Positions 1 through 64,000 of a stretch of 64,000 nt of DNA are shown here, in pieces. The stretch's first letter is position 1. Each line of letters opens with the position of its first letter. Source of the stretch: a bacterium. Its GTDB lineage: Bacteria > Cyanobacteriota > Vampirovibrionia > Gastranaerophilales > Gastranaerophilaceae. Made by a program: the position numbers and the translations under genes. The DNA lies in NCBI GenBank assembly GCA_017467605.1, contig JAFUSQ010000019.1, positions 1-64,000 on the forward strand. The letters run 5' to 3'. The notes under the pieces are model-generated. The model saw nothing but the letters and a program-made list of their open reading frames with translations, ran no database searches and was not told the DNA's origin.

Positions 1-770
1 CTCCTCGCAATGACGGAAGGCTTAATAACCGTAAAGAACTTATTCATGATTCACAACTCACGCATTGCCCCCTCTCCCCTGCCCCCTCTCCCGCAGGGCG
101 AGGGGAAAAGAAGGCGGGGTTTACTCTGGCAGAAACTCTCATAACAATCGGCATAATCGGTGTAGTTGCAGCATTAACTATACCGAATTTAATCCAAGAA
201 AATCAAAAAAGAGCAACTATCACAAAATTACAGAAAGGAATTTCTGTAATAAATCAGGCTTATAAATTATCATTTGACGAACAGGGTGAACCTGAAAGTG
301 CATTTGATATGGGTGCTGAAGAATATTTTAAGCAATACTGGCAGCCATATATTAAAATGCTTCAATACTGTGATACTTATCAAAAATGCGGGTATAAATC
401 GTTACTTCCATTTAAATATGCAAATAATAATTCGGCAGCTACAAATGTTATAGCGAAGAATGAGCGTACAACATTTTATACTGCTGATGGATTATTATTT
501 ATAGTATTTGTTGCTTCAGGACCCGGAAATGATTTATCAAAAAATGATAGCATATTTATTGATATAAATAGTGGAGGATCTCCTAATAAATTTGGTAGAG
601 ATTTATTCCAATTGGAGCGTATAGAAGATGGGGGAGGGGTTCGTCCAAAAGGTTATAATTTGTCAGATAAAGAGATAAATGAAAATTGTAGTAAAAATGG
701 GCGGGGTGAGTATTGTGCAGAAAAAATCAGACGCGCAAGCTGGAAAATCGAAAAAGATTACCCTTGGTAG
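1..770 (+). CDS. prepilin-like exported protein, 5' end outside window
   Basis: The reading frame (codons from base 3) is open to the left edge with no ATG, GTG or TTG before the pilin motif, so the start lies outside. The type IV prepilin signature FTLAETLITIGIIGVVAA begins at base 120, with cleavage expected after KKAG. The leader before it is at least 38 residues and is partly encoded by a GC-rich interspersed repeat (bases 66-118). The mature part has a D-[IV]-N-x-G-x-P-N-K-x-G-R-D motif and ends WKIEKDYPW, both shared with the other prepilin-like genes here. Such proteins are inserted in the inner membrane, cut by a prepilin peptidase and assembled in type IV pilus or type II secretion filaments. 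Whether this one is a pilin or a pseudopilin cannot be told. Confidence 0.85.
   Translation, partial: PRNDGRLNNRKELIHDSQLTHCPLSPAPSPAGRGEKKAGFTLAETLITIGIIGVVAALTIPNLIQENQKRATITKLQKGISVINQAYKLSFDEQGEPESAFDMGAEEYFKQYWQPYIKMLQYCDTYQKCGYKSLLPFKYANNNSAATNVIAKNERTTFYTADGLLFIVFVASGPGNDLSKNDSIFIDINSGGSPNKFGRDLFQLERIEDGGGVRPKGYNLSDKEINENCSKNGRGEYCAEKIRRASWKIEKDYPW
66..110. repeat. GC-rich interspersed repeat (CCCCTCTCCC type) inside a coding region
   Basis: C-rich arm followed by a GGGCGAGGGG arm. Related copies occur at 10021-10066, 10438-10486, 25396-25488 and 51861-51962. Here it is read in frame as the leader of the prepilin-like protein. Confidence 0.65.
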
Positions 771-780
771 GGGTAAATAT

Positions 781-1530
781 TTATACCAGAGACAATTTAA
801 CTCCTGATTTGTTAACTTGTTTAAGTTTTTCAACACGTTTTAATACAGTATTTGCATTTTCAGCATCAGGTTGAGAGGATAAATATTTTCGATAAAATCT
901 TTTAGCTTCTGCCTGTTTACCAAGTTTATCAAAACATAATCCGATTTCAGAATATATTTTTGTATATTTCGGGTTAATTTTTAAAACGTCCATATAGAGA
1001 TTCAAAGCTTGTTTATAAAGCTCCATTTTCATGAACAAAGTCGATTTCCGAAGATAAGCATTTAAATATGAAGGAGTATTTTCAATTAATTTTTGATAAA
1101 TCATCAATGCCATATCTTGTTCATCACACTGTTCATGAGCCAAACCTAACTGGTAAATCGCCTCAGGATTTTCAGGTTCAATTTCTATGGCGCGAATAAA
1201 ACACTTAATAGCTTTGCAAGGGGTTTCTTCCTGCAAATGACATAAACCCAATTCATAAAAAGTTTCAAAATTTCCATTATCAAGCAAGGCTGATTTTTCA
1301 AGGTTTTCTATAGCTTTTTTTATCTTACCTAAATTTTTGTAACAAATTCCAAGCCCCAAATAGGTTTCCGCATTATTTCTATCCAGCAAAATTGAATTCA
1401 GATAAGAGCTTACAGCTTCTTTAAACGAATCTTTTGCACGCAAGCTATCTGCCTTTTCCTGTAATGTTTTTGGCAATTTTTTAGACAACGGGGTGCTCAT
1501 ATAACACGATTTTGTTTTATCTGTGCTCAA
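781..1530 (-). CDS. TPR-repeat protein
   Basis: 249 residues, almost entirely tetratricopeptide repeats: about six 34-residue units between residues 24 and 220, with the usual A/G/Y spacing (for example AETYLGLGICYKNLGKIKKA). There is no signal peptide or membrane segment, so it is probably a cytoplasmic scaffold for protein contacts. The TTG start at 1530 is preferred because an AAGGAAG ribosome site lies 6-7 nt upstream. The in-frame ATG at 1500 has no such site. It stands alone, convergent with the prepilin-like gene and divergent from the exported pair at 1650. No specific function can be assigned. Confidence 0.8.
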   Translation of the reverse strand: MSTDKTKSCYMSTPLSKKLPKTLQEKADSLRAKDSFKEAVSSYLNSILLDRNNAETYLGLGICYKNLGKIKKAIENLEKSALLDNGNFETFYELGLCHLQEETPCKAIKCFIRAIEIEPENPEAIYQLGLAHEQCDEQDMALMIYQKLIENTPSYLNAYLRKSTLFMKMELYKQALNLYMDVLKINPKYTKIYSEIGLCFDKLGKQAEAKRFYRKYLSSQPDAENANTVLKRVEKLKQVNKSGVKLSLV

Positions 1531-1649
1531 CTCTTTCTTCCTTCTTATATGAATATTTTAGAAGTTTTTTCACAATGTAAGAACAATCCTTAGATTTAAA
1601 ACTTTATCAACCATTGGATTTATTATCATAGTTGTGCTATATATTTATT

Positions 1650-2474
1650 ATGAAAAAGATTTTGATTTCATTAGGGATTGTAAGCATTTTGAGCATGCAA
1701 GGTTTTGCATTAGAAACTGAAGAAATTCGTCTTGATAATGTTAAACAAACTCAAATTGAATTACCAACTGTTGATTATAAAGAATCAGAATCGCTTTTAA
1801 TAAGCGACAAAGAAATCATGGACGAAATTATACGTCTGCAAAAAGAAAAAGACATGGACGATATTGATAATCTCTGGAAAGGAACTGTTGAAAATAATCA
1901 GGTTATAGGATTTGCGCTAAAAAAATTAGCAACTCCAGAAAGCCAAAGAAGAATTCATTCATCATTAATGGCTAAAACTCTTTCTGCAATAGTTTCAGGA
2001 GCATCATTAGCACCTGCATTAATCGGAGCAAATTACATGATTCAATCAGGTTCGTATGCAACCGGAAGGATTGCACAACACCTTTTAAATAAAAAAAATA
2101 TTCCGCAAGAAGTTCCGCTAACGGATACTGAACTTATAGAACTTGCCGGATTGATAGAAAGTTTGCAGGACAAAATTATAAACGCATACTACAATTATAA
2201 AAGTGCATTAACTCAGCTAAAAGAAGTTCGTTCCAGAGAACTTTTGTATAGCAGAAATTATGTTAAAGCAATGGACGAAGAAGATTTTCTTGAAATTGCA
2301 ATATCTTCTGCACTATATAAAGATATGGAAATTGAAGAATTCAAATATGCACAACTTGCAAAAAAATACCATTTAGAATTGCAAAGACTTGCAGGGAAAA
2401 AAGTTGTTGATAATTTGAACTTATATCAATATGATTATGACTCAGCACTGATTGGAGGGAATAATGAAAAATAA
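1650..2474 (+). CDS. exported coiled-coil protein, first of a paralogous pair
   Basis: About 274 residues. An N-terminal signal peptide (MKKILISLGIVSILSMQGFA) points to export. A glycine/alanine-rich hydrophobic stretch at about residues 110-140 is followed by a long helical region, about 170-270 (ESLQDKIINAYYNYKSALTQL), resembling the helical hairpins of TolC-type proteins. The same order of elements is seen in the next gene, so they are tandem paralogues. The ATG at 1650 is chosen over an upstream TTG because the signal peptide starts there. A TATATA box ends 7 nt before it, which suggests a leaderless message. The 3' end overlaps the next gene by 11 bp. Family not recognised. Confidence 0.7.
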   Translation: MKKILISLGIVSILSMQGFALETEEIRLDNVKQTQIELPTVDYKESESLLISDKEIMDEIIRLQKEKDMDDIDNLWKGTVENNQVIGFALKKLATPESQRRIHSSLMAKTLSAIVSGASLAPALIGANYMIQSGSYATGRIAQHLLNKKNIPQEVPLTDTELIELAGLIESLQDKIINAYYNYKSALTQLKEVRSRELLYSRNYVKAMDEEDFLEIAISSALYKDMEIEEFKYAQLAKKYHLELQRLAGKKVVDNLNLYQYDYDSALIGGNNEK

Positions 2475-3951
2475 ACTATTGCTTAGCTCTATAATGTTAT
2501 GCTTAAGTGCACTGCCAATAAGTGCACAAACAACTTTATCTGAAATAAGCCACCCGAAAGATCCGGCATACCGTGTAGGGATATCAGAAACCCCTGAAAA
2601 TCAGTATATCCAAGCTGAGCAAAGTAAAATTAAGCCGGAAACAAAGTATGCTCATATCGATAATTCTCAAGATAGTTCAATTGCAGATATGACATATGCA
2701 GACCTTACAATAAAACGTTTGTCAAAAGAGATTTCTCAAGAGTTGGAATTTGAACAACAAGAAATGCTCACAGACTTATCCCTTCTATGGCAGGGAGCTG
2801 CAATGCAAAGCGATACAATAAATTTTGCACTATATAAACTTGCAAACCCTGATGCAGATAAACCTGATGAAAAATCAATTAAAAAAGTTTTGTCTACAAT
2901 TGCCAGCATGTCAACACTTGTCGGAGCAAGTATCGGAAGCCCTGTTATTGCAGGTTCATCACTAATTGGCGGCAATATTTTAGGAATAATGTCTCAGGAT
3001 ACAAAAGCTCTTAACTATAAATATACAAGAGTTAATGATGCTGATATGATAATTCTTATAAGAAAAGTTGAAGATTTGCAACAAAAAGCAGTTGATCTTT
3101 ATTACGACTATATGAGTGCAAAAAAACAACTCGAATTTGCAAATGAATTAGTAACAGAACGTCAAAATAAGTTTGAACTTGCCCAACAAAACAATGCACC
3201 AAGAGAACTTATTGTAATAACTGATGCATACTATAGAACCGCACTTGATAGACAGAGAACCGCAAAATCGGAATTCTATGCAAAACGAGCTGCTTTAGAA
3301 CAATTTGTCGGGAACGAAACTTTCACACAATTTGAAACGGAATTAGCAGAACGTGAAAAAAGTGACAATGGTGAAAATAATTTGACTATTGCACAAAACA
3401 ACCAAGAAGAATACTCCAATACTATTCAAACTGTGACAGAATACACAAATAATCTTGAGCAAATGGAAACAACTGTAAATGAAGCAAATCCTTATTTATA
3501 TCAAGATATGGAGACAATTACAGGTTCATCTTCCAATATAGAAAATAATGAGGAGTTGCTTGACAATGATGAGGAAAATTTAACCTCTAAAAAAGGAAAA
3601 TCTAAAAAATCAAAAAAAATTAAAACCAAAAAAGAATCAAACAAAACTACTGCCGAAACTCCAAAATATCCAAAAAATTCAACAAAAAATTTAATATTTT
3701 TACATGGACAAGACAAACATTCCGTGCAAAAACCGAATTCACAAACAACTCAAAATGTTTCTGATAAAACACTGCCATCAAACAATTCGGTACAAAATAT
3801 TCCGACATACACACCAAAATCAATAAATGAATTTGGCTTACCTCCGCTTGATGAAATAAGAATACCTGACCTTAAACAAGGTGGCTATTCAATACATTCA
3901 GACTTTACACAAGATATAAACAGCGGTAATACGACAATATTTGAATATTAA
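2464..3951 (+). CDS. exported coiled-coil protein, second of a paralogous pair
   Basis: About 495 residues, starting at the ATG at 2464 behind GGAGG (2455-2459), with translation probably coupled to the overlapping upstream gene. Signal peptide at residues 1-22. A conserved core is shared with its neighbour: LTDLSLLWQG, an alanine/glycine-rich hydrophobic segment, then KVEDLQQKAVDLYYDYMSAK and further helix like an outer-membrane efflux (TolC) hairpin. After about residue 320 it differs: a lysine-rich KSKKSKKIKTKKE stretch and a low-complexity Asn/Thr/Pro tail. Likely periplasmic or outer-membrane associated. No beta-barrel strands are evident, so it is not called TolC. Confidence 0.7.
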   Translation: MKNKLLLSSIMLCLSALPISAQTTLSEISHPKDPAYRVGISETPENQYIQAEQSKIKPETKYAHIDNSQDSSIADMTYADLTIKRLSKEISQELEFEQQEMLTDLSLLWQGAAMQSDTINFALYKLANPDADKPDEKSIKKVLSTIASMSTLVGASIGSPVIAGSSLIGGNILGIMSQDTKALNYKYTRVNDADMIILIRKVEDLQQKAVDLYYDYMSAKKQLEFANELVTERQNKFELAQQNNAPRELIVITDAYYRTALDRQRTAKSEFYAKRAALEQFVGNETFTQFETELAEREKSDNGENNLTIAQNNQEEYSNTIQTVTEYTNNLEQMETTVNEANPYLYQDMETITGSSSNIENNEELLDNDEENLTSKKGKSKKSKKIKTKKESNKTTAETPKYPKNSTKNLIFLHGQDKHSVQKPNSQTTQNVSDKTLPSNNSVQNIPTYTPKSINEFGLPPLDEIRIPDLKQGGYSIHSDFTQDINSGNTTIFEY

Positions 3952-4007
3952 AAATCATAAATTAAGCAACTTGATTTTTAATTATGTTGATGATAACTTT
4001 AATACAG

Positions 4008-4083
4008 AAGTCGTCACAGACCTGCGGCACTCTGCCGACGAGGAAATGACTAAATGTCATTCTTGAGGAGAGGAAAGGTAGCG
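4008..4083 (+). repeat. degenerate partial tRNA-Met copy A with an insert
   Basis: Begins with the AAGTCGTCAC sequence that precedes the true tRNA at 4274, then a diverged tRNA 5' end (AGACCTGCGGC), then about 48 nt of foreign sequence containing an AATGAC/GTCATT hairpin, then GGTAGCG, which matches the tRNA D-arm. TCGTC (4011) can pair with GACGA downstream. Confidence 0.55.
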
Positions 4084-4147
4084 GGGGTAAATTTAAATCA
4101 CCCGTAAGCCGACTAGGTTAAGTAACGATTTTGACAATTTAATACAA

Positions 4148-4227
4148 AAGTCGTCACGGGCCTGTGGCACTCTGCCGACGAAGAAATGACTAAATGTCAT
4201 TTCTGAGGAGAGGAAAGGTAGCGCAGA
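4148..4227 (+). repeat. degenerate partial tRNA-Met copy B with an insert
   Basis: The first 21 nt match the flank and 5' end of the tRNA at 4274-4294. The D-arm segment GGTAGCGCAGA is regained at 4217-4227, after a 48-nt segment that replaces 5 nt of the real tRNA. The insert is nearly the same as in copy A (4008-4083). No anticodon or T-arm follows, so this is not a working tRNA. Confidence 0.6.
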
Positions 4228-4283
4228 AGCTACCGCAAGGTACAGGCATAGTGAATTGAAAACTAAATAAAATAAGTCGTCAC

Positions 4284-4355
4284 GGGCCTGTGGCGCAGCG
4301 GTAGCGCAGAGGACTCATAATCCTTTGGTCGTGGGTTCGAATCCCTCCGGGCCCA
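4284..4355 (+). tRNA. tRNA-Met (CAT anticodon), or lysidine-type tRNA-Ile2
   Basis: 72-nt cloverleaf. Acceptor GGGCCTG/CGGGCCC with one G-U pair and discriminator A; D stem GCGC/GCGC; anticodon stem GAGGA/TCCTT with loop CTCATAA; T loop TTCGAAT. The T stem has a T-T mismatch at its second pair. The anticodon stem lacks the three G-C pairs of an initiator, so it is an elongator tRNA-Met or a tRNA-Ile read after lysidine modification. CCA is not encoded. A terminator follows at 4364. Confidence 0.88.
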
Positions 4356-4363
4356 AATTTAAA

Positions 4364-4388
4364 AAAAAGAGCCTTTTGGCTCTTTTTT
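4364..4388. terminator. bidirectional terminator between tRNA and prepilin gene
   Basis: AAAAAGAGCC, TTTT loop, GGCTCTTTTTT. It can serve the tRNA (+) and the prepilin-like gene ending at 4413 (-). Confidence 0.85.
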
Positions 4389-4412
4389 AGTGCTTTAATT
4401 ACATTAATAAAA

Positions 4413-5357
4413 CTATTTTGCAGTATTTAAAACATACTTTGCTGCATTGGTTGCAGGAGCAACAGTTGAATTGTAAAATACAACAGGGAATACGTCACCA
4501 ATAGTTTTACTATCAACTATGCATGGTTCATCAAGATCAAAAGATGTAGTTCCAGTTTTACATTTTACTTCTTTATTTGGAGGTGTAGGTCCATTTACAT
4601 CAATAAAAGCCAAGCAATACCTAAAAGGGGAATCGACAGTAATATTAGATAATTTAGAATTTAAAGATGTTCCAACAGGAATATCACAATCCCCTTTTTG
4701 AGCAAATACTTGAAATGCAAATAATGACCCATCTGACAGCACATATGCACTTCCTCGTTCACCCCAATACATTGTAATAGCCAACATTTCTTCACTTGCC
4801 GCTAATATATTATATATATTAGTATTATCTAAAACTTTATCATTTGGATCTATATAAAAGTTTGTATAATATGCATCAATCGAAAAACCTTTTAAACTTC
4901 CATTAAATATTGCACAAAATGTCATATCCTTATCAGGAGTTTCACTTTTTTCTGTATAAGGATTGCCATTCCAAGGTCCATCACAAGATTCTGCATCTGA
5001 GAAATCAAAATCATAATTAGCTTTATTCAATCTTACTGCTTGATTTAATGTTGAAATTGTTTTCTTAAACTGACTTCTAAATTTTTGTCCGTTTGTATTT
5101 GCAATTAATGTTGGAATAGTCAATGCCGCGACTACACCGATAATGCCGAGGGTAATTAATACCTCTGCAAGGGTAAAAGCAGCCTTTTTGAAGTGAATAG
5201 GTAAATAAGTGATTAAGTAAATAAGTTCTTTACGGTTATTTTTTGTCATTCCGAACTCGTTTCGGAATCTATTTTCAGACCCTGAAACAAGTTCAGGGTG
5301 ACAGTTATTTGTGTCTCTGCGGAGAAATTGAATGTTGTTATTAAAACCTTTTTTCAT
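4413..5357 (-). CDS. prepilin-like exported protein with repeat-extended leader (XRE/prepilin cassette 1)
   Basis: 314 residues. The prepilin motif FTLAEVLITLGIIGVVAA starts at residue 61, with Ala rather than Gly at the cleavage position. The 60-residue leader is far longer than usual and includes in-frame translation of a palindromic repeat (CHPELVSGSE). The start is fixed by the AAAGGAAG ribosome site just before the ATG at 5357. There is no other in-frame ATG before the motif except one inside the repeat-derived part. The mature part has IDVNGPTPPNK, the shared D-x-N-G-x-x-x-P-N motif, and several cysteines. A perfect sigma-70 promoter lies upstream, and the divergent XRE gene at 5468 is its likely regulator. 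Confidence 0.85.
   Translation of the reverse strand: MKKGFNNNIQFLRRDTNNCHPELVSGSENRFRNEFGMTKNNRKELIYLITYLPIHFKKAAFTLAEVLITLGIIGVVAALTIPTLIANTNGQKFRSQFKKTISTLNQAVRLNKANYDFDFSDAESCDGPWNGNPYTEKSETPDKDMTFCAIFNGSLKGFSIDAYYTNFYIDPNDKVLDNTNIYNILAASEEMLAITMYWGERGSAYVLSDGSLFAFQVFAQKGDCDIPVGTSLNSKLSNITVDSPFRYCLAFIDVNGPTPPNKEVKCKTGTTSFDLDEPCIVDSKTIGDVFPVVFYNSTVAPATNAAKYVLNTAK
5246..5303. repeat. palindromic interspersed repeat inside prepilin leader
   Basis: Two inverted-repeat halves: CCGAACTCGTTTCGG and CCCTGAAACAAGTTCAGGG. Related copies are at 6231-6328, 10496-10526, 11046-11075, 48894-48994 and 53434-53560. Here it is in frame within the coding region. Confidence 0.8.
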
Positions 5358-5375
5358 ATAATCTTCCTTTCTTTT

Positions 5376-5421
5376 GTATCAATATCATACTACTTAGTAT
5401 CAATATTTTGATATTAATATC
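5376..5421. promoter_or_regulatory. probable operator for the cassette-1 XRE protein
   Basis: GTATCAATAT occurs twice, 21 bp apart (5376 and 5397), i.e. two helical turns, next to ATCAATATTTTGAT and the perfect palindrome GATATTAATATC (5410-5421). The block abuts the prepilin -10 box and covers its start point, as expected of a repressor site. The protein that binds it is inferred from position. Confidence 0.55.
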
Positions 5422-5450
5422 ATTATATTATCTTATTTTGTATTTGTCAA
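5422..5450 (-). promoter_or_regulatory. consensus sigma-70 promoter of the cassette-1 prepilin gene
   Basis: On the minus strand: TTGACA (5450-5445), 17-nt spacer, TATAAT (5427-5422). All twelve positions match consensus. Start point expected near 5415. Confidence 0.85.
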
Positions 5451-5467
5451 GATTATATAATTTTGGC

Positions 5468-5698
5468 ATGAAAGATGTCACAAAAAGAGCGCTTGGGAAA
5501 AACATTAAAATAGAACGCATAAGAAAAGATATTACGCAGGAGCAATTTGCTGAAATGATTGATATCAGTCTCAGTCATATAAGCAAAATTGAACAAGGAC
5601 TTACTTCACCTACAGCAATACTGCTTTACAAAATGTCACTTGTTCTAAAAATCCCAATGGAAGAATTTTTTAAAGGTATAGATATAAATCTCGCATAA
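5468..5698 (+). CDS. XRE-family transcriptional regulator (cassette 1)
   Basis: 76 residues, essentially one Cro/CI-type helix-turn-helix: TQEQFAEMIDISLSHISKIEQG at about residues 22-43. It is a DNA-binding protein without an effector domain. It is divergent from the prepilin-like gene at 4413, and the 110-bp gap holds the repeats expected for its operator, so a local repressor or autoregulator role is inferred. TATAAT at 5456-5461 ends 7 nt before the ATG and there is no ribosome site, so the message is probably leaderless. A longer reading frame from 5408 is possible, but its added residues would be translated promoter DNA. Confidence 0.85.
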   Translation: MKDVTKRALGKNIKIERIRKDITQEQFAEMIDISLSHISKIEQGLTSPTAILLYKMSLVLKIPMEEFFKGIDINLA

Positions 5699-5734
5699 AA
5701 AAACCTCTCAGAACAATATCAGAGAGGTTTTTTA
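5699..5734. terminator. bidirectional terminator closing the ribosomal operon and XRE gene
   Basis: AAACCTCTC (5701-5709) pairs with GAGAGGTTT (5722-5730), flanked by A and T runs. It ends both the XRE gene (+) and rplR (-), so the ribosomal operon stops after L18. Confidence 0.88.
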
Positions 5735-5752
5735 TTTTAGTTATGTTCAAAA

Positions 5753-6121
5753 TTAGAACATCAAGCCTGCTTCTCTTGCTGCTTCTGCCAATGCTGCAAT
5801 TCTACCATGGTATAAGAAACCGCCACGGTCAAACACTACGCATTCAATACCTGCTTTTTTAGCTTTTTGAGCGATTGCTTCACCTACAGCTTTTGCTGCA
5901 TCAATATTACCACCATGAGTTAATTTTTCTTTTAACTCTTTATCATTTGATGAAGCAGATGCAAGTGTTACATGGTTATCATCATCAATCAATTGAGCAT
6001 AAATATGTTTTGTACTTCTGTATACTGCAAGTCTTGGGAATTCAGCTGTACCTGCCAATTTTACTCTGATTGATCTGTGTCTTTTTTGAACAATTGGTTT
6101 TCTTTGTTGTTGTTTAATCAT
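5753..6121 (-). CDS. rplR: 50S ribosomal protein L18
   Basis: 122 residues, the normal length. L18 binds 5S rRNA and carries it into the large subunit. The basic N-terminus ([18 protein letters not shown]), [20 protein letters not shown] and the C-terminal [24 protein letters not shown] are typical. It is the last gene of this cluster: in most bacteria S5, L30, L15 and SecY would follow, but here a terminator and an XRE/prepilin cassette do. Start ATG at 6121 with a purine-rich ribosome site. Confidence 0.97.
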
Positions 6122-6230
6122 TTTATTTTATCCTTTCTGCCCAAACCTTCTTGAATAACCACTTCCAAGGGTCTATGCGGGCTTTGTTTTTAATTGGTTG
6201 GGTAGGTACCCCACCATACTTACTATATTT

Positions 6231-6328
6231 TGTCATTCTGAACTCGATTCAGAATCTAATTTGCCTTTACTAGCATAGATTATAAAATAATCTACTTTGT
6301 ATGGGATCCCGAAACAAGTTCGGGATAA
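6231..6328. repeat. palindromic interspersed repeat between rplF and rplR
   Basis: TTCTGAACTCGATTCAGAA, then a spacer, then CCCGAAACAAGTTCGGG: the same two-hairpin layout as the copy inside the prepilin leader at 5246. It widens the L6-L18 gap to about 250 bp. Confidence 0.8.
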
Positions 6329-6368
6329 GATATCTCTAAGGTTCGCCAAAATCTCACCGAGAGCTATC

Positions 6369-6908
6369 TTATTTTTTACCTGCTTTTCCGGCTTTACGTC
6401 TGATGTATTCGCCTTCGTATTTAATACCTTTTCCTTTATATACTTCAGGTTTACGTTTTGATCTGATTAAAGCTGCAACATCACCGACTTTTTGTTTGTT
6501 TGAACCTTTTACGGTGATTTTTGTATTAGCTTCAACAGAAATCGTAATACCTTCCGGCGGAACGATATCAACAGGGTGAGAATAACCAAGAGCCATATTT
6601 AAAGTTGTACCTTGCATTTGTGCTCTATAACCTACACCGTTAATTTCAAGTTTTTTAATAAAACCTTCTTTTACACCGGTAATAGCATTAGCAACTAATG
6701 TTCTTGATAATCCGTATAATGCATCAGCTTCGCGAGAATCGCTAACTTTTGTCAATACAACATGATTATCTTCTATTTTAACTGCGATTTCAGGACGAAC
6801 GTTTACAGTTTCAGTTCCCAAAGAACCTTTAGCTGTTACAACTTGTCCATCTATTTTAACTTCAACTCCAGATGGAATTTCGATAGGTTTTTTACCAATT
6901 CTTGACAT
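6369..6908 (-). CDS. rplF: 50S ribosomal protein L6
   Basis: 179 residues, full length. Two L6 domains; starts MSRIGKKPIEIPSGVEV and has the conserved GSNKQKVGDVAALIRSKRKPEVYKGKGI near the C-terminus, which contacts 23S rRNA near the sarcin-ricin loop. Start ATG at 6908 behind an AAGGAGAAA site. Separated from S8 by about 290 bp, unusually long for this operon; the gap contains a GTCGGGATAGCAATCCCGAC inverted repeat (6947-6966). Confidence 0.97.
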   Translation of the reverse strand: MSRIGKKPIEIPSGVEVKIDGQVVTAKGSLGTETVNVRPEIAVKIEDNHVVLTKVSDSREADALYGLSRTLVANAITGVKEGFIKKLEINGVGYRAQMQGTTLNMALGYSHPVDIVPPEGITISVEANTKITVKGSNKQKVGDVAALIRSKRKPEVYKGKGIKYEGEYIRRKAGKAGKK

Positions 6909-7196
6909 TTTTAATTTCTCCTTGTGGTATATTTGTGTACTTACTGTCGGGATAGCAATCCCGACCTGCTGTCATCATTCTGAAAATTATGAGATTCTTC
7001 GGGCTAACACCCTCAGAATGACAAAGATGAAGAATCCCCTTTTGGACTTTTCTACCAATTATGTCCTTTTTCTAAGTTGATAAGTGCGATAAATTTGTGA
7101 AGTTCGATAAGTACATATCGTTTTATTATTATTCGTGTACCGGTTTGTATAAATCTAATATTAAACCTTAAAGTACTTATCCTGCTTAACCACTTA

Positions 7197-7592
7197 CTAG
7201 TATACGTAGCAAAGAACTTCGCCGCCAACGTTTTCTTTTCTGGCTTTTCTATCAGTTAACAACCCTTTTGGAGTTGAAACAATAGCAACACCCATTCCGC
7301 CTAAAACTTTTTGCAAGTTTTTAGCTTTTGAGTAGTGTCTCAAACCGGGAGTTGAAACTCTTTGTAATTTTGTAATTACAGGTTTGCCGTTTGCACCGTA
7401 TTTCAATGTAATAGTAATCACATTGAATTTTCCAACTTTTTTAACTTCATAATCAGAAATATAACCTTCTTCTTTTAAAAGTTTTGCTAATTCAACTTTT
7501 AATTTAGAAGCAGGAATATCAACTGTTTCATGCTTAACAGTGTTAGCATTTCTGATTCTTGTTAGCATATCTGCTATCGGATCTGTATTCAT
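7197..7592 (-). CDS. rpsH: 30S ribosomal protein S8
   Basis: 131 residues. Starts [16 protein letters not shown]; the C-terminus has [22 protein letters not shown], a standard S8 ending. S8 binds the central domain of 16S rRNA and is often the translational repressor of the spc operon. Two terminators (7836, 9112) separate it from S14 upstream, so it must be transcribed from a promoter in 7593-7840. No convincing consensus promoter is visible there. Confidence 0.96.
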
Positions 7593-7835
7593 TTTTCTTC
7601 CTTTTCTGGGACTTACTCCACAGTTATAGAGCAGTATCCTGTTAACTATAAACCCGCTTACCGAATTAATGTTGCCTCCAACTGTGCGTATCTAACAATC
7701 TAAAGAGCCGCCCCTTTAAACCTATATCCGCACCCAAAGACTTGCTTCGGCAGTTCGGAACTGTATTATTATGCTAAAATAAACATAAATGATTTGCAAG
7801 TAAAATAAATTGAAAAATAAAGATTTTGTAATAAA

Positions 7836-7868
7836 AGAAAGGTGGGTTGAAATATTTTCAACCCGCCT
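7836..7868 (-). terminator. terminator of the unknown gene at 7876
   Basis: 12-bp stem, GGTGGGTTGAAA (7841-7852) with TTTCAACCCGCC (7856-7867), followed on the minus strand by a T-rich tract. It lies between the inserted gene and S8. Confidence 0.8.
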
Positions 7869-7875
7869 TAGCTTT

Positions 7876-8448
7876 TTACATTGTTGTATCAACCCCCGGA
7901 CCATTGACTTCTCTTTTTTGAACGGCTAAATTTTCTTTAAATTTTCCGTCAGGTTGTTGTATTTTTTCTTTGTATTCATAAGTTCTGGTTGCACTATCAT
8001 TTTTATCTAAAATAATCTTGTTATCAGAACTTCTTTTAGCAGATCTGTCTGTATAACCACCATGTTTTTTATTAAATTTAGTAGTTCTATATTTAGATTC
8101 TATATCTACATGATCATCATTATTGTCACCTGAAACATCTATTTCACAATTTTGCACTTCTTTGCCAATAATATGGTCATCTTTTTTAGAACCTTTTACT
8201 TTTGCATTTTGAACACCGTTAAGAATAGTTTCAGTATCATAATCAAAAGACTGCCACATGGTTAATTCTCTTGAGCGCATACTTGCATCACCGCTTTGTT
8301 CAGGATATTCAGCCGTAACTCCGGATTTAAATTCAATATAATACATTTTTTGTCCGTTTACATTTTTGACTTTTGCAGATTTGACCTGATTCCAATTAAA
8401 ATCAACTCCGCCAAAATTTTTGTACATAATCGGTTCTTTACCACTCAT
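7876..8448 (-). CDS. unknown cytoplasmic protein inserted in ribosomal cluster
   Basis: 190 residues, hydrophilic, with no signal peptide or membrane segment. Family not recognised. It is rich in Lys/Asp with a DDHIIGKEVQNCEIDVSG stretch. Start ATG at 8448 behind AAGGAG. It sits between S14 and S8 and faces the XRE gene at 8743 across a 294-bp gap, the same layout as the XRE/prepilin cassettes. Its promoter motif (8512-8540) is shared with three other unknown genes (17068, 30527, 33116). It has its own terminator. Likely an accessory gene acquired with its regulator. Confidence 0.65.
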   Translation of the reverse strand: MSGKEPIMYKNFGGVDFNWNQVKSAKVKNVNGQKMYYIEFKSGVTAEYPEQSGDASMRSRELTMWQSFDYDTETILNGVQNAKVKGSKKDDHIIGKEVQNCEIDVSGDNNDDHVDIESKYRTTKFNKKHGGYTDRSAKRSSDNKIILDKNDSATRTYEYKEKIQQPDGKFKENLAVQKREVNGPGVDTTM

Positions 8449-8511
8449 AATTAAATCTCCTTAAATTTTTGTACCTCGTATGTTGTTAATTGCAATTACA
8501 CTTCATATTCA

Positions 8512-8540
8512 TGTAAAAACATTAGATATTAAGAAATTGC
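8512..8540 (-). promoter_or_regulatory. shared GCAATT-17-TTTACA promoter-like motif
   Basis: Minus strand: GCAATT (8540-8535), 17 nt, TTTACA (8517-8512). The same two blocks at the same spacing precede the genes starting at 17397, 31690 and 33526. A further 18 nt around TTTACA are identical to the copy at 17454. Confidence 0.5.
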
Positions 8541-8742
8541 ATGAATAACGTTATTTGCTTAATAATTATTTACAATTTAAAATATAGCTATTATGGTTGT
8601 ATTTATTGGATTTTAAGCTAAATTTCTCTATTTTTATATGTGGACATAAATATAGATATACCAATGTAAATACCCATTAAGAAGGTTTATAAAGAGACAT
8701 AAATGAGGTATACATAATACAAAAGGTAGGATATATTGATTT

Positions 8743-9108
8743 ATGATTTTTGATGACAAAAAATATATCGCTAAAAAAATTAAAGAATACAGGAAAAAAT
8801 TAGGTGTAACCCAAGCTGAACTTGCGGAAAAAATTGATATTGGAACAAAACAAATTTCAAGAATTGAAGTTGGGGATTTTTACCCCTCACTTAATACTTT
8901 CTTTAAAATAGTAGAAACTTTAAATATCGATCTGAACGAATTTATTACAAATACTCCTAACGAAAAAAATAAAACAAGAAAAAAACTTATAAATATTATA
9001 TACAATGCATCAGAAGAAGAATTACACTTTTATGACAGGTTAATCACCTTCGCAAATGATGAAAGTGCAGAATTAAAGAAAAATTTGATGTTAAAAAGAG
9101 TTTATTAA
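8743..9108 (+). CDS. XRE-family regulator with C-terminal helical domain
   Basis: 121 residues. N-terminal helix-turn-helix at about residues 20-42 (TQAELAEKIDIGTKQISRIE); residues 75-110 form a second helical segment (EEELHFYDRLITFAND) similar in position to those of the XRE proteins at 27427 and 37249, probably a dimerisation unit. TATATT (8732-8737) ends 6 nt before the ATG and a TATACA box lies 17 nt further up, so the message is probably leaderless. It is divergent from the unknown gene at 7876, its likely target, and lies inside the ribosomal cluster on the opposite strand. Confidence 0.82.
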   Translation: MIFDDKKYIAKKIKEYRKKLGVTQAELAEKIDIGTKQISRIEVGDFYPSLNTFFKIVETLNIDLNEFITNTPNEKNKTRKKLINIIYNASEEELHFYDRLITFANDESAELKKNLMLKRVY

Positions 9109-9111
9109 TAC

Positions 9112-9139
9112 AAAAAGAACGGCATATACCGTTCTTTTT
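9112..9139. terminator. bidirectional terminator between XRE gene and rpsN
   Basis: AAAAAGAACGG (9112-9122), 6-nt loop, CCGTTCTTTTT (9129-9139). Works in both directions, so it also ends the S10-to-S14 transcript. Confidence 0.88.
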
Positions 9140-9191
9140 AATGCATTATTATATTACAAGCACACAAGGGACTTATATTTACCCCCCCCGC

Positions 9192-9398
9192 CTACCAGCT
9201 TGCTTTTGTAACACCAGGCAACAAACCTTCGTGTGCCATTTTTCTTAAACAAATTCTGCACAAACCGAAATCTCTGTGGAATCCATGAGGTCTGCCACAA
9301 ATAGAACATCTGTTGTGAAGTCTTACTGTTGGGTATTTTCCGGCAGCAGCAAGTTTTTCTCGTCTAAGTTCTTTGTTAATCATCGCTTTCTTAGCCAT
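9192..9398 (-). CDS. rpsN: 30S ribosomal protein S14, zinc-binding type
   Basis: 68 residues, the short form with a zinc site: [26 protein letters not shown] has two CxxC pairs 12 residues apart. It belongs to the 3' domain of the small subunit. Last gene of the upstream half of the split cluster; a run of eight C (G on its own strand) and the GGGGTAAATAT motif follow the stop codon, then the terminator at 9112. Start ATG at 9398 behind AAGGAGAAAT. Confidence 0.97.
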
Positions 9399-9417
9399 GA
9401 ATTTCTCCTTTACTTAA

Positions 9418-9975
9418 TTACTTATTCATACCTTTGAACGGCATTCCGAGAAGTCTTAATAATTCTCTTGCCTCATCATCTGTTTCAGCAGTTGTGATAA
9501 CTGAAACGTTCATACCCTTAACTAAATCGACTTCTTCATAAGTGATTTCAGGGAATAGAGCTTGTTCTTTCAAGCCTAATGTATAGTTTCCTCGACCATC
9601 AAAACTTTTTGCGCTTACCCCGCGGAAGTCACGAATTCTTGGTAATACAACGCAAATCAATTTTTGTAAGAAATCATACATTCTTTCGCCACGCAATGTT
9701 GCCATTGCTCCAACCGGCATACCTTCTCTCAATTTGTATGAAGCAATTGATTTTTTAGCTTTTGTAACTACTGCCTTTTGACCGGCAATTTTTGTTAATT
9801 GAGCTTCAATTGATTCAGCTATTTTTGAGTTGTGTGAAGCTTCACCAACACCCATATTTAATACAACTTTTACAAGTTTAGGTACTTGGTGATCATTTTT
9901 GTATCCGAACTTTTCTTTCATAGCCGGAACTACATCTTCTTGGTATTTTTTTCTTAAATTTTTTGTTACTGTCAT
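9418..9975 (-). CDS. rplE: 50S ribosomal protein L5
   Basis: 185 residues, full length. Binds 5S rRNA and helps form the central protuberance. Typical motifs: [38 protein letters not shown] and the C-terminal [13 protein letters not shown]. 19 bp upstream of S14, co-transcribed. The gap to L24 contains a GC-rich interspersed repeat. Confidence 0.97.
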
Positions 9976-10020
9976 TTTTCTTTTCCTTTACTATTGGTAT
10001 TAATGTCATACATGGTTGAG

Positions 10021-10066
10021 AAAGAACCCTCACCCTACCCCTCTCCCTTAAAAAGGGCGAGGGAAC
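10021..10066. repeat. GC-rich interspersed repeat between rplX and rplE
   Basis: CCCTCACCCTACCCCTCTCCC, A-rich loop, GGGCGAGGGA; same family as 10438-10486 and 25396-25488. Confidence 0.75.
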
Positions 10067-10078
10067 AACTTGTACACA

Positions 10079-10417
10079 TTAAGCATCTAGCTGTTCACCG
10101 CATTTCTTACAAACGCGTACTTTCTTTCCGTCGATAACTTTCATTTCTACTCTTGTTGCTTTTTCGCAAGCCGGACAAACTATCATAACATTTGAAGAAT
10201 CAATTGGTGCTTCAAGCTTGATAAGTCCGCCTTGGATTCCGGCAGCAGGTTGAGGCTTTTGTGCTTTTGTAACCATATTAGCACCTTCAACAACAACTTT
10301 GCCTTTAACACGATCTACTTTTTTGATGTTACCGATTTTTCCTTTGTCTTTACCTGCAATAACAACAACTCTGTCACTTGTTTTTACATGTAAAGTTTTC
10401 TTATCTTTGTTTGTCAT
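10079..10417 (-). CDS. rplX: 50S ribosomal protein L24
   Basis: 112 residues from the ATG at 10417, which follows AAAGGAAAGAAAG. A longer frame runs to 10513, but its extra 32 residues are translated interspersed repeat and are rejected. The KOW motif VVVIAGKDKGKIGNIKKVDR is at residues 13-33. The C-terminus has a zinc-ribbon-like pair, CPACEKATRVEMK and CKKCGEQ, as in many bacterial L24 proteins. L24 is an assembly initiator binding the 5' end of 23S rRNA. Confidence 0.95.
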   Translation of the reverse strand: MTNKDKKTLHVKTSDRVVVIAGKDKGKIGNIKKVDRVKGKVVVEGANMVTKAQKPQPAAGIQGGLIKLEAPIDSSNVMIVCPACEKATRVEMKVIDGKKVRVCKKCGEQLDA

Positions 10418-10437
10418 CTTTCTTTCCTTTTTCTTTA

Positions 10438-10526
10438 CTACCTTTCCCTCGCCCCTCCGGGGAGAGGGTAGGGTGAGGGGCTTTCCCCTCATCTTGTCAG
10501 GGTCCCGAAACAAGTTCGGGATAATT
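10438..10526. repeat. two interspersed repeats between rplN and rplX
   Basis: A GC-rich element (10438-10486: CCCTCGCCCCTCCGGGGAGAG arm and its partner) is followed by CCCGAAACAAGTTCGGG (10503-10519), the second half of the palindromic family. Confidence 0.75.
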
Positions 10527-10560
10527 TATCTCTAAGTTTAGTGCAAGCACTTAACAAGAG

Positions 10561-10929
10561 TTAAATTACTTCCGGTGCAAGAGAAACAATCTTCATATAA
10601 CCTTTATCACGCAATTCACGAGCTACAGGCCCGAATACACGAGTTCCTCTCGGGTTGCCGTCTTTGTTAATAATTACTGCAGCGTTTTCATCAAATCTGA
10701 TAACTGATCCGTCATTACGTTTGATATCTGCTTTAGTTCTTACAACAACAGCTCTGACAACTTCACCTTTTTTAACAGCCATATTTGGTGTTGCATCTTT
10801 TACTGATGCAACGATTTCATCGCCTACAGCTGCAAATTTTTTGTTTGAACTGCCCATAACACGAATACATAACAATTGTTTTGCACCTGTGTTATCTGCT
10901 ACTTCTAGTCTAGTTTCTTGTTGTATCAT
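10561..10929 (-). CDS. rplN: 50S ribosomal protein L14
   Basis: 122 residues, normal length. Starts [26 protein letters not shown], the standard L14 opening; C-terminus has [26 protein letters not shown]. Sits at the subunit interface next to bridge B5/B8. Start ATG at 10929 behind AAAGGAAAG. Separated from S17 by 180 bp holding a GTCGGGATATGAATCCCGAC inverted repeat (10949-10968) and another at 11049-11070. Confidence 0.98.
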
Positions 10930-11109
10930 TTTTCTTTCCTTTTCTTGTCGGGATATGAATCCCGACCTACATTATCGGGTATTCCCAATTTGTTTTGCCT
11001 CTCATTACACTTTGGTAATGTTGCTTTTTGAATAGCCTCTGATTCTGTCAGGGGTCCTGAAACGAATTCAGGACACGCTCTTGCTAAATTCGCATACGCT
11101 CATTAAGAA

Positions 11110-11355
11110 TTAGCGTGCTTTTTCTACTACTTCAGCTACTGTCCAACGTTTATCTTTTGATACAGGTCTTGATTCAACAATTCTTACTGTATCGCCGATA
11201 TTACAAACGTTTTCAGCATCATGAGCTTTGTAGTGTTTATTAGATTCAATAATCTTTTTATATTTTGGGTGTGGTTCGTAGTCTGCAACTTTTACAACTA
11301 CTGTTTTTTCCATTTTGTTACTAACTACTATTCCTTGTTTTTCTTTTTTAGGCAT
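11110..11355 (-). CDS. rpsQ: 30S ribosomal protein S17
   Basis: 81 residues. OB-fold rRNA-binding protein; [29 protein letters not shown] and [18 protein letters not shown] are diagnostic. The start overlaps the end of rpmC by 8 bp, so the two are translationally coupled. Confidence 0.97.
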
Positions 11356-11545
11356 TTTCTTTACCTTTCTCTGTTATTATTGTTTTTGCTTGAGCAATGA
11401 GTCTTTTTGTTTTTGAAATTGTTGCTGTATTTTCTAACTTGTGAGTTGATAATTGCAATCTTGATTCTAATAATTGCTTTTTCCAGTCAACAATAGCATT
11501 TTGTAACTCATCTACTGTTTTTTCACGCATTTCACTTAATTTCAT
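11348..11545 (-). CDS. rpmC: 50S ribosomal protein L29
   Basis: 65 residues from the ATG at 11545 (AAAGGAAAAG upstream), the usual size; a start 10 codons earlier has no good ribosome site. Small two-helix protein at the polypeptide exit tunnel; [20 protein letters not shown] and the [20 protein letters not shown] helix are typical. Confidence 0.95.
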
Positions 11546-11619
11546 TTTTACTTTTCCTTTATATTGTTTACTCACCTTATGCCGACCAAGAAATTCTTCT
11601 CGTTAAGGCGGGTTAACTG

Positions 11620-12039
11620 TTATGCTTGTTCTCTTGGTTGTTCTACTATCTTAACTTTGATAGGTAATTTTTGTGCTGCTAATTCAAGCGCGTGCACTGC
11701 AACATTTCTATCAAAATAATCAAGTTCGAATAACAATCTGTTTGGTTTTACAACCGCTACCCAGTATTCAACGTTACCTTTACCTGAACCCATACGAGTT
11801 TCTGCAGGTTTCGCAGTAATCGGTTTATCCGGGAATATTTTTATCCAAACGTTACCGCCACGTTTGATTTCACGAGTCATCGCACGACGTGCTGCCTCAA
11901 TTTGACGGCTGGTAATCCAACCCGGCTCTACTGCTTGTAGAGCGTATTGACCGAATTCAAGTTTTGTACCTCTTGTTTCAGTACCTTTCATTCTGCCTTT
12001 CATCATTTTGCGGTATTTTGTTTTTTTAGGCTGTAACAT
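11620..12039 (-). CDS. rplP: 50S ribosomal protein L16
   Basis: 139 residues. [19 protein letters not shown], then [26 protein letters not shown], then [28 protein letters not shown], the conserved L16 core near the A-site tRNA. Start ATG at 12039. 38 bp downstream of rpsC. Confidence 0.98.
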
Positions 12040-12077
12040 TATATTTTGCTCCTATTATTTTATACCTTACTAATCAT

Positions 12078-12806
12078 TTAAGCAGTTTCTACGTTTCTGC
12101 TGCGTCTTGGGCGTCTGCCGCCTTTTTCGGAATTATCTTTTCCGCTTTTATGTTTAATGTTTTGATCTGCCATTTCACCAGGCATTAAGTTGCCTTTGAA
12201 AATCCAAACCTTAACACCAATTTTACCCATGATTGTATCTGCTTCAGTGAATCCGTAATCAACATCAGCTCTAAGTGTTTGTAGAGGGATTCTACCTTCT
12301 TTAGCCCATTCGGAACGAGCAATTTCTGCACCGCCCAAACGTCCTGATACCATAACTTTGATACCCTGAACGCCTGATCTCATTGTTCTTTGCATTGCTT
12401 GCTTCATTGCACGTCTGAACGCGATACGTTTTTCAAGTTGTTGAGCAATTGATTCTGCAACCAATTGAGCATCTGCATCAATTCTTGCAACTTCAACAAC
12501 ATTAATAATTACTGACTTACCTATGTATTTGTTTACATCCTGACGTAATTCATCAATACCTTGACCTCCGCGGCCAACAACAATACCAGGTTTTGCAGTT
12601 ACAACAGTAATCGTAATATTTTGAGCTTTTCTTGCTATCAAAATTCTTGAAACACCTGCTGCATATAATTTTTTCTTAACGAATTTTCTGATTTTAGCAT
12701 CTTCTGCTACAAATTGAGCATAATCTTTTACCTTAGCAAACCATGTGCTTACCCAAGGTTTAATTATACCTACTCTAAATCCGGTTGGATGTGTTTTTTG
12801 TCCCAT
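12078..12806 (-). CDS. rpsC: 30S ribosomal protein S3
   Basis: 242 residues. Starts [16 protein letters not shown] domain at about residues 45-110 with [16 protein letters not shown]-terminal S3 domain [16 protein letters not shown]. The tail is lysine/arginine-rich ([14 protein letters not shown]). S3 lines the mRNA entry channel. 16 bp downstream of rplV. Confidence 0.98.
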
Positions 12807-12822
12807 TTTATTTTTACCTTTT

Positions 12823-13158
12823 CTATTTTACGTCGCTAACTACTAATGTAAGGTGTGATGTACGTTTCATTCTTGAATACATACGACCTTGTGCTCTTGT
12901 TCTTGCACGTTTATATGTAACACTTTCATCAGCAAAGATTTGTGAAATCTTTAATGATTCAGGAGCTACGCCAAATTGCTCACGAGCGTTTGCAACTGCA
13001 GCTTTCAAGTTCTTTTCAACTACTCTTGCTGCAAAATAAGGCATAAAACGTAACATAGCTTGAGCTTCTAAAACAGCTTTTCCTCTAACTTCATTGATTA
13101 CACGACGAAGTTTTCTTGCTGTCATTTTTATGTCTGTTTGTTTTGCTTTTGCTTCCAT
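12823..13158 (-). CDS. rplV: 50S ribosomal protein L22
   Basis: 111 residues. [17 protein letters not shown] and the C-terminal [24 protein letters not shown] loop, which reaches into the exit tunnel, identify it. Start ATG at 13158; the adjacent S19 gene is 52 bp upstream. Confidence 0.97.
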
Positions 13159-13210
13159 TTTTTTAGTCCTTTTATTTCAATATAAATATCACTTTTGGAT
13201 TATTTGAGGC

Positions 13211-13489
13211 TTAACCTCTTTTTGCTTTATCTGCACCTGCATGACCTTTGAATAATCTTGTTGGTGCAAATTCACCTAATTTATGTCCGACCATTTGTTC
13301 TGTAATATAAACAGGTACGTGAGTTTTACCGTTATGTACAGCTATTGTATGGTTTAACATGTCCGGTACAATCATTGATGCTCTTGACCAAGTTTTGATA
13401 ACTTTCTTTTCTGAATTTGCATTCATTTTATCAATTTTCTTTTGTAGAGCTTCTTCTACATATGCACCTTTTTTTAATGAACGTGCCAT
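13211..13489 (-). CDS. rpsS: 30S ribosomal protein S19
   Basis: 92 residues. [19 protein letters not shown] and the [22 protein letters not shown] segment are diagnostic of S19, which contacts tRNA and helix 38 of 23S rRNA in the head of the small subunit. Start ATG at 13489 behind AAAAGGAG. Confidence 0.98.
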
Positions 13490-13533
13490 TTATTTCTCCT
13501 TTTGTTCTTTATTATTATTTATTAAGGTTCACT

Positions 13534-14361
13534 CTAGCGAGTTCTTCTTCTAACGATTAACTTATTAGAAGCTTTATTTTTCTTACGGGTTTTGTAACCA
13601 AGTGCCGGTTTACCCCAAGGTGTTTTAGGGTGGCCGCCGGGACCGGTTTTACCTTCACCACCACCGTGAGGGTGATCGCAAGGGTTCATTGTAACACCAC
13701 GAACAGTTGGTCTGATACCCATATAACGTTTTCTGCCGGCTTTACCGATTGACAAGTTTTTAAATTCAGAATTGCCTAATGTACCGATTGTTGCCATACA
13801 TTCTTTTCTTACCATTCTCATTTCGCCTGAAGGCAATTTAATTGTTACATAGTTACCTTCTTTTGCCATAACTTGTGCAGAATTTCCGGCTGCACGAACC
13901 ATAACACCACCGCGGCCAGGAATCATTTCAATATTATGAACAACTGAACCTAACGGAATCAATTCCAAAGGTAAAGCATTACCTGTCTGAATAGGTGCTT
14001 CCGGTCCTGAAACTATTACATCACCTACATTTAAACCTTCCGGTGTCAAAATATATCTTTTTTCACCATCAGCGTAAAAACATAAGGAAATTCTTACGTT
14101 TCTGTTCGGATCGTACTCAATAGTTTTAACTGTTGCAGGTACACCGAATTTATCTCTTTTAAAATCAATTACACGGTAAGCTTTCTTTACTCCGCCGCCT
14201 TTATGACGACAAGTAATTCTACCGGTATTATTTCTTCCTGCTGTTTTTTTCAATTTTGTTAACAGTGATTTTTCAGGAGTAGATGTTGTGATTTCTTGAT
14301 AATCACTTTTTACCATGCCTCTTTGTCCCGGAGACGTCGGATTAATTTTTCTGGTTGCCAT
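13534..14361 (-). CDS. rplB: 50S ribosomal protein L2
   Basis: 275 residues from the ATG at 14361 (AGGAG site); an upstream extension to 14406 lacks L2 similarity. [22 protein letters not shown] at about 38-58 and the peptidyl-transferase-proximal [20 protein letters not shown] at about 218-237 are present, including the conserved histidine of that loop. Essential for subunit joining. Confidence 0.98.
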
Positions 14362-14516
14362 TTTATTTTCTCCTACTTTTTGGCTTACATAGGACAATAT
14401 GTCCACTATTCTAACTTTACATCAGGCTCAAATCTGAACCCTTTCCCGAATTTCAAAATTCCGTTTCGAATCTGTTTGAAATTCTACCCTCTCCAAAAGG
14501 CAGAGGGGGGATTTTC

Positions 14517-14810
14517 TTAAACACCGACAAATTCTATTGGTTCGCCTTCGATTGTAACGATAGCTTTTTTAGAACTGTCTGTTCTTCCGAATTTATAGCC
14601 CAATCTTTTTGCATGAGAAGGCATATAAACTGTTCTTACTTTTTTAACTTTTCTTCCAGGAAAAGCTAATTCTACAGCTTTAGCAATTTCGATTTTAGTT
14701 GCATCTTTTTTTACTTCAAAAGTATATTGTGCATTTTCTGTCGCTGCTACTGATTTTTCTGTTATTAATGACTTTTTAATTACGTCATATAGTCTTTCTG
14801 TTTCACTCAT
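14517..14810 (-). CDS. rplW: 50S ribosomal protein L23
   Basis: 97 residues. DVIKKSLITEKSVAATENAQYTFEV and KVKKVRTVYMPSHAKRLGYKFGR are typical. It forms the exit-site docking point for trigger factor and SRP. The 3' flank (14474-14516) carries a CTACCCTCTCC/GGCAGAGGGGG inverted repeat. Confidence 0.97.
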   Translation of the reverse strand: MSETERLYDVIKKSLITEKSVAATENAQYTFEVKKDATKIEIAKAVELAFPGRKVKKVRTVYMPSHAKRLGYKFGRTDSSKKAIVTIEGEPIEFVGV

Positions 14811-14871
14811 TTTTGATTTCCTTTATATTTGTCGGGATAACAATCCAGACCTACATTTCCTTATTGAGCAA

Positions 14872-15501
14872 TTATTTGCTTAACCTTTCAGTGATTTCAT
14901 TTACGGCAGATTCAGTCATAACAACAAAATCAGCTTCCAATAAATCTTTTACGTTTAAGTTTGTCGGCAATAATAATCTTACACTAGGAATATTTCTTGC
15001 TGACAATTCCAAATTAACATTTTCTTCTGCTTTTGTATTTGCAACAATTAGAACTTTACCGCTAACATTTAATGATTTTAATGCATTAACCATTAGTTTT
15101 GTTTTTGGTTCAGATATTGTTGAAAAGTCTTTTACAACAACAATTTGAGCTTCTCTTGCAGATAATGCCGATCTCAATGCTAATTGTCTTGCTTTTTGAG
15201 GCATACTAAAAGCATAACTTCTTGGTTTTGGTCCAAAAATTACGCCGCCGCCTGCAAACAATGGAGAACGCAAAGAACCTGCTCTTGCACGGCCTGTTCC
15301 TTTTTGTTTCCAAGGTTTTCTTCCGCCGCCTGCAACTTCAGCTCTCGTTTTTGTGCAAGCTGAACCTTGACGAGCGTTATTTAATTGTCTTCTTAATGCT
15401 AAATGCATTACATGAATATTAGGTTCTACACCGAATACCTTCTTATCCAATGTAATTTCACCTAATTTTTCACCGTTAGTATTTAAAATTTCTTTTGACA
15501 T
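14872..15501 (-). CDS. rplD: 50S ribosomal protein L4
   Basis: 209 residues. HVMHLALRRQLNNARQGSACTKTRAEVAGGGRKPWKQKGTGRARAGSLRSP is the tunnel-lining extended loop. The C-terminal domain ends with a typical MTESAVNEITERL. In many bacteria L4 autoregulates the S10 operon; no such leader hairpin could be recognised here. Start ATG at 15501. Confidence 0.97.
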   Translation of the reverse strand: MSKEILNTNGEKLGEITLDKKVFGVEPNIHVMHLALRRQLNNARQGSACTKTRAEVAGGGRKPWKQKGTGRARAGSLRSPLFAGGGVIFGPKPRSYAFSMPQKARQLALRSALSAREAQIVVVKDFSTISEPKTKLMVNALKSLNVSGKVLIVANTKAEENVNLELSARNIPSVRLLLPTNLNVKDLLEADFVVMTESAVNEITERLSK

Positions 15502-15721
15502 TTTTCTTTTCCTTTTGCTTTCCGTCTACCCCTTTCCCTTACGGGTTTTATATGGCAGAAGCGGGTTATTTGTAACTTTTCTGTTTTGGTCTTATATTAT
15601 TCCGCCTATGCAATCATAGATTGCTTCGTTCACTTCCGTTTCGTTCACAACGGCGGTCATATAATGTTTCGAATCCTGTTCGCTTCGCTTTCGCGAACCG
15701 ACACCCACCGGCTTACTCAGC

Positions 15722-16357
15722 CTAGTTCCATTTAGTTCTTGTCGGAACAATTGTTACCAATCTTCCTTCGCAGCCCGGTACTGAACCTTTAACTAATACT
15801 AAACCGTTAGCCGAATCAACTTTAACTAATTTCAATTTAGTAATAGTAACTCTTTCATTACCCATGTTACCTGCCATTCTTTTTCCTTTGATAACACGAG
15901 AAGGAGTTGTACCGGCACCGATTGAACCGGGTTCTCTGTGGTTTTTAGAACCGTGAGCCATAGGTCCTCTGCCAAAGTTGTGTCTTTTTACTGTACCTTG
16001 GAAGCCTTTACCTATTGATTTACCTGTTACGTCTACTTTTTCAACATTTTCCAATACTGAAAGTTCAACCTTATCACCTACTTTGAAATCTTGAGGATTT
16101 TCAACTCTGAATTCTTGAAGATGTCTGTAGTTTGATAAGTTATTTTTCTTGAAATGACCCAATTGAGCTTTAGTCAAATGTTTTTCTTTTGCTGCAACAG
16201 TACCTACTTGAATAGCGTTATAACCGTCTGTTTCAACAGTTTTAACTTGCGTTACAACAGTCTCATCAACTTTGATAACTGTTACGGGAATAGCCAAACC
16301 TTGTTCATCAAAGATTTGAGTCATTCCGACTTTTTTACCAATTACACCTAGTGTCAT
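15722..16357 (-). CDS. rplC: 50S ribosomal protein L3
   Basis: 211 residues from the ATG at 16357, behind AAAGG; an extension to 16408 has no L3 similarity. VIGKKVGMTQIFDEQGLAIPVTVI, KGFQGTVKRHNFGRGPMAHGSKNHREPGSIGAGTTP and GNERVTITKLKLVKVD are diagnostic. L3 nucleates 23S rRNA assembly. The 220-bp gap to rplD holds inverted repeats and no gene. Confidence 0.97.
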   Translation of the reverse strand: MTLGVIGKKVGMTQIFDEQGLAIPVTVIKVDETVVTQVKTVETDGYNAIQVGTVAAKEKHLTKAQLGHFKKNNLSNYRHLQEFRVENPQDFKVGDKVELSVLENVEKVDVTGKSIGKGFQGTVKRHNFGRGPMAHGSKNHREPGSIGAGTTPSRVIKGKRMAGNMGNERVTITKLKLVKVDSANGLVLVKGSVPGCEGRLVTIVPTRTKWN

Positions 16358-16566
16358 AATTTTTACCTTTCCTGCTCGTCCTACTTGGTGCAGAAATTCC
16401 TGCCCCATTTCAGAGTTGCATCTTTTCGCTTGCGAGCGCTACTATTACTTTACCTATGAGGACTTTCACCTCTCCGGAAGAATCTGGGATTGCCCCTTGC
16501 ATTTACCCTCCGGGCGTAGTTCACATTATATTGCATAATGCTTATTTAGTTTTCAATGACAGGCAA

Positions 16567-16884
16567 TTATCTTGCTTCAATATCAACGCCTGCCGGCAAA
16601 TCCAATCTGCGCAACTCTTCCATTGTTGCTTGAGTTGGTTCGTATATATCAATAATACGTTTGTGAGTTCTCATTTCAAAATGTTCACGAGATTTTTTAT
16701 CAACGTGTGGTGAACGCAATACACAATATATACGTCTTTTTGTAGGTAAAGGAATAGGTCCGGCTACTTTAGCGTCTGTTCTTTTTGCTGTTTCTACAAT
16801 TTTTTCAGCTGATACATCAATAAGTTTGTGATCGTATGCTTTCAAACAAACTCTGATTCTGTTTTTCTTAGTGCTGGTTGCCAT
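16567..16884 (-). CDS. rpsJ: 30S ribosomal protein S10
   Basis: 105 residues. First gene of the cluster. [27 protein letters not shown] and [39 protein letters not shown] are conserved. S10 is also the NusE transcription-antitermination factor. Start ATG at 16884 behind AAAGGAAAG. No EF-Tu or EF-G gene lies upstream as is common; instead a terminator and an unknown gene. Confidence 0.98.
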
Positions 16885-17012
16885 TTGCTTTCCTTTTTCT
16901 TTCTAATGTACTACATTGCTCGGCGAGTTTATTAAAAACCCGCTATCCTGCCCTGTGTGCTATTTACATACTTCGGACAATAATCTTGAGCATACCAATC
17001 GTAAAACAAACA

Positions 17013-17036
17013 AAACCCACTGTCAACAGTGGGTTT
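17013..17036 (-). terminator. terminator of the small gene at 17068
   Basis: AAACCCACTG, TCAA loop, CAGTGGGTTT, followed on the minus strand by a T-rich tract. Confidence 0.8.
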
Positions 17037-17067
17037 ATATGATTGTAAAGAATTATTAATATAATAA

Positions 17068-17397
17068 CTATATACCATACTGAGATACAATCTTTAAATC
17101 CGGGTGTGCTTTATTCCAAGCTTGGACTTTATCGATAACCGTATTATACGACTTAGAGTTAGCTGCCTGTGTCAAATATTGATATTGTTCAAGTTCTTTT
17201 TTTGATAATTTACTATACGCACTGACAGAAGCATTTTGTTCACTTGAAATTTGTGCGGGTTTTAATTGTTTTTGCTTAAACTGCAATATTATTTTTTTAA
17301 GTTTATCTTTATCCGCAGGAACATTCAAATTCGTTCCAAACGGGATACCACTGCTACCGCCAACAATGCTGTCAGTTCCAACATGAAAACCAGCCAT
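17068..17397 (-). CDS. small unknown cytoplasmic protein
   Basis: 109 residues from the ATG at 17397 behind AAAGGAG. No signal peptide. N-terminus is glycine-rich (MAGFHVGTDSIVGGSSGIPFG); the rest is helical and lysine-rich with a repeated-looking QYQYLTQAANSKSYNTVIDK segment. Not recognised. It has the GCAATT-17-TTTACA promoter motif shared with the genes at 7876, 30527 and 33116, and a pentanucleotide repeat upstream of that. Confidence 0.6.
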   Translation of the reverse strand: MAGFHVGTDSIVGGSSGIPFGTNLNVPADKDKLKKIILQFKQKQLKPAQISSEQNASVSAYSKLSKKELEQYQYLTQAANSKSYNTVIDKVQAWNKAHPDLKIVSQYGI

Positions 17398-17453
17398 AAT
17401 AATCTCCTTTCGTGTTTTTACTCTTTCTCTTAAGCATTTCACGCTTATATTCA

Positions 17454-17482
17454 TGTAAAAACATTTTTTAGAAATTAATTGC
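17454..17482 (-). promoter_or_regulatory. shared GCAATT-17-TTTACA promoter-like motif
   Basis: Minus strand: GCAATT (17482-17477), 17 nt, TTTACA (17459-17454), about 57 nt before the ATG at 17397. Confidence 0.5.
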
Positions 17483-17496
17483 TACAGGCACACTAC

Positions 17497-17518
17497 ATCA
17501 TATCATATCATATCATAT
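17497..17518. repeat. pentanucleotide microsatellite (ATCAT)n
   Basis: 4.4 perfect tandem copies of ATCAT, 15 bp upstream of the -35-like block of the promoter motif at 17454-17482. Tracts like this can change length by slippage. Confidence 0.75.
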
Positions 17519-17568
17519 AGGGCATTATAATTGAATTTTATGTATTTTAAAATCACATTTACAATTTG

Positions 17569-19014
17569 TTACAATTGAGTTTTTATTGCTTCGATTTTAT
17601 CTTTATCATTACTTTCAATATATATACGTAATAACGGTTCTGTTCCTGACGGACGAACTAAAACCCAGGTTTTATCATCTTCCAGATACAATTTGACTCC
17701 ATCTTTATAGTCTTTTTTAGAAATTTTCATGCCTGCAATTTCTTCAAATGCAGAAAATTTTTCAATTGTCGGCTTTACCTCGTTAATATTTTCAAGTTTT
17801 TTATCCACTCGTGTGTTAATAAATGAACAACCAACAAACTCAGCCAAATCTTTTCTCATTTGAGCCAAAGTTTTATTCTCATAAGCCATTGCTTCAAGAA
17901 TCAATAAATTAGCCAGAATCCCATCTTTTTCCGGAATATGACCTTGAATACTTAATCCGCCTGATTCTTCCCCTGCAATTATCGGGTTAAATTTTCTCAT
18001 AGCTGCACCAACATGCTTAAAGCCGACAGGAGTTTCTATTAGTTCTACATTAAGCTTTTTAGCGGCAATATCAAGCATTAAACTTGCACCAACGGTTTTT
18101 ACCAGACAACCTTGATAATTTTTATTTTTCTTTAAATGCATCAAAAGTATTGCAATAATTTCATTTGGAGTAACGTAATCTCCGTTTTCATCAATTACTC
18201 CAAATCTATCCGCATCACCATCATTGGCAAAAGCTATATAATAACCCTCTCCGGCATTTGTAAGACCAATAAATTCGCCTGCAACTGCTCCCTCTCCCAA
18301 AGGTATAGGGGAATTATGTTTTATAACGTAATCAATTGCCTCCTGCATATATTGCGGTTTGGGTTCAGGCATTCCGCCACCGAAATTTGTATCATGGTAC
18401 ATATGAATACTGTCAAAATTTATTCCGTTATCAGAAAGTAATTTGTCAAAATAACCTATACTTGATGAATATAATCCGTCAAAAAGAATGTGAAAATTTT
18501 TTGTTCCTTCTTTTATTTTTTCAAAATCAATAATTTCTCTAATTCTTTCAAAATAATTATGTGAAAAATCCGTATATATTAATTTACCTTTTACACAAGA
18601 CGGAATATCCTGTCCAAAATTTGAAACAATTTCATCAGTAATTTCAGAAGTCGCAGGACCGGCATAATCCGGAATGAATTTAATACCTAAATACTCCGGA
18701 GGATTATGAGATGCCGTAAACATAACCGCACATGCATCTAAATATTTTGCATTAAACGCAAGAACAGGAGTCGGAATCACCTTATCACTATATAAAACCT
18801 TAAAACCCATGTCTTTAAGTATTTGGGCACATTGCATAGAAAACACATCTGCCATATTGCGAGGGTCATAACCTACAATTATAGTTTTATATATTCCATA
18901 ATTATCAAAAACGTACTTCCCTATCGCTTTTGACACAATTTCAACATTTTCTCTATTAAAATCTTTTCCGACAACTGCACGCCAACCGTCTGTTCCAAAT
19001 TTAATTTCTGCCAT
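17569..19014 (-). CDS. phosphoglucomutase/phosphomannomutase family protein
   Basis: 481 residues, alpha-D-phosphohexomutase fold. It interconverts hexose 1- and 6-phosphates for sugar-nucleotide and cell-envelope synthesis. Seen: N-terminal KFGTDGWRAVVG; the phosphoserine loop VMFTASHNPPEYLGIKF at about residue 100; the metal loop ANDGDADRFGVID at about 245-257; sugar loop GEESGGLSIQGHIPEKDG at about 335; C-terminal phosphate-binding RPSGTEPLLRIY. The exact sugar cannot be decided. Start ATG at 19014 behind AGAGGAT. Confidence 0.92.
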   Translation of the reverse strand: MAEIKFGTDGWRAVVGKDFNRENVEIVSKAIGKYVFDNYGIYKTIIVGYDPRNMADVFSMQCAQILKDMGFKVLYSDKVIPTPVLAFNAKYLDACAVMFTASHNPPEYLGIKFIPDYAGPATSEITDEIVSNFGQDIPSCVKGKLIYTDFSHNYFERIREIIDFEKIKEGTKNFHILFDGLYSSSIGYFDKLLSDNGINFDSIHMYHDTNFGGGMPEPKPQYMQEAIDYVIKHNSPIPLGEGAVAGEFIGLTNAGEGYYIAFANDGDADRFGVIDENGDYVTPNEIIAILLMHLKKNKNYQGCLVKTVGASLMLDIAAKKLNVELIETPVGFKHVGAAMRKFNPIIAGEESGGLSIQGHIPEKDGILANLLILEAMAYENKTLAQMRKDLAEFVGCSFINTRVDKKLENINEVKPTIEKFSAFEEIAGMKISKKDYKDGVKLYLEDDKTWVLVRPSGTEPLLRIYIESNDKDKIEAIKTQL

Positions 19015-19117
19015 AATTCTTATCCTCTTTTGCGGGAAGGTATAAAATATTTAATTTTACTATTTCCTATTTACCCCTTTTTTGTTATAATTCTATAGTA
19101 AAAATGGAGTTTAGCAA

Positions 19118-19969
19118 ATGTCGGATTTTGAATTGATAAAAAACGTCGCATATCTTGAACCGGTGAATTCTTTTTCTGAAATGGCAAAAGATGAATTTTG
19201 CCACCAATTAAATATAAACTGTTTTTCAACTCCGTTAACAACAATAAAACAAATTGTGGATTATGTCACACAAAATCCTGATACTGTTGGAGTTTTACCT
19301 GTTGAAAATACACTTGACGGTACAATTAGAGAATCTATGGATTGCCTTATGACATGTCAAAATCCTAATATTCGGATAATTTCTGAAATTATCATGCCTG
19401 TTGAATACTGTCTTTTGTCAAAAACAACCGAATTTTACAGTATTACAGGACTTATCGCAACTCCGAGACTTATCGGGAAATGTCAGGATTTTATAAAAAA
19501 TGAACTCCCGATGAATTTAAATATTATAGAGTCCCCGACGATGCTTGAAGCAGCACATAGCTTAAATAATTATAATCTTACTTACGCATCTATAGGGAAC
19601 AAAAAAATTGCCGAAAGCTGTATGCTTAATATTTTGAAAGAAAATATTCACGACGATAAGCACAACCAAACAAGATATGTTCTTATAGGAGATATTGAAA
19701 CAAATCCAACAGGAAAAGATAAAACAACAATTGCTTTCCGAACAAACGATACTCCGGGTGCGTTGTTAGAAATTCTTAAAATATTTCTGGAAAACAATAT
19801 TAATTTAACATACATTGCATCAAGACCGTCTAAAGTTGAACTTAATGAATACATTTTTATAGTAAATTTTGAAGGTCATATCAAAAATTCAAATATGCTG
19901 AAAGCAATAAATGAAATTCGGCCGAAAACTTCATTTTTAAGATATTTAGGCTCTTATAAATGTGCCTAA
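19118..19969 (+). CDS. pheA: prephenate dehydratase
   Basis: 283 residues. Converts prephenate to phenylpyruvate in phenylalanine synthesis. Seen: the periplasmic-binding-like catalytic domain with GVLPVENTLDGTIRESMD, and a C-terminal ACT domain from about residue 200 (TIAFRTNDTPGALLEILKIFLENNINLTYIASRPS) that would sense phenylalanine. No chorismate mutase domain is fused. A TATAAT box is at 19086 and GGAG precedes the ATG. The first gene of a run with mutS2 and mnmA. Confidence 0.9.
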   Translation: MSDFELIKNVAYLEPVNSFSEMAKDEFCHQLNINCFSTPLTTIKQIVDYVTQNPDTVGVLPVENTLDGTIRESMDCLMTCQNPNIRIISEIIMPVEYCLLSKTTEFYSITGLIATPRLIGKCQDFIKNELPMNLNIIESPTMLEAAHSLNNYNLTYASIGNKKIAESCMLNILKENIHDDKHNQTRYVLIGDIETNPTGKDKTTIAFRTNDTPGALLEILKIFLENNINLTYIASRPSKVELNEYIFIVNFEGHIKNSNMLKAINEIRPKTSFLRYLGSYKCA

Positions 19970-19994
19970 ATTATTTTCATGGTAATATCCTGAT

Positions 19995-22364
19995 ATGGAT
20001 ATCACATTAAAAAGTAATATTACCCTTGAATTTGATAAAGTTAAAGAAGAACTTGCCAAATTTGCAAAATTTGAGCAAAGCAGAATCCTTTGCCTAAGAC
20101 TTAATGCTTTTGATAATCCGGAAAAAATAGCACAACAATTAAAATATACAAAAGAAGCAAAAAAAATTCTGGATTACGCAAAAGACACCCCTGCCGAATT
20201 TATTGCAGACATAATAAAAATCAGAGAAAATTCATCAGTTTCATATCTTACGGAAGATGAATTGAATGATATTGCCAAAACTATGAAATCCTCAAGACTT
20301 CTAAAAAAATTTATTTATGAAAACTCGGAAGAAAATTCTTTATTAAAAAATTTGGCAAGCAGTTTAATTTCAGACAAAGAACTTGAGGATAAAATTTTTG
20401 AAACTTTTGATGAAAATTTAAGAATTCGCCAGAATGCAACTCACGAATTAAAAGGTTTGTATTCCTCTTTGCGGGACACCGAACAAAATATCAGAGATCA
20501 AATAAGTGCTTTACTAAACAATCCAAACTTCTCAAAATATTTACAGGATAATATTTACACCCAAAGAGACGACAGAGTAGTATTTCAGGTAATTGCATCA
20601 AATAAGACCAAAGTTCCCGGAATTGTTCATGATGTATCTTCATCAGCCAAAACCTTCTACATTGAACCCGCACAACTTGTTCCTTTAAACAACAAAGTCC
20701 GAGAAGTTAAATCAAAAATTCACAAGGAGTGTATTAGAATCCTTGTCAATCTGACCGAGTTAGTTAAAGAACATATGAACGAACTTGTAAATTGCGAAAA
20801 AATACTTTCGGAAATTGATTTTCATTTTGCAAAAGCAAGATATGCCGTCAAACTTCACGCAATAGAACCGGAACTTACACAAAATCGGGAAATTTATTTT
20901 GAAAACATGAAACACCCGCTTTTAATGCTTGTTACAAATGATGTCGTTCCAAATACTTTTGAAATTGGGAAAGATTATCGCATTGTAATCATTACAGGTT
21001 CGAATACGGGCGGAAAAACGGTTACATTAAAAACAATCGGTCTGTTTATACTTATGACAAAAGCAGGAATGTTTCTGCCATGTACTTATGCAAAAATTTA
21101 CCCGTTTAAGAATGTTTTTGCAGATATTGGAGATGCTCAAAATATTTTACAAAGTCTTTCAACTTTTTCATCACATATGACAAATATTATTGAAATTTTA
21201 AAACAAAATGATGAAGATTCTTTTGTACTTTTTGATGAAATTTGTGCAGGAACTGACCCTGTAGAAGGTGCAGTTTTAGCAAAAGAAATTTTAGAAAAAC
21301 TTGCAAATAAAAACGTAACCGGCGTAATTACAACTCACTACGGAGAATTAAAAGCGTTAGAATATTCAAATCCGTTTTTCAAAAACGCATCTGTCGAATT
21401 TAACACAGAAACCCTAAAGCCGACATATAGACTGCTTATAGGAATTCCGGGGCTCAGTAATGCAATTTCTATTGCCTCAAATTTAGGACTTGATAAAGAA
21501 ATTGTAAACAAAGCGAAAAATATTTTAATTACTCAAAAAGACCCAACAGTTACAGTTGTTGAAAAATTACAACAAACACACCAAGAACTTTCTAAAAATC
21601 TTGAAAAAGCTCAAGAATTAAAAGAATCTTCTCTTGAAATTAAACAAGAATATGAAGAAAATCTTAATCAATTTAAAAAAGATAAAAAGAAAACCATTAA
21701 AAATATAAAAAACAAATTTGACCTTGAAATGATGGAAGCCAGAGCACAAATAAAAGATATTTTAGATGAATTAAGAAAAGAAAAATCCGAAAAAATTGCC
21801 CGCAGAGCATATTCAAGACTGGCAAAACTTGAACAGGGCTTTAATGATGATTTAGAAAGTGTTTCAGACAAGCAAAAATACCTTGAAATTGATTGGGAAA
21901 AAGTCAAAATTGGGGACACTTTAATGCTCAAAAATCTTCATCAAAAAGTTACCGTAGTATCCCTTCCGGACAAAAACAAACGGCTTTTTGTCGATATGGG
22001 AACAATGAAAATGAAGGTTAAAAAAGACGAACTTGCAGTCCTTGACGAAAATTACAAAGAACCCAATAAAATAAAAATACCCGGAACTTCATTTAAAAGT
22101 TTTGAATTAAAAAGATATTCAATGTCACAAAATTTAGATTTACGCGGGTATAGAGTAGAAGAAGCATTAGATGAAGTTGAAAGTTATCTTGACAAAGCAA
22201 GTTTGGCAAATCTGACACCCGTTTATATAATTCACGGACATGGAACAGGTGCATTAAAAGAAGCTGTTCGTGATTTTCTTAAAACTTCACCATACGTTGC
22301 AAAATTCCGCCCCGGTGAAGACTCTGAAGGCGGAGACGGAGTAAGTGTCGTAGATATTAATTAG
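19995..22364 (+). CDS. mutS2: MutS2-type ATPase/endonuclease
   Basis: 789 residues, the usual length. MutS2 (RqcU) acts on branched DNA and, in some bacteria, on collided ribosomes. Seen: core and clamp helices (about 1-300), Walker A GSNTGGKTVT at about residue 336, Walker B FVLFDEICAGTDP, a long coiled coil (about 515-620), and a C-terminal Smr nuclease domain starting LDLRGYRVEEALDEVESYL with IIHGHGTGALKEAVRDFL. 25 bp after pheA and 10 bp before mnmA, so co-transcribed. Confidence 0.95.
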   Translation: MDITLKSNITLEFDKVKEELAKFAKFEQSRILCLRLNAFDNPEKIAQQLKYTKEAKKILDYAKDTPAEFIADIIKIRENSSVSYLTEDELNDIAKTMKSSRLLKKFIYENSEENSLLKNLASSLISDKELEDKIFETFDENLRIRQNATHELKGLYSSLRDTEQNIRDQISALLNNPNFSKYLQDNIYTQRDDRVVFQVIASNKTKVPGIVHDVSSSAKTFYIEPAQLVPLNNKVREVKSKIHKECIRILVNLTELVKEHMNELVNCEKILSEIDFHFAKARYAVKLHAIEPELTQNREIYFENMKHPLLMLVTNDVVPNTFEIGKDYRIVIITGSNTGGKTVTLKTIGLFILMTKAGMFLPCTYAKIYPFKNVFADIGDAQNILQSLSTFSSHMTNIIEILKQNDEDSFVLFDEICAGTDPVEGAVLAKEILEKLANKNVTGVITTHYGELKALEYSNPFFKNASVEFNTETLKPTYRLLIGIPGLSNAISIASNLGLDKEIVNKAKNILITQKDPTVTVVEKLQQTHQELSKNLEKAQELKESSLEIKQEYEENLNQFKKDKKKTIKNIKNKFDLEMMEARAQIKDILDELRKEKSEKIARRAYSRLAKLEQGFNDDLESVSDKQKYLEIDWEKVKIGDTLMLKNLHQKVTVVSLPDKNKRLFVDMGTMKMKVKKDELAVLDENYKEPNKIKIPGTSFKSFELKRYSMSQNLDLRGYRVEEALDEVESYLDKASLANLTPVYIIHGHGTGALKEAVRDFLKTSPYVAKFRPGEDSEGGDGVSVVDIN

Positions 22365-22374
22365 GAAACAACAT

Positions 22375-23424
22375 ATGGGAAAGAATAAAAAAATAGCAGT
22401 TGTAGCATTATCAGGCGGAGTTGACAGTTCTGTCACCGCTCTTTTACTTAAACAAAAAGGATACCGCGTTATCGGGCTTACCGGTAAAATGGTAAACTCA
22501 CAATCTGCAGAAATTATTTGCCAAAATGCAAAAAATGTAGCAGAAAAACTTGAAATTGAACACCATGTGCTTGATGTAACCAAAAAATTTCAAAAATTAG
22601 TTATTGATTACTTTGAAAATTCCTATAAAAACGGGCAAACACCAAATCCCTGCATAGTTTGCAATGAATTTATTAAATGGGGCGAAATTTTTGATTATGC
22701 AATAAATGAACTAAATGCCGATATTTTTGCAACTGGTCATTATGCGGATATAAGGTTCAATGACGGGTATTATAAACTTTATCCCGCCAAAGACGAACAC
22801 AAAGATCAACTTTATTTTTTATACAGGTTAGGACAAAAAGAACTTTCAAAAACAGTTTTCCCGCTTTATGAATACGAAAAAGAACAAGTAAGACAAATAG
22901 CTTATGACTACGATTTACCTCCAAAATCTTCAAAAGAAAGTCAAGACATCTGTTTTATTCAAAAACCAAATACTACAAAAAAATATTTGACAGAGAAATT
23001 TGGCAATATGAGCGGAGATTTTATAGAAATTCCGACAGGCAAAAAACTTGGAACTCACACAGGACATTATCAATACACAATCGGACAAAGAAAAGGTATA
23101 GGAATTGCGGCTCCTTATCCTTTGTATGTAATAGATATTGATTCCGAAAAAAATATTGTATATCTTGGAAAACGTGAAGATGATTTCAAAACAAAACTCG
23201 CAATTAAAAATCTGAATTTTTCATACCCGATTGCCGAGAAAACATTTGATGCAAACGTAAAAATTCGCTACAACATGAATGCCAAAAAAGCAAAAATAAC
23301 AATAATAGAGGACTTTGCAGAAATCGAATTTTATGAACCCGTAAATTCGATTACCCCCGGACAAGCAGGTGTAATTTATGACATAAATGACGGACACCTC
23401 ATTGGTGGCGGAGTGGTTATATAA
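22375..23424 (+). CDS. mnmA: tRNA 2-thiouridylase MnmA
   Basis: 349 residues. Transfers sulfur to U34 of tRNA-Lys, -Glu and -Gln. Seen: PP-loop VVALSGGVDSSVTALLLKQ at residues 8-26; catalytic cysteines in TPNPCIVCNEFIKW and in ESQDICFIQ; C-terminal beta-barrel with GQRKGIGIAAPYPLYV. 10 bp after mutS2. Confidence 0.96.
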   Translation: MGKNKKIAVVALSGGVDSSVTALLLKQKGYRVIGLTGKMVNSQSAEIICQNAKNVAEKLEIEHHVLDVTKKFQKLVIDYFENSYKNGQTPNPCIVCNEFIKWGEIFDYAINELNADIFATGHYADIRFNDGYYKLYPAKDEHKDQLYFLYRLGQKELSKTVFPLYEYEKEQVRQIAYDYDLPPKSSKESQDICFIQKPNTTKKYLTEKFGNMSGDFIEIPTGKKLGTHTGHYQYTIGQRKGIGIAAPYPLYVIDIDSEKNIVYLGKREDDFKTKLAIKNLNFSYPIAEKTFDANVKIRYNMNAKKAKITIIEDFAEIEFYEPVNSITPGQAGVIYDINDGHLIGGGVVI

Positions 23425-23472
23425 CAAATTTAGTGATATAAATAATACATATCATAAATAAAGGAGCTCATT

Positions 23473-24339
23473 ATGAAAAAATACTTGTTAATTTGTATAA
23501 CTTTGATATGTATACCATCAATAGTATTCGGTATGACATTCCAAGAATGGAATAAATCTAAAAAAGAAGGTTATATTATGTCAGACTGGATTAATAAACA
23601 TGACAGACTTGACAGCAATATGAGTTTGAATGCAGGATATGATAAAAACTTAAACCGACTGTATGTTGAGCTTAAGACAAAAAATAACTACGGACAAATT
23701 CCTAATGTAAATAACCAAAAAGTAAGCTACCAAATAGATAAGTTTGCAGTAAGTTGTATGAAACAAACATTTGGGATAATCGATACTAAAGTTTACAATG
23801 AAAATAATCAATTGATTACAACGCTGAATAATAGGAGTCGTATACTTGCAATGACATACATAGATACGGCTAAAACCAATGAACAAAAAATCGGAAAAAT
23901 TTTGACAGACTATGCTTGTTCATCTCCATACAACACATTTATGTACAATTGGTTAAAAACACATAATAAATTAAGCCCTAATATGACAATGACTCCGGGC
24001 TACAATACTACATACGGTATTTTTGTTGATGTCAAAACAACTAATCAAAATAATTTAATAAAAAATTATAACGGACAAAAAGTAGCTTATCAAACAGATA
24101 AATTTTGCATAAATTGTAAATCAAAGCAAGTTACACTGAGTGAAACAAAATTATACAATAAATCAAATAGTGAAATAGCAACATTCAATCAAGCCTTCCA
24201 CGTAATTTCTTATGAAGGAAATGTTTCAAATGAAAACAAGAACTTAGCCATATTAGCAAAATATTTCGCAAACATTGCCTGCCCGAAATATTACCAACAG
24301 TATTTGAAGGATTATAGTTTACCAGGCAGTAAACAATAA
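23473..24339 (+). CDS. exported protein with two tandem copies of an unknown domain
   Basis: 288 residues behind AAAGGAG. Signal peptide at residues 1-20 (KKYLLICITLICIPSIVFG). The mature part is two related units of about 115 residues: WINKHDRLDSNMSLNAGY..NQKVSYQIDKFAVSC and WLKTHNKLSPNMTMTPGY..GQKVAYQTDKFCINC. Each has a Y-x-x-D-K-F-x-x-x-C core. The domain is not recognised. Likely periplasmic or surface exposed. Monocistronic, between mnmA and ppiC. Confidence 0.7.
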   Translation: MKKYLLICITLICIPSIVFGMTFQEWNKSKKEGYIMSDWINKHDRLDSNMSLNAGYDKNLNRLYVELKTKNNYGQIPNVNNQKVSYQIDKFAVSCMKQTFGIIDTKVYNENNQLITTLNNRSRILAMTYIDTAKTNEQKIGKILTDYACSSPYNTFMYNWLKTHNKLSPNMTMTPGYNTTYGIFVDVKTTNQNNLIKNYNGQKVAYQTDKFCINCKSKQVTLSETKLYNKSNSEIATFNQAFHVISYEGNVSNENKNLAILAKYFANIACPKYYQQYLKDYSLPGSKQ

Positions 24340-24478
24340 TTTACAAATGGGAAATTGAAACTTGAACTTTGAAATGTAAACTAACTCTTTAGTATTAGTT
24401 TGAAATACTCATTTTATACTATATAAATTTATCCTTACGAATGGTGAAAAATATAGGCATGACCGCTTATTATATTAA
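24340..24478. other. intergenic, AT-rich, no gene seen
   Basis: No coding region. A possible weak promoter (GTGAAA 24444, 18 nt, TATTAT 24468) points at the hairpin RNA candidate that follows. Confidence 0.4.
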
Positions 24479-24566
24479 TGTAAGTTCAGGTTGTCCAAGC
24501 ACTTTTTCGGGGTTGCGACAAGATTTTTTCTTTTTGCGGTTTGGTTTAAAACAGTTTGAACTTACA
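24479..24566 (+). ncRNA. candidate long-hairpin RNA
   Basis: TGTAAGTTCAGGTTGT (24479-24494) pairs without a break with ACAGTTTGAACTTACA (24551-24566), 16 bp counting G-U pairs; inside, CCAAGC pairs with GTTTGG. The apical part is U-rich. This is much more structure than the flanks show. It lacks the GGAAG/GNRA core of SRP RNA and is not recognised as a known class. It might be a small RNA or a long palindrome without a transcript. Confidence 0.35.
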
Positions 24567-24618
24567 CTTTAAATCAGAAAATTTTTCATGTTTTATAACT
24601 TCCAAGTCTGTTTTGTTA

Positions 24619-24647
24619 TTGCAAGGCAGACATTTTTATTTTATAAT
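24619..24647 (+). promoter_or_regulatory. promoter of ppiC-pepP-trmH
   Basis: TTGCAA (24619-24624), 17-nt spacer, TATAAT (24642-24647); GGAG ribosome site follows before the ATG at 24679. Confidence 0.7.
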
Positions 24648-24678
24648 TATTCCTGTATAAAATAATAGGAGTAAAATT

Positions 24679-24966
24679 ATGACAACAGAAATCAGAGCAA
24701 GCCATATTCTTGTTAAAACAGAAGATGAAGCAAAAAAATTATATGATGAAATTCAAAACGGCAGAGCATTTGCTGAAATTGCTCAAGAAGTATCACTTTG
24801 CCCGTCAGGTCAAAATGGGGGAGACTTAGGATTTTTCGGAAAAGGTATGATGGTTAAACCATTCGAAGATGCTGCATTTGCACTCGAAAAAATCGGAGAA
24901 ATTTCTCAACCTGTTCAAACTCAATTTGGCTGGCACTTAATTCAATTAACGGAAAAAGAAGGTTAA
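24679..24966 (+). CDS. small cytoplasmic parvulin-type peptidyl-prolyl isomerase
   Basis: 95 residues, one rotamase domain (PpiC family) without signal peptide or chaperone domain, so a stand-alone cytoplasmic isomerase. Seen: IRASHILVKTEDEAKKL, FAEIAQEVSLCPSGQNGGDLGFFGKGMMVKPFEDAAFAL and TQFGWHLIQLTEKE, the usual conserved His, Cys, Phe and C-terminal His positions. Starts behind AGGAG. Two bp upstream of the aminopeptidase gene. Confidence 0.93.
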   Translation: MTTEIRASHILVKTEDEAKKLYDEIQNGRAFAEIAQEVSLCPSGQNGGDLGFFGKGMMVKPFEDAAFALEKIGEISQPVQTQFGWHLIQLTEKEG

Positions 24967-24968
24967 TA

Positions 24969-26684
24969 TTGGACAATCTTTCAATTTATAGAGATTTTAT
25001 GAATGAGGAGAAAATTCGTTTTCTCCTCGTCAATTCGACTAATGAATTTTTAGTTGAATATAATACGTTGGAAGAAAATTCCAGATACAAATTAACAAAT
25101 TTTTCAGGTTCAACCGGAGAAGCACTTGTTACTCAGGATAATATTTTCCTGTTTGTTGACGGGAGATACCATATTCAAGCAGATTTGGAAGTCGACCATG
25201 AAAAAATTACCGCTGTAAAACTTCAAACAGGAAGCAGATATTTAGATGAACTTTTAAAATACATTCCTGAAAATGAAATATTGGGTATATTTTCTAAAAA
25301 AAATTCTCAAAAAAAATATGAATTTTTGAAATCACACAGACAAATAAAATTACTTGAAAATGACCCGTTAGATAAGGAATTGTTAACATTTCGTTGTTTA
25401 CCCCCTCACCCCACCCCTCTCCCAACGGGAGAGGGAGCCGTTGTTAACGAGCTTTGCGAGTTATATAACGGCGGGAGAGGGTTAAATATTATCAATGAAA
25501 AATTAACAATGCCCTTAGATAAAATTTCAAACAAAAACTTTTCTCAAAATATAGTTTTGAATAAAGATTTGACAGGATTAACAAGTGAAGAAAAAATATC
25601 AAAAATTTCTCAAAATTTATCCGATAACGAAGGTATTTATATAACTGATCTTGATGAAGTTTCATACCTTTTTAATATGAGGAATTTTTCACAAGTTTTT
25701 AGTGCAAAAATCAGAGGGAAATGTTTGATTTTCAAAAATAACACCATACTTTTTGTTGAGGAAAAATTAAATCATTTGCCGGAATTTTTAAAATCATTAG
25801 ATAAAGAAATTTTCATAGATAAATCAACAATTACAGCATTTGATTACAGTTTGCTGAAATTTCCCAAAGAAATAGTATCAAATCCTATTAAAATAATGAA
25901 ATCTCAAAAAAATTCGTCAGAATTAAAACATTTAAAAGATGCTTTTGAAAGAACTGATAGAGCAGTTAGGGCAATAAGAGATTTTATCGAACAAAATGAC
26001 AATATTTCAGAATTTGATATCGCCGTTCAATTAGCAAAAGAATACAAAAACAATGGTGCGGTTGGATTAAGTTTTAATTCAATAGTCGCAAGAAATGAAA
26101 ATTCTGCGCTTGCTCACTATTCAAAATCTTCTAAAAATGAAATTATAAAAGACGGAGATCTTGTTTTAATTGATTGCGGAGGATATTTTGAAGGCGGACT
26201 TGCGACAGATATTACAAGAGTTTTTGTAAAAGGAGAACCATCTGCGCTTCACAAAAAGATTTACACCCTTGTTTTAAAAGCATTTTTGAACGCATATAAT
26301 TATACAAGCATTCACCCTCAAAAAACTATAACAGGGTATGAAATTGACAATAGCGTACACGATTTTTTCAACAATCAAGATACCGAAGGTTTTGTATTTA
26401 ATCATGGATTAGGGCACGGTATCGGGATAAATGTGCACGAATATCCTCCGAATTTGAGTCAAAATGAAATCGCAAAAACCCCTATAATAGATGGTATGTG
26501 TTTTTCGATTGAACCCGGATTATATAAAGAAGGATTTTTTGGAGTCAGATTAGAAAATTCGTGTTATTTTCTTGAGAATAAAATTCATTCTTTTGTAAAA
26601 ATGAATTTTGAAAAGAAATTAATAAACTTCGAAATGCTTACCGCGCAAGAAAGCCAATGGCTTAATGAGTTTGAGGTTAAATAA
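24969..26684 (+). CDS. pepP: Xaa-Pro aminopeptidase (M24B) carrying a repeat-derived insertion
   Basis: 571 residues. Removes N-terminal residues before proline. Creatinase-type N-terminal domains, then the M24 domain from about residue 320 with all five metal ligands in place: DLVLIDCGG (Asp), TDITRVF (Asp), NHGLGHGIGINVHEYP (His), SIEPGLY (Glu), GVRLEN (Glu). TTG start, chosen because residues 1-30 (LSIYRDFMNEEKIRFLLVNS) fit the family and the gene is coupled to ppiC. Residues about 142-172 (CLPPHPTPLPTGEG onward) are translation of a GC-rich interspersed repeat and do not belong to the family; the frame is kept. Confidence 0.92.
   Translation: MDNLSIYRDFMNEEKIRFLLVNSTNEFLVEYNTLEENSRYKLTNFSGSTGEALVTQDNIFLFVDGRYHIQADLEVDHEKITAVKLQTGSRYLDELLKYIPENEILGIFSKKNSQKKYEFLKSHRQIKLLENDPLDKELLTFRCLPPHPTPLPTGEGAVVNELCELYNGGRGLNIINEKLTMPLDKISNKNFSQNIVLNKDLTGLTSEEKISKISQNLSDNEGIYITDLDEVSYLFNMRNFSQVFSAKIRGKCLIFKNNTILFVEEKLNHLPEFLKSLDKEIFIDKSTITAFDYSLLKFPKEIVSNPIKIMKSQKNSSELKHLKDAFERTDRAVRAIRDFIEQNDNISEFDIAVQLAKEYKNNGAVGLSFNSIVARNENSALAHYSKSSKNEIIKDGDLVLIDCGGYFEGGLATDITRVFVKGEPSALHKKIYTLVLKAFLNAYNYTSIHPQKTITGYEIDNSVHDFFNNQDTEGFVFNHGLGHGIGINVHEYPPNLSQNEIAKTPIIDGMCFSIEPGLYKEGFFGVRLENSCYFLENKIHSFVKMNFEKKLINFEMLTAQESQWLNEFEVK
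25396..25488. repeat. GC-rich interspersed repeat inside pepP
   Basis: CCCCTCACCCCACCCCTCTCCC, ACGGGAGAGGGAG arm, then a second GGCGGGAGAGGG end; a multiple of three in length, so the host gene stays open. Confidence 0.85.
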
Positions 26685-27434
26685 ATGGAAATTACCAGTT
26701 TAAATAATGATTTAGTTAAAGAAACAGCAAAACTTGGACAAAAAAAATACCGTAATCAGAGCGGGAAATTTCTTCTTGAAGGGTTTAAAACAATAAAAGA
26801 AGCATATGATTTTGGAATAAAATTAGAACATATTTTTGTCGAAAAAAATCACTATGAAGAATACAATTTTGCCAAGGATTTAATTATTGAAACAAATGAA
26901 GCAGTTTTGAAAAAACTTTCTACAACCGAATCAGCCCCAAATGCAATTGCGGTAGGATTTCAAAAAAATTATGACAAAAATATATTAAAAAACCTCAAAA
27001 AAGTTGTACTTCTTGAAGATATCAAAGATTTGGGAAATCTTGGAACAATAATACGTTCTTCAGTTGCATTTGGAGCGGAAGCAATAGTATTATACGGTGA
27101 TAGCGTTGATATTTACAATCCAAAATGTGTCCGAGCATCTGTAGGAAATCTCTGGAAAATTCCAATTATTCAAATTCAAGATTTTAACGAATTAAAAGAA
27201 ATTTTTGAAAAATTTGAAAAAATAGCAACCTTACCAAGAAGCGAAAATTTACTAAAAACATTCAAGATAAAAACACCTTGCCTTGTGATGTTTGGAAGTG
27301 AAGCCAACGGTCTATCGGATAAGTTTGTAAAAATTTCCACAAATTCGGTCAAAATAGAAATGAACAGAACCGTTGAATCACTAAATTTGGCAACATCTGT
27401 TTCTGTAATTTTGTATGAGCTTTTTGTTAATTAA
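26685..27434 (+). CDS. TrmH/SpoU-family RNA 2'-O-methyltransferase
   Basis: 249 residues. Predicted to methylate ribose in 23S rRNA (RlmB-like) or tRNA. N-terminal substrate-binding domain (about 1-95; GKFLLEGFKTIKEA) and SPOUT knot domain with LLEDIKDLGNLGTIIRSSVAFGAEAI, PCLVMFGSEANGLSD and the C-terminal VESLNLATSVSVILYEL. Start ATG directly after the pepP stop. The exact target nucleotide cannot be told. Confidence 0.9.
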   Translation: MEITSLNNDLVKETAKLGQKKYRNQSGKFLLEGFKTIKEAYDFGIKLEHIFVEKNHYEEYNFAKDLIIETNEAVLKKLSTTESAPNAIAVGFQKNYDKNILKNLKKVVLLEDIKDLGNLGTIIRSSVAFGAEAIVLYGDSVDIYNPKCVRASVGNLWKIPIIQIQDFNELKEIFEKFEKIATLPRSENLLKTFKIKTPCLVMFGSEANGLSDKFVKISTNSVKIEMNRTVESLNLATSVSVILYELFVN

Positions 27435-27744
27435 AATAAACAGAAATCAATTTATAAACTATTTGCAAATCATTATCAGAAAAATTTTCCAACTGTTTTA
27501 TAATTTTGTCTGTCAAAATTTTACGGTTTTGTAAATGTTCGGTTCTAAATAACTCCGTATATTCAATTCCAAGAGAATCTGCGAATTTTTCAATTAAATC
27601 AGCTTTTGGAAAACTTCTTCCTGTTTCAATATGACTCATATGTTTAGGATCAATTCCTGCCATCTCTGCAAGCTGATATTGTGTTATTCCCTTTTTATTT
27701 CTAAGCTCTTTTAACCTTAACCCAAAATCTTTTTTAATATTCAT
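27427..27744 (-). CDS. XRE-family regulator (cassette 2)
   Basis: 105 residues. Helix-turn-helix at residues 20-42 (TQYQLAEMAGIDPKHMSHIETG); C-terminal helical segment DNDLQIVYKLISVY resembles that of the XRE proteins at 37249 and 8743. Start ATG at 27744 with a weak GAAGGTG site. Divergent from the prepilin-like gene at 27907 across 162 bp, the same arrangement as three other pairs here. The 3' end overlaps the trmH gene by 8 bp. Confidence 0.88.
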   Translation of the reverse strand: MNIKKDFGLRLKELRNKKGITQYQLAEMAGIDPKHMSHIETGRSFPKADLIEKFADSLGIEYTELFRTEHLQNRKILTDKIIKQLENFSDNDLQIVYKLISVYFN

Positions 27745-27833
27745 AATTCACCTTCACCTTAGAATATTAAGAGACTACAGAGTTATAAACCGTATTAAAG
27801 ACATCTAAATTGCCAATTAATATGTTTTTAATA

Positions 27834-27862
27834 TTGTAATTCTGTTTTAAATATGGTATAAT
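27834..27862 (+). promoter_or_regulatory. promoter of the cassette-2 prepilin gene
   Basis: TTGTAA (27834-27839), 17 nt, TATAAT (27857-27862). AATTAATATGTTTTTAATATTG just upstream is a partial inverted repeat that could be an operator; less clear than in the other cassettes. Confidence 0.7.
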
Positions 27863-27906
27863 TAATAAAAATATGTCATTAATAAGGAATTATGGAGGTA
27901 TAATTG

Positions 27907-28575
27907 ATGAATAAAAAAATAGCATTCACCCTTGCAGAAACTCTAATAACAATCGGTATAATCGGAGTTGTCGCAGCAATAACAATACCGAATTTGATAA
28001 AAAATTATCAAAAATCTCAAATTGAATTATCTCTAAAACGCAGTTATTCCATAATGACACAGGCTTTAAAAATGTCTATAGCAGAAAATGGAGATATTGA
28101 TGGCTGGAAATTACCACAAAATGATACTGCAGATGAATGTCACGATTTTGTTAAAACATATATTTTCCCTTATATGAAAGTAATCAATGATTGTGGTGTA
28201 GAGCAAGGTTGTTTTGGAAATCCCGAATACTTAATGAATGGTTCAATTGCAGAAAATATAAATGATACTAAAGGTAAAACAATTAAATTTACAACAATAG
28301 ACGGAATAAATATTGCTGTGTATACTTCCGGCACAAGTAATACTATACATATATATTTTGATGTAAATGGCAATAAAAAGCCAAATACAAGAGGGAAAGA
28401 CATATTTGAATTCATAATACCGGTATTTACAGAACAAAATAATACAGAACATATATTATTACCTAATGGGTATTACGATAATACAAATGACTGCAAAACA
28501 AATAATAGCGGTTTTGTATGCGCAAAACTAATTTTTAACAATAATTGGAAATTTCCTAAAGATTATCCTTGGTAG
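27907..28575 (+). CDS. prepilin-like exported protein (cassette 2)
   Basis: 222 residues. Shortest leader of the set: six residues (MNKKIA) before FTLAETLITIGIIGVVAA. GGAGG at 27894-27898 sets the ATG at 27907. Mature part has Cys residues (DECHDF, NDCGVEQGC), YFDVNGNKKPNTRGKDIFEF and the C-terminal FNNNWKFPKDYPW shared with the genes at 1 and 37718. Likely a type IV pilus or type II secretion (pseudo)pilin. The divergent XRE gene at 27427 is the likely regulator. Convergent with hydF, overlapping it by 13 bp. Confidence 0.88.
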   Translation: MNKKIAFTLAETLITIGIIGVVAAITIPNLIKNYQKSQIELSLKRSYSIMTQALKMSIAENGDIDGWKLPQNDTADECHDFVKTYIFPYMKVINDCGVEQGCFGNPEYLMNGSIAENINDTKGKTIKFTTIDGINIAVYTSGTSNTIHIYFDVNGNKKPNTRGKDIFEFIIPVFTEQNNTEHILLPNGYYDNTNDCKTNNSGFVCAKLIFNNNWKFPKDYPW

Positions 28576-29768
28576 AGTTGAAACATTTTAGTAGCTCTTT
28601 CTAAAATTCCAAGACAATAAGAAATTGTAATACCGTAATTTGTGATAGGGATTCCGATTTTGTTTGCCTTTATTATTCTTGATAAAATTTCGCGCCGATT
28701 AGTCATGCAGGCTCCGCAATGAACTATCAGTTTGTATTGCGAAATTTCCGGGAAATCATGACCTGAAAAATACTCAAATATAAGATTTTTACCTGTCTTT
28801 TTTCTCAATAAATTCGGGATTTTTACTTTTCCGATATCATCTTCTATCGCATGGTGTGTACAGCTTTCGAGAATTAAAACTTTATCTCCGTCTTGCAATG
28901 TATCAATCGCTTTTGCTCCGCTTATAAAAGCTTTCAAATCACCTTTCAATCTTGCAAAAAGTATTGAAAAAGAAGTTAAAGGAATATTTTCAGGAACAAT
29001 TTCCGCAACAGTTTTGAATGCCTGTGAATCTGTAATAACAAGACTTGGAGGAGTTTTTAAATTATCAAGAGCATTTTTTAACTCAGTATCTTTAACCGCC
29101 ATAACATTGCAATTGCTGTCCAATAAATCCCGCAAAACCTGTACTTGCGGCAAAATTATTCTCCCTTTAGGGGCTTCTTTATCAATAGGGATAACCAAAA
29201 TTACTGTGCTTTTTTCTTCTGCCAAATCCCCTGCTATCTTTGGAGGGTTCACATAATCATCAGGCAAAAGTTCCACGATTTTATTTTTAAATTTATAAAC
29301 CAAATCATCATCTTCTTTTGCAGAAGTTTGAATAATATCAGTTGAAATTTGTTCCAATTCTGTCATTTTATCGGCAGAAATATTTTTTTCGTCAGTTTTA
29401 TTTACAATTACAAGATAAGGAATATTCAGGTCGTTAAATTGAGCTATTAAACTTTTTTCATAATCATCAATTCCGTTATAATCACAAACGATAACTGCAA
29501 TATCTGTGCGATTAATTGTTTTCAAAGTCTTTTCTTTTCTATCTTTGCCCAATATTGAAAAGTCATTTATACCTGCTGTATCAAGAAATCGGACAGAACC
29601 GATAGGTAATAATTCCATAGATTTTTCAACAATATCAGTAGTTGTTCCGGCAATATCTGAAACTATAGAAACTTCTTGACCGGTAATTTTATTTATCAAT
29701 GAAGATTTGCCGGAATTTGTTTTGCCAAAAAATCCGATATGTAATTGTTGTGATTTCAATGCTTTCAT
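28563..29768 (-). CDS. hydF: [FeFe]-hydrogenase maturation GTPase HydF
   Basis: 401 residues. Scaffold on which the 2Fe subcluster of [FeFe] hydrogenase is built with HydE and HydG. Seen: GTPase domain with GKTNSGKSSLINKI (about 16-29), DTAG, NKTD; dimerisation domain; C-terminal cluster domain with SCTHHAIEDDIG and VHCGACMTNRREI, which supply the [4Fe-4S] ligands. Start ATG behind AGGAG. hydE, hydG and the hydrogenase are not in this window. Implies fermentative H2 metabolism. Confidence 0.95.
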   Translation of the reverse strand: MKALKSQQLHIGFFGKTNSGKSSLINKITGQEVSIVSDIAGTTTDIVEKSMELLPIGSVRFLDTAGINDFSILGKDRKEKTLKTINRTDIAVIVCDYNGIDDYEKSLIAQFNDLNIPYLVIVNKTDEKNISADKMTELEQISTDIIQTSAKEDDDLVYKFKNKIVELLPDDYVNPPKIAGDLAEEKSTVILVIPIDKEAPKGRIILPQVQVLRDLLDSNCNVMAVKDTELKNALDNLKTPPSLVITDSQAFKTVAEIVPENIPLTSFSILFARLKGDLKAFISGAKAIDTLQDGDKVLILESCTHHAIEDDIGKVKIPNLLRKKTGKNLIFEYFSGHDFPEISQYKLIVHCGACMTNRREILSRIIKANKIGIPITNYGITISYCLGILERATKMFQLYQG

Positions 29769-29803
29769 ATACCACTCCTAAATTTACCCGCTTGAACAAT
29801 AGG

Positions 29804-29877
29804 AGATTCCACGGTGCAAAATATTTCTTGTCAAACAGAAAAACAAAGTCCGTGGAATCTAAGAAATATTTTGCACC
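29804..29877. repeat. interleaved inverted repeats upstream of hydF
   Basis: Arm A AGATTCCACGG (29804-29814) matches CCGTGGAATCT (29850-29860); arm B GGTGCAAAATATTTCTT (29813-29829) matches AAGAAATATTTTGCACC (29861-29877). Order A B A' B', so the two stems exclude each other or form a pseudoknot. The CAATAGGAGATTC-ACGGTGCAAA edge recurs at 53402. Confidence 0.8.
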
Positions 29878-29928
29878 TCTGAATGACATAAATTTGTTAG
29901 TTTTTACAATGAAAAGCTAACACCCGTT

Positions 29929-29959
29929 AAAAAAGCCCGACTCTGAGGCCGGGCTTTTT
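29929..29959. terminator. terminator after rpsO
   Basis: AAAAAGCCCG (29930-29939) pairs with CGGGCTTTTT (29950-29959); T tract on the minus strand for rpsO. Confidence 0.85.
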
Positions 29960-29970
29960 ATGTTTGAGGA

Positions 29971-30240
29971 TTAACCTCTGATACCTAATTTCTTAATCAA
30001 TTCTCTGTATTCGTCAAGATTTCTTGATTTGATGTAAGCTAATAATCTTTTTCTTTTACCTACCATCATCAAAAGACCTCTTTTTGTAGCGAAATCCTTT
30101 TTGTTTGATTTCAAATGTTCGGTTAATTCGCTGATTTTCTGAGTCATCATAGCTACTTGAACTGCTGATGAACCTGTGTCTTTTTCATCTTTGCCGAATT
30201 TTTTAACAATTTCTTGTTTGTTTTTTAAATTAATTGACAT
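29971..30240 (-). CDS. rpsO: 30S ribosomal protein S15
   Basis: 89 residues, normal length. FGKDEKDTGSSAVQVAMMTQKISELTEHLKSNKKDFATKRGLLMMVGKRKRLLAYIK is the conserved rRNA-binding core. Start ATG at 30240 behind AAAGGAAAA. pnp is often adjacent but is not here. Confidence 0.98.
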   Translation of the reverse strand: MSINLKNKQEIVKKFGKDEKDTGSSAVQVAMMTQKISELTEHLKSNKKDFATKRGLLMMVGKRKRLLAYIKSRNLDEYRELIKKLGIRG

Positions 30241-30426
30241 ATTAGTTTTCCTTTTCTTGTTGAGTGATTATTGGCGTAAGCACTCTACAGTCGGATTGTA
30301 ATACGCTAAAATTTTAAAATCAATAGGGGGTAAAGATATATAGCACTTAGTAACTTTCCATTCAGCAATTCCTTCCGCTTCCAAACTCCTGACAAAAAGT
30401 CGGCATTACTATTTAGACAATAAAAA

Positions 30427-30446
30427 CCCTTGCATAAATGCAAGGG
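30427..30446 (-). terminator. terminator of the unknown gene at 30527
   Basis: CCCTTGCA / TGCAAGGG stem with flanking A and T runs; T tract on the minus strand. Confidence 0.8.
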
Positions 30447-30526
30447 AAAAATTTCTACACTACTTTTCTAACCTACTTTAATAATTCTCACTTTTACTTA
30501 TTTTGAGGAATCGTAAATCTTGAATA

Positions 30527-31690
30527 TTAAGATTTTACAACTTTAGGTTCGGCATTTTTAGCATAACCGGGACCCATTTTATTTGCAATTTTCTTAATTA
30601 TATTGTCATAGTGTTTATAGATAGCGTTATCTATCCATAACCAGCTTCCTAATTCTTTGTTGATAGCTGCAAAATCTGCTGCGCATTCATCATAAATACC
30701 TAATTCTTCAGCTTTTTCACGTAATGCTAATGCAACTTGTCTGCAACCATTAACTTTTTGATCACTGACTGTTCCGTAACCAAACAGGTGGCATACCCCT
30801 AAGCTTAAAGCATTTCCCCAGAAACCTTCATTTGCATCAGAAATGAATGCTTTCATAAAGGATTCACCTTTTTCAGCTGAGTGATATTTATTCCAAGCCG
30901 TCATATAATCCATTACATTATCAGAATCTATATTTCCGATAACATTTTCCATCTCGGGATCATCTGTACCAACACAGTATGTTGCGTAATAGAAGCGTTC
31001 AATATCACGTTTTATTGTACTGCTATATGTTACATCTTTTTTACCCTGAGTTTCCTTAGTTTTCTTGGTTTCATCAGTTTCATCGTCGTCTGTTTCGTCT
31101 TTATTTACTTTATCTTTATTGTCTGTTTTGTCTTTGTTATCAACTTTTTCGTCTTTTTTCTCACCGTCAATTCTGCTATTGATATCTGCAACGGCATCTG
31201 CAACTTCGCCTGCTTGTTTTGAAGCTTCTTCACGAGTCAGAACATAAGAATTATCTATGACATTTTGAAGTTTTTCTTCCTGAGCCTTTAATTCTTCTAA
31301 TAAAGCCTCCAAACGAGCTTTTTCTTCGTCTGTAATATCTTTATTATTTAATTTGGCTTGAATTTTTGCCTTTGTTGATGCAATTGAAGCTTTAGCACCA
31401 TTTATTCTCTGGCTTGCAATTTGATCTGCGGTCGGTGCTAAGATTTGCTGATTCCAAGCATTTATTGCTTCCGGAGAAAATTGAGGCAATCCATAACCCC
31501 AAGGATTTATATTGTAATTATTTAACCTTGCTTGTGCATTTTGGTTTAATGAAAATCCAAAATCCGTTTGAGGCAAGCATTCTTCCGGTATAGTATAACA
31601 AACTGTATCACCTGCAATATTCATAAACCCTCCAGGTAATGCATTTGATACTACAAATGGAATGTTTGGAAATGAATTGTAAGTAAACAT
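30527..31690 (-). CDS. unknown protein with central coiled coil and acidic linker
   Basis: 387 residues, not recognised. No signal peptide. Residues about 85-150 form a coiled coil (KARLEALLEELKAQEEKLQNVID); about 165-220 is a highly charged Lys/Asp/Glu low-complexity linker (KDKTDNKDKVNKDETDDDETDET); the C-terminal 165 residues look folded, with Trp and Cys (GVCHLFGYGTV, ELGSWLWID). Start ATG behind GGGGAAAA. Divergent from the zinc-ribbon XRE gene at 31880; promoter motif shared with 7876, 17068 and 33116. Confidence 0.65.
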   Translation of the reverse strand: MFTYNSFPNIPFVVSNALPGGFMNIAGDTVCYTIPEECLPQTDFGFSLNQNAQARLNNYNINPWGYGLPQFSPEAINAWNQQILAPTADQIASQRINGAKASIASTKAKIQAKLNNKDITDEEKARLEALLEELKAQEEKLQNVIDNSYVLTREEASKQAGEVADAVADINSRIDGEKKDEKVDNKDKTDNKDKVNKDETDDDETDETKKTKETQGKKDVTYSSTIKRDIERFYYATYCVGTDDPEMENVIGNIDSDNVMDYMTAWNKYHSAEKGESFMKAFISDANEGFWGNALSLGVCHLFGYGTVSDQKVNGCRQVALALREKAEELGIYDECAADFAAINKELGSWLWIDNAIYKHYDNIIKKIANKMGPGYAKNAEPKVVKS

Positions 31691-31730
31691 AATTTTCCCC
31701 GTTTTCTTTTCTTTAAGTTCCCCGTACTTT

Positions 31731-31759
31731 TATAAACAATTTCTGTTTTGAAAAATTGC
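31731..31759 (-). promoter_or_regulatory. shared GCAATT-17-TTTATA promoter-like motif
   Basis: Minus strand: GCAATT (31759-31754), 17 nt, TTTATA (31736-31731), about 40 nt before the ATG at 31690. Confidence 0.5.
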
Positions 31760-31879
31760 ATGGAAGGAGGTAAACGTAAAAGTAAAAATATACCCAAAAG
31801 CCTTAATTGATAAGTACTTTTACCTTGTTTACAATTCTTAATAATTAGCAGACTGCACTATTTATGCTATTATAAAATC

Positions 31880-32284
31880 ATGAAAACTCTGGCAAGATTT
31901 ATACAAAACAAACGAGAAGAATTAGGACTTACACAAAAAGGGTTAGCAATAAGTGCTAATATTCCTCTTGATATTATAGAGGAAGTAGAGGACGGCAAAG
32001 CTTTATTTTTATCTGTCACAGTAAGACAAGCTATTGCTAAAGTATTAAAATGTGAACCTGCTGATATTAAACAACTTGAAAAAGATACTGTATCAGACAT
32101 TGTATCACCTGAAATTATCGAAAGTTTAAAGGAATTGATTTTGAACGGTGCAGGCGGCCTTAAATGCCCAAAATGCGGAGCATTACTCGATACTAGGATT
32201 GCTAAAATGTACGATTTGGAAGATAATTTAATTCTCCACCCTAAAGCACATTGTACAAAATGTCCGTTCCAAATCCACTCATAG
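31880..32284 (+). CDS. XRE-family regulator fused to a zinc ribbon
   Basis: 134 residues. N-terminal helix-turn-helix at about 16-40 (TQKGLAISANIPLDIIEEVEDG), a linker helix (PEIIESLKELILNG), then CPKCGALLD..CTKCPFQ, four cysteines typical of a zinc ribbon. The ribbon might sense metal or bind a partner. TATTAT (31868-31873) ends 7 nt before the ATG and no ribosome site is seen: probably leaderless. Divergent from the unknown gene at 30527. A run of nine G starts within the stop codon (32284-32292), followed by TAAATATA. Confidence 0.8.
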   Translation: MKTLARFIQNKREELGLTQKGLAISANIPLDIIEEVEDGKALFLSVTVRQAIAKVLKCEPADIKQLEKDTVSDIVSPEIIESLKELILNGAGGLKCPKCGALLDTRIAKMYDLEDNLILHPKAHCTKCPFQIHS

Positions 32285-32349
32285 GGGGGGGGTAAATATA
32301 GTTATCAATTACCTAAGGATTACCTAGATTAATGCTAAAGGGGGTAAAT

Positions 32350-33102
32350 ATGAAAATTGGGATTATTGGATTAGGTTTAATAGGCGGATCGATTTTTAAA
32401 GATTTAATAAAACTCGGATATGACGTTAAAGCAGTTTCTCAATCCCAAAACGGAATAAATATATATAAAAATTACTCGGATTTGAGTGATTGTGAGTTAG
32501 TTTTTGTATGTACACCAATGAATAAAACTCTAAAAGTCCTTGACGAATTAGAAAATTATTTACACCCTGCAACAATAGTAACTGATGTTTGCTCGTTAAA
32601 AAGTTTTGTATGTAAAAAACAACGTCCATATAAATTTATTCCATCACACCCAATGGCCGGAACTGAACATAAAGGATTTGAAAACTCGTTTGAAGGTTTG
32701 TTTAAAGGGGCAAAATGGGTAATTACACCCGTATTTGGAGAAAGCAAACAACTTGAATCAATTATAAAAGAACTCGGCGCAGAACCGATTTTCACAACTC
32801 CAGAAAAACATGACCAAGCCGTTGCATTAATTTCACATATGCCAATGGTAATATCTCAAGCAATTTTTAAGACCGCTCAAGAAAATGAATTTGCCTTAAA
32901 AATTGCATCATCAGGATTCCGAGATATGACTCGTCTTGCAATGTCTAATACCGAAATGGCAAACGATATGGTTCAAATGAATTCTGATAATATTCAAACA
33001 GCAATTTTAAAATTATATAAATCAATCGGCGATTTAACTAACTCAGATTACCTTTCCCAGATAAATGAAATTAAATTAAACCGCCAATCAATGTTTTTGT
33101 AA
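32350..33102 (+). CDS. tyrA: prephenate/arogenate dehydrogenase
   Basis: 250 residues. NAD(P)-dependent step of tyrosine synthesis. N-terminal Rossmann motif KIGIIGLGLIGGSIFKDL at residues 2-19; FVCTPMNKTLKVLDEL; IPSHPMAGTEHKGFENS with the conserved substrate-binding His; MPMVISQAIF; SGFRDMTRLAMSN. No chorismate mutase or ACT domain. Start ATG at 32350 behind GGGGG, itself part of the recurring GGGGGTAAATAT motif; a start at 32332 is less likely. Confidence 0.92.
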   Translation: MKIGIIGLGLIGGSIFKDLIKLGYDVKAVSQSQNGINIYKNYSDLSDCELVFVCTPMNKTLKVLDELENYLHPATIVTDVCSLKSFVCKKQRPYKFIPSHPMAGTEHKGFENSFEGLFKGAKWVITPVFGESKQLESIIKELGAEPIFTTPEKHDQAVALISHMPMVISQAIFKTAQENEFALKIASSGFRDMTRLAMSNTEMANDMVQMNSDNIQTAILKLYKSIGDLTNSDYLSQINEIKLNRQSMFL

Positions 33103-33115
33103 TTATTTAATAGAT

Positions 33116-33526
33116 TTATACAGTTGGTGCCGGAGCAGATTTGAAGAAACCTTTAACCCAATCTGCGGCTTTTGTATAATTTGTTTTTACAAAATCCACT
33201 GCATTTTTAACATATGGTTTTACTTTTTGACCTAATTTTGTATTTTTAATATAATCTGTCGCTTTTGTTATATAAGGTTTTGCAAAATCTGCCAAACCTT
33301 TAGCACCTGCTTTAATTTTACCTCTGAAAATGAATGCAGTAATTGCTGCAGCAGTCAAACCTGCAAGAGTAACGACCACTTTTGTTTTTCTTTCTTGAGC
33401 CTTACGTTGAGCTTCCGGATCAAAAATACCCGGTTTAAAATCTTTCGGTATACCATTTGAACCAAAACTTTGAGCTGAGTATGGATTGTATCCATATGTT
33501 ACATAACCTACTGAATCTACTGACAT
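33116..33526 (-). CDS. small unknown membrane protein
   Basis: 136 residues, not recognised. A Tyr/Ser-rich N-terminus (DSVGYVTYGYNPYSAQSFGSNG), one hydrophobic segment (VVVTLAGLTAAAITAFIF, about 51-68), then three related basic amphipathic stretches (DFAKPYITKATDYIKNTK, AVDFVKTNYTKAADWVK). Start ATG behind GAAAGGAT. Convergent with tyrA (13-bp gap). Promoter motif shared with 7876, 17068 and 30527. Confidence 0.65.
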   Translation of the reverse strand: MSVDSVGYVTYGYNPYSAQSFGSNGIPKDFKPGIFDPEAQRKAQERKTKVVVTLAGLTAAAITAFIFRGKIKAGAKGLADFAKPYITKATDYIKNTKLGQKVKPYVKNAVDFVKTNYTKAADWVKGFFKSAPAPTV

Positions 33527-33562
33527 AATAAAATCCTTTCTAACCTTTACAACCTACATCTG

Positions 33563-33591
33563 TATAAAGTATTTTTTTCGAAAAGAATTGC
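33563..33591 (-). promoter_or_regulatory. shared GCAATT-17-TTTATA promoter-like motif
   Basis: Minus strand: GCAATT (33591-33586), 17 nt, TTTATA (33568-33563), about 37 nt before the ATG at 33526. Confidence 0.5.
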
Positions 33592-33612
33592 TGGCAGTAA
33601 ATATAAAACGAA

Positions 33613-33647
33613 TAAAAAAACGCCTGAAAGTGAACAATATCAAGCAT
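33613..33647 (-). terminator. terminator after aroF
   Basis: ATGCTTGA pairs with TCAGGCGT (minus strand, with G-U pairs), followed by seven T. Confidence 0.65.
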
Positions 33648-33675
33648 TTTTATTTATTAATATTTCTTAACAATT

Positions 33676-34725
33676 CTATTCCACAAAAGAAATTGTACTG
33701 CTTTTTTCTAAATGAAGCGTATCAATTAACGCATTTAATTTAGTAAATACTTCCTTAAATTGTGAAATAGACAAACTTTGTTTACCATCACTCAAAGCTT
33801 TTGCAGGATTGTGGTGAACTTCAACCATTACCCCGTCTGCCCCCGCAACAAGTCCGGCCTTTGCCATAGGCTCTATTAAATATCTTTGTCCGGTACCATG
33901 ACTTGGATCAACAATTACAGGCAGATGAGAGTATTTTTTTATTACAGGAATTGCAGATATATCAAGCACATTTCTTGTAAATGAGCTGTCAAAACCTTTT
34001 ATTCCTCTTTCGCAAAGAATAACTTTTTCATTTCCGTTATACATAATATGTTCAGCCGCAAGCAAAAATTCTCTTATTGTACTTGCAGGCCCGCGTTTTA
34101 ATATAACAGGTTTGTCACAATGTCCTACTGCTTTTAAAAGTTTGAAATTCTGCATATTTCTTGCACCGATTTGAATTACATCAGCATATTTATAAACCAA
34201 ATCCAAATCCGTTGAATCCATCAATTCTGTAACAACAAGCAGCCCTGTATCTTCCTTAGCTCTTGCAAGCAATTGCAATCCTTTTTCACCTAAACCATCA
34301 AAATCATAAGGTGAAGTTCTCGGTTTGAAAGCTCCTCCTCTTAAGAATTGACAACCTAATTCTTTAGCCGCAAGTGCAACTTGTAAAAGGCCTTCATAAT
34401 CTTCTTCAACTGAACAAGGTCCGACCATAGCAACAGGACGATTTGCTCCGCCGATTTTCACACCGTTTTCAAATTCAATTACAGTATCTTCTGATTTTCT
34501 GTCGCGTGATGCCAATCTAAAAGGCTCACGAATAAATTTAATCTGTTTTACACCGTCTAATGCTTCAATTCTGCCCGGAGATAATGTAGTTTTATCACCC
34601 AAAGCATCAATAACCGTATGAACATCACCTTCATGAACAATTACCTGAAATCCATGTTCTTTTAACAACTCCGTAACAGCTTGAACATTAACGGCAGTCG
34701 CATCACGCTCCATTATTATAATCAT
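33676..34725 (-). CDS. aroF: 3-deoxy-7-phosphoheptulonate (DAHP) synthase, type I-beta with regulatory domain
   Basis: 349 residues. First step of aromatic synthesis: phosphoenolpyruvate plus erythrose 4-phosphate. N-terminal ferredoxin-like domain (about 1-70, MIIIMERDATAVNVQAVTELL) is the allosteric unit found in such enzymes. Catalytic barrel: VAMVGPCSVEEDYEG, FLRGGAFKPRTSPYDFDGLG, QIGARNMQNF, PVILKRGPASTIREFLLAAE, CERGIKGFD, PVIVDPSHGTG. Same fold family as KDO8P synthase, but the N-terminal domain and motifs fit DAHP synthase. 56 bp after gph, probably co-transcribed. Start ATG behind GAGGA. Confidence 0.94.
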   Translation of the reverse strand: MIIIMERDATAVNVQAVTELLKEHGFQVIVHEGDVHTVIDALGDKTTLSPGRIEALDGVKQIKFIREPFRLASRDRKSEDTVIEFENGVKIGGANRPVAMVGPCSVEEDYEGLLQVALAAKELGCQFLRGGAFKPRTSPYDFDGLGEKGLQLLARAKEDTGLLVVTELMDSTDLDLVYKYADVIQIGARNMQNFKLLKAVGHCDKPVILKRGPASTIREFLLAAEHIMYNGNEKVILCERGIKGFDSSFTRNVLDISAIPVIKKYSHLPVIVDPSHGTGQRYLIEPMAKAGLVAGADGVMVEVHHNPAKALSDGKQSLSISQFKEVFTKLNALIDTLHLEKSSTISFVE

Positions 34726-34781
34726 ATTTTAATCCTCATTAGCTATACCTGAAATAATTATAAAAAAGAATTATCTAATAA

Positions 34782-35441
34782 TCAAATATTATTTAAAGCC
34801 TCAAGCAACTCTATCGGATTATCAATAATAATTTTTGCTCCGTTAGCATTAAGAAATTCTCTGTTTTTAAACCCCCACGAAACACTTATACAAGGTATTT
34901 TAGAATTTTTAGCCGTTAAAATATCAACTTCCGAATCCCCTACATAGACTGCTTCAGAATTTTTTATATCATATTTATTAAGAATTTTTATAACCGCGTC
35001 AGGAGCAGGTTTTTTCCTAATGCCCAAAGTTTCATTTTCGCCGGCACAAAAATCAATCAAATTTTCAAAATATCTGTCACACAAGTCTTTCACCGCATTA
35101 TCAAATTTGTTTGATACAACGGCAATTTTATAACCTTTGCTCTTTAAATTTTTCAAAAGCTCTATAATTCCGGGGTAAGGAGAAGTCTTGTTATACATAT
35201 TTTCAGAATAATTTTGTTTAAAAATTTCAATGCACTTATTTATATCAGGATTATTTATACCATTCGGAATAGCTCTTTCTATAAGTTTGACGACACCATT
35301 ACCGACAAAGTTTTTGATTTCTTCTTTTGTCCTTTGAGGATAATTTAAAAATTTTAAAGAATAATTTGTACTATCCGTCAAATCATCAAGAGTATTCAAC
35401 AAAGTACCGTCAAGATCAAAAATTACAATTTTTTTATCCAT
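34782..35441 (-). CDS. phosphoglycolate phosphatase-like HAD hydrolase
   Basis: 219 residues. HAD motif I IFDLDGTLLNTLDDL (residues 7-21), motif II VVSNKFD with Lys, motif III/IV KKPAPDAVIKIL and VYVGDSEVDILTAKNSKIP. Cap domain in between fits the Gph/PGP subfamily that removes 2-phosphoglycolate, but other small phosphate esters are possible. TATAAT on the minus strand ends 8 nt before the ATG, so little or no leader. First gene of a pair with aroF. Confidence 0.85.
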   Translation of the reverse strand: MDKKIVIFDLDGTLLNTLDDLTDSTNYSLKFLNYPQRTKEEIKNFVGNGVVKLIERAIPNGINNPDINKCIEIFKQNYSENMYNKTSPYPGIIELLKNLKSKGYKIAVVSNKFDNAVKDLCDRYFENLIDFCAGENETLGIRKKPAPDAVIKILNKYDIKNSEAVYVGDSEVDILTAKNSKIPCISVSWGFKNREFLNANGAKIIIDNPIELLEALNNI

Positions 35442-35818
35442 ATAAATAATTATATTACAAAAATTTTTATCAGTTCTGCCTAATTTAAAATTTTGGCAAA
35501 ATTTTAAATTAGATATCCGTTTGTATATCCATTATATCAAGAGTTTCAAAAATAAATTTTGGATAATTTTTGTGATATTTTTTTCAAAATTTACAAAATA
35601 TTCTGAAATTTTGATTAATATTTTACATTTACCCCCCAAAATCCTCCATTTTAATGAATTTTTATTTTATTTTTTAATTATAATTTAGAAAAAGTTTAGA
35701 AATGTTAAGTACCCAAAACCTTTATAGAAGCGGATTTAACAAAAATATTTATTTTTGATATTTCATTAATTTTATAAAAGTAGTATGATAAATTTGTAAA
35801 TAAAAGGAGGTTAGGAAC
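35442..35818. other. 377-bp AT-rich intergenic region
   Basis: No gene. Holds the near-perfect palindrome at 35480-35512, a minus-strand GGGGGGTAAAT motif at 35627-35637, and the AAAGGAGG ribosome site of the next gene. Confidence 0.6.
35480..35512. repeat. 33-bp near-perfect palindrome
   Basis: CTAATTTAAAATTTT (35480-35494), GGC, AAAATTTTAAATTAG (35498-35512): two perfect 15-bp arms. Not a normal terminator, as the stem has almost no G or C. Confidence 0.85.
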
Positions 35819-36049
35819 ATGTTTACATCTAGCAAAAAAGAACAAAAAGAAATGCAAGCACAAATTATCGAATCAGCAGGTAAAATCTACAATTACCTAT
35901 CAGACAAAGGTGAAGTTACTATCAACAAATTAAGAAAAGATATGGATTTAGATGATAATTTCACATATATGGGTCTTGGCTGGTTATCAAGAGAAGATAA
36001 ATTGGCTTACACTCAAAAACCAAAATCTGTTACAGTTAAATTGGTTTAA
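35819..36049 (+). CDS. small winged-helix protein
   Basis: 76 residues with a very strong ribosome site (AAAGGAGG). One winged helix-turn-helix: IIESAGKIYNYLSDKGEVTINKLRKDMDLDDNFTYMGLGWLSREDKLAYTQ, resembling the short DUF2582-type winged-helix proteins. It may bind DNA or be a protein-interaction module. Followed by a strong terminator, so monocistronic and probably well expressed. Confidence 0.8.
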   Translation: MFTSSKKEQKEMQAQIIESAGKIYNYLSDKGEVTINKLRKDMDLDDNFTYMGLGWLSREDKLAYTQKPKSVTVKLV

Positions 36050-36069
36050 TTTGTTAACAACAAAATTCA

Positions 36070-36098
36070 AAGACCGAACCTTTAGGTTCGGTCTTTTT
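36070..36098 (+). terminator. strong terminator after the winged-helix gene
   Basis: AAGACCGAACC, TTTA loop, GGTTCGGTCTT, then T run. Confidence 0.92.
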
Positions 36099-36165
36099 TA
36101 ACGTTTTGTCACAAATTTACCATTAAAAATTTAGATGATATAATTAGTCCATAAGGGGATAAATT

Positions 36166-36558
36166 ATGAATAAAAATATTTTTAGTCCGCGCGGAACAAT
36201 TAATCAAAGTTTATTTTTAGTTTATTATATTTTATTAACATTTGTGTATATTGCAGGTGGACTATTTGCAATCATATTTGTATACAAACACAATTTGAGT
36301 TTTTTGTATTTCTTACTTCCTCTGCTATATTTAAAATTATTAATAGCTTTTAATTACAAAAAAAGAGTTATGGATATATCAAAAAATCTCCCTTTATCAA
36401 TAGTTTTTGGAATTATATTTGGTTTTGATTCAATTTTGCTGTCAGGTTGCCAATTAATCCCCAATAATCCAAATTCTATGATAATATTTTTTGCATTAAG
36501 CATTTTTATTTTATTTATACAACCTGCAATAGTTGCACTTATTCCATCATGTGAGTAA
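36166..36558 (+). CDS. small integral membrane protein, DUF805-like
   Basis: 130 residues, four hydrophobic segments (about 18-40, 44-62, 75-95, 103-125). The N-terminal FSPRGTINQSLFLVYYILL resembles the F-x-x-R-G-R-I-N-R-x-x-F motif of DUF805 proteins, with Gln in place of Arg. Function unknown. Start ATG behind AAGGGGA. Six bp before the next gene. Confidence 0.65.
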   Translation: MNKNIFSPRGTINQSLFLVYYILLTFVYIAGGLFAIIFVYKHNLSFLYFLLPLLYLKLLIAFNYKKRVMDISKNLPLSIVFGIIFGFDSILLSGCQLIPNNPNSMIIFFALSIFILFIQPAIVALIPSCE

Positions 36559-36563
36559 ATATT

Positions 36564-37247
36564 ATGACTCTGGAAAGTGAAATTTTTAAAAGAAAAAATA
36601 TAGATTTTGACAAAATCTTAAACTATGGATTTATAAAAATACCTGAGGGGTATATATATAAAAAAAATTTTATGAATAATGCGTTTTGTGCACATGTTAA
36701 AATTTCACCTGAAGGAAAAGTTTCGGGTAAAGTTTTTGATTTGGAAAATAACGAAGAATATTTACCAATAAAAATAAAATACCAAGAAGGAAGTTTTGTT
36801 GGCGGAATTAGAACAGAATACGAAAAAATTTTAAATGATATATCTCAAAAATGTTTTACGGAAAATCATTTTATCTATCAGCAAACAAACAGAATTGCAG
36901 AACTGATTGAAGAAAAATATAAAGATAAACCGCAATTTTTATGGGAAAAATTTCCCGGCTGCGCCGTATTTAAAAATCCTGACAATAATAAATGGTACGG
37001 AGCAATATTGAATGTCGATTTTAGCAGACTCGATACTGATAAATCAGGAGAAATCGAAGTTATTAATATCAAACTTCCGGAAGATAAAGTTCTTGAACTA
37101 CATAACATAAAAGGTTTTTATCCTGCATATCACATGAACAAAAAAAGTTGGATTTCTATTATATTAAATAACACCTTATCAGATAAAAAAATAATGTCAC
37201 TAATAGACGAAAGCCACAATTTTACTATTAAAAACAAAAAAAAATAA
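36564..37247 (+). CDS. MmcQ/YjbR-family protein
   Basis: 227 residues. The C-terminal half (about 118-220) has the YjbR fold signature: WEKFPGCAVFKNPDNNKWYGAILNV and GFYPAYHMNKKSWISIILNN. The N-terminal 110 residues (IPEGYIYKKNFMNNAFCAHV) are an extra domain seen in some family members. YjbR-like proteins are often called DNA-binding on structural grounds; the role is unknown. Possibly co-transcribed with the membrane protein upstream. Confidence 0.8.
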   Translation: MTLESEIFKRKNIDFDKILNYGFIKIPEGYIYKKNFMNNAFCAHVKISPEGKVSGKVFDLENNEEYLPIKIKYQEGSFVGGIRTEYEKILNDISQKCFTENHFIYQQTNRIAELIEEKYKDKPQFLWEKFPGCAVFKNPDNNKWYGAILNVDFSRLDTDKSGEIEVINIKLPEDKVLELHNIKGFYPAYHMNKKSWISIILNNTLSDKKIMSLIDESHNFTIKNKKK

Positions 37248-37248
37248 T

Positions 37249-37566
37249 CTATTTCAAAATATCTTTAACAATTTTATAAACTATCTGAACAGATTCATCA
37301 GAAGATGAATTTATCATACAATTAATTTCATCAATCAAATCATTTCTGGATTTTTTATGGTTATAGTTAAACAAATCCTGAACCTCTACTCCCAAAATTT
37401 TTGCCAATTTATCCAAATTAGCCATAGTTGTAAATGTTGTTCCCGTCTCAATATTACCGATTTGTTTTTGAAAAACTCCAAGTTTTTCGGCTAATTGTTC
37501 TTGGGTTAAATTATTTTGTTTCCTAAGTTCTTTTATACGTTTACCAAATAATTTTTGTGCGTCCAT
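37249..37566 (-). CDS. XRE-family regulator (cassette 3)
   Basis: 105 residues, same architecture as the protein at 27427. Helix-turn-helix at 20-42 (TQEQLAEKLGVFQKQIGNIETG) and C-terminal helix DESVQIVYKIVKDIL. Start ATG at 37566 behind GGAG. Divergent from the prepilin-like gene at 37718 across 151 bp. An AATATCT/AGATATT inverted repeat in the gap encloses the prepilin -35 box and is the likely binding site. Confidence 0.88.
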   Translation of the reverse strand: MDAQKLFGKRIKELRKQNNLTQEQLAEKLGVFQKQIGNIETGTTFTTMANLDKLAKILGVEVQDLFNYNHKKSRNDLIDEINCMINSSSDESVQIVYKIVKDILK

Positions 37567-37622
37567 TAAAAACTCCTTTTAATAATTCTATAAATTATCA
37601 AGAGTTTTAAGCACCCCTTATT

Positions 37623-37665
37623 AATATCTAAAAATATTGAAAAAGATATTTTGACATGCTATAAT
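37623..37665 (+). promoter_or_regulatory. promoter and likely operator of the cassette-3 prepilin gene
   Basis: TTGAAA (37637-37642), 17 nt, TATAAT (37660-37665). AATATCT (37623-37629) and AGATATT (37644-37650) form an inverted repeat around the -35 box, a position suited to repression. Confidence 0.7.
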
Positions 37666-37717
37666 AGAATTATAACTATGCATTTACTTATAAAAAGATA
37701 GTTTGAAAGGAGAAAAA

Positions 37718-38422
37718 ATGAGTAATGTATTAAATAAGGTACTTCACCATACGATTCAAAACAGTAACAGTCTACTAACAAAATATAGAGCCTTCACATT
37801 AGCCGAAGTACTGATAACTATTGGTATAATCGGTGTTGTTGCAGCACTAACAATCCCCAATTTAATAAATAACTATAAAAAGCAATCTACTGCTATACAA
37901 TTAAAATCAGAGTATAGCAAAATATTACAAGCCATCAAACTATCTATTACTGATAACGGAGATCCTTCAAGCTGGGATAAAGATAATAAAACTTTTTTAG
38001 CAAAATATATTGTACCTTATTTATCCGGAGCATCACCTTATAATAATCACTATAATATAATAATTTTGAGTTCAAAAGTAAGAAATAACAACGAGAAAAA
38101 TCTGTGGTATTATTGGCCTTGGAGTAAAAATGACTCTCATTTATATATTTTAAAGAGCGGCACAATCATAAACTACACAAACGGATATTTAACAATTGAC
38201 ATAAACGGACCCTCTAAACCAAACAAGCTAGGTATTGATTCATTTGTTTTTGTTATTGATGATAAATCTGTTTTATCCCCTCTTACATGTAGTGCAACAG
38301 GTACAATGAGTTGTGTCAGAGATAACACTTGGGAATATTATCGCGGAGGGTGTTGTGCTTCTCTAATAAAAAACAATAATTGGAAAATTCCTAAAGATTA
38401 CCCTTGGGGAAATGGACAATAA
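37718..38422 (+). CDS. prepilin-like exported protein (cassette 3)
   Basis: 234 residues from the ATG at 37718 behind AAAGGAG (a TTG at 37703 is rejected). Leader of 25 residues ending TKYRA before FTLAEVLITIGIIGVVAA. Mature part has IDINGPSKPNKLGIDSFVF, a cysteine-rich C-terminal part (LTCSATGTMSCVRD, GGCCASL) and the shared NNNWKIPKDYPWGNGQ end. Bidirectional terminator follows. Likely pilin or pseudopilin under control of the XRE protein at 37249. Confidence 0.88.
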   Translation: MSNVLNKVLHHTIQNSNSLLTKYRAFTLAEVLITIGIIGVVAALTIPNLINNYKKQSTAIQLKSEYSKILQAIKLSITDNGDPSSWDKDNKTFLAKYIVPYLSGASPYNNHYNIIILSSKVRNNNEKNLWYYWPWSKNDSHLYILKSGTIINYTNGYLTIDINGPSKPNKLGIDSFVFVIDDKSVLSPLTCSATGTMSCVRDNTWEYYRGGCCASLIKNNNWKIPKDYPWGNGQ

Positions 38423-38425
38423 AAA

Positions 38426-38450
38426 GCGAGCGATTAAAATCGCTCGCTTT
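38426..38450. terminator. bidirectional terminator between prepilin gene and adhE
   Basis: GCGAGCGAT, TAAA, ATCGCTCGC, flanked by A and T runs. Confidence 0.92.
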
Positions 38451-38467
38451 TCTACTTATTCAATCTA

Positions 38468-41164
38468 TTACTTAGATGATTTAGATGATTTCTTTGCAGT
38501 TGGATAGTAATCTCTTACAATACCTTCAAATGCATCTTGATAAATTGCCTTAATATCAGACATTAGAGGATATGCAGGGTTTGCACCTGTACATTGGTCA
38601 TCAAATGCCAATTCTACCATTTCATCTAATTTAGCATTGAAATCTTCTTCTGTTACACCAAAATCTTTGATTGAATTTGGCAAGTTAACAGATTTCATTA
38701 ATTTATCAATAGCTTTTATCAACAAATCAACTTTTTCATCATCATTCTTTCCGCCCAAGCCTAATTCGTCTGCAATTTGACCATATTTAGCTTTTGCGTT
38801 AGGGAATTTGTATTGAGGGAAAGTTGCTTGTTTTTTCGGACAATCAACAGCGTTGTATTTAATTACTTGTCTGATTAACAAAGCGTTTGCAACCCCGTGC
38901 GGAACATGGAACATTGCACCAAGCTTGTGAGCCATTGAGTGGCACAAACCTAAAAATGCGTTTGCAAATGCCATACCCGCAATTGTTGCTGCATAGTGCA
39001 TTTTTTCTCTTGCTATAGGGTTATTTGAACCTTCTGACCAAGATTTTTCTAAATACTTAAATACTAATTTTGTTGCTTCCAAAGCATTTGAATTAGTAAA
39101 GTTTGTAGCCATACAAGATACATATGCTTCAATTGAGTGAACCAAAGCATCAATACCTGATGCAGCTGTTAAACCTTTTGGCATACCGTCAACAAAATTC
39201 GGGTCAATAATTGCCATATTAGGAGTTAACGCGTAATCTGCAATTGCGTATTTAACATGTGTTTCATCATCTGTAATAATAGCAAACGGAGTAACTTCAG
39301 AACCCGTACCTGATGTTGTAGGAATTGCAACCATTGTAGCTTTTTTACCCAAATCAGGGATTCTGCAGATTCTCTTTCTGATATCCATAAATCTCATAGA
39401 AATATCAGAGAAATCTGTATCTGGTTGTTCATACATTAACCACATAATTTTTGCAGCGTCCATTGGAGAACCACCACCTAATGAAATTATTACATCAGGT
39501 TCATATGGTCTTATGATATCCATTGCTTGATTAATTGTAGACAATGTCGGATCCGGTTTAACATCAAAGAAGATTTGGTAATCAATTCCGATTTCATCTA
39601 ATATATTTGTAATATTATATACAGCACCGGAATTAAACAAGAATCTGTCTGTTACGATAAATGCACGTTTTTTACCTTGCAATTCACGCAATGCCAAATC
39701 AATAGCCCCGCGTTTAAAGTAAATCTTTTGAGGAACTTTAAACCATAACATGTTTTCTCTCCTTTCCGCAACTGTTTTATAGTTTAGTAAGTTTTCTACC
39801 CCGATATTACCAGAGATAGCGTTTTTACCCCATGAACCGCAACCCAAAGACAATGACGGTTCTAATTTGAAGTTGTATAAATCACCAATACCACCTTGTG
39901 ATGATGGAGAGTTAATTAACACTCTGCAAGAAGGCATCAATTCTGCATAATGATCAATTCTTTCAGAAGTTCTAGGGTCTGTATATAAAACAGAAGTGTG
40001 ACCTGCACCGCCTTTTGAAACAAGTTCGTAAGCCAATTCTGCAGCTTGTTCATAATTCTTAGCTTTGTACATTGTCAAGATTGGTGATAATTTTTCTCTT
40101 GAGAACGGATCTTCCCAATCAACTTTTGGTCTTTCAACTAATAAGACTTTTGAAGTTTCAGGAATATCAAATCCGGAAAGTTCAGCAATTTTATGAGCCG
40201 GTTGACCAACAATTGCAGGGTGTGCAGTTCCTCTTTTTGGATCGATAAACGGTAGATCTATCATTTTCTTTTGTTCTGCACTGCTTACTAAATATGCACC
40301 TCTATAAATAAATTCTTTTTTAACTTCTTCATAAATATCTTCAACTACGATAACTGATTGTTCAGAAGCACAAATCATACCGTTATCGAAAGTTTTTGAC
40401 ATCAATACTGAAGATACTGCCATTTTAATATCAGCAGTTTCATCAATAACAGCCGCAGTATTTCCCGGACCTACACCTAATGCAGGGTTTCCTGATGAAT
40501 ATGCAGCCTTAACCATTCCCGGACCGCCGGTTGCTAAAATGCAAGCAATATCTTTATGCTGCATCAATTGTCCTGACAATTCAACAGACGGAACATCAAT
40601 CCAACCGATAATATCTTCCGGAGCTCCGGCCTTTACTGCAGCTTCAAGAACCAATTTTGCTGCTGCAATTGTTGATTTGGTAGCTCTAGGGTGTGGTGAG
40701 AAAATAATAGCATTTCTTGTTTTTAATGAAATTAATGATTTAAAAATTGCAGTTGAAGTCGGATTAGTTGTAGGAATAATACCTGCAATAATTCCCAAAG
40801 GTTCAGCAACAATTTTTGTACCATTAGCTTTATCTTCTTTTATAATTCCGCAAGTTTTTGCATTTTTATGTTTGTTATAAATGTATTCGGAAGCAAAGTG
40901 GTTTTTAATAATTTTATCTTCCAAAACACCCATACCTGTTTCTTCTACAGCCATTTTAGCCAGAGGAATACGAGCTTTGTCTGCGGCAGTTGCAGCTGCC
41001 TTAAATATTTTATCAACTTGTTCTTGACTAAATGTAGAATAAACTTTTTGAGCCTTCTTAACTCTTTCAATAAGTAATTCTAATTGTTCTGCGTTGTCAA
41101 CAAGAGTAGACTTATTTAAAGTCTGTTCAAGTTTTTCAACGGTTTTTCTGTTTTTTGTTGTCAT
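38468..41164 (-). CDS. adhE: bifunctional aldehyde-alcohol dehydrogenase AdhE
   Basis: 898 residues. Reduces acetyl-CoA to acetaldehyde and then ethanol, regenerating two NAD+ in fermentation. N-terminal aldehyde dehydrogenase (about 1-440) with the catalytic cysteine in DNGMICASEQSVIV; C-terminal iron-dependent alcohol dehydrogenase (about 455-880) with GGGSPMDAAK, TTSGTGSEVTPFA and iron ligands in DALVHSIEAYV, GLCHSMAHKLG and VPHGVANA. Full length, so the spirosome-forming type. Start ATG behind AAGGAG. The promoter has a TATAAT box, no good -35, and a CRP/Rex-like palindrome at 41214. Confidence 0.97.
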   Translation of the reverse strand: MTTKNRKTVEKLEQTLNKSTLVDNAEQLELLIERVKKAQKVYSTFSQEQVDKIFKAAATAADKARIPLAKMAVEETGMGVLEDKIIKNHFASEYIYNKHKNAKTCGIIKEDKANGTKIVAEPLGIIAGIIPTTNPTSTAIFKSLISLKTRNAIIFSPHPRATKSTIAAAKLVLEAAVKAGAPEDIIGWIDVPSVELSGQLMQHKDIACILATGGPGMVKAAYSSGNPALGVGPGNTAAVIDETADIKMAVSSVLMSKTFDNGMICASEQSVIVVEDIYEEVKKEFIYRGAYLVSSAEQKKMIDLPFIDPKRGTAHPAIVGQPAHKIAELSGFDIPETSKVLLVERPKVDWEDPFSREKLSPILTMYKAKNYEQAAELAYELVSKGGAGHTSVLYTDPRTSERIDHYAELMPSCRVLINSPSSQGGIGDLYNFKLEPSLSLGCGSWGKNAISGNIGVENLLNYKTVAERRENMLWFKVPQKIYFKRGAIDLALRELQGKKRAFIVTDRFLFNSGAVYNITNILDEIGIDYQIFFDVKPDPTLSTINQAMDIIRPYEPDVIISLGGGSPMDAAKIMWLMYEQPDTDFSDISMRFMDIRKRICRIPDLGKKATMVAIPTTSGTGSEVTPFAIITDDETHVKYAIADYALTPNMAIIDPNFVDGMPKGLTAASGIDALVHSIEAYVSCMATNFTNSNALEATKLVFKYLEKSWSEGSNNPIAREKMHYAATIAGMAFANAFLGLCHSMAHKLGAMFHVPHGVANALLIRQVIKYNAVDCPKKQATFPQYKFPNAKAKYGQIADELGLGGKNDDEKVDLLIKAIDKLMKSVNLPNSIKDFGVTEEDFNAKLDEMVELAFDDQCTGANPAYPLMSDIKAIYQDAFEGIVRDYYPTAKKSSKSSK

Positions 41165-41187
41165 GTTTTTCTCCTTTTTAATATAAC

Positions 41188-41231
41188 ATTATAACAGTAA
41201 ATTTTTATTTAAATCGTGATTTTTTTCACAA
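41188..41231 (-). promoter_or_regulatory. adhE promoter with CRP/FNR- or Rex-like palindrome
   Basis: TATAAT on the minus strand at 41193-41188 (start point about 41181). TTGTGAAAAAAATCACGA (41231-41214) fits TGTGA-N6-TCACA in nine of ten positions and the Rex box TTGTGAA-N4-TTCACAA in 12 of 14. Its centre, 41222.5, is at about -41.5. No TTGACA-like -35 box is seen, as in activator-dependent promoters. Confidence 0.55.
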
Positions 41232-41451
41232 TTACATTCTAACTCAAATAATACATAAAAGCAAGTGTAAATTTTACAATCTTTATATTTTCTTTATAGA
41301 AATAAGACAACAGTGTATGAAGGCAATTATCGCGAATGGAAAGTTGAAAGTGGAAAATTAATTCTGCCCCGATTGGAGAAATGACACGAAGTGCCGAAAG
41401 GCAATTATCCCGTAGGGAAAATAATAGTTTCTTCGCTTCGCTCAGAATGAC

Positions 41452-41500
41452 GGTGTACGTCATTGCGAGGAGGACGTAAGTCTAACGAAGCAATCCAAAT
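41452..41500. repeat. interspersed repeat (TCATTGCGAGGAGG type)
   Basis: GTCATTGCGAGGAGGACGTAAG; a matching edge CTCCTCGCAATGACG stands at bases 1-15 of the window in the opposite orientation. Confidence 0.65.
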
Positions 41501-41544
41501 AAGTTTATAGGTCGTCAAGACGTTAGGAGGTTAAGTTAAATATG

Positions 41545-41586
41545 GCCCTTCGTGCGAATTTATCTTAGTCAATTTGCCCGAAGGGC
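41545..41586. repeat. inverted repeat GCCCTTCG/CGAAGGGC
   Basis: GCCCTTCG (41545-41552) and CGAAGGGC (41579-41586) with AATT pairs inside; outer sequence (ACGTTAGGAGGTTAAG against CTTAACGTTCTA) extends the pairing, so the whole element spans roughly 41520-41625. Confidence 0.7.
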
Positions 41587-41817
41587 TGATAAGAACTTAA
41601 AGACTTATCATCTTAACGTTCTAATGATTTGCAGCAGGGGGCATTTCAATGCACCACAATCCCCCTCTTATTTTCCTAAGTTCACTACCCACATGTACAA
41701 TTAATTTTTCAAACAAAAAATGCTAGAATAGCTCAATAAGTGCATTTTTTACACTTTATCCTATAGTCCTTTATTCTAAACGCTTTTAGCTAACTTCACA
41801 AAAGTTCATAATAGGGG

Positions 41818-41846
41818 TTGACAAAAAATTTGTTATGGTTTATAGT
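41818..41846 (+). promoter_or_regulatory. strong promoter of the small gene at 41900
   Basis: TTGACA (41818-41823), 17 nt, TATAGT (41841-41846). In the leader AAGTGTT (41861-41867) pairs with AACACTT (41873-41879), a hairpin or operator just before AAAGGAGG. Confidence 0.8.
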
Positions 41847-41899
41847 GAAAATGTTAGATGAAGTGTTAAATGAACACTTAATAACAAAGGAGGTTAATT

Positions 41900-42193
41900 A
41901 TGTTAACAATAAATCCGGTAAGTTTAAATACTAATTCAAAAAAATATATATCTTTTGGTAACAACCAAAATAATAACTCAAGAATTGGCGTTATGTCATT
42001 GGATAGAAATCCAAATACAAAAATCAACTTTGAAAAAGATTTACATGAAGCAAAAAAAGCTGATTTAGTTCAGACAAACCCAATCAAAGCTATAGGTTAC
42101 AATTTTGTAAAGGCTTATAATATATTAGTTACCCCGAAAAGAAAAGAAAATCAGACCGAATCAAAATATATTCACTTACCTTACATGGCATAG
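41900..42193 (+). CDS. small unknown protein, probably highly expressed
   Basis: 97 residues, hydrophilic, no signal peptide; Asn/Ser-rich N-terminus (SLNTNSKKYISFGNNQNNNS), not recognised. A near-consensus promoter, a 5' hairpin and an AAAGGAGG ribosome site suggest strong expression. Followed by its own terminator at 42237. Stands between adhE and the TolC-fusion gene. Confidence 0.65.
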   Translation: MLTINPVSLNTNSKKYISFGNNQNNNSRIGVMSLDRNPNTKINFEKDLHEAKKADLVQTNPIKAIGYNFVKAYNILVTPKRKENQTESKYIHLPYMA

Positions 42194-42236
42194 TGAAAAA
42201 GATTGAAAGACTTAACTCTTTTCATTTACCCCCTAC

Positions 42237-42280
42237 AAAAACCAATGCAGTTACCCCAATTGCAATGGTTTTTTATTTTG
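42237..42280 (+). terminator. terminator of the small gene at 41900
   Basis: AAAACCAATGCA pairs with TGCAATGGTTTT (one mismatch), then TTTTATTTT. Confidence 0.85.
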
Positions 42281-42359
42281 AGGGAAATCTATAACAATCA
42301 TTTAAAATCAGTTAATTTGCAAAAATCGACATTTAATGCATCTGCAATAGCAGAAAAAA

Positions 42360-42491
42360 GGAACTGAATATACAACTCCGGACATATATTGCAGCAAAAA
42401 TTCAACTAATATACTAAATGGTATGGCATGCACATACAAAGCGAAAAATAACGGAGATTATTTCAAATGGCTTGTAAGAAATATTAAGTAG
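42360..42491 (+). pseudogene. 3' remnant of a prepilin-like gene
   Basis: An open stretch of 43 codons ending in TAG, without a start, reads GTEYTTPDIYCSKNSTNIL then NGMACTYKAKNNGDYFKWLV. The spaced cysteines and N-G-x-x-C-T pattern resemble the C-terminal ends of prepilin-like proteins in this window and in related bacteria. A stop just upstream and no pilin N-terminus show that the rest is lost. It lies before the TolC-fusion gene. Confidence 0.5.
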
Positions 42492-42576
42492 TATTAATAT
42501 TATTTTGACAATAAGAATTTTTATTGTTATAGTAATCCTGTTTTTGTGTTTATTAATTAGGGAGTTAAGTAGAAGT

Positions 42577-45003
42577 ATGAAGAAGATTTTGTGTGGATTA
42601 CTGACATGTTTGTTAGTATTTTCGTATAGCGGTTGTGCTATGGCAATAAATGAGGCTCCGTCACAAGCTAAGGCTTTGCAAGCAGCTCCAAATGCCAAAT
42701 CAATAGAATTTGCATTCGTTTTTGACGGACCGTCAGACAAAAATAATGAGGTTTTGCAAGTTTTTCAAAAAACTATTACAAAGTCATTATTGCCTGATTT
42801 TAAAGCAGTTTTCCCAAAAGATTTAGTTTTCACAGGGGATTGGAGCAATCAGGGAGCAATAAATGCTTCCAATAAGGCATTAGCTTCACGCGCGTTTATG
42901 GTCATTTCGTTAGGGTATTTGTCCAGTGAATATTACTCAAATAAGAACAACAAAAATAAATTTGTTGTAACTATTGATCAGTATGGATTAAGAGATTTCG
43001 GAGATAATTTCTTTAACCCTATTCAACAATCAGTAAGCGACTTTTTGACATTCCAAAAGCTTGTGCCAAATATTAAAAAATCAGCAATTTTGATGAACGA
43101 AAATTTCTATAAAAATAGAAATGATTGGAATTCTACAATTGCTAAAAAACTAAAAGAAAAAAATTGTAATTTGAATTTTGTAGTAATTCCGGTAAATTCA
43201 AATGTTAAAGCTTCTTTAGCGAAAATTCCGGCAGATGTTGATTCTGTTTTTGTTACGCCATTGTTTAATCTTAGCAATGCACAAAGAAAAGAGCTTTATA
43301 AATATATTAATGATAAAAAACTTCCTTCTTTTTCTGCCGTAGGGAAAGAAGATGTTGATATGGGGGCAATGCTTGGAACATCAACTTTTGAAGCTGATAA
43401 GAAAATTGCAGAAGCTACATCATTTAATATTCATGGAGTTCTGCATGGTAATGCAGTAAAAAATGAAAAAATACCGTTTTATGATGATAAGGTAATTTTT
43501 TACAATGCTGATACAGGCGAAGCTATAGGATATGTCCCGCCATTGAGATTATTGAACAATTCAGTTACAATTTCTCACAAAGAATTACCAAAATATGATT
43601 TATCATATCTTTTAAACACTTTAGATGATAACAACCTTGATATTGCAAGAAAGAAATTCTTAATCAGTGCGGCAAGACGTTCTGTTACAAGTGCTTACTT
43701 AAGATATTTACCAACATTAAGACTTGATTTAGGCTATCAAACTTATAATTCAGCCTATGCTGAATCATATTCAAATGTACCGACCAGAGTTGGTCAATTT
43801 ACGGTTGGAATGGATCAGGTTATTTATTCTCCTGATTTAGTAACAAACATTATTGTTAAACATAAAAAATTAAAATTTGATAAAGCTGAAGAAGCTTTAA
43901 CAAGAGCAAACATGGAATATCAAACAGGAAGTTTGTATATTGATATGTTAATGCTTGAAAACATGATAAAAGTACAGGAAGAATTTGTTCAAGAAACACG
44001 TGAAAACCTTGCTATAGCAAGAGTTAGAGAAAAAACCGGCAAATGCGGTTACGAAGAAGTTTTACGTTGGGCTGGAGAAGTTTCCGAATCAGAAAAAAAA
44101 TTGCTCAGCATGAAAGCTGATTATAAAAATATCAAAATTAATATCAATAAACTTCTTTACAAAGATCAAAAACAAGATTTCAATTTAGCACCGCTTACAG
44201 CAAGCGATCCGGCATTTTTCACGTCAGACTTACACATAATTGACCACGTAAGAAACCCTGAAAAATTAGGCAAATTTACAGATATGCTTGTTGATGAAGT
44301 AATTTATCTGTCTCCCGAAACAACCAAGCTAAAAGCTGCAATTGCAATGAAAAAGGCAGAAATTTCAAACTATGCACAGAAATTTGTAATGCCGAATGCG
44401 AAATTATCACTTGAATACGGTACACAATTTGACAGACATCTTCCATATGAAACAGAAGGTAATCTTCAAATGGCTTCAACTTATGCTCAAACAATGGGTA
44501 TGCTTGGTTCTCCTTGGTTAAATCTTAATACCACATCAGGAAGATTTTTAATAGCTGCACAATGGAAACCCATTGAAGGCGGTCATAAAATTGCAGAAAT
44601 TGCCAGATGCAAATCAGAACTTAACGAACTACACGCTTATTTAGATGAAGTAAATACAGAAATTGAAATGCAAGTTCGTTCAGTTGTAAATCGTGCAATT
44701 TCTAAATACTTTATTATTGAAAAATCATACAAAGCAATGTTTGCTCAAGCTGAAAATTACCAGACTGTTAAAAATAAATACTTAATGGGTCAAGTGCCTA
44801 TAAATCAAATCGCAGATGCACAAAGCCTGTATTTCCAAGCAAAACTTGATGCTCTAAACTCACAATACGAATTCTATAAAGAATTAATCTGGGTACAAAG
44901 AGGATTGCTTGCCGTAAACTGGACAAAAGCATCTCCTGATGCTAAAAAATGGATTAAAGGAATCCCTGCAATCCTGCCGGCAGAAGAAGATTTCTCATTG
45001 TAA
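42577..45003 (+). CDS. exported fusion: periplasmic-binding-protein-like domain plus TolC-like outer-membrane factor
   Basis: 808 residues from the ATG at 42577 (signal peptide MKKILCGLLTCLLVFSYSG, with Cys possibly lipidated). Residues about 45-310 resemble ABC-transporter substrate-binding proteins of the ABC_sub_bind type (KLVPNIKKSAILMNE, DSVFVTPLFNL, KLPSFSAVGKEDVDMGAMLGTS, GVLHGNAVKNEKIPFY). From about 340 to the end it is an outer-membrane efflux (TolC) protein: long helices such as EEFVQETRENLAIARVREKTG and strand segments. The fusion suggests a ligand-sensing or ligand-delivering export channel. No inner-membrane pump genes adjoin it. Confidence 0.8.
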   Translation: MKKILCGLLTCLLVFSYSGCAMAINEAPSQAKALQAAPNAKSIEFAFVFDGPSDKNNEVLQVFQKTITKSLLPDFKAVFPKDLVFTGDWSNQGAINASNKALASRAFMVISLGYLSSEYYSNKNNKNKFVVTIDQYGLRDFGDNFFNPIQQSVSDFLTFQKLVPNIKKSAILMNENFYKNRNDWNSTIAKKLKEKNCNLNFVVIPVNSNVKASLAKIPADVDSVFVTPLFNLSNAQRKELYKYINDKKLPSFSAVGKEDVDMGAMLGTSTFEADKKIAEATSFNIHGVLHGNAVKNEKIPFYDDKVIFYNADTGEAIGYVPPLRLLNNSVTISHKELPKYDLSYLLNTLDDNNLDIARKKFLISAARRSVTSAYLRYLPTLRLDLGYQTYNSAYAESYSNVPTRVGQFTVGMDQVIYSPDLVTNIIVKHKKLKFDKAEEALTRANMEYQTGSLYIDMLMLENMIKVQEEFVQETRENLAIARVREKTGKCGYEEVLRWAGEVSESEKKLLSMKADYKNIKININKLLYKDQKQDFNLAPLTASDPAFFTSDLHIIDHVRNPEKLGKFTDMLVDEVIYLSPETTKLKAAIAMKKAEISNYAQKFVMPNAKLSLEYGTQFDRHLPYETEGNLQMASTYAQTMGMLGSPWLNLNTTSGRFLIAAQWKPIEGGHKIAEIARCKSELNELHAYLDEVNTEIEMQVRSVVNRAISKYFIIEKSYKAMFAQAENYQTVKNKYLMGQVPINQIADAQSLYFQAKLDALNSQYEFYKELIWVQRGLLAVNWTKASPDAKKWIKGIPAILPAEEDFSL

Positions 45004-45031
45004 TAATTTTGTTATACTGAAATTAATTCAT

Positions 45032-45058
45032 AAAAAGAGTCCATACGGACTCTTTTTA
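45032..45058 (+). terminator. terminator after the TolC-fusion gene
   Basis: AAAAAGAGTCC, ATAC, GGACTCTTTTT. Confidence 0.9.
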
Positions 45059-45060
45059 TT

Positions 45061-45132
45061 AGCGGGCAACGAGACTCGAACTCGCGATCTTCTCCTTGGG
45101 AAGGAGACATTCTACCACTGAACTATGCCCGC
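45061..45132 (-). tRNA. tRNA-Gly (CCC anticodon)
   Basis: Read on the minus strand: acceptor GCGGGCA/TGCCCGC with U discriminator, D arm AGTTCAGTGGTAGAAT, anticodon loop TTCCCAA in stem TCTCC/GGAGA, T arm GCGAG/CTCGT with TTCGAGT loop. CCA not encoded. Confidence 0.93.
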
Positions 45133-45163
45133 ATGCATTTTTCTTTATTATAATACAAAAATT

Positions 45164-45430
45164 TTATTCCGACTGAAACCAATTTTCTGAAAGTTCACTC
45201 ATTACCATTTTCATTAATTCGTCAGGCTTTTTGTAAAAAGCCTCAGCAAATTTGCAAAATGTAGAAATTTGTGGATCTAATCTGCCCTGTTCTGCCAGTA
45301 ACAAAGTCGTTTTTGACATATTCATTCCATATGCAACAGAACGTGCTGACAAATTTGCTTCCTGTCTTAATCTGCTAACTACACGCCCCAAAGCCTCTGA
45401 CAATTCTTTTTTACGTGTCCCATCTTGCAT
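45164..45430 (-). CDS. XRE-family regulator (cassette 4)
   Basis: 88 residues. Helix-turn-helix of a different subtype from the other three: RLRQEANLSARSVAYGMNMSKTTLLLAEQGRLDP at about 20-53. No effector domain. Its ATG at 45430 overlaps the -35 box of the divergent prepilin gene; on its own strand TAAAAT ends 7 nt before the ATG, so the message may be leaderless. The perfect 18-bp palindrome at 45462 is the likely binding site for autoregulation and prepilin repression. Confidence 0.85.
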   Translation of the reverse strand: MQDGTRKKELSEALGRVVSRLRQEANLSARSVAYGMNMSKTTLLLAEQGRLDPQISTFCKFAEAFYKKPDELMKMVMSELSENWFQSE

Positions 45431-45453
45431 ATTTTTATTTTAAATGTTATACT
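45425..45453 (+). promoter_or_regulatory. promoter of the cassette-4 prepilin gene
   Basis: TTGCAT (45425-45430), 17 nt, TATACT (45448-45453). Start point expected at about 45460, directly before the palindrome. Confidence 0.7.
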
Positions 45454-45461
45454 ATATTTAG

Positions 45462-45479
45462 TGGACATAATTATGTCCA
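45462..45479. promoter_or_regulatory. perfect 18-bp operator palindrome
   Basis: TGGACATAATTATGTCCA is identical to its reverse complement. It lies at about +2 to +19 of the prepilin transcript, a classical repressor position. A half-site TGTGGACATAA occurs in the gap before the XRE gene at 8743 (near 8640). Confidence 0.8.
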
Positions 45480-45496
45480 TACTAAAGGAGGATTGT

Positions 45497-46216
45497 ATGA
45501 AGCAAAAAATTTGGAATATTGAGAAAGTAACAATGCCCGCAGAGCAAGGGAAAAAGAAGCCGGGGTTTACCCTTGCCGAGACCCTCATAACAATCGGAAT
45601 AATCGGGGTTGTTGCAGCGGTGACTATTCCTAATCTAATGCAAAATTATTTTGAAAAACGCACAGTCAACCAGCTTAGAGAAGTTCAATCGATTTTAGCA
45701 CAGGCATTAAGGCATGCTGAACAAGAATATGGTGATGTTTCAGGGTGGGGATTGAATGGAAACAACTCAGAAAGTGCGTTAAAAATAGCAGAAAATATAA
45801 AACCGTTTTTAAAACTCGCAAATGATTGCGGGATTAATGACACAAAATACACTTGTTTGTCACAAAATTATTATAATTTATTAAATGGAGACTATTCTCA
45901 AGCATATGCCACTGATAACAGATATTACAAAGTTTCGCTATTGAATAGTGCAACAATATGGTGGAGAAATGGAGGCAGCAATGCACTTGATACAAGGACA
46001 ATAATAACTTTTTTTGTTGATACGAACGGTAAAAATCCGCCAAATACATGGGGAAAAGATACATTTGCATTTGAATACTATGAAAATATCGGTTTACTAC
46101 CTCTTGGCAGCCAAAATTCATCTTACCCCAGCGAACAGAATTGCAATAAAAATAATGATGGATATGGCTGCGCATATTATGTTTTACAAAACAATAATAT
46201 GAATTATTTACATTAA
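45497..46216 (+). CDS. prepilin-like exported protein (cassette 4)
   Basis: 239 residues from the ATG at 45497 behind AAAGGAGG. Leader of about 25 residues ending KKKPG before FTLAETLITIGIIGVVAA. Mature part: VDTNGKNPPNTWGKDTFAFEYY, paired cysteines, and an Asn-rich end (QNNNMNYLH) instead of the WKIPKDYPW end of the others. The leader resembles that of the gene at 1 (CCCGCAG..AAGGGAAAAAGAAG-like DNA), so it may derive from a repeat too. Divergent from the XRE gene at 45164. Confidence 0.88.
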   Translation: MKQKIWNIEKVTMPAEQGKKKPGFTLAETLITIGIIGVVAAVTIPNLMQNYFEKRTVNQLREVQSILAQALRHAEQEYGDVSGWGLNGNNSESALKIAENIKPFLKLANDCGINDTKYTCLSQNYYNLLNGDYSQAYATDNRYYKVSLLNSATIWWRNGGSNALDTRTIITFFVDTNGKNPPNTWGKDTFAFEYYENIGLLPLGSQNSSYPSEQNCNKNNDGYGCAYYVLQNNNMNYLH

Positions 46217-46249
46217 GGTAATAAAATAAATTCCTTGTATAATCATATT

Positions 46250-47047
46250 ATGGAAGCAAAGGAATTAATTCGTTATTTGAAAAGTATAGGTCTTGATGTC
46301 CACACCTCAACAAATGCAAGGGGGCATCAAGGATTTTATATGAAAAAACGCATAGACATTTCAAAAAATATTGCGCAAAACAGAATTATACCAACGCTTA
46401 TTCATGAATTTTCACACTATGTTCATTCTTTAATTGAACCCCTTATGGAAAGAACAGGCGGGACACTTGAAGTTATTTTTGATGATAATTCCGTAGAAAA
46501 ATACGAAAAAGAATTGATTTTAGTGACGAATTTTGTTGATTCTCATTCCAAATTTGAAAAATCGGAAGCCCATAAAAAACTAATTAAACAAAAAATACTT
46601 GAGCAAGAAAAAATTATCAAAAATAAATATCCTAAATTTTTACGCTCAAAAAAATTTAAAGAATTTGATAAATATATTAAAAAATCAAAAGCTAAATATC
46701 TGTTAAAATACGACAGAGTTAAACTTGTTTCTGGATTTATTTTCAAAAAATACGAAATTCTTTCAATTGATAATATTGAAAAAGATTTTACGGATATGCC
46801 GAAAGAATTTTGTGCATATATCAGATTGAAATCATATCAAAAACGCCAATCCCGGCTTTCTGCAAAAATCAATCGTATGAAAAAATATTATAACAAACCG
46901 ACTGAATTATTTGCCAGATTTGTAGAAGGGCTGTATTTAGACCAAGAAGAAGTCAAAAATACCGCACCTTTAACATACAATCGGTTTTTTGAACTTTTAG
47001 AAACTAATTACTATCCCTATATGAACGAACTTATTCAAATGTTTTGA
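46250..47047 (+). CDS. predicted zinc metallopeptidase (HExxH)
   Basis: 265 residues, no signal peptide. The motif TLIHEFSHYVHSLIEP at about residues 46-61 is a zinc-binding HExxH site. The middle part is lysine-rich and helical; a later conserved-looking segment NKPTELFARFVEGLYLD could hold the third zinc ligand (Glu). Family not identified; it resembles the metallopeptidases found near phage or plasmid genes. TATAAT at 46238-46243 ends 7 nt before the ATG: probably leaderless. Confidence 0.65.
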   Translation: MEAKELIRYLKSIGLDVHTSTNARGHQGFYMKKRIDISKNIAQNRIIPTLIHEFSHYVHSLIEPLMERTGGTLEVIFDDNSVEKYEKELILVTNFVDSHSKFEKSEAHKKLIKQKILEQEKIIKNKYPKFLRSKKFKEFDKYIKKSKAKYLLKYDRVKLVSGFIFKKYEILSIDNIEKDFTDMPKEFCAYIRLKSYQKRQSRLSAKINRMKKYYNKPTELFARFVEGLYLDQEEVKNTAPLTYNRFFELLETNYYPYMNELIQMF

Positions 47048-47129
47048 ATAGTGCAAAAAATTTATGTTTATTGTTAAAATTTTTGTATTATTTGGATAAA
47101 TATTGTACAATGTTCTAAAAGGCAGAAGT

Positions 47130-48860
47130 ATGGCAGAAAATTTGTTAGACAATATAACTCCGGAAATAATAATCCAACAAACAATTAATCTGGTTGAAGA
47201 AAAAGATTATAAAAACGCTCGTACAAAAATAGATTATGCATACGAAAAATTTAAAAATGAAAACTTTATAGAAGGAATATCAATTTGCTTGAGTTTAATA
47301 TCTTTTCTTGATTATTCCGAAAACAATACAAATTATGAAAAAGCTCTATCTTTGTTAAATGACGGAGCATATATGGCTAAACGTGCAAATAGTGATACTG
47401 CATTGCTTATAAATGAACTCGTATGCGGCAGTATAAATTTTTCACAAAATAATAAAGACGTAGCACTAATTCATTACAACAATGCCTTAAAATTAACCTC
47501 TAAGCAGGATAAATATGAGCTATCTGATACAATAAACACCAGAATTCGCCAACTGCAAAACAATATGGATTATTCTCTCCCTACAAAAAGCGACCCTTTA
47601 GTATCTTTAGTAAAAATCAGCCGTTCCATAACCGCTTTAACCGATATTGATGAACTTTTAAAAGTTATTGCTGAAGAAACAAAAAATGCAATTCAAGCAG
47701 ACAGATGTACAGTATTTTTATGGGATAAAGATACAGACGAATTATGGTCTAAAGTTGCTCTTGGAATTGATTCAAGCAAAGAAATTCGCTTCCCTGCAGA
47801 TAAAGGATTAGCCGGTTATGTAGTAAAAACCGGAGAAGCTTTAAATATTACAGATGCCTATTCGGATTCGCGATTTAATCCTGAAGTCGATAAAAAAACA
47901 GGTTACAAAACAAAAACAATACTTTGTATGCCGATTATGAACAATAATCGCGAAATTATCGGAGCATTTCAAGTTTTAAACAAAATAGACGGAGTTTTTA
48001 CAAAAAATGACGAAGATTTACTTATTGCAATAGGCGGAAGTGCAAGTATAGCATTAGAAAATGCGCAGCTTTTTGATAAGCAGCTTCAGATGTATCATGA
48101 ACAAAAGTTACTCTTTGAAAGTTTCATTGACACTCTTGCAATGTCTATTGATGCTCGTGATAAAATTACCGCAGGTCATTCAATAAGAGTTCGCATGTAT
48201 TCAACTCTTTTAGCTCAAGAAATCGGAATGGACCCAAAAGATATCAGCCTTTTGGAAAAAGCTGCAACTCTACACGATATTGGAAAAATCGGAATAAGAG
48301 ATTCTGTTCTCCAAAAAGACGGTAAATTAACTGATGAAGAATACAAACATATCCAAGAACATGTAAGAATTACTCATAATATTTTGAACAGGATTTACAT
48401 GTCACAAGATTTTAGAATCATTACGGAAATGGCTTGTTCACACCACGAAAAATGGGACGGCTCAGGATATTACAGACACCTAAAAGGGGAAGAAATTACT
48501 CTCGGCGGGAGAATTTTAGCGGTCGCAGATGTATTTGATGCAATTACCTCTAAACGTCATTATCGTGATAAAATGCCAATTGTTAATGTTATAGATATTT
48601 TGCTGAAAGGTTCAGACTCACACTTTGACCCTAAACTTGTCGACATATTTTTATCAATTCCGGTAAATAAAATTGTAGAAGTATTCCTATCTGAAAATAA
48701 CGGACATATGAAGCCAAATGACGAAGCTTTATTAAGTAAGTACGGTCTTATTGATATTTATAAATTCGGCGGATATGAGAATAAAAACGCTCAAGAACAA
48801 AATATTTTTGATTTGTTCAATTATTATTACACCCAAAAACAAGATGAAAAAGGAGTATAA
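47130..48860 (+). CDS. GAF and HD-GYP domain protein
   Basis: About 576 residues. N-terminal 150 residues are TPR-like helices; GAF sensor domain about 160-310 (ADRCTVFLWDKDTDELW, LCMPIMNNNREIIGAFQVLNK); HD-GYP domain about 330-520 with LHDIGKIGIRDSVLQKDG, CSHHEKWDGSGYYRHLKGEEI and ADVFDAITSKRHYRD. Such proteins usually break down cyclic di-GMP. The GYP triplet reads GYY here. Start ATG at 47130 behind AAAAGG. Forms an operon with the TPR protein and response regulator that follow. Confidence 0.9.
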   Translation: MAENLLDNITPEIIIQQTINLVEEKDYKNARTKIDYAYEKFKNENFIEGISICLSLISFLDYSENNTNYEKALSLLNDGAYMAKRANSDTALLINELVCGSINFSQNNKDVALIHYNNALKLTSKQDKYELSDTINTRIRQLQNNMDYSLPTKSDPLVSLVKISRSITALTDIDELLKVIAEETKNAIQADRCTVFLWDKDTDELWSKVALGIDSSKEIRFPADKGLAGYVVKTGEALNITDAYSDSRFNPEVDKKTGYKTKTILCMPIMNNNREIIGAFQVLNKIDGVFTKNDEDLLIAIGGSASIALENAQLFDKQLQMYHEQKLLFESFIDTLAMSIDARDKITAGHSIRVRMYSTLLAQEIGMDPKDISLLEKAATLHDIGKIGIRDSVLQKDGKLTDEEYKHIQEHVRITHNILNRIYMSQDFRIITEMACSHHEKWDGSGYYRHLKGEEITLGGRILAVADVFDAITSKRHYRDKMPIVNVIDILLKGSDSHFDPKLVDIFLSIPVNKIVEVFLSENNGHMKPNDEALLSKYGLIDIYKFGGYENKNAQEQNIFDLFNYYYTQKQDEKGV

Positions 48861-48863
48861 TTA

Positions 48864-50537
48864 ATGAAAATAATTGAAAGAATACAAAATTTTTGTCATA
48901 CTGAACTTGATTCAGTATCTAAAAAATTTTGTATTTCATATAAATTTCAAAGTTATTTTCATAATCAGACCCTGAAACAAGTTCAGGGTGACATACTTTT
49001 CAAATTTATTATTGCATTTTTAATATCTTCTTTCTCTCTCAATCCTGTTTTTGCACTTGATATGAGCGGAATTAAATTAGTCAATCCTCTTGATAATAAT
49101 CCTGAAACTTATCAAGAAACAATAAATCAACCGCAATATACCCTAAAACGCGGTTCCTTGACTAAAAATACCGTAAAAAATCAATATACAATTGCTATGG
49201 AAAAATTTATGCAAAGCAATGTCCGCTCATCTTATCAGGATTTTAAGATGTTAATTGAAAACATAGTTCCGAGCGATTATGTTTACATGAAACTTACTCA
49301 GGAAATGGCTTCTATAGGATTTTTCTCCCTTGCAGAACTTTCCATGTCAAAAATAAATGATAATGAAATTTCTTCTTTAATTGAAGAAGATGTTAAAAAT
49401 TATTATTTCCCGAACTATAAATTAACTTACAAAGATCAAATGTATTTGGCAGAAATATTTTCAAATATTATGTACAATGACCAAAGTCGTGAAGCGACAA
49501 GCGAACTGCTAAAAAATACATCTTTATTATCAGATTCGGATTATGCAAATTATCTTGCCGCTTTTGGAAGTATGAAAAACGGAGATATTAAACAAGCCCA
49601 AAAATCTATAGAAACCGCTATTGATAAAAATCCTAAAAATATTAATTATAAAAGATTGAAGGCAGAAATTTATTCTCAATCAAACAAACCGCAAGACGGA
49701 GTTAAATTTCTTAATGATTTAAATTTTGCTAATATAAACACCGTAATTTTTGATAAAGAATTACATTCCTCACAACAATACATTCTATATAAAGCAGCAA
49801 AAAACGATTACTGGAAAAAGTATTATTTAGCTTATTATTATTATGATGAAAATGAGTTAAATAAATCGCTAAGAGTACTCCAAACTTCAATTTCCGGAAA
49901 GAAAAATATAAATAAAGAAGTTTATGCTCTCACAGCTAAAGTCTATTTTGATATGAAGGAGTTTGAAAAAGCTCAGGATTACGCACTAAAAGCTATAGAT
50001 ATTGAGCCGAATAATACTGATGCACTTATTACACTCGGAGATATTGCCGTAAGAAATAAAGATTACAAGAATGCAGAACTTTATTTTAAAAAAGCTTCAT
50101 CTAAGGATAAATCGCATATTGCGGAAATAAAATTGGCAAAAGTTTATCAAGAATTAAATAATACAAAAAAAGCAAAAGATATTTATTCAAAAATTTTACG
50201 TATCAGCTCTAAATCTTATGAAGCATATTATCAAATGGCTCTTTTGGAAAAAGACAGAGAATCAACTTATTTGAAGAAAACCGTTGCCATAAATCCAGAT
50301 TTTAAAGACGGTTGGTTAGATTTGGCAAGATTGGAAATTAATAAAGATTCTTATGATAAAGCCGTATCGTATCTAAATATAGCCAAATATATTGATGATA
50401 ATGATTACAGATATTACTACTTTATGGGTTTGATAATGAAAAATAAAGGGCTTAATGATGAAGCTAAAAAGAACTTTGAAAAAAGTTTAAGCATAAATCC
50501 TGATTATGAATTAGCAAAAGAGGAATTGAAAATATGA
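48864..50537 (+). CDS. exported TPR protein with repeat-derived N-terminal extension
   Basis: 557 residues. Three bp after the HD-GYP gene, behind AAGGAG. Residues about 10-43 are translation of a palindromic interspersed repeat (CHTELDSVSKK..QTLKQVQGD). The signal peptide hydrophobic core comes only afterwards (FKFIIAFLISSFSLNPVFA, about 46-64), and there is no Met in between, so the repeat must be translated. The mature part is TPR repeats (from about 190 to the end, for example AKVYFDMKEFEKAQDYALKAID). Likely periplasmic or membrane anchored, with a role in envelope assembly or signalling. Confidence 0.85.
   Translation: MKIIERIQNFCHTELDSVSKKFCISYKFQSYFHNQTLKQVQGDILFKFIIAFLISSFSLNPVFALDMSGIKLVNPLDNNPETYQETINQPQYTLKRGSLTKNTVKNQYTIAMEKFMQSNVRSSYQDFKMLIENIVPSDYVYMKLTQEMASIGFFSLAELSMSKINDNEISSLIEEDVKNYYFPNYKLTYKDQMYLAEIFSNIMYNDQSREATSELLKNTSLLSDSDYANYLAAFGSMKNGDIKQAQKSIETAIDKNPKNINYKRLKAEIYSQSNKPQDGVKFLNDLNFANINTVIFDKELHSSQQYILYKAAKNDYWKKYYLAYYYYDENELNKSLRVLQTSISGKKNINKEVYALTAKVYFDMKEFEKAQDYALKAIDIEPNNTDALITLGDIAVRNKDYKNAELYFKKASSKDKSHIAEIKLAKVYQELNNTKKAKDIYSKILRISSKSYEAYYQMALLEKDRESTYLKKTVAINPDFKDGWLDLARLEINKDSYDKAVSYLNIAKYIDDNDYRYYYFMGLIMKNKGLNDEAKKNFEKSLSINPDYELAKEELKI
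48894..48994. repeat. palindromic interspersed repeat inside a signal-peptide region
   Basis: ACTGAACTTGATTCAGT and CCCTGAAACAAGTTCAGGG halves, in frame. Same family as 5246-5303. Confidence 0.85.
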
Positions 50538-51181
50538 AGAAAAACATTTTAATTGTTGAAGACCATGAATTAACAAGATTTGGATTAAAAACTACATTTG
50601 AAGATGTTGATTTTGTAGGAACAATATACGAAGCATCATCAGCCGAAGATGCTATTGAAATTTTCAAGAATAATACAATTGATATTGTAATTATGGATTT
50701 AGGCTTACCTAATATGAACGGAATTGAAGCTACAAAAGCTATTCATGAAATTAATAAAGATAGCAAAATTATTATATTAACTTCACATAACGATGAAAAA
50801 GAAGTTTTAAACAGTTTAAAAGCGGGAGCAAATGCTTATTGTTCAAAAGAAATAAATCTTCAAAGACTTGTTCAAGTAGTGCAATCAGTCGGAGATGGGG
50901 CAGCATGGTTTGATCCGAGTATTGCCCATATAGTTTTACAGGCAAGCGCAAATTCTGAGATTTCAGAGCCGGGTTCAAGCTACAAAGAATATGATTTGAC
51001 CGCACGTGAAGCTCAAATTTTAAAACTTATGACAGAGGGTTACAGCAATATGGAAATTGCACAACATCTTGTCATTAGTGTAAATACAACTAAAGCACAT
51101 GTTGCAAGTATTTTGCAAAAATTAGAAGTTGATGACAGATTACAAGCTGCATTAAAAGCTCTGAAATACAAAATTGTTTAA
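50534..51181 (+). CDS. NarL/FixJ-type response regulator
   Basis: 215 residues. Receiver domain (1-120): ILIVEDHELTRFG acidic pair, phospho-acceptor Asp in DIVIMDLGLPNMNG, Thr/Ser in IIILTSHND, Lys in GANAYCSKE. C-terminal LuxR-type helix-turn-helix (150-210): LTAREAQILKLMTEGYSNMEIAQHLVISVNTTKAHVASIL. ATGA overlap (4 bp) with the TPR gene: coupled. No histidine kinase in the window; the HD-GYP/TPR genes upstream may be part of the same signalling route. Confidence 0.94.
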   Translation: MKKNILIVEDHELTRFGLKTTFEDVDFVGTIYEASSAEDAIEIFKNNTIDIVIMDLGLPNMNGIEATKAIHEINKDSKIIILTSHNDEKEVLNSLKAGANAYCSKEINLQRLVQVVQSVGDGAAWFDPSIAHIVLQASANSEISEPGSSYKEYDLTAREAQILKLMTEGYSNMEIAQHLVISVNTTKAHVASILQKLEVDDRLQAALKALKYKIV

Positions 51182-51324
51182 ATCAGATTTCACCCCTATG
51201 TTACAATTAATCAATTATATCATACAAAATCTTGACTGGAAAAGAAAAAGATGTTTTATTATTAGTTACGCGGAGCGAGAATTAAAAATAAATATAATTA
51301 AATAACAGTTTTAAGGAGATAAGA

Positions 51325-51855
51325 ATGTTAGATTATACAAAAGAAGAATTGTTATCCTTGATTGAAAGTACCCCGGAAAAATTCAATGAATGGAAAAGAG
51401 ATAAAGAAGATATTGATTTAAGTGAAGTAGATTTTTCTAATATGGCATTGAGAGAAATTGATTTTACAGATGTAGACCTCAATTCAAGTTCTTTTGCTGA
51501 CTGTAATTTAGCATTGGTAAATTTTAACGGAGCAGATTTGACTGCAGTTGATTTTACAAGGGCGGTAGTTACGGAATGTGATTTTTCAGAAAGTATCTTA
51601 ACAGGAGCAGATTGTTCTTATGCTCAAATGACATACTGTAATTTCACAGATTGTGATATGGCAGGAACAGTTTTATCAGAAACAGATTTGACAAGTTCAG
51701 ACTTATCCGCAGCAGAAAATCTTAATTCATCTCGTTATGACAGTGATACAATTTGGCCTGATGATGATATGTTACCGGAAGGGTTTGACATGGCATGCAA
51801 AGACGATTTATCTTCTCTGAAAGATGATGAAGATATGCCAACTAACGAATATTGA
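51325..51855 (+). CDS. pentapeptide-repeat protein
   Basis: 176 residues behind AAGGAG. Residues about 28-130 are consecutive A/S/T-[D/N]-[L/F]-x-x pentapeptides (VDFSN MALRE IDFTD VDLNS), which fold as a right-handed quadrilateral helix. Acidic overall, with a disordered acidic tail (DDDMLPEGFDMACKDDLSSL). No export signal. Function unknown; some pentapeptide proteins bind DNA gyrase. Confidence 0.88.
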   Translation: MLDYTKEELLSLIESTPEKFNEWKRDKEDIDLSEVDFSNMALREIDFTDVDLNSSSFADCNLALVNFNGADLTAVDFTRAVVTECDFSESILTGADCSYAQMTYCNFTDCDMAGTVLSETDLTSSDLSAAENLNSSRYDSDTIWPDDDMLPEGFDMACKDDLSSLKDDEDMPTNEY

Positions 51856-51860
51856 TAGTA

Positions 51861-51962
51861 CTCCCTCGCCCTACGGGAGACACTGGTCGAACCGGCGAAC
51901 TTGTGAGCCCGAGTGAGACTGCGTGCAGGGAGCATCAGCGAGTCGCAGGGTTGGGGTGAGAG
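51861..51962. repeat. GC-rich interspersed element before dapB
   Basis: Starts CTCCCTCGCCCTACGGGAGA and ends GGGTTGGGGTGAGAGGG, with CACTGGTCGAACCGGCGAAC-type sequence inside; GC content far above its surroundings. Confidence 0.7.
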
Positions 51963-51981
51963 GGCAACAAAGGAGAAAAAC

Positions 51982-52731
51982 ATGATAAAAGTAGCAGTAT
52001 GCGGTGCATATGGAAAAATGGGTAAAGAAGTCTGCCAAGCAGTAGAAAATGCATCTGATATGGAATTAACTGCAAAAATTGATATTCAAGGTGATGCATA
52101 TAGAACAATTGAAGAAGCAAGTAAAAATTGCGAAATAGATGTTCTTGTTGATTTTACTCAACCAAAATCCATTTATGAAAATGCACTATACTGCTTAAAT
52201 AATGATATAAGAATAGTTATAGGCACAACCGGTTTAAAAGATGAAGAAATAGGTCAATTAAAAGCTCTTTCTGAAATGAATAGTACCGGTTGCCTTATTG
52301 CTCCAAATTTTTCAACAGGTGCAGTTTTAATGATGATGTTTGCACAAATGGCATCAAAATACTTTGATAACGCTGAAATAATTGAGATGCACCATAACCA
52401 AAAAAAGGACGCACCATCAGGCACCGCAATAAAAACAGCCCTTATGATGTCACAGACAAAATCAACATTCAAAAAAGATAATTGTCCTGAAACAGAAACC
52501 ATAACAGGTTCAAGAGGGGGAACATCATATTCTGATATTCAAATACATTCTGTCAGAATGCCCGGTTTTATGGCATCACAAGAAGTAATTTTCGGTTCAT
52601 CAGGACAAGTATTCAAAATCCGCCACGATTCAACTGATAGAAAATGCTACATGGACGGTGTATTACTTGGAGTAAGACACGTTTATCAAAAAAACGACTT
52701 CACATATGGCCTTGAAAAGATACTTGGGTAA
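51982..52731 (+). CDS. dapB: 4-hydroxy-tetrahydrodipicolinate reductase
   Basis: 249 residues. Reduces the product of DapA in lysine/diaminopimelate synthesis. Start ATG at 51982 behind AAAGGAG; a frame extended to 51913 is translated repeat. N-terminal KVAVCGAYGKMGKEV (NAD(P) loop), VDFTQPKS, GTTGLKDEEI, APNFSTGAVLM, and EMHHNQKKDAPSGTA with catalytic His and Lys; C-terminal FKIRHDSTDRKCYMDGVLLGVR. Monocistronic. Confidence 0.96.
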   Translation: MIKVAVCGAYGKMGKEVCQAVENASDMELTAKIDIQGDAYRTIEEASKNCEIDVLVDFTQPKSIYENALYCLNNDIRIVIGTTGLKDEEIGQLKALSEMNSTGCLIAPNFSTGAVLMMMFAQMASKYFDNAEIIEMHHNQKKDAPSGTAIKTALMMSQTKSTFKKDNCPETETITGSRGGTSYSDIQIHSVRMPGFMASQEVIFGSSGQVFKIRHDSTDRKCYMDGVLLGVRHVYQKNDFTYGLEKILG

Positions 52732-52931
52732 ATTATTTCATCTTATAATATAACAAATATTTTTAAATATTATTACTTATTTATACACAATAATAGGAAT
52801 GTTTTCATTCCCAAAATTTTTTAATATAACAAATATAAAAACAGGAACAATTTAAATTTTATAAACAATCGTTTATAATTAATCAACTATCAAGTATAAA
52901 ATATCAATGATAAATCATATAAAATCGTTGT

Positions 52932-53144
52932 ATGGACGCAAAAATACTAAATAAAAATATTGCTGAAAATCTGAGAAAAATTAGAGCAATAAAACGCATA
53001 TCTCAAGATGATTTGGCAAATATATGTGATATTAGCCAGCAATATATATGTAAAATAGAAAAAGAAAAAGTTAATCCAAGTATTTTAATATTATACAAAA
53101 TCGCCAATGCATTGGAAATAACAGTAAATGATTTAGTATACTAA
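52932..53144 (+). CDS. small XRE-family regulator
   Basis: 70 residues: one helix-turn-helix, SQDDLANICDISQQYICKIEKEKVNPS at about 23-49, close to the form in the protein at 5468. It is not divergent from a prepilin gene; dapB lies upstream on the same strand and fabZ is downstream on the other. TATAAA (52918-52923) ends 8 nt before the ATG, so the leader is 0-2 nt. Short AT-rich palindromes upstream (TATCAATGATA at 52903) may be its own operator. Confidence 0.82.
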   Translation: MDAKILNKNIAENLRKIRAIKRISQDDLANICDISQQYICKIEKEKVNPSILILYKIANALEITVNDLVY

Positions 53145-53145
53145 A

Positions 53146-53178
53146 AAAATCCCCGCATATAGCGGGGTAAAATTTTTC
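53146..53178 (+). terminator. terminator after the XRE gene at 52932
   Basis: CCCCGC (53151-53156), ATATA, GCGGGG (53162-53167), then an imperfect T tract. Confidence 0.75.
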
Positions 53179-53594
53179 TAGGAATTAGGAATAGGAAATA
53201 ATTTTCTCTCTTTTATCTAAACGGAATTTGAAATCTCTCTTAATATCTCTCGTGTTTATTTAATGTTTACATATATATAAAGTATATACAAATTATATAA
53301 TTTCAGGGAGGAATTATTTCGTTACAAAAATTAATAATCGTATACAAAAAAATTAAATCCTCCACCACAAATATGATATTGTTACTTTTTCATTGATAGA
53401 GCAATAGGAGATTCAACGGTGCAAATTTCCGTGTCATTCTGAACTTGATTCAGAATCTACCATAGACCCTGAAACTACAAGTCGCTTCACTTCCATGCAT
53501 ACAACCTCACAAGGCTCACTCCGTTACACCCGTTCAAACTTGTAAAGTTCAGAGTGACATAAGTATGAGAAGTGGGGAGAAGGTTGTAATAAAT
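53179..53594. other. 416-bp intergenic region with interspersed repeat
   Basis: No gene. Contains at 53402-53560 an element starting CAATAGGAGATTCAACGG (as at 29798) followed by the TTCTGAACTTGATTCAGAA palindrome and a degenerate CCCTGAAAC..GTTCAGAG half. Confidence 0.65.
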
Positions 53595-54047
53595 TTATGT
53601 CAAAGCAAAAGTCATATCTGCTTCAACACAAATTTTGCCGTCAACTCTGCCGATACCATGAGCTTTGCAGATAGGGCCTTTCAACTTAGTCAATTCTATT
53701 TCCATATCAAATCTGTCGCCCGGTCGTACAATATTTTTAAATCTAACACCGTCAACCCCCGCATACAAAGCCAACTTACCTTTATTTTGAGGTAAAGATA
53801 ATAAAACAGGTGCAGAGCATTGTGCAAGAGCTTCTAATTGCAATACCCCCGGCATTATAGGATTACCAGGAAAATGCCCTTGGAAGAATGCTTCATTCAT
53901 AGTCATATTTTTATAACCTTTAGAATATTTTCCAGGGATACATTCTGTGATTCTGTCTACCAACAAGAATGGGTATCTGTGAGGAAGCATTTCCATAATC
54001 TCTTGTATATCCATTGATATAACTTCTTCTTTAATTTCTTCTGTCAT
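53595..54047 (-). CDS. fabZ: 3-hydroxyacyl-ACP dehydratase FabZ
   Basis: 150 residues, hot-dog fold. Dehydrates 3-hydroxyacyl-ACP in fatty acid elongation. Catalytic His in LPHRYPFLLVDRI and Glu in MPGVLQLEALAQ. FQGHFPGNPIMPGV is diagnostic. Start ATG behind AAGGAG. 11 bp after lpxC; in many cyanobacteria lpxA and lpxB follow fabZ, but here the operon ends. Confidence 0.96.
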   Translation of the reverse strand: MTEEIKEEVISMDIQEIMEMLPHRYPFLLVDRITECIPGKYSKGYKNMTMNEAFFQGHFPGNPIMPGVLQLEALAQCSAPVLLSLPQNKGKLALYAGVDGVRFKNIVRPGDRFDMEIELTKLKGPICKAHGIGRVDGKICVEADMTFALT

Positions 54048-54058
54048 GTTCTTTCTCC

Positions 54059-54901
54059 TTATATTTCTATTAATTTATCTTTCAAAATTTTTGCAACTTT
54101 CACATGAACCGCATGTCCTGCTTCTTTAGCCAGAATTTGACACTTCATATTTAGGGGATTTACACCTGTTAAATACAAATCCCCGATTAAATCAAGCATT
54201 TTGTGCTTAATTTGTTCGTTTTCAGAACGCAATTCAGTCGTATAACCGCCATCATCAGTAAGTCCTACGGTATTTTCCTGCGTGACCCCTTGAGCAAACC
54301 CAAGCATTTGAAATTTTTTCAAATCTCTATAAAATCCAAAAGTTCTTGCCTCAATAATTTCATTCTTATTTTTTGGATTGTAATTAATGAACTTTCTTGT
54401 CAAATCTGGGTGATCGTAATTCACTGCATAAGAAATAAATAAGTCATCACTCGGTAAAATCACAAGACTTGTCTTACCGTTAAGATAATAAACAGGTTCA
54501 CTCACTGTGTAATATTTATCCTTAGCAAAGAACGGTTTGTCAGTACCAACTGCCTTAATCGCTTCGACCCACTGCTTTGAACTTCCGTCTAGAATAGGGA
54601 CTTCATCTTCTGACATGCAGATATCAACAGAATCAATTCCACAAAAAGCAAGCGCAGCGGATAAATGTTCCGTAAGCATAGCTCTAGCATTTTTTGTACC
54701 CATTACCACACAATGATCTGTTGCTAAAACATTTTCAACATCAGCAGTGAAGGAATCTTTACCTTTGACAAAATACTTTATTTGACCCGAATTTGACGGA
54801 AATAGAGTAATTTCACAAGGTTTATTCTTCATTAAACCGTTACCGGTTATTTTTATTTCTTTTTTTATACTAGTCATTTTACTTATTAATATTATCCTCA
54901 A
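54059..54901 (-). CDS. lpxC: UDP-3-O-acyl-N-acetylglucosamine deacetylase
   Basis: 280 residues; the committed step of lipid A synthesis. Zinc ligands seen in LTEHLSAALAFCGID (His) and IKHKMLDLIGDLYLTG (His and Asp); catalytic His in KEAGHAVHVKV. VPILDGSSKQWVEAI is conserved. The first ATG at 54901 or the ATG at 54874 (MTSIKKEIKITGNGLM) could be used; the second fits the family's usual N-terminus better. Overlaps lpxD by 23 bp if the first is used. Confidence 0.94.
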   Translation of the reverse strand: MRIILISKMTSIKKEIKITGNGLMKNKPCEITLFPSNSGQIKYFVKGKDSFTADVENVLATDHCVVMGTKNARAMLTEHLSAALAFCGIDSVDICMSEDEVPILDGSSKQWVEAIKAVGTDKPFFAKDKYYTVSEPVYYLNGKTSLVILPSDDLFISYAVNYDHPDLTRKFINYNPKNKNEIIEARTFGFYRDLKKFQMLGFAQGVTQENTVGLTDDGGYTTELRSENEQIKHKMLDLIGDLYLTGVNPLNMKCQILAKEAGHAVHVKVAKILKDKLIEI

Positions 54902-55970
54902 ACTCTTTTAAAAGCGGTTCATATTTTCTAAATTTTGCAATAATATCGCCAGCATCTTTCATTGTTTTGAGTTGTTTGATAAAATCTTTTCTCGGAACTG
55001 CCGGAATACCAACAATTATTGATTTCGCAGGGAATGATTTTGTAACACCTGCTTTAGCGGTAATAATTGTATCAGAACCGATTTCTATATGATCTGCAAG
55101 ACCTGCTTGACCGGCAATAACAACTCTATCTCCGATTACGCAGCTTCCTGCAATACCTACTTGAGAAACAATTAAACAACCTTTACCAATTTTACAATTG
55201 TGACCAATCATAACAAGATCATCAATTTTTGTATTATCACCGACTGTAGTATTTTCAATTGTACCTCTGTCAATTGCAGTATTTGCACCGATTTCTACAT
55301 TATTTCCGATAACAACAGAACCAATTGAAGGAATTTTGAATATAACTTGTTCCACATCACCTTCTTTGATTTCGCCGTCTTGTCTTGCATTTTCAATATT
55401 ATTCGGGTTTTCTGTAACAAAACTAAAACCATCAGCCCCTAATGAAACACCGTTATGTAAAATTACATCATTACCGACTTGGACTCTTGCGCCTATATTA
55501 ACTCCTGCATGGAAAAAGCAGTTGTTACCGATTTTTGCATCATTTCCGATAAACGAATTAGCTAAAATCTTTGTATTATCACCAATTACAGCATTTTGTG
55601 ATATTACAACATTTGGACCTATTGAAACATTTTGACCTAATTTTGCACTTGGATCAACAACCGCACTTGGGTGAATGTCTTTGTTTACATAAGGCGGAAC
55701 ATAGAATAAATTAAGCAATTTCATCATTGCTAATCTTGGTCTTTCAACTTCAATAGTTGTGAATCCGTCAATCTGCACACCTAATGGAACAAGTGCAGCT
55801 TTAGCTTTTGACTGTGCGAGATTTGCAATTTCTTCTTCGCCTAATGCAAGAGCCAAAGTATTTTCATCACTTAATAAAGGTGGTGCAATATGAGTAATTT
55901 CAGGACTTTGAACCTTTGTTAGCATACCGCCTACAATTTGTGTAATTTCATCTACTGTAAATGATTTCAT
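54879..55970 (-). CDS. lpxD: UDP-3-O-(3-hydroxyacyl)glucosamine N-acyltransferase
   Basis: 363 residues. Adds the N-linked acyl chain to the lipid A precursor. N-terminal uridine-binding domain (1-100), then a left-handed beta-helix of hexapeptide repeats (VDPSAKLGQNVSIGPNVVIS and onward) with catalytic His in DLVMIGHNCKIGKG. C-terminal helices. Start ATG behind AAGGAG. First of the lpxD-lpxC-fabZ run. Confidence 0.95.
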   Translation of the reverse strand: MKSFTVDEITQIVGGMLTKVQSPEITHIAPPLLSDENTLALALGEEEIANLAQSKAKAALVPLGVQIDGFTTIEVERPRLAMMKLLNLFYVPPYVNKDIHPSAVVDPSAKLGQNVSIGPNVVISQNAVIGDNTKILANSFIGNDAKIGNNCFFHAGVNIGARVQVGNDVILHNGVSLGADGFSFVTENPNNIENARQDGEIKEGDVEQVIFKIPSIGSVVIGNNVEIGANTAIDRGTIENTTVGDNTKIDDLVMIGHNCKIGKGCLIVSQVGIAGSCVIGDRVVIAGQAGLADHIEIGSDTIITAKAGVTKSFPAKSIIVGIPAVPRKDFIKQLKTMKDAGDIIAKFRKYEPLLKEFEDNINK

Positions 55971-56047
55971 TATCTATTCTCCTTATTATTTTTATTTTCG
56001 TCATTCTGAGAGCTTTAGACTTATTCAGAGTTATATAAATATATTCT

Positions 56048-56518
56048 TTACTTTTTATTTATTTGCTCGATTAATCCTGTAGTTGATTTACCTTCCACAA
56101 ATGATATAAATTCTACCCTAATATTATTTTTTCGCATAATATCAGCTTCAGGAAGGCTTTCCATTGTATAATCTCCACCTTTTGTATAGACATCAGGCTT
56201 AATTTCATCTAACAAATTACGCGGACTATCTTCATCAAACAGAACGACATAATCAACACAAGATAATGCACAAAGTATTTCCGCTCTATCCTGTTCATTA
56301 TTAATCGGACGAGTCGGGCCTTTTATAGAACGCACTGACTTATCTGAATTCAAAAGAACTATACTATAATCCGCAAAAGATTTTGTTTTCTGTAAGTATC
56401 TGACATGCCCGACATGTAAAATGTCAAAACAACCGTTTGTAGCAACAACAGTCTTACCGCTTTTACGCAGTTTATCAACAAAATCAGCTACATTTTCCCT
56501 TCTTAGGACTTGTCCCAT
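56048..56518 (-). CDS. D-glycero-beta-D-manno-heptose 1-phosphate adenylyltransferase (RfaE2/HldE C-terminal type)
   Basis: 156 residues from the ATG at 56518 behind GAGGG. Nucleotidyltransferase with VVATNGCFDILHVGHVRYLQKTKS (the HxGH motif) and NNEQDRAEILCALSCVDYVVLFDEDSP; KPDVYTKGGDY. Makes ADP-heptose for the LPS core. It stands alone without the kinase domain, as is common outside enterobacteria. The kinase (HldA) is not in the window. Confidence 0.93.
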   Translation of the reverse strand: MGQVLRRENVADFVDKLRKSGKTVVATNGCFDILHVGHVRYLQKTKSFADYSIVLLNSDKSVRSIKGPTRPINNEQDRAEILCALSCVDYVVLFDEDSPRNLLDEIKPDVYTKGGDYTMESLPEADIMRKNNIRVEFISFVEGKSTTGLIEQINKK

Positions 56519-56606
56519 AAATATACCCTCTAACACGCTAATTATAATATAAATAAGGATTTAATACGATATTAATTAACAAAAAGTAATATATAGTTTA
56601 TTACGT

Positions 56607-56831
56607 CTAATATCGGCTGCCTACATAGGTTTTAATATTAACAAATTTTTTTAAAAACTTAGGTAATTTTGCTCTTAAAACTTTTTGAGAAGCAAGATCT
56701 TGCTCTACTTTACTTACAACTTGCAATCTCTGAGTTATAAGAAGTGAAGCACGCTGAGGAGTCGGATTATTTATTACAATCGGACGAAATCCTGAAATTA
56801 TTGGGGTTAAAATTAACTTATTTATATGCAT
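56607..56831 (-). CDS. small unknown protein
   Basis: 74 residues with a modest GAGAAG site. Basic, no clear signal peptide (MHINKLILTPIISGFRPIVI is moderately hydrophobic), helical C-terminal half. Not recognised. Follows the next small gene by 16 bp, so the two may be co-transcribed. Confidence 0.5.
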   Translation of the reverse strand: MHINKLILTPIISGFRPIVINNPTPQRASLLITQRLQVVSKVEQDLASQKVLRAKLPKFLKKFVNIKTYVGSRY

Positions 56832-56847
56832 ATATACTTCTCACAAT

Positions 56848-57150
56848 CTATTTTTTAAAAACAATTATTGTATTAGACTTTCTAAATACAGAATTCCAAG
56901 GAGCAAACAGAGCATATTTCGGTTCATCTAACCTGGTTGCAAAATAATTTACAATATCTGCGTATTTCAGAGCTTTTACATCATGAACTTCATAAGATGC
57001 ATTTATACTCGAATCAGCCCTTAAATTTCTCAAATACTCTGCCTTTTTAGCCGCTTTTTTCAACTTATGGGCACTATTCCATACTTCGGGAGAATTATAG
57101 ACTCTATCTCCAACTGTTAATTTTGTGATTATATGTCCTATTTTTGGCAT
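56848..57150 (-). CDS. small unknown protein
   Basis: 100 residues; AAGAAAG site before the ATG. Basic, helical, with LKKAAKKAEYLRNLRADSSI in the middle. Not recognised, no export signal. 15 bp after asd, and probably in its transcript. Confidence 0.55.
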   Translation of the reverse strand: MPKIGHIITKLTVGDRVYNSPEVWNSAHKLKKAAKKAEYLRNLRADSSINASYEVHDVKALKYADIVNYFATRLDEPKYALFAPWNSVFRKSNTIIVFKK

Positions 57151-57165
57151 ACCAATACTTTCTTT

Positions 57166-58188
57166 CTAATACAATTCCATTTCAATAACTTTTTTACATA
57201 ATCTTACGGTATTTAAAGCTGCACCGATTCTAATATTATCAGCAACACACCATAAAGATATACCGTTTTCAAATGCTAAATTTTTCCTAATTCTTCCGAC
57301 AAATACAGGGTCAACACCTGAGGCATCACGAGTTGTCGGATATTCAAAACTATCAGGATTGTCAATTACGGTTAACCCAAATGAATTTTTAAGGATATTA
57401 CGAACCTCATCAGGAGTAACAGGTTTAACAAACTCAATATCTACAGCTTCCGAGTGTCCGTTATAAACAGGAACACGAGCCGCCGTACAAGATATTGGCA
57501 AATCTTGAGGAAGGTGAAGAATTTTTTTCGTTTCGTTTACTACTTTCATTTCTTCTTTCGTGTAACCATTTTCGCAAAATACATCAATTTGCGGAATTAC
57601 ATTAAATGAAATAGGTTTTTTAAACGCATCAGGAGTAAATTCCTCATTATTTAATGTAGCTTTAGTATTCGCAGTTAATTCATTAATTGCTTTCAATCCG
57701 GCACCTGAAACTGCCTGATATGTTGAAACCAATAGTTTTTTGATTTCAAATTTTTCATGCAGCGGTTTTAATACAAGCATAAGTTGAGAAGTTGAACAAT
57801 TCGGATTAGCAATTATACCTTTATGTTTTTTCAAATCTTCATCATTTACCCCTGCTATAACAAGAGGAACATCTTTTTCCATTCTGAAAGCAGATGAGTT
57901 ATCTATTATAACCCCGCCTCTTTTAACAATTTCCGGAGCAAACTTTTGTGAAGTAGAACCACCGGCAGAAGCAAGCACAATATTTATCCCATCAAAACTT
58001 TCAGGTTTTGCTTCTTCTACAATATATTCTTTCCCTTGAAATTCCAACTTTGTTCCTGCGCTTTTGGCACTGGATAAAAACTTAATAGAATTAAATTCTA
58101 CATTTAATTCTGTAATAATTTTTGTAATTTCACGTCCAACAACACCTGTTGCACCTAAAATCGCGATATTCGGCTTTTGTTTTGTCAT
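57166..58188 (-). CDS. asd: aspartate-semialdehyde dehydrogenase
   Basis: 340 residues. Makes aspartate semialdehyde for lysine, threonine and methionine synthesis. IAILGATGVVGREITKII (nucleotide loop, 8-25), FLSSAKSAGTKL, IIDNSSAFRMEKDVPLVIAGVN, catalytic Cys in ANPNCSTSQLMLVL, and QAVSGAGLKAINEL; C-terminal VADNIRIGAALNTVRL. Start ATG behind AAGGGA. Confidence 0.97.
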   Translation of the reverse strand: MTKQKPNIAILGATGVVGREITKIITELNVEFNSIKFLSSAKSAGTKLEFQGKEYIVEEAKPESFDGINIVLASAGGSTSQKFAPEIVKRGGVIIDNSSAFRMEKDVPLVIAGVNDEDLKKHKGIIANPNCSTSQLMLVLKPLHEKFEIKKLLVSTYQAVSGAGLKAINELTANTKATLNNEEFTPDAFKKPISFNVIPQIDVFCENGYTKEEMKVVNETKKILHLPQDLPISCTAARVPVYNGHSEAVDIEFVKPVTPDEVRNILKNSFGLTVIDNPDSFEYPTTRDASGVDPVFVGRIRKNLAFENGISLWCVADNIRIGAALNTVRLCKKVIEMELY

Positions 58189-58274
58189 AATTTATCCCTT
58201 TATCATAAAACGGGGTTAACCCTGATAGTAACTTACAGGTCAATAATACTACAACAATAATTAAATACAAAGCC

Positions 58275-59423
<1,149 letters not shown>

Positions 59424-59465
59424 TTACAAATTATCAAGCAATTATGATTGATTAAATATTTACCC

Positions 59466-59939
59466 CTACTCGGCATCAAGACTTTCGATAACAAGTTCTG
59501 ACATACATTTACCTTCAGGGAAAAGTTCGTTTTCATTAAAGTAAATAGCGATTTCTCTTTCTGCGCTGGCAACAGAATCAGAACCGTGAACGATATTGTA
59601 TTCCATAACTTGAGCAAAATCAGCCCTAATTGTTCCAACTTCGGCTTTATTTGGGTCTGTTGAACCCATCAAATGTCTTGCTCCCGCAACAGCATTATAA
59701 CCTTGGATTACCATTGCAACAATCGGACCGCTTTGAATATATCTGATAAGTCTCGGATAAAACGGTTTACCTTCATGCTCTGCGTAATGTGCTCTTGCCT
59801 GTTCATCAGTAACTTGAAGCATTTTCAAACCAATTACTTTATAACCTTTTGTTTCAAATCTTTTTACAATTTCCCCTATTAACCCTCTTTGAACCCCATC
59901 AGGTTTAACTGCGATAAACGTTCTTTCTTCTGTATGCAT
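59466..59939 (-). CDS. ndk: nucleoside diphosphate kinase
   Basis: 157 residues from the ATG at 59939 (AGGAG site). Balances nucleoside triphosphates. ERTFIAVKPDGVQRGLIGEIVKRFE, YAEHEGKPFYPRLIRYIQSGPIVAMV, and the active His in YNIVHGSDSVASAEREI. Stop codon TAG is followed by GGGGTAAATAT, the recurring motif. Confidence 0.96.
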   Translation of the reverse strand: MHTEERTFIAVKPDGVQRGLIGEIVKRFETKGYKVIGLKMLQVTDEQARAHYAEHEGKPFYPRLIRYIQSGPIVAMVIQGYNAVAGARHLMGSTDPNKAEVGTIRADFAQVMEYNIVHGSDSVASAEREIAIYFNENELFPEGKCMSELVIESLDAE

Positions 59940-60065
59940 GCTTATTCTCCTATACAATATACAATACGCTATGATTGTAACATAAAATATTTATTTTTGC
60001 TATATCACGAAATTTTTGCAAACAAAGTTTTTATTACATATAAGCCGGCAATATTACCGGTAATT

Positions 60066-61511
60066 TTAATTATTTAAATCAACATATTCAAAATTCGGAT
60101 AATCAATTTTTCCGTCAAAATTTTTATCTGCATTTATTAACGCATTACGGAACAACTCATTCATTGGAACTTCTTTACCGTTTACCAAAATTTTTTCTTT
60201 CGGAATATTTTTTAATACTTCAAACCCCTGTTCCCCTGAGCCTATAAATGGATCTATAGCACAACTAAATTCTCTTTTTGGATTTATAGGTTCTCCCTTA
60301 TCATCTAAAAGACTTTCTCCATTTATTTTAATTTGAACTATTTTGTAAGTTTTATCTTGAATATTCCCTTTGCCAAAAACCGAAATATTTCCTGAACACT
60401 GCAAAAATCTGGTATTCCCTCTATCTTTATACATTCTGTTAAGTGCGGTATTGTCAAAAACTTTTTTCAATTGTTCAACATTTATATTAATTTTTTCAAT
60501 TGTTGACTGTGCACAGATAACACGCTCTATATCGTATTTTGTTATGAATTCGCTCTCATCAAGCCTTAGCGAATACATTGTAAAACCCGTTGAATGAAAT
60601 GCTATATCAGTATTTCCCACTTTTTTCATATTGTCAGAAAGAAATGTCCCCAAAGAACAAGCTTCCGAATAATTCTTTTTTAGATCCAAAACCCTTTTTG
60701 CAATAGGTTCTTTTAATTTCGTTTCCTGCTCGTATTTAATTATCGGATTTTCAAATTCCGGAATATATTCCACATCTTTCAATGAAATTTCTTCAACCTT
60801 TTCAATTTTATCATCAACAACGACCTTATACATTGCTCTGGCAAATGATAACGGATAAAATATATTATTTTTATAATCAGGTTCTATTCTTGAATGTTCA
60901 TGCCCGCCAATTATCAAATCAATCGGCCTGATATTTTGTGAAAAATTCTTCAAAGCCAAACTGTAACTGTACCAATGATGATTTAAAACTATGACTTTAT
61001 CAAAATCTTCATCAACACTATTAATCAAATTTTCATAAATTTTTTCCTGAGGCTTCAAATCTATTCCAAATTTTTTAGCACAGGAATTACTTATACAAAA
61101 ACCTGTTATTAAAATTTTTAATCCGTTTATTTTTAATATTTTGTATGGGGAAAGCCAATCCGCCAAATTTTCTGTTTTGGAATCAAAAATATTTGAACAA
61201 ACAACATTTATCCCAGCTTTTTGGAAAACTTTAACAGTATTTTTTAGATACTCAAAATCAGATTTATTAAATCCAAAATCATTATTTCCAAGAGTTATAA
61301 AAATTTCAGCTTGCGGGAGAAGTTGTTTTAGTTTTAAATAAGCATTTACGGACAATTCTTTATCATAAATACCTTTGAATAAATCTCCGCAATCAAAGAT
61401 TAAAAAAGGGTTTTTATTATTTTTTTCGAAATTATAAATTCCGCTTAACAGTTTACTCAAATTTCTGCTTTCCTGATGCGAATCTGTGATAGCATAAATA
61501 TTTGTCTGCAT
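60066..61511 (-). CDS. 5'-nucleotidase-like metallophosphatase
   Basis: 481 residues from the ATG at 61511 behind GGGGG; a start at 61622 would lie inside comM and is rejected. Metallophosphatase domain about 1-240: DSHQES, FDCGDLFKG, TLGNNDFGF, LNHHWYS, GGHEHSR. This matches the dimetal ligand series. C-terminal domain about 260-470 resembles 5'-nucleotidase C-terminal domains (GTFLSDNMKKVGNTDIAF). No signal peptide, so cytoplasmic, unlike UshA. Substrate unknown. 4 bp after comM. Confidence 0.82.
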   Translation of the reverse strand: MQTNIYAITDSHQESRNLSKLLSGIYNFEKNNKNPFLIFDCGDLFKGIYDKELSVNAYLKLKQLLPQAEIFITLGNNDFGFNKSDFEYLKNTVKVFQKAGINVVCSNIFDSKTENLADWLSPYKILKINGLKILITGFCISNSCAKKFGIDLKPQEKIYENLINSVDEDFDKVIVLNHHWYSYSLALKNFSQNIRPIDLIIGGHEHSRIEPDYKNNIFYPLSFARAMYKVVVDDKIEKVEEISLKDVEYIPEFENPIIKYEQETKLKEPIAKRVLDLKKNYSEACSLGTFLSDNMKKVGNTDIAFHSTGFTMYSLRLDESEFITKYDIERVICAQSTIEKININVEQLKKVFDNTALNRMYKDRGNTRFLQCSGNISVFGKGNIQDKTYKIVQIKINGESLLDDKGEPINPKREFSCAIDPFIGSGEQGFEVLKNIPKEKILVNGKEVPMNELFRNALINADKNFDGKIDYPNFEYVDLNN

Positions 61512-61515
61512 AAAT

Positions 61516-63057
61516 TTACCCCCGATATTCCTCAGGATTAAACATTTTATACTGAAGGGCCTGCATAACATGAGTCTGTTCAATATTTTGACTTCCGTCA
61601 AGATCTGCAATAGTTCGCGCAAGTTTTAAAATTCTATCATATCGCCTTCCTGACAATCCGAATTTGACAATTGCAACCTTCATCAATTCTTGAGATTTCC
61701 CATCTAATTTGCAATATTTTTTTATAAGTTCGGCATTAAGTTCGGAATTCGTAAGAATATTTTCATCTTGATAACGCTTTGTCTGAATTTTTCTTGCATT
61801 AATTACCCTTTGTCTTATTGCTGCAGAAGTTTCTTCTTCGCTATTTGAAGCCAAAAGCTCTGAAGAAGTTAAACGCGGGACATCAATTTGAATATCAATT
61901 CTATCTAATAAAGGTCCGGATAGCTTTGAAAGATATCGACTTATTTGAAACTCAGAACATGAACAATGCTTTTCCTTATCTCCTAAATATCCGCAAGGAC
62001 AAGGATTCATAGCACCTAAAAGCATAAATTTTGCAGGATATTTTATAGAATGCTTTGCTCTGGATATAACAATTTCGCCATCTTCCAAAGGTTGACGCAA
62101 AACTTCAAGAACATTACGGGGAAATTCAACCATTTCGTCCATAAACAATACCCCGCGATTTGCAAGAGTAATTTCTCCCGGTTTTGGGGTGCTTCCCCCT
62201 CCAATAATACCGTTTGCAGATGCTGTATGATGAATTGCTCTAAAAGGACGGTGCATCATCAATGGTTCATCTGATGATAAAAGCCCGCAAACACTATAAA
62301 TTTTTGTCAATTCTAAAGCTTCTTCAAGCTCCAGCGGCGGCAAAATTGAAGCAAAACATTTTGCCATAAGAGTTTTCCCCGAACCCGGAGTTCCTATCAT
62401 CAAAATATTATGCCCGCCTGCAGCAGCAATCTCCAAAGCTCTTTTTGCTTTATGCTGACCTTTTACATCTTTAAAATCAAATGAATAATCTTGCTTAATA
62501 TGCTCTGTCAAATATTTTTCAATATCTAAATTCATTTGAGGCAGTTTTTCCTGAACAAAGTGATTAACAACATCTACAAGATGATTTGCACCAAAAACAT
62601 TAACCACCCCATTTAAAGCAGCCTCTTTTGCATTAATTTGAGGAACTATTACATTTTTTATTCCGGCTTCTTTTAGTCCCAAAACCAACGGCAAAACCCC
62701 GTTAACTTCACGAATTGTACCATCTAAAGATAATTCCCCAATAAAAGCATAATCCTTTACTTGTTCAGAGTTTAATACTTCTTCTTCTGTCAAAATTCCG
62801 ATGGCAATAGGTAAATCAAAACTTGTACCGATTTTTTTCAAATCTGCAGGAGCAAGATTAACAACAATTTTTCGTGAAGGAAAAGTATAACCTGAATTTT
62901 TTATTGCAGATTTTACTCTATCTCTGGCTTCATTAACAGACGCGTCAGGAAGTCCGACTATTGCCATTCCCGGTAATGAATTTACTACATCTGTCTCAAC
63001 AGAAACTTCATAAGCATCAATTCCGACTACTGTTGCCGTTTTTACTCTATTTACCAT
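61516..63057 (-). CDS. comM: ComM/YifB-type AAA+ ATPase
   Basis: 513 residues. Branch-migration helicase that aids integration of incoming DNA in natural transformation. N-terminal Lon-like fold (EVSVETDVVNSLPGMAIVGLPDA), magnesium-chelatase-type AAA+ core with Walker A MIGTPGSGKTLMAK (about 215-228), MDEMVEFPRNVLEVLRQPLEDG, AMNPCPCGYLGD (zinc cysteines), and C-terminal SGRRYDRILKLARTIADLDG. TATACT ends 7 nt before the ATG, with AAGACA 17 nt upstream: leaderless message likely. Confidence 0.95.
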   Translation of the reverse strand: MVNRVKTATVVGIDAYEVSVETDVVNSLPGMAIVGLPDASVNEARDRVKSAIKNSGYTFPSRKIVVNLAPADLKKIGTSFDLPIAIGILTEEEVLNSEQVKDYAFIGELSLDGTIREVNGVLPLVLGLKEAGIKNVIVPQINAKEAALNGVVNVFGANHLVDVVNHFVQEKLPQMNLDIEKYLTEHIKQDYSFDFKDVKGQHKAKRALEIAAAGGHNILMIGTPGSGKTLMAKCFASILPPLELEEALELTKIYSVCGLLSSDEPLMMHRPFRAIHHTASANGIIGGGSTPKPGEITLANRGVLFMDEMVEFPRNVLEVLRQPLEDGEIVISRAKHSIKYPAKFMLLGAMNPCPCGYLGDKEKHCSCSEFQISRYLSKLSGPLLDRIDIQIDVPRLTSSELLASNSEEETSAAIRQRVINARKIQTKRYQDENILTNSELNAELIKKYCKLDGKSQELMKVAIVKFGLSGRRYDRILKLARTIADLDGSQNIEQTHVMQALQYKMFNPEEYRG

Positions 63058-63144
63058 AACGAAAGTATATCACAACCTCTGTAATTTGTCTTTTATGTAA
63101 ACCCATGCTAAAATAAAGTTACTATTGTAGGAGAGAATTTTAAA

Positions 63145-64000
63145 ATGACTAAAGAAATTTCGGAACTTAGTAACAATATAGAATATATATATAAAGAAAA
63201 TCAAAATACCCCTCGAATGGCTTTATGTTTAAATTTTTCAATAAATAAAGCAGAAAAAATTCCGGGCATTTATTCACTTATGTCCAGACTTCTTTTGCAA
63301 GGTACTAAAAAATATAATTCAGAACAACTTGCAAATGAATTTGAAAAATACGCAATAGATTTTTCGAGTGAATTATTTCCCAATTATATAAGATTAAAAT
63401 TCGTTTGTCTTAATGAAGATTTTTCAAAAGCAGTTGAGTTGATAAATGAAGTTTTGACAAATTCTACATTTGATGAATTTGAGAAAGAAAGATTAAAATT
63501 AAAAGGAGAAATTACCGCAGAACTTGATTCTCCGCGAGTAAAAGCTCTTGATGCATATTATAATGAAATGTTTGAAAATCATTATTACGGCAATACAATG
63601 ACAAAGGTTGCCAAAAATCTTGATTCAATTACAAAAGAAGAAGTTATTGATGCATACAAATATATTTTAAACAATAGCAAAAAAGCTCTTGCAATTGTCG
63701 GAGCTCTTAAAAAAGATGAAGTAATATCTGAAATTGAAAAAACATTTGGAAAACTTCCAAATTCTATAGATAATAATTTTGAAATAGAAAAACCTGAACT
63801 GAAAAAAGCTAAAGAAGTTACAAACATAAAATCAGATTTAAATCAGGCTCACATCATTAAAGGCTGGCAAGTTCCGTCAAATGGTGAAAAAGATTACCCT
63901 TCACTCGTATTATTAAACATAATTCTTGGTGCATGCGGATTATCTTCAAGATTATTTTTGGAATTACGCGACAAAAAAGGGCTTGCATACGTTGTAAGAA
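63145..64000 (+). CDS. M16-family peptidase-like protein, 3' end outside window
   Basis: 285 residues seen, from the ATG at 63145 behind TAGGAG. Insulinase-type two-domain layout: N-terminal domain (IYSLMSRLLLQGTKKYNSEQLANEFEKYAI), a linker, then the second domain (QAHIIKGWQVPSNGEKDYPSLVLL..GLSSRLFLELRDKKGLAYVV). The zinc site HxxEH expected at the SLMSRLLLQGT position is missing, so this subunit is probably non-catalytic and may pair with an active M16 protein encoded nearby. Confidence 0.85.
   Translation, partial: MTKEISELSNNIEYIYKENQNTPRMALCLNFSINKAEKIPGIYSLMSRLLLQGTKKYNSEQLANEFEKYAIDFSSELFPNYIRLKFVCLNEDFSKAVELINEVLTNSTFDEFEKERLKLKGEITAELDSPRVKALDAYYNEMFENHYYGNTMTKVAKNLDSITKEEVIDAYKYILNNSKKALAIVGALKKDEVISEIEKTFGKLPNSIDNNFEIEKPELKKAKEVTNIKSDLNQAHIIKGWQVPSNGEKDYPSLVLLNIILGACGLSSRLFLELRDKKGLAYVVR

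Follow-up and report, generated by a model that had tools for sequence, protein, structure and literature searches.

A structured leader RNA upstream of the S8 gene and a probable transcription boundary within the ribosomal protein cluster of Gastranaerophilaceae

Why are the genes for ribosomal proteins S14 and S8 separated by 1,599 nt in an otherwise compact ribosomal protein cluster, and does the DNA between them account for the separation? The window analysed here, a stretch of 64,000 nucleotides (assembly GCA_017467605.1, contig JAFUSQ010000019.1, positions 1 to 64,000), comes from a Gastranaerophilales (Melainabacteria) MAG of 2.19 Mb that is 96.5% complete. Gastranaerophilaceae are uncultured, mostly gut-derived relatives of cyanobacteria. 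The cluster runs from S10 to L18 on the minus strand, and every gap within it is 288 nt or less except that between rpsN (S14; 9192–9398), the closing gene of the upstream unit, and rpsH (S8; 7197–7592, ATG at 7592). Downstream lie rplF (L6; 6369–6908) and rplR (L18; 5753–6121), the final gene of the cluster; S5, L30, L15 and SecY do not follow, the Gastranaerophilaceae cluster stopping at L18. Beyond L18, positions 4284–5753 hold an XRE gene (5408–5698, plus strand), a gene for a prepilin-like protein (4413–5357, minus strand) and a tRNA (4284–4355, plus strand). Other prepilin-like proteins are encoded in the window at 27904–28575, 37703–38422 and 45425–46216, and all four have near-identical N-termini (AFTLAEVLITxGIIGVVAALTIP) and divergent C-terminal parts.

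The contents of the S14–S8 gap are as the original prediction described them. An XRE-family HTH regulator is encoded on the plus strand (8743–9108; Pfam HTH_3, E = 1.8e-15), and its divergent partner, an ORF of 190 aa, on the minus strand (7876–8448). An inverted repeat at 9112–9139 (14/14-nt arms, 93%), U-rich on both strands, would serve as a bidirectional hairpin terminator common to S14 and the XRE gene, and a second inverted repeat (7839–7869), lying between the 190-aa ORF and the S8 promoter, forms the hairpin terminator of that ORF. The prediction took this self-terminated DNA to be an insertion that had split the cluster, leaving S8-L6-L18 to be transcribed separately.

We located S8 in 136 of 146 family genomes and 42 of 46 genus genomes, and compared about 100 stretches, each of up to 20 kb, around it. 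The S14–S8 gap exceeds 350 nt in 33 of 81 distinct family genomes, and in 16 further genomes S14 is detached and far away; the 14 gaps from S10 to S14, pooled, exceed that length only twice, the S8–L6 gap in 10 of 99 genomes and the L6–L18 gap in 19 of 99. In all 20 genomes from the other families within the class, S14 and S8 are 13–74 nt apart. Among 20 genomes representing other classes in the phylum, 6 have S14 in the cluster, at 12–100 nt from S8, and 14 have it outside the cluster. On a ribosomal protein tree, the open junction is confined to Gastranaerophilaceae. Large gaps are scattered over many genera with differing contents, which points to repeated, independent gains. In one genome (locus L152, G086), the S3–S14 half is inverted relative to S8-L18, 3.1 kb away, with the rearrangement exactly at the S14–S8 boundary. 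The L6–L18 gap of many family genomes (for example at L210, L211, L214 and L224) holds a recurring ORF of about 100 aa whose N-terminus carries the motif F[ST]G[IV]Y (MKVSFSGIY...). Another ORF of about 100 aa (SFAGKYSLNANQ...) is found repeatedly, in antisense orientation, within the S14–S8 gap in four genera.

Terminator-like hairpins occur after S14 in 41 of 82 family genomes, including 26 of the 31 with gaps of at least 400 nt, and in 0 of 26 outgroups; within the family they are found after L18 in 84 of 97 genomes, after S8 in 25 of 103 and after other genes in 0–9%. A search for an S8 promoter, which the original prediction had called for, yielded a promoter-like pair in the window, TTGCAA (7799–7794) and TAGCAT (7776–7771) separated by 17 nt on the minus strand, with a predicted start near 7764. 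Such pairs precede 46 of 92 S8 leaders, compared with 9.5 in shuffled sequences, and their distances repeat. Because of the S14 terminators and the S8 promoter, we conclude that S8-L6-L18 is almost certainly a transcription unit of its own, in agreement with the original prediction. Among family genomes with gaps of 90–200 nt, a terminator-like site follows S14 in only 3 of 26; since terminators are rare there, the leader in these approximately 26 genomes probably sits within a continuous operon, and a leader alone does not prove separate transcription.

What precedes S8 at this boundary is a feature that the original prediction missed: on the minus strand, positions 7768–7592 form a structured and conserved leader of S8, with the promoter-like pair in front of it. 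A covariance model of the leader RNA, R1, matched positions 7604–7768 with 88 bits (E = 4.8e-16), its sole match in the whole genome. The leader contains two S8-binding-like hairpins. Hairpin 1 (7654–7758) has the 5′ arm CCGAACUGCCGA (7758–7747) and the 3′ arm UCGGUAAGCGG (7664–7654). Hairpin 2 (GGAUACUGCUC ... GAGUAAGUCC; 7609–7639) lies directly upstream of a Shine-Dalgarno-like AAGGAAG (7597–7603). The sequence ACAGUU (7759–7764), which begins at the predicted first base of the leader, would pair with AACUGU in the loop of hairpin 2 (7620–7625), and this pairing recurs in the leader alignment. Searches of Rfam 15 with the leader, at the gathering score and at a permissive E-value, returned chance matches only.

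The structure is supported by covariation. We aligned 37 two-site leaders with MAFFT without reference to structure. The paired fraction was 94.2% overall, 96.5% in hairpin 1 and 99.4% in hairpin 2; selecting leaders by descriptor (see below) lifts these percentages, and has no such effect on the choice among pair types. Double changes were found in 16 of 25 pairs, and the covariation score was 0.315, compared with 0.178 ± 0.010 after shuffling and at most 0.080 with slid partners. Helices predicted by RNAalifold largely agree with those proposed. The ACAGUU/AACUGU pairing was 82.7% paired with double changes in four of its six pairs, making it a candidate pseudoknot. Searches with R1 are independent of the descriptor. 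Of 12 family genomes searched, 11 gave a single strong match each, always immediately 5′ of S8, and six of the genomes had played no part in building the model. In 48 genomes from other families, no match was better than E = 0.38.

Across genera, a motif ACUGC ... GUAAGU, flanked by covarying stems, repeats before S8. Apart from the reversed order of its strands, it corresponds to the core of 16S rRNA helix 21 that binds S8. Helix 21 was taken from a genome of the same genus, the MAG of the window having no 16S of its own. In hairpin 1 of the window, the core equivalents are G640 A641 A642 C643 U644 on one strand and U594 A595 A596 G597 C598 on the other. Family leaders have equivalents of A595-(A596-U644), G597-C643, N641, A642 and the 640-598 pair, with the latter varying between G-C, A-U and U-A; the deviations in hairpin 1 are G-C or U-A instead of A-U and A or G instead of U641. 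The core is flanked by two covarying helices, its strand order is permuted as in the Escherichia coli spc mRNA, and it lies in the S8-encoding mRNA directly upstream of the S8 gene.

We wrote a descriptor that combines features of the family leaders with the contacts published for the core (PMC4176348), and did so before viewing the E. coli mRNA sequence. The E. coli S10-spc region served as a positive control: the sole match there, at rplE +7, was the known operator of S8, where the U644 equivalent lies at +11 and the A595/A596 equivalents at +80/+81, as published (PMC4176348). The descriptor matched 72 of 85 family S8 upstream regions, at most one region for any of 15 other ribosomal protein genes, and 12 of 1,700 shuffled sequences; it found no core site in 40 outgroup S8 regions. 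Over all family loci (3.64 Mb of strand sequence), 120 sites preceded S8 and 15 lay at other positions. Under the strict descriptor, 43 of 107 genomes have two sites, 51 have one and 13 have none. This first version was too strict for compensatory variants, and a relaxed version, with low background, recovered 7 of the 13; the 6 of 107 genomes without a core under the rules used include genus g18, with its 40-nt gaps. Taken together, sequence, covariation and the E. coli control identify the repeated elements of the leader as helix-21-like cores.

A leader that senses some other ligand, a metabolite or another ribosomal protein, and resembles helix 21 incidentally would explain why long leaders conserve more than a minimal S8 site needs (AAGC...GAGCAA, AUUAAUU and the pseudoknot). 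However, the short leaders of basal genera consist of the S8 core hairpin alone, the element occurs only before S8, a descriptor derived from helix 21 also recovers the operator of E. coli, and Rfam offers no riboswitch match. We therefore consider another ligand very unlikely, and take the leader to be a probable site of S8 autoregulation of the S8-L6-L18 unit.

On this autoregulatory reading, transcription from upstream would end at the terminator after S14, judging from the hairpins there, and S8-L6-L18 would start at its own promoter with a leader carrying one helix-21 core or, as in the window, two. Free S8 in excess of rRNA would most likely bind the leader. In the window, a few nucleotides separate the end of hairpin 2 from the Shine-Dalgarno sequence, and in compact one-site leaders the core hairpin occupies that place. 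Because the Shine-Dalgarno sequence adjoins the hairpin closest to the start codon, bound S8 would hinder 30S loading and block translation of S8 and of the genes that follow it, L6 and L18. The hairpins are not followed by a U-run, making attenuation less likely; we infer, solely from hairpin position, a block of translation rather than attenuation or decay.

If the boundary belongs to the family, how old is the DNA that occupies it in the window? The proposal that a recent, self-terminated insertion split a normal S14-S8 operon, with the S8-L6-L18 promoter acquired later, draws on the gap contents of the closest relatives, which differ (945 nt with no ORF of at least 55 aa in G139; 1,461 nt with a 327-aa ORF in G179), so that the content of the window's gap is lineage-specific. 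It is contradicted as the origin of the split, since almost every member of the family, insert-free basal genera included, has an open junction and a leader belonging to S8, in most cases in the absence of the window's insert, and since XRE orthologs hold the same place in other genera. We consider it very unlikely; recent insertion stands only as a statement about the age of the cargo. The boundary is probably owed to the structured leader immediately in front of S8.

A search of 84,980 species genomes returned just four more XRE proteins with 70–74% identity to that of the window, two of them being the G140 and G143 loci of the family set; G075 of the family set adds another ortholog. Four of these five lie in the S14–S8 interval or directly upstream of S8, and one (L223) is on a contig without ribosomal protein genes. 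Including the window, the six orthologs face five unrelated protein families divergently. The possibility raised with the original prediction, that relatives carry the same insertion as an ancestral state, is thus borne out for the XRE gene, which lies directly upstream of S8 in other genera, but not for its partners, which differ. The region between XRE and partner is conserved in all six: next to the start of XRE lie tandem repeats of the ACATAAAT type, and toward the partner gene lies TATTAAGAAATT. The shared intergenic region and the unrelated partners indicate that regulator and divergent promoter were kept while the driven gene was exchanged. In the window, a tandem 19-nt repeat between the two genes (8633–8704; TTTATATGTGGACATAAAT / TTTATAAAGAGACATAAAT, 53 nt apart) is probably the XRE operator, with copy 1 (GGACATAAATATAG) at 8642–8655 and copy 2 (AGACATAAATGAGGTATAC), conserved across the XRE orthologs, at 8695–8713; the conserved element TATTAAGAAATTGC is at 8527–8540, on the partner side. 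A general rule pairing XRE with a divergent partner was rejected: genes for glycosyltransferases and other proteins likewise stand divergent to distant XRE paralogs, and divergence alone is therefore not special. The genome of the window has 18 XRE matches (E ≤ 1e-12 to the window's XRE), compared with 0–6 in other family genomes.

The 190-aa protein had no match above cut-off in Pfam, NCBIfam, PHROGs or PADLOC. Its 17 distant homologs (22–33% identity) are found only in the family, and several face other XRE genes. Homologs L041–L058 share the N-terminal half (GG..FN.N...K......G.K.Y.V.FK.G....YP.Q), often opposite an unrelated XRE, and L045 and L055 adjoin ribosomal protein S16. An AlphaFold model is all-beta (pLDDT 87.5), and a fold search with it gave no match at E ≤ 0.001 in the PDB or among viral models. 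Our guess is that the protein is repeat-like and either secreted or located at the surface.

The XRE gene and its partner might instead be a toxin-antitoxin, defence or phage-derived module, selfish within an essential operon, with the split serving its maintenance. XRE matches antitoxin and phage-repressor models weakly, and an ortholog stays directly upstream of S8 in several genera. However, the NCBIfam matches are below curated cut-offs and all matches are to generic HTH domains, the partner proteins show no relationship among themselves or with families of toxins or defence proteins, and the ortholog L223 has no ribosomal genes on its contig. An insertion sequence, prophage or integrative element was rejected after no transposase, integrase, clear terminal inverted repeats or target-site duplication were found; a type II toxin-antitoxin pair was rejected because no toxin family lies beside XRE, the divergent genes do not form one operon and the HTH matches are generic. 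We regard a selfish module as unlikely. Under the preferred reading, a family-specific boundary, unrelated genes would have piled up repeatedly at the S14–S8 junction because it no longer needs read-through, and the XRE gene with its partner would be an example of such cargo. Regulator, divergent promoter and partner gene would then make up a self-contained set that is not expected to take part in ribosome synthesis.

The best overall explanation, to which we assign a probability of roughly 80%, is that the S14–S8 junction is a recurrent transcription-unit boundary particular to Gastranaerophilaceae, with an S8 leader bearing a helix-21 core, autoregulation and a site permissive for cargo. One core site is present in both basal clades and two sites in only one of them. 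The ribosomal protein tree suggests an order of events in which the leader came first, followed by promoter and terminator, then cargo, then detachment. The fuller scenario, in which an S8 autoregulatory leader independent of the gammaproteobacterial spc operator, with pseudoknot-linked tandem helix-21 mimics, freed S8-L6-L18 and opened a hotspot that repeatedly paired XRE with unrelated genes, we consider likely. The genomes form a natural series, from the compact operon through a leader inside the operon and a separate unit with cargo to full detachment. The series illustrates how feedback control acquired by some of its genes may lead to the break-up of a highly conserved operon.

The leader, rather than the insert, is the important feature of this locus. 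It is of the same kind as known S8 operators, and we found no earlier description of it in the open-access literature: S8 is named only in the references of a survey of 20 new ribosomal protein leaders (PMC7247131), and the main text of a human-microbiome RNA survey (PMC8040213) does not mention the Gastranaerophilaceae lineage. The E. coli S8 operator is located at rplE; for species outside the gammaproteobacteria, a 2024 review (PMC10931766) calls the control of the spc block unknown and sees no advance in phylogenetic work. Like the autogenous leaders of other ribosomal protein genes (L20, S15, S6:S18, L10 and the 20 candidates of PMC7247131), it precedes a ribosomal protein gene, but it has no significant Rfam 15 match. 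It shares with 16S helix 21 A595, A596-U644, G597-C643, A642 and the 598-640 pair, and differs in its reversed strand order and in the variation of the 640-598 pair in hairpin 1 (G-C, A-U, U-A). With the E. coli spc operator at the rplE start it shares the helix-21 core (xNACUG / UAAGy), the permuted topology with the ACUG strand first, and its location in the mRNA encoding S8 (PMC4176348). In contrast, the Gastranaerophilaceae leader belongs to a family of the cyanobacterial phylum, lies directly before rpsH and not at rplE, often has two tandem copies and a candidate pseudoknot, and heads its own unit. An E. coli-type site at the L5 (rplE) start is absent from the family (0 of 80), and we therefore class the leader as the same kind as the spc operator and not the same element. 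If this is correct, the leader would be the second S8 operator, apparently of independent origin, placed at the gene for S8 itself and present in duplicate, and convergence in ribosomal protein mimicry can thereby be tested. As in reported gene insertions at transcription-unit borders, the inserted genes lie at such a border; here, however, the border is inside the spc block, between S14 and S8, and has been reused with differing cargo in many genera.
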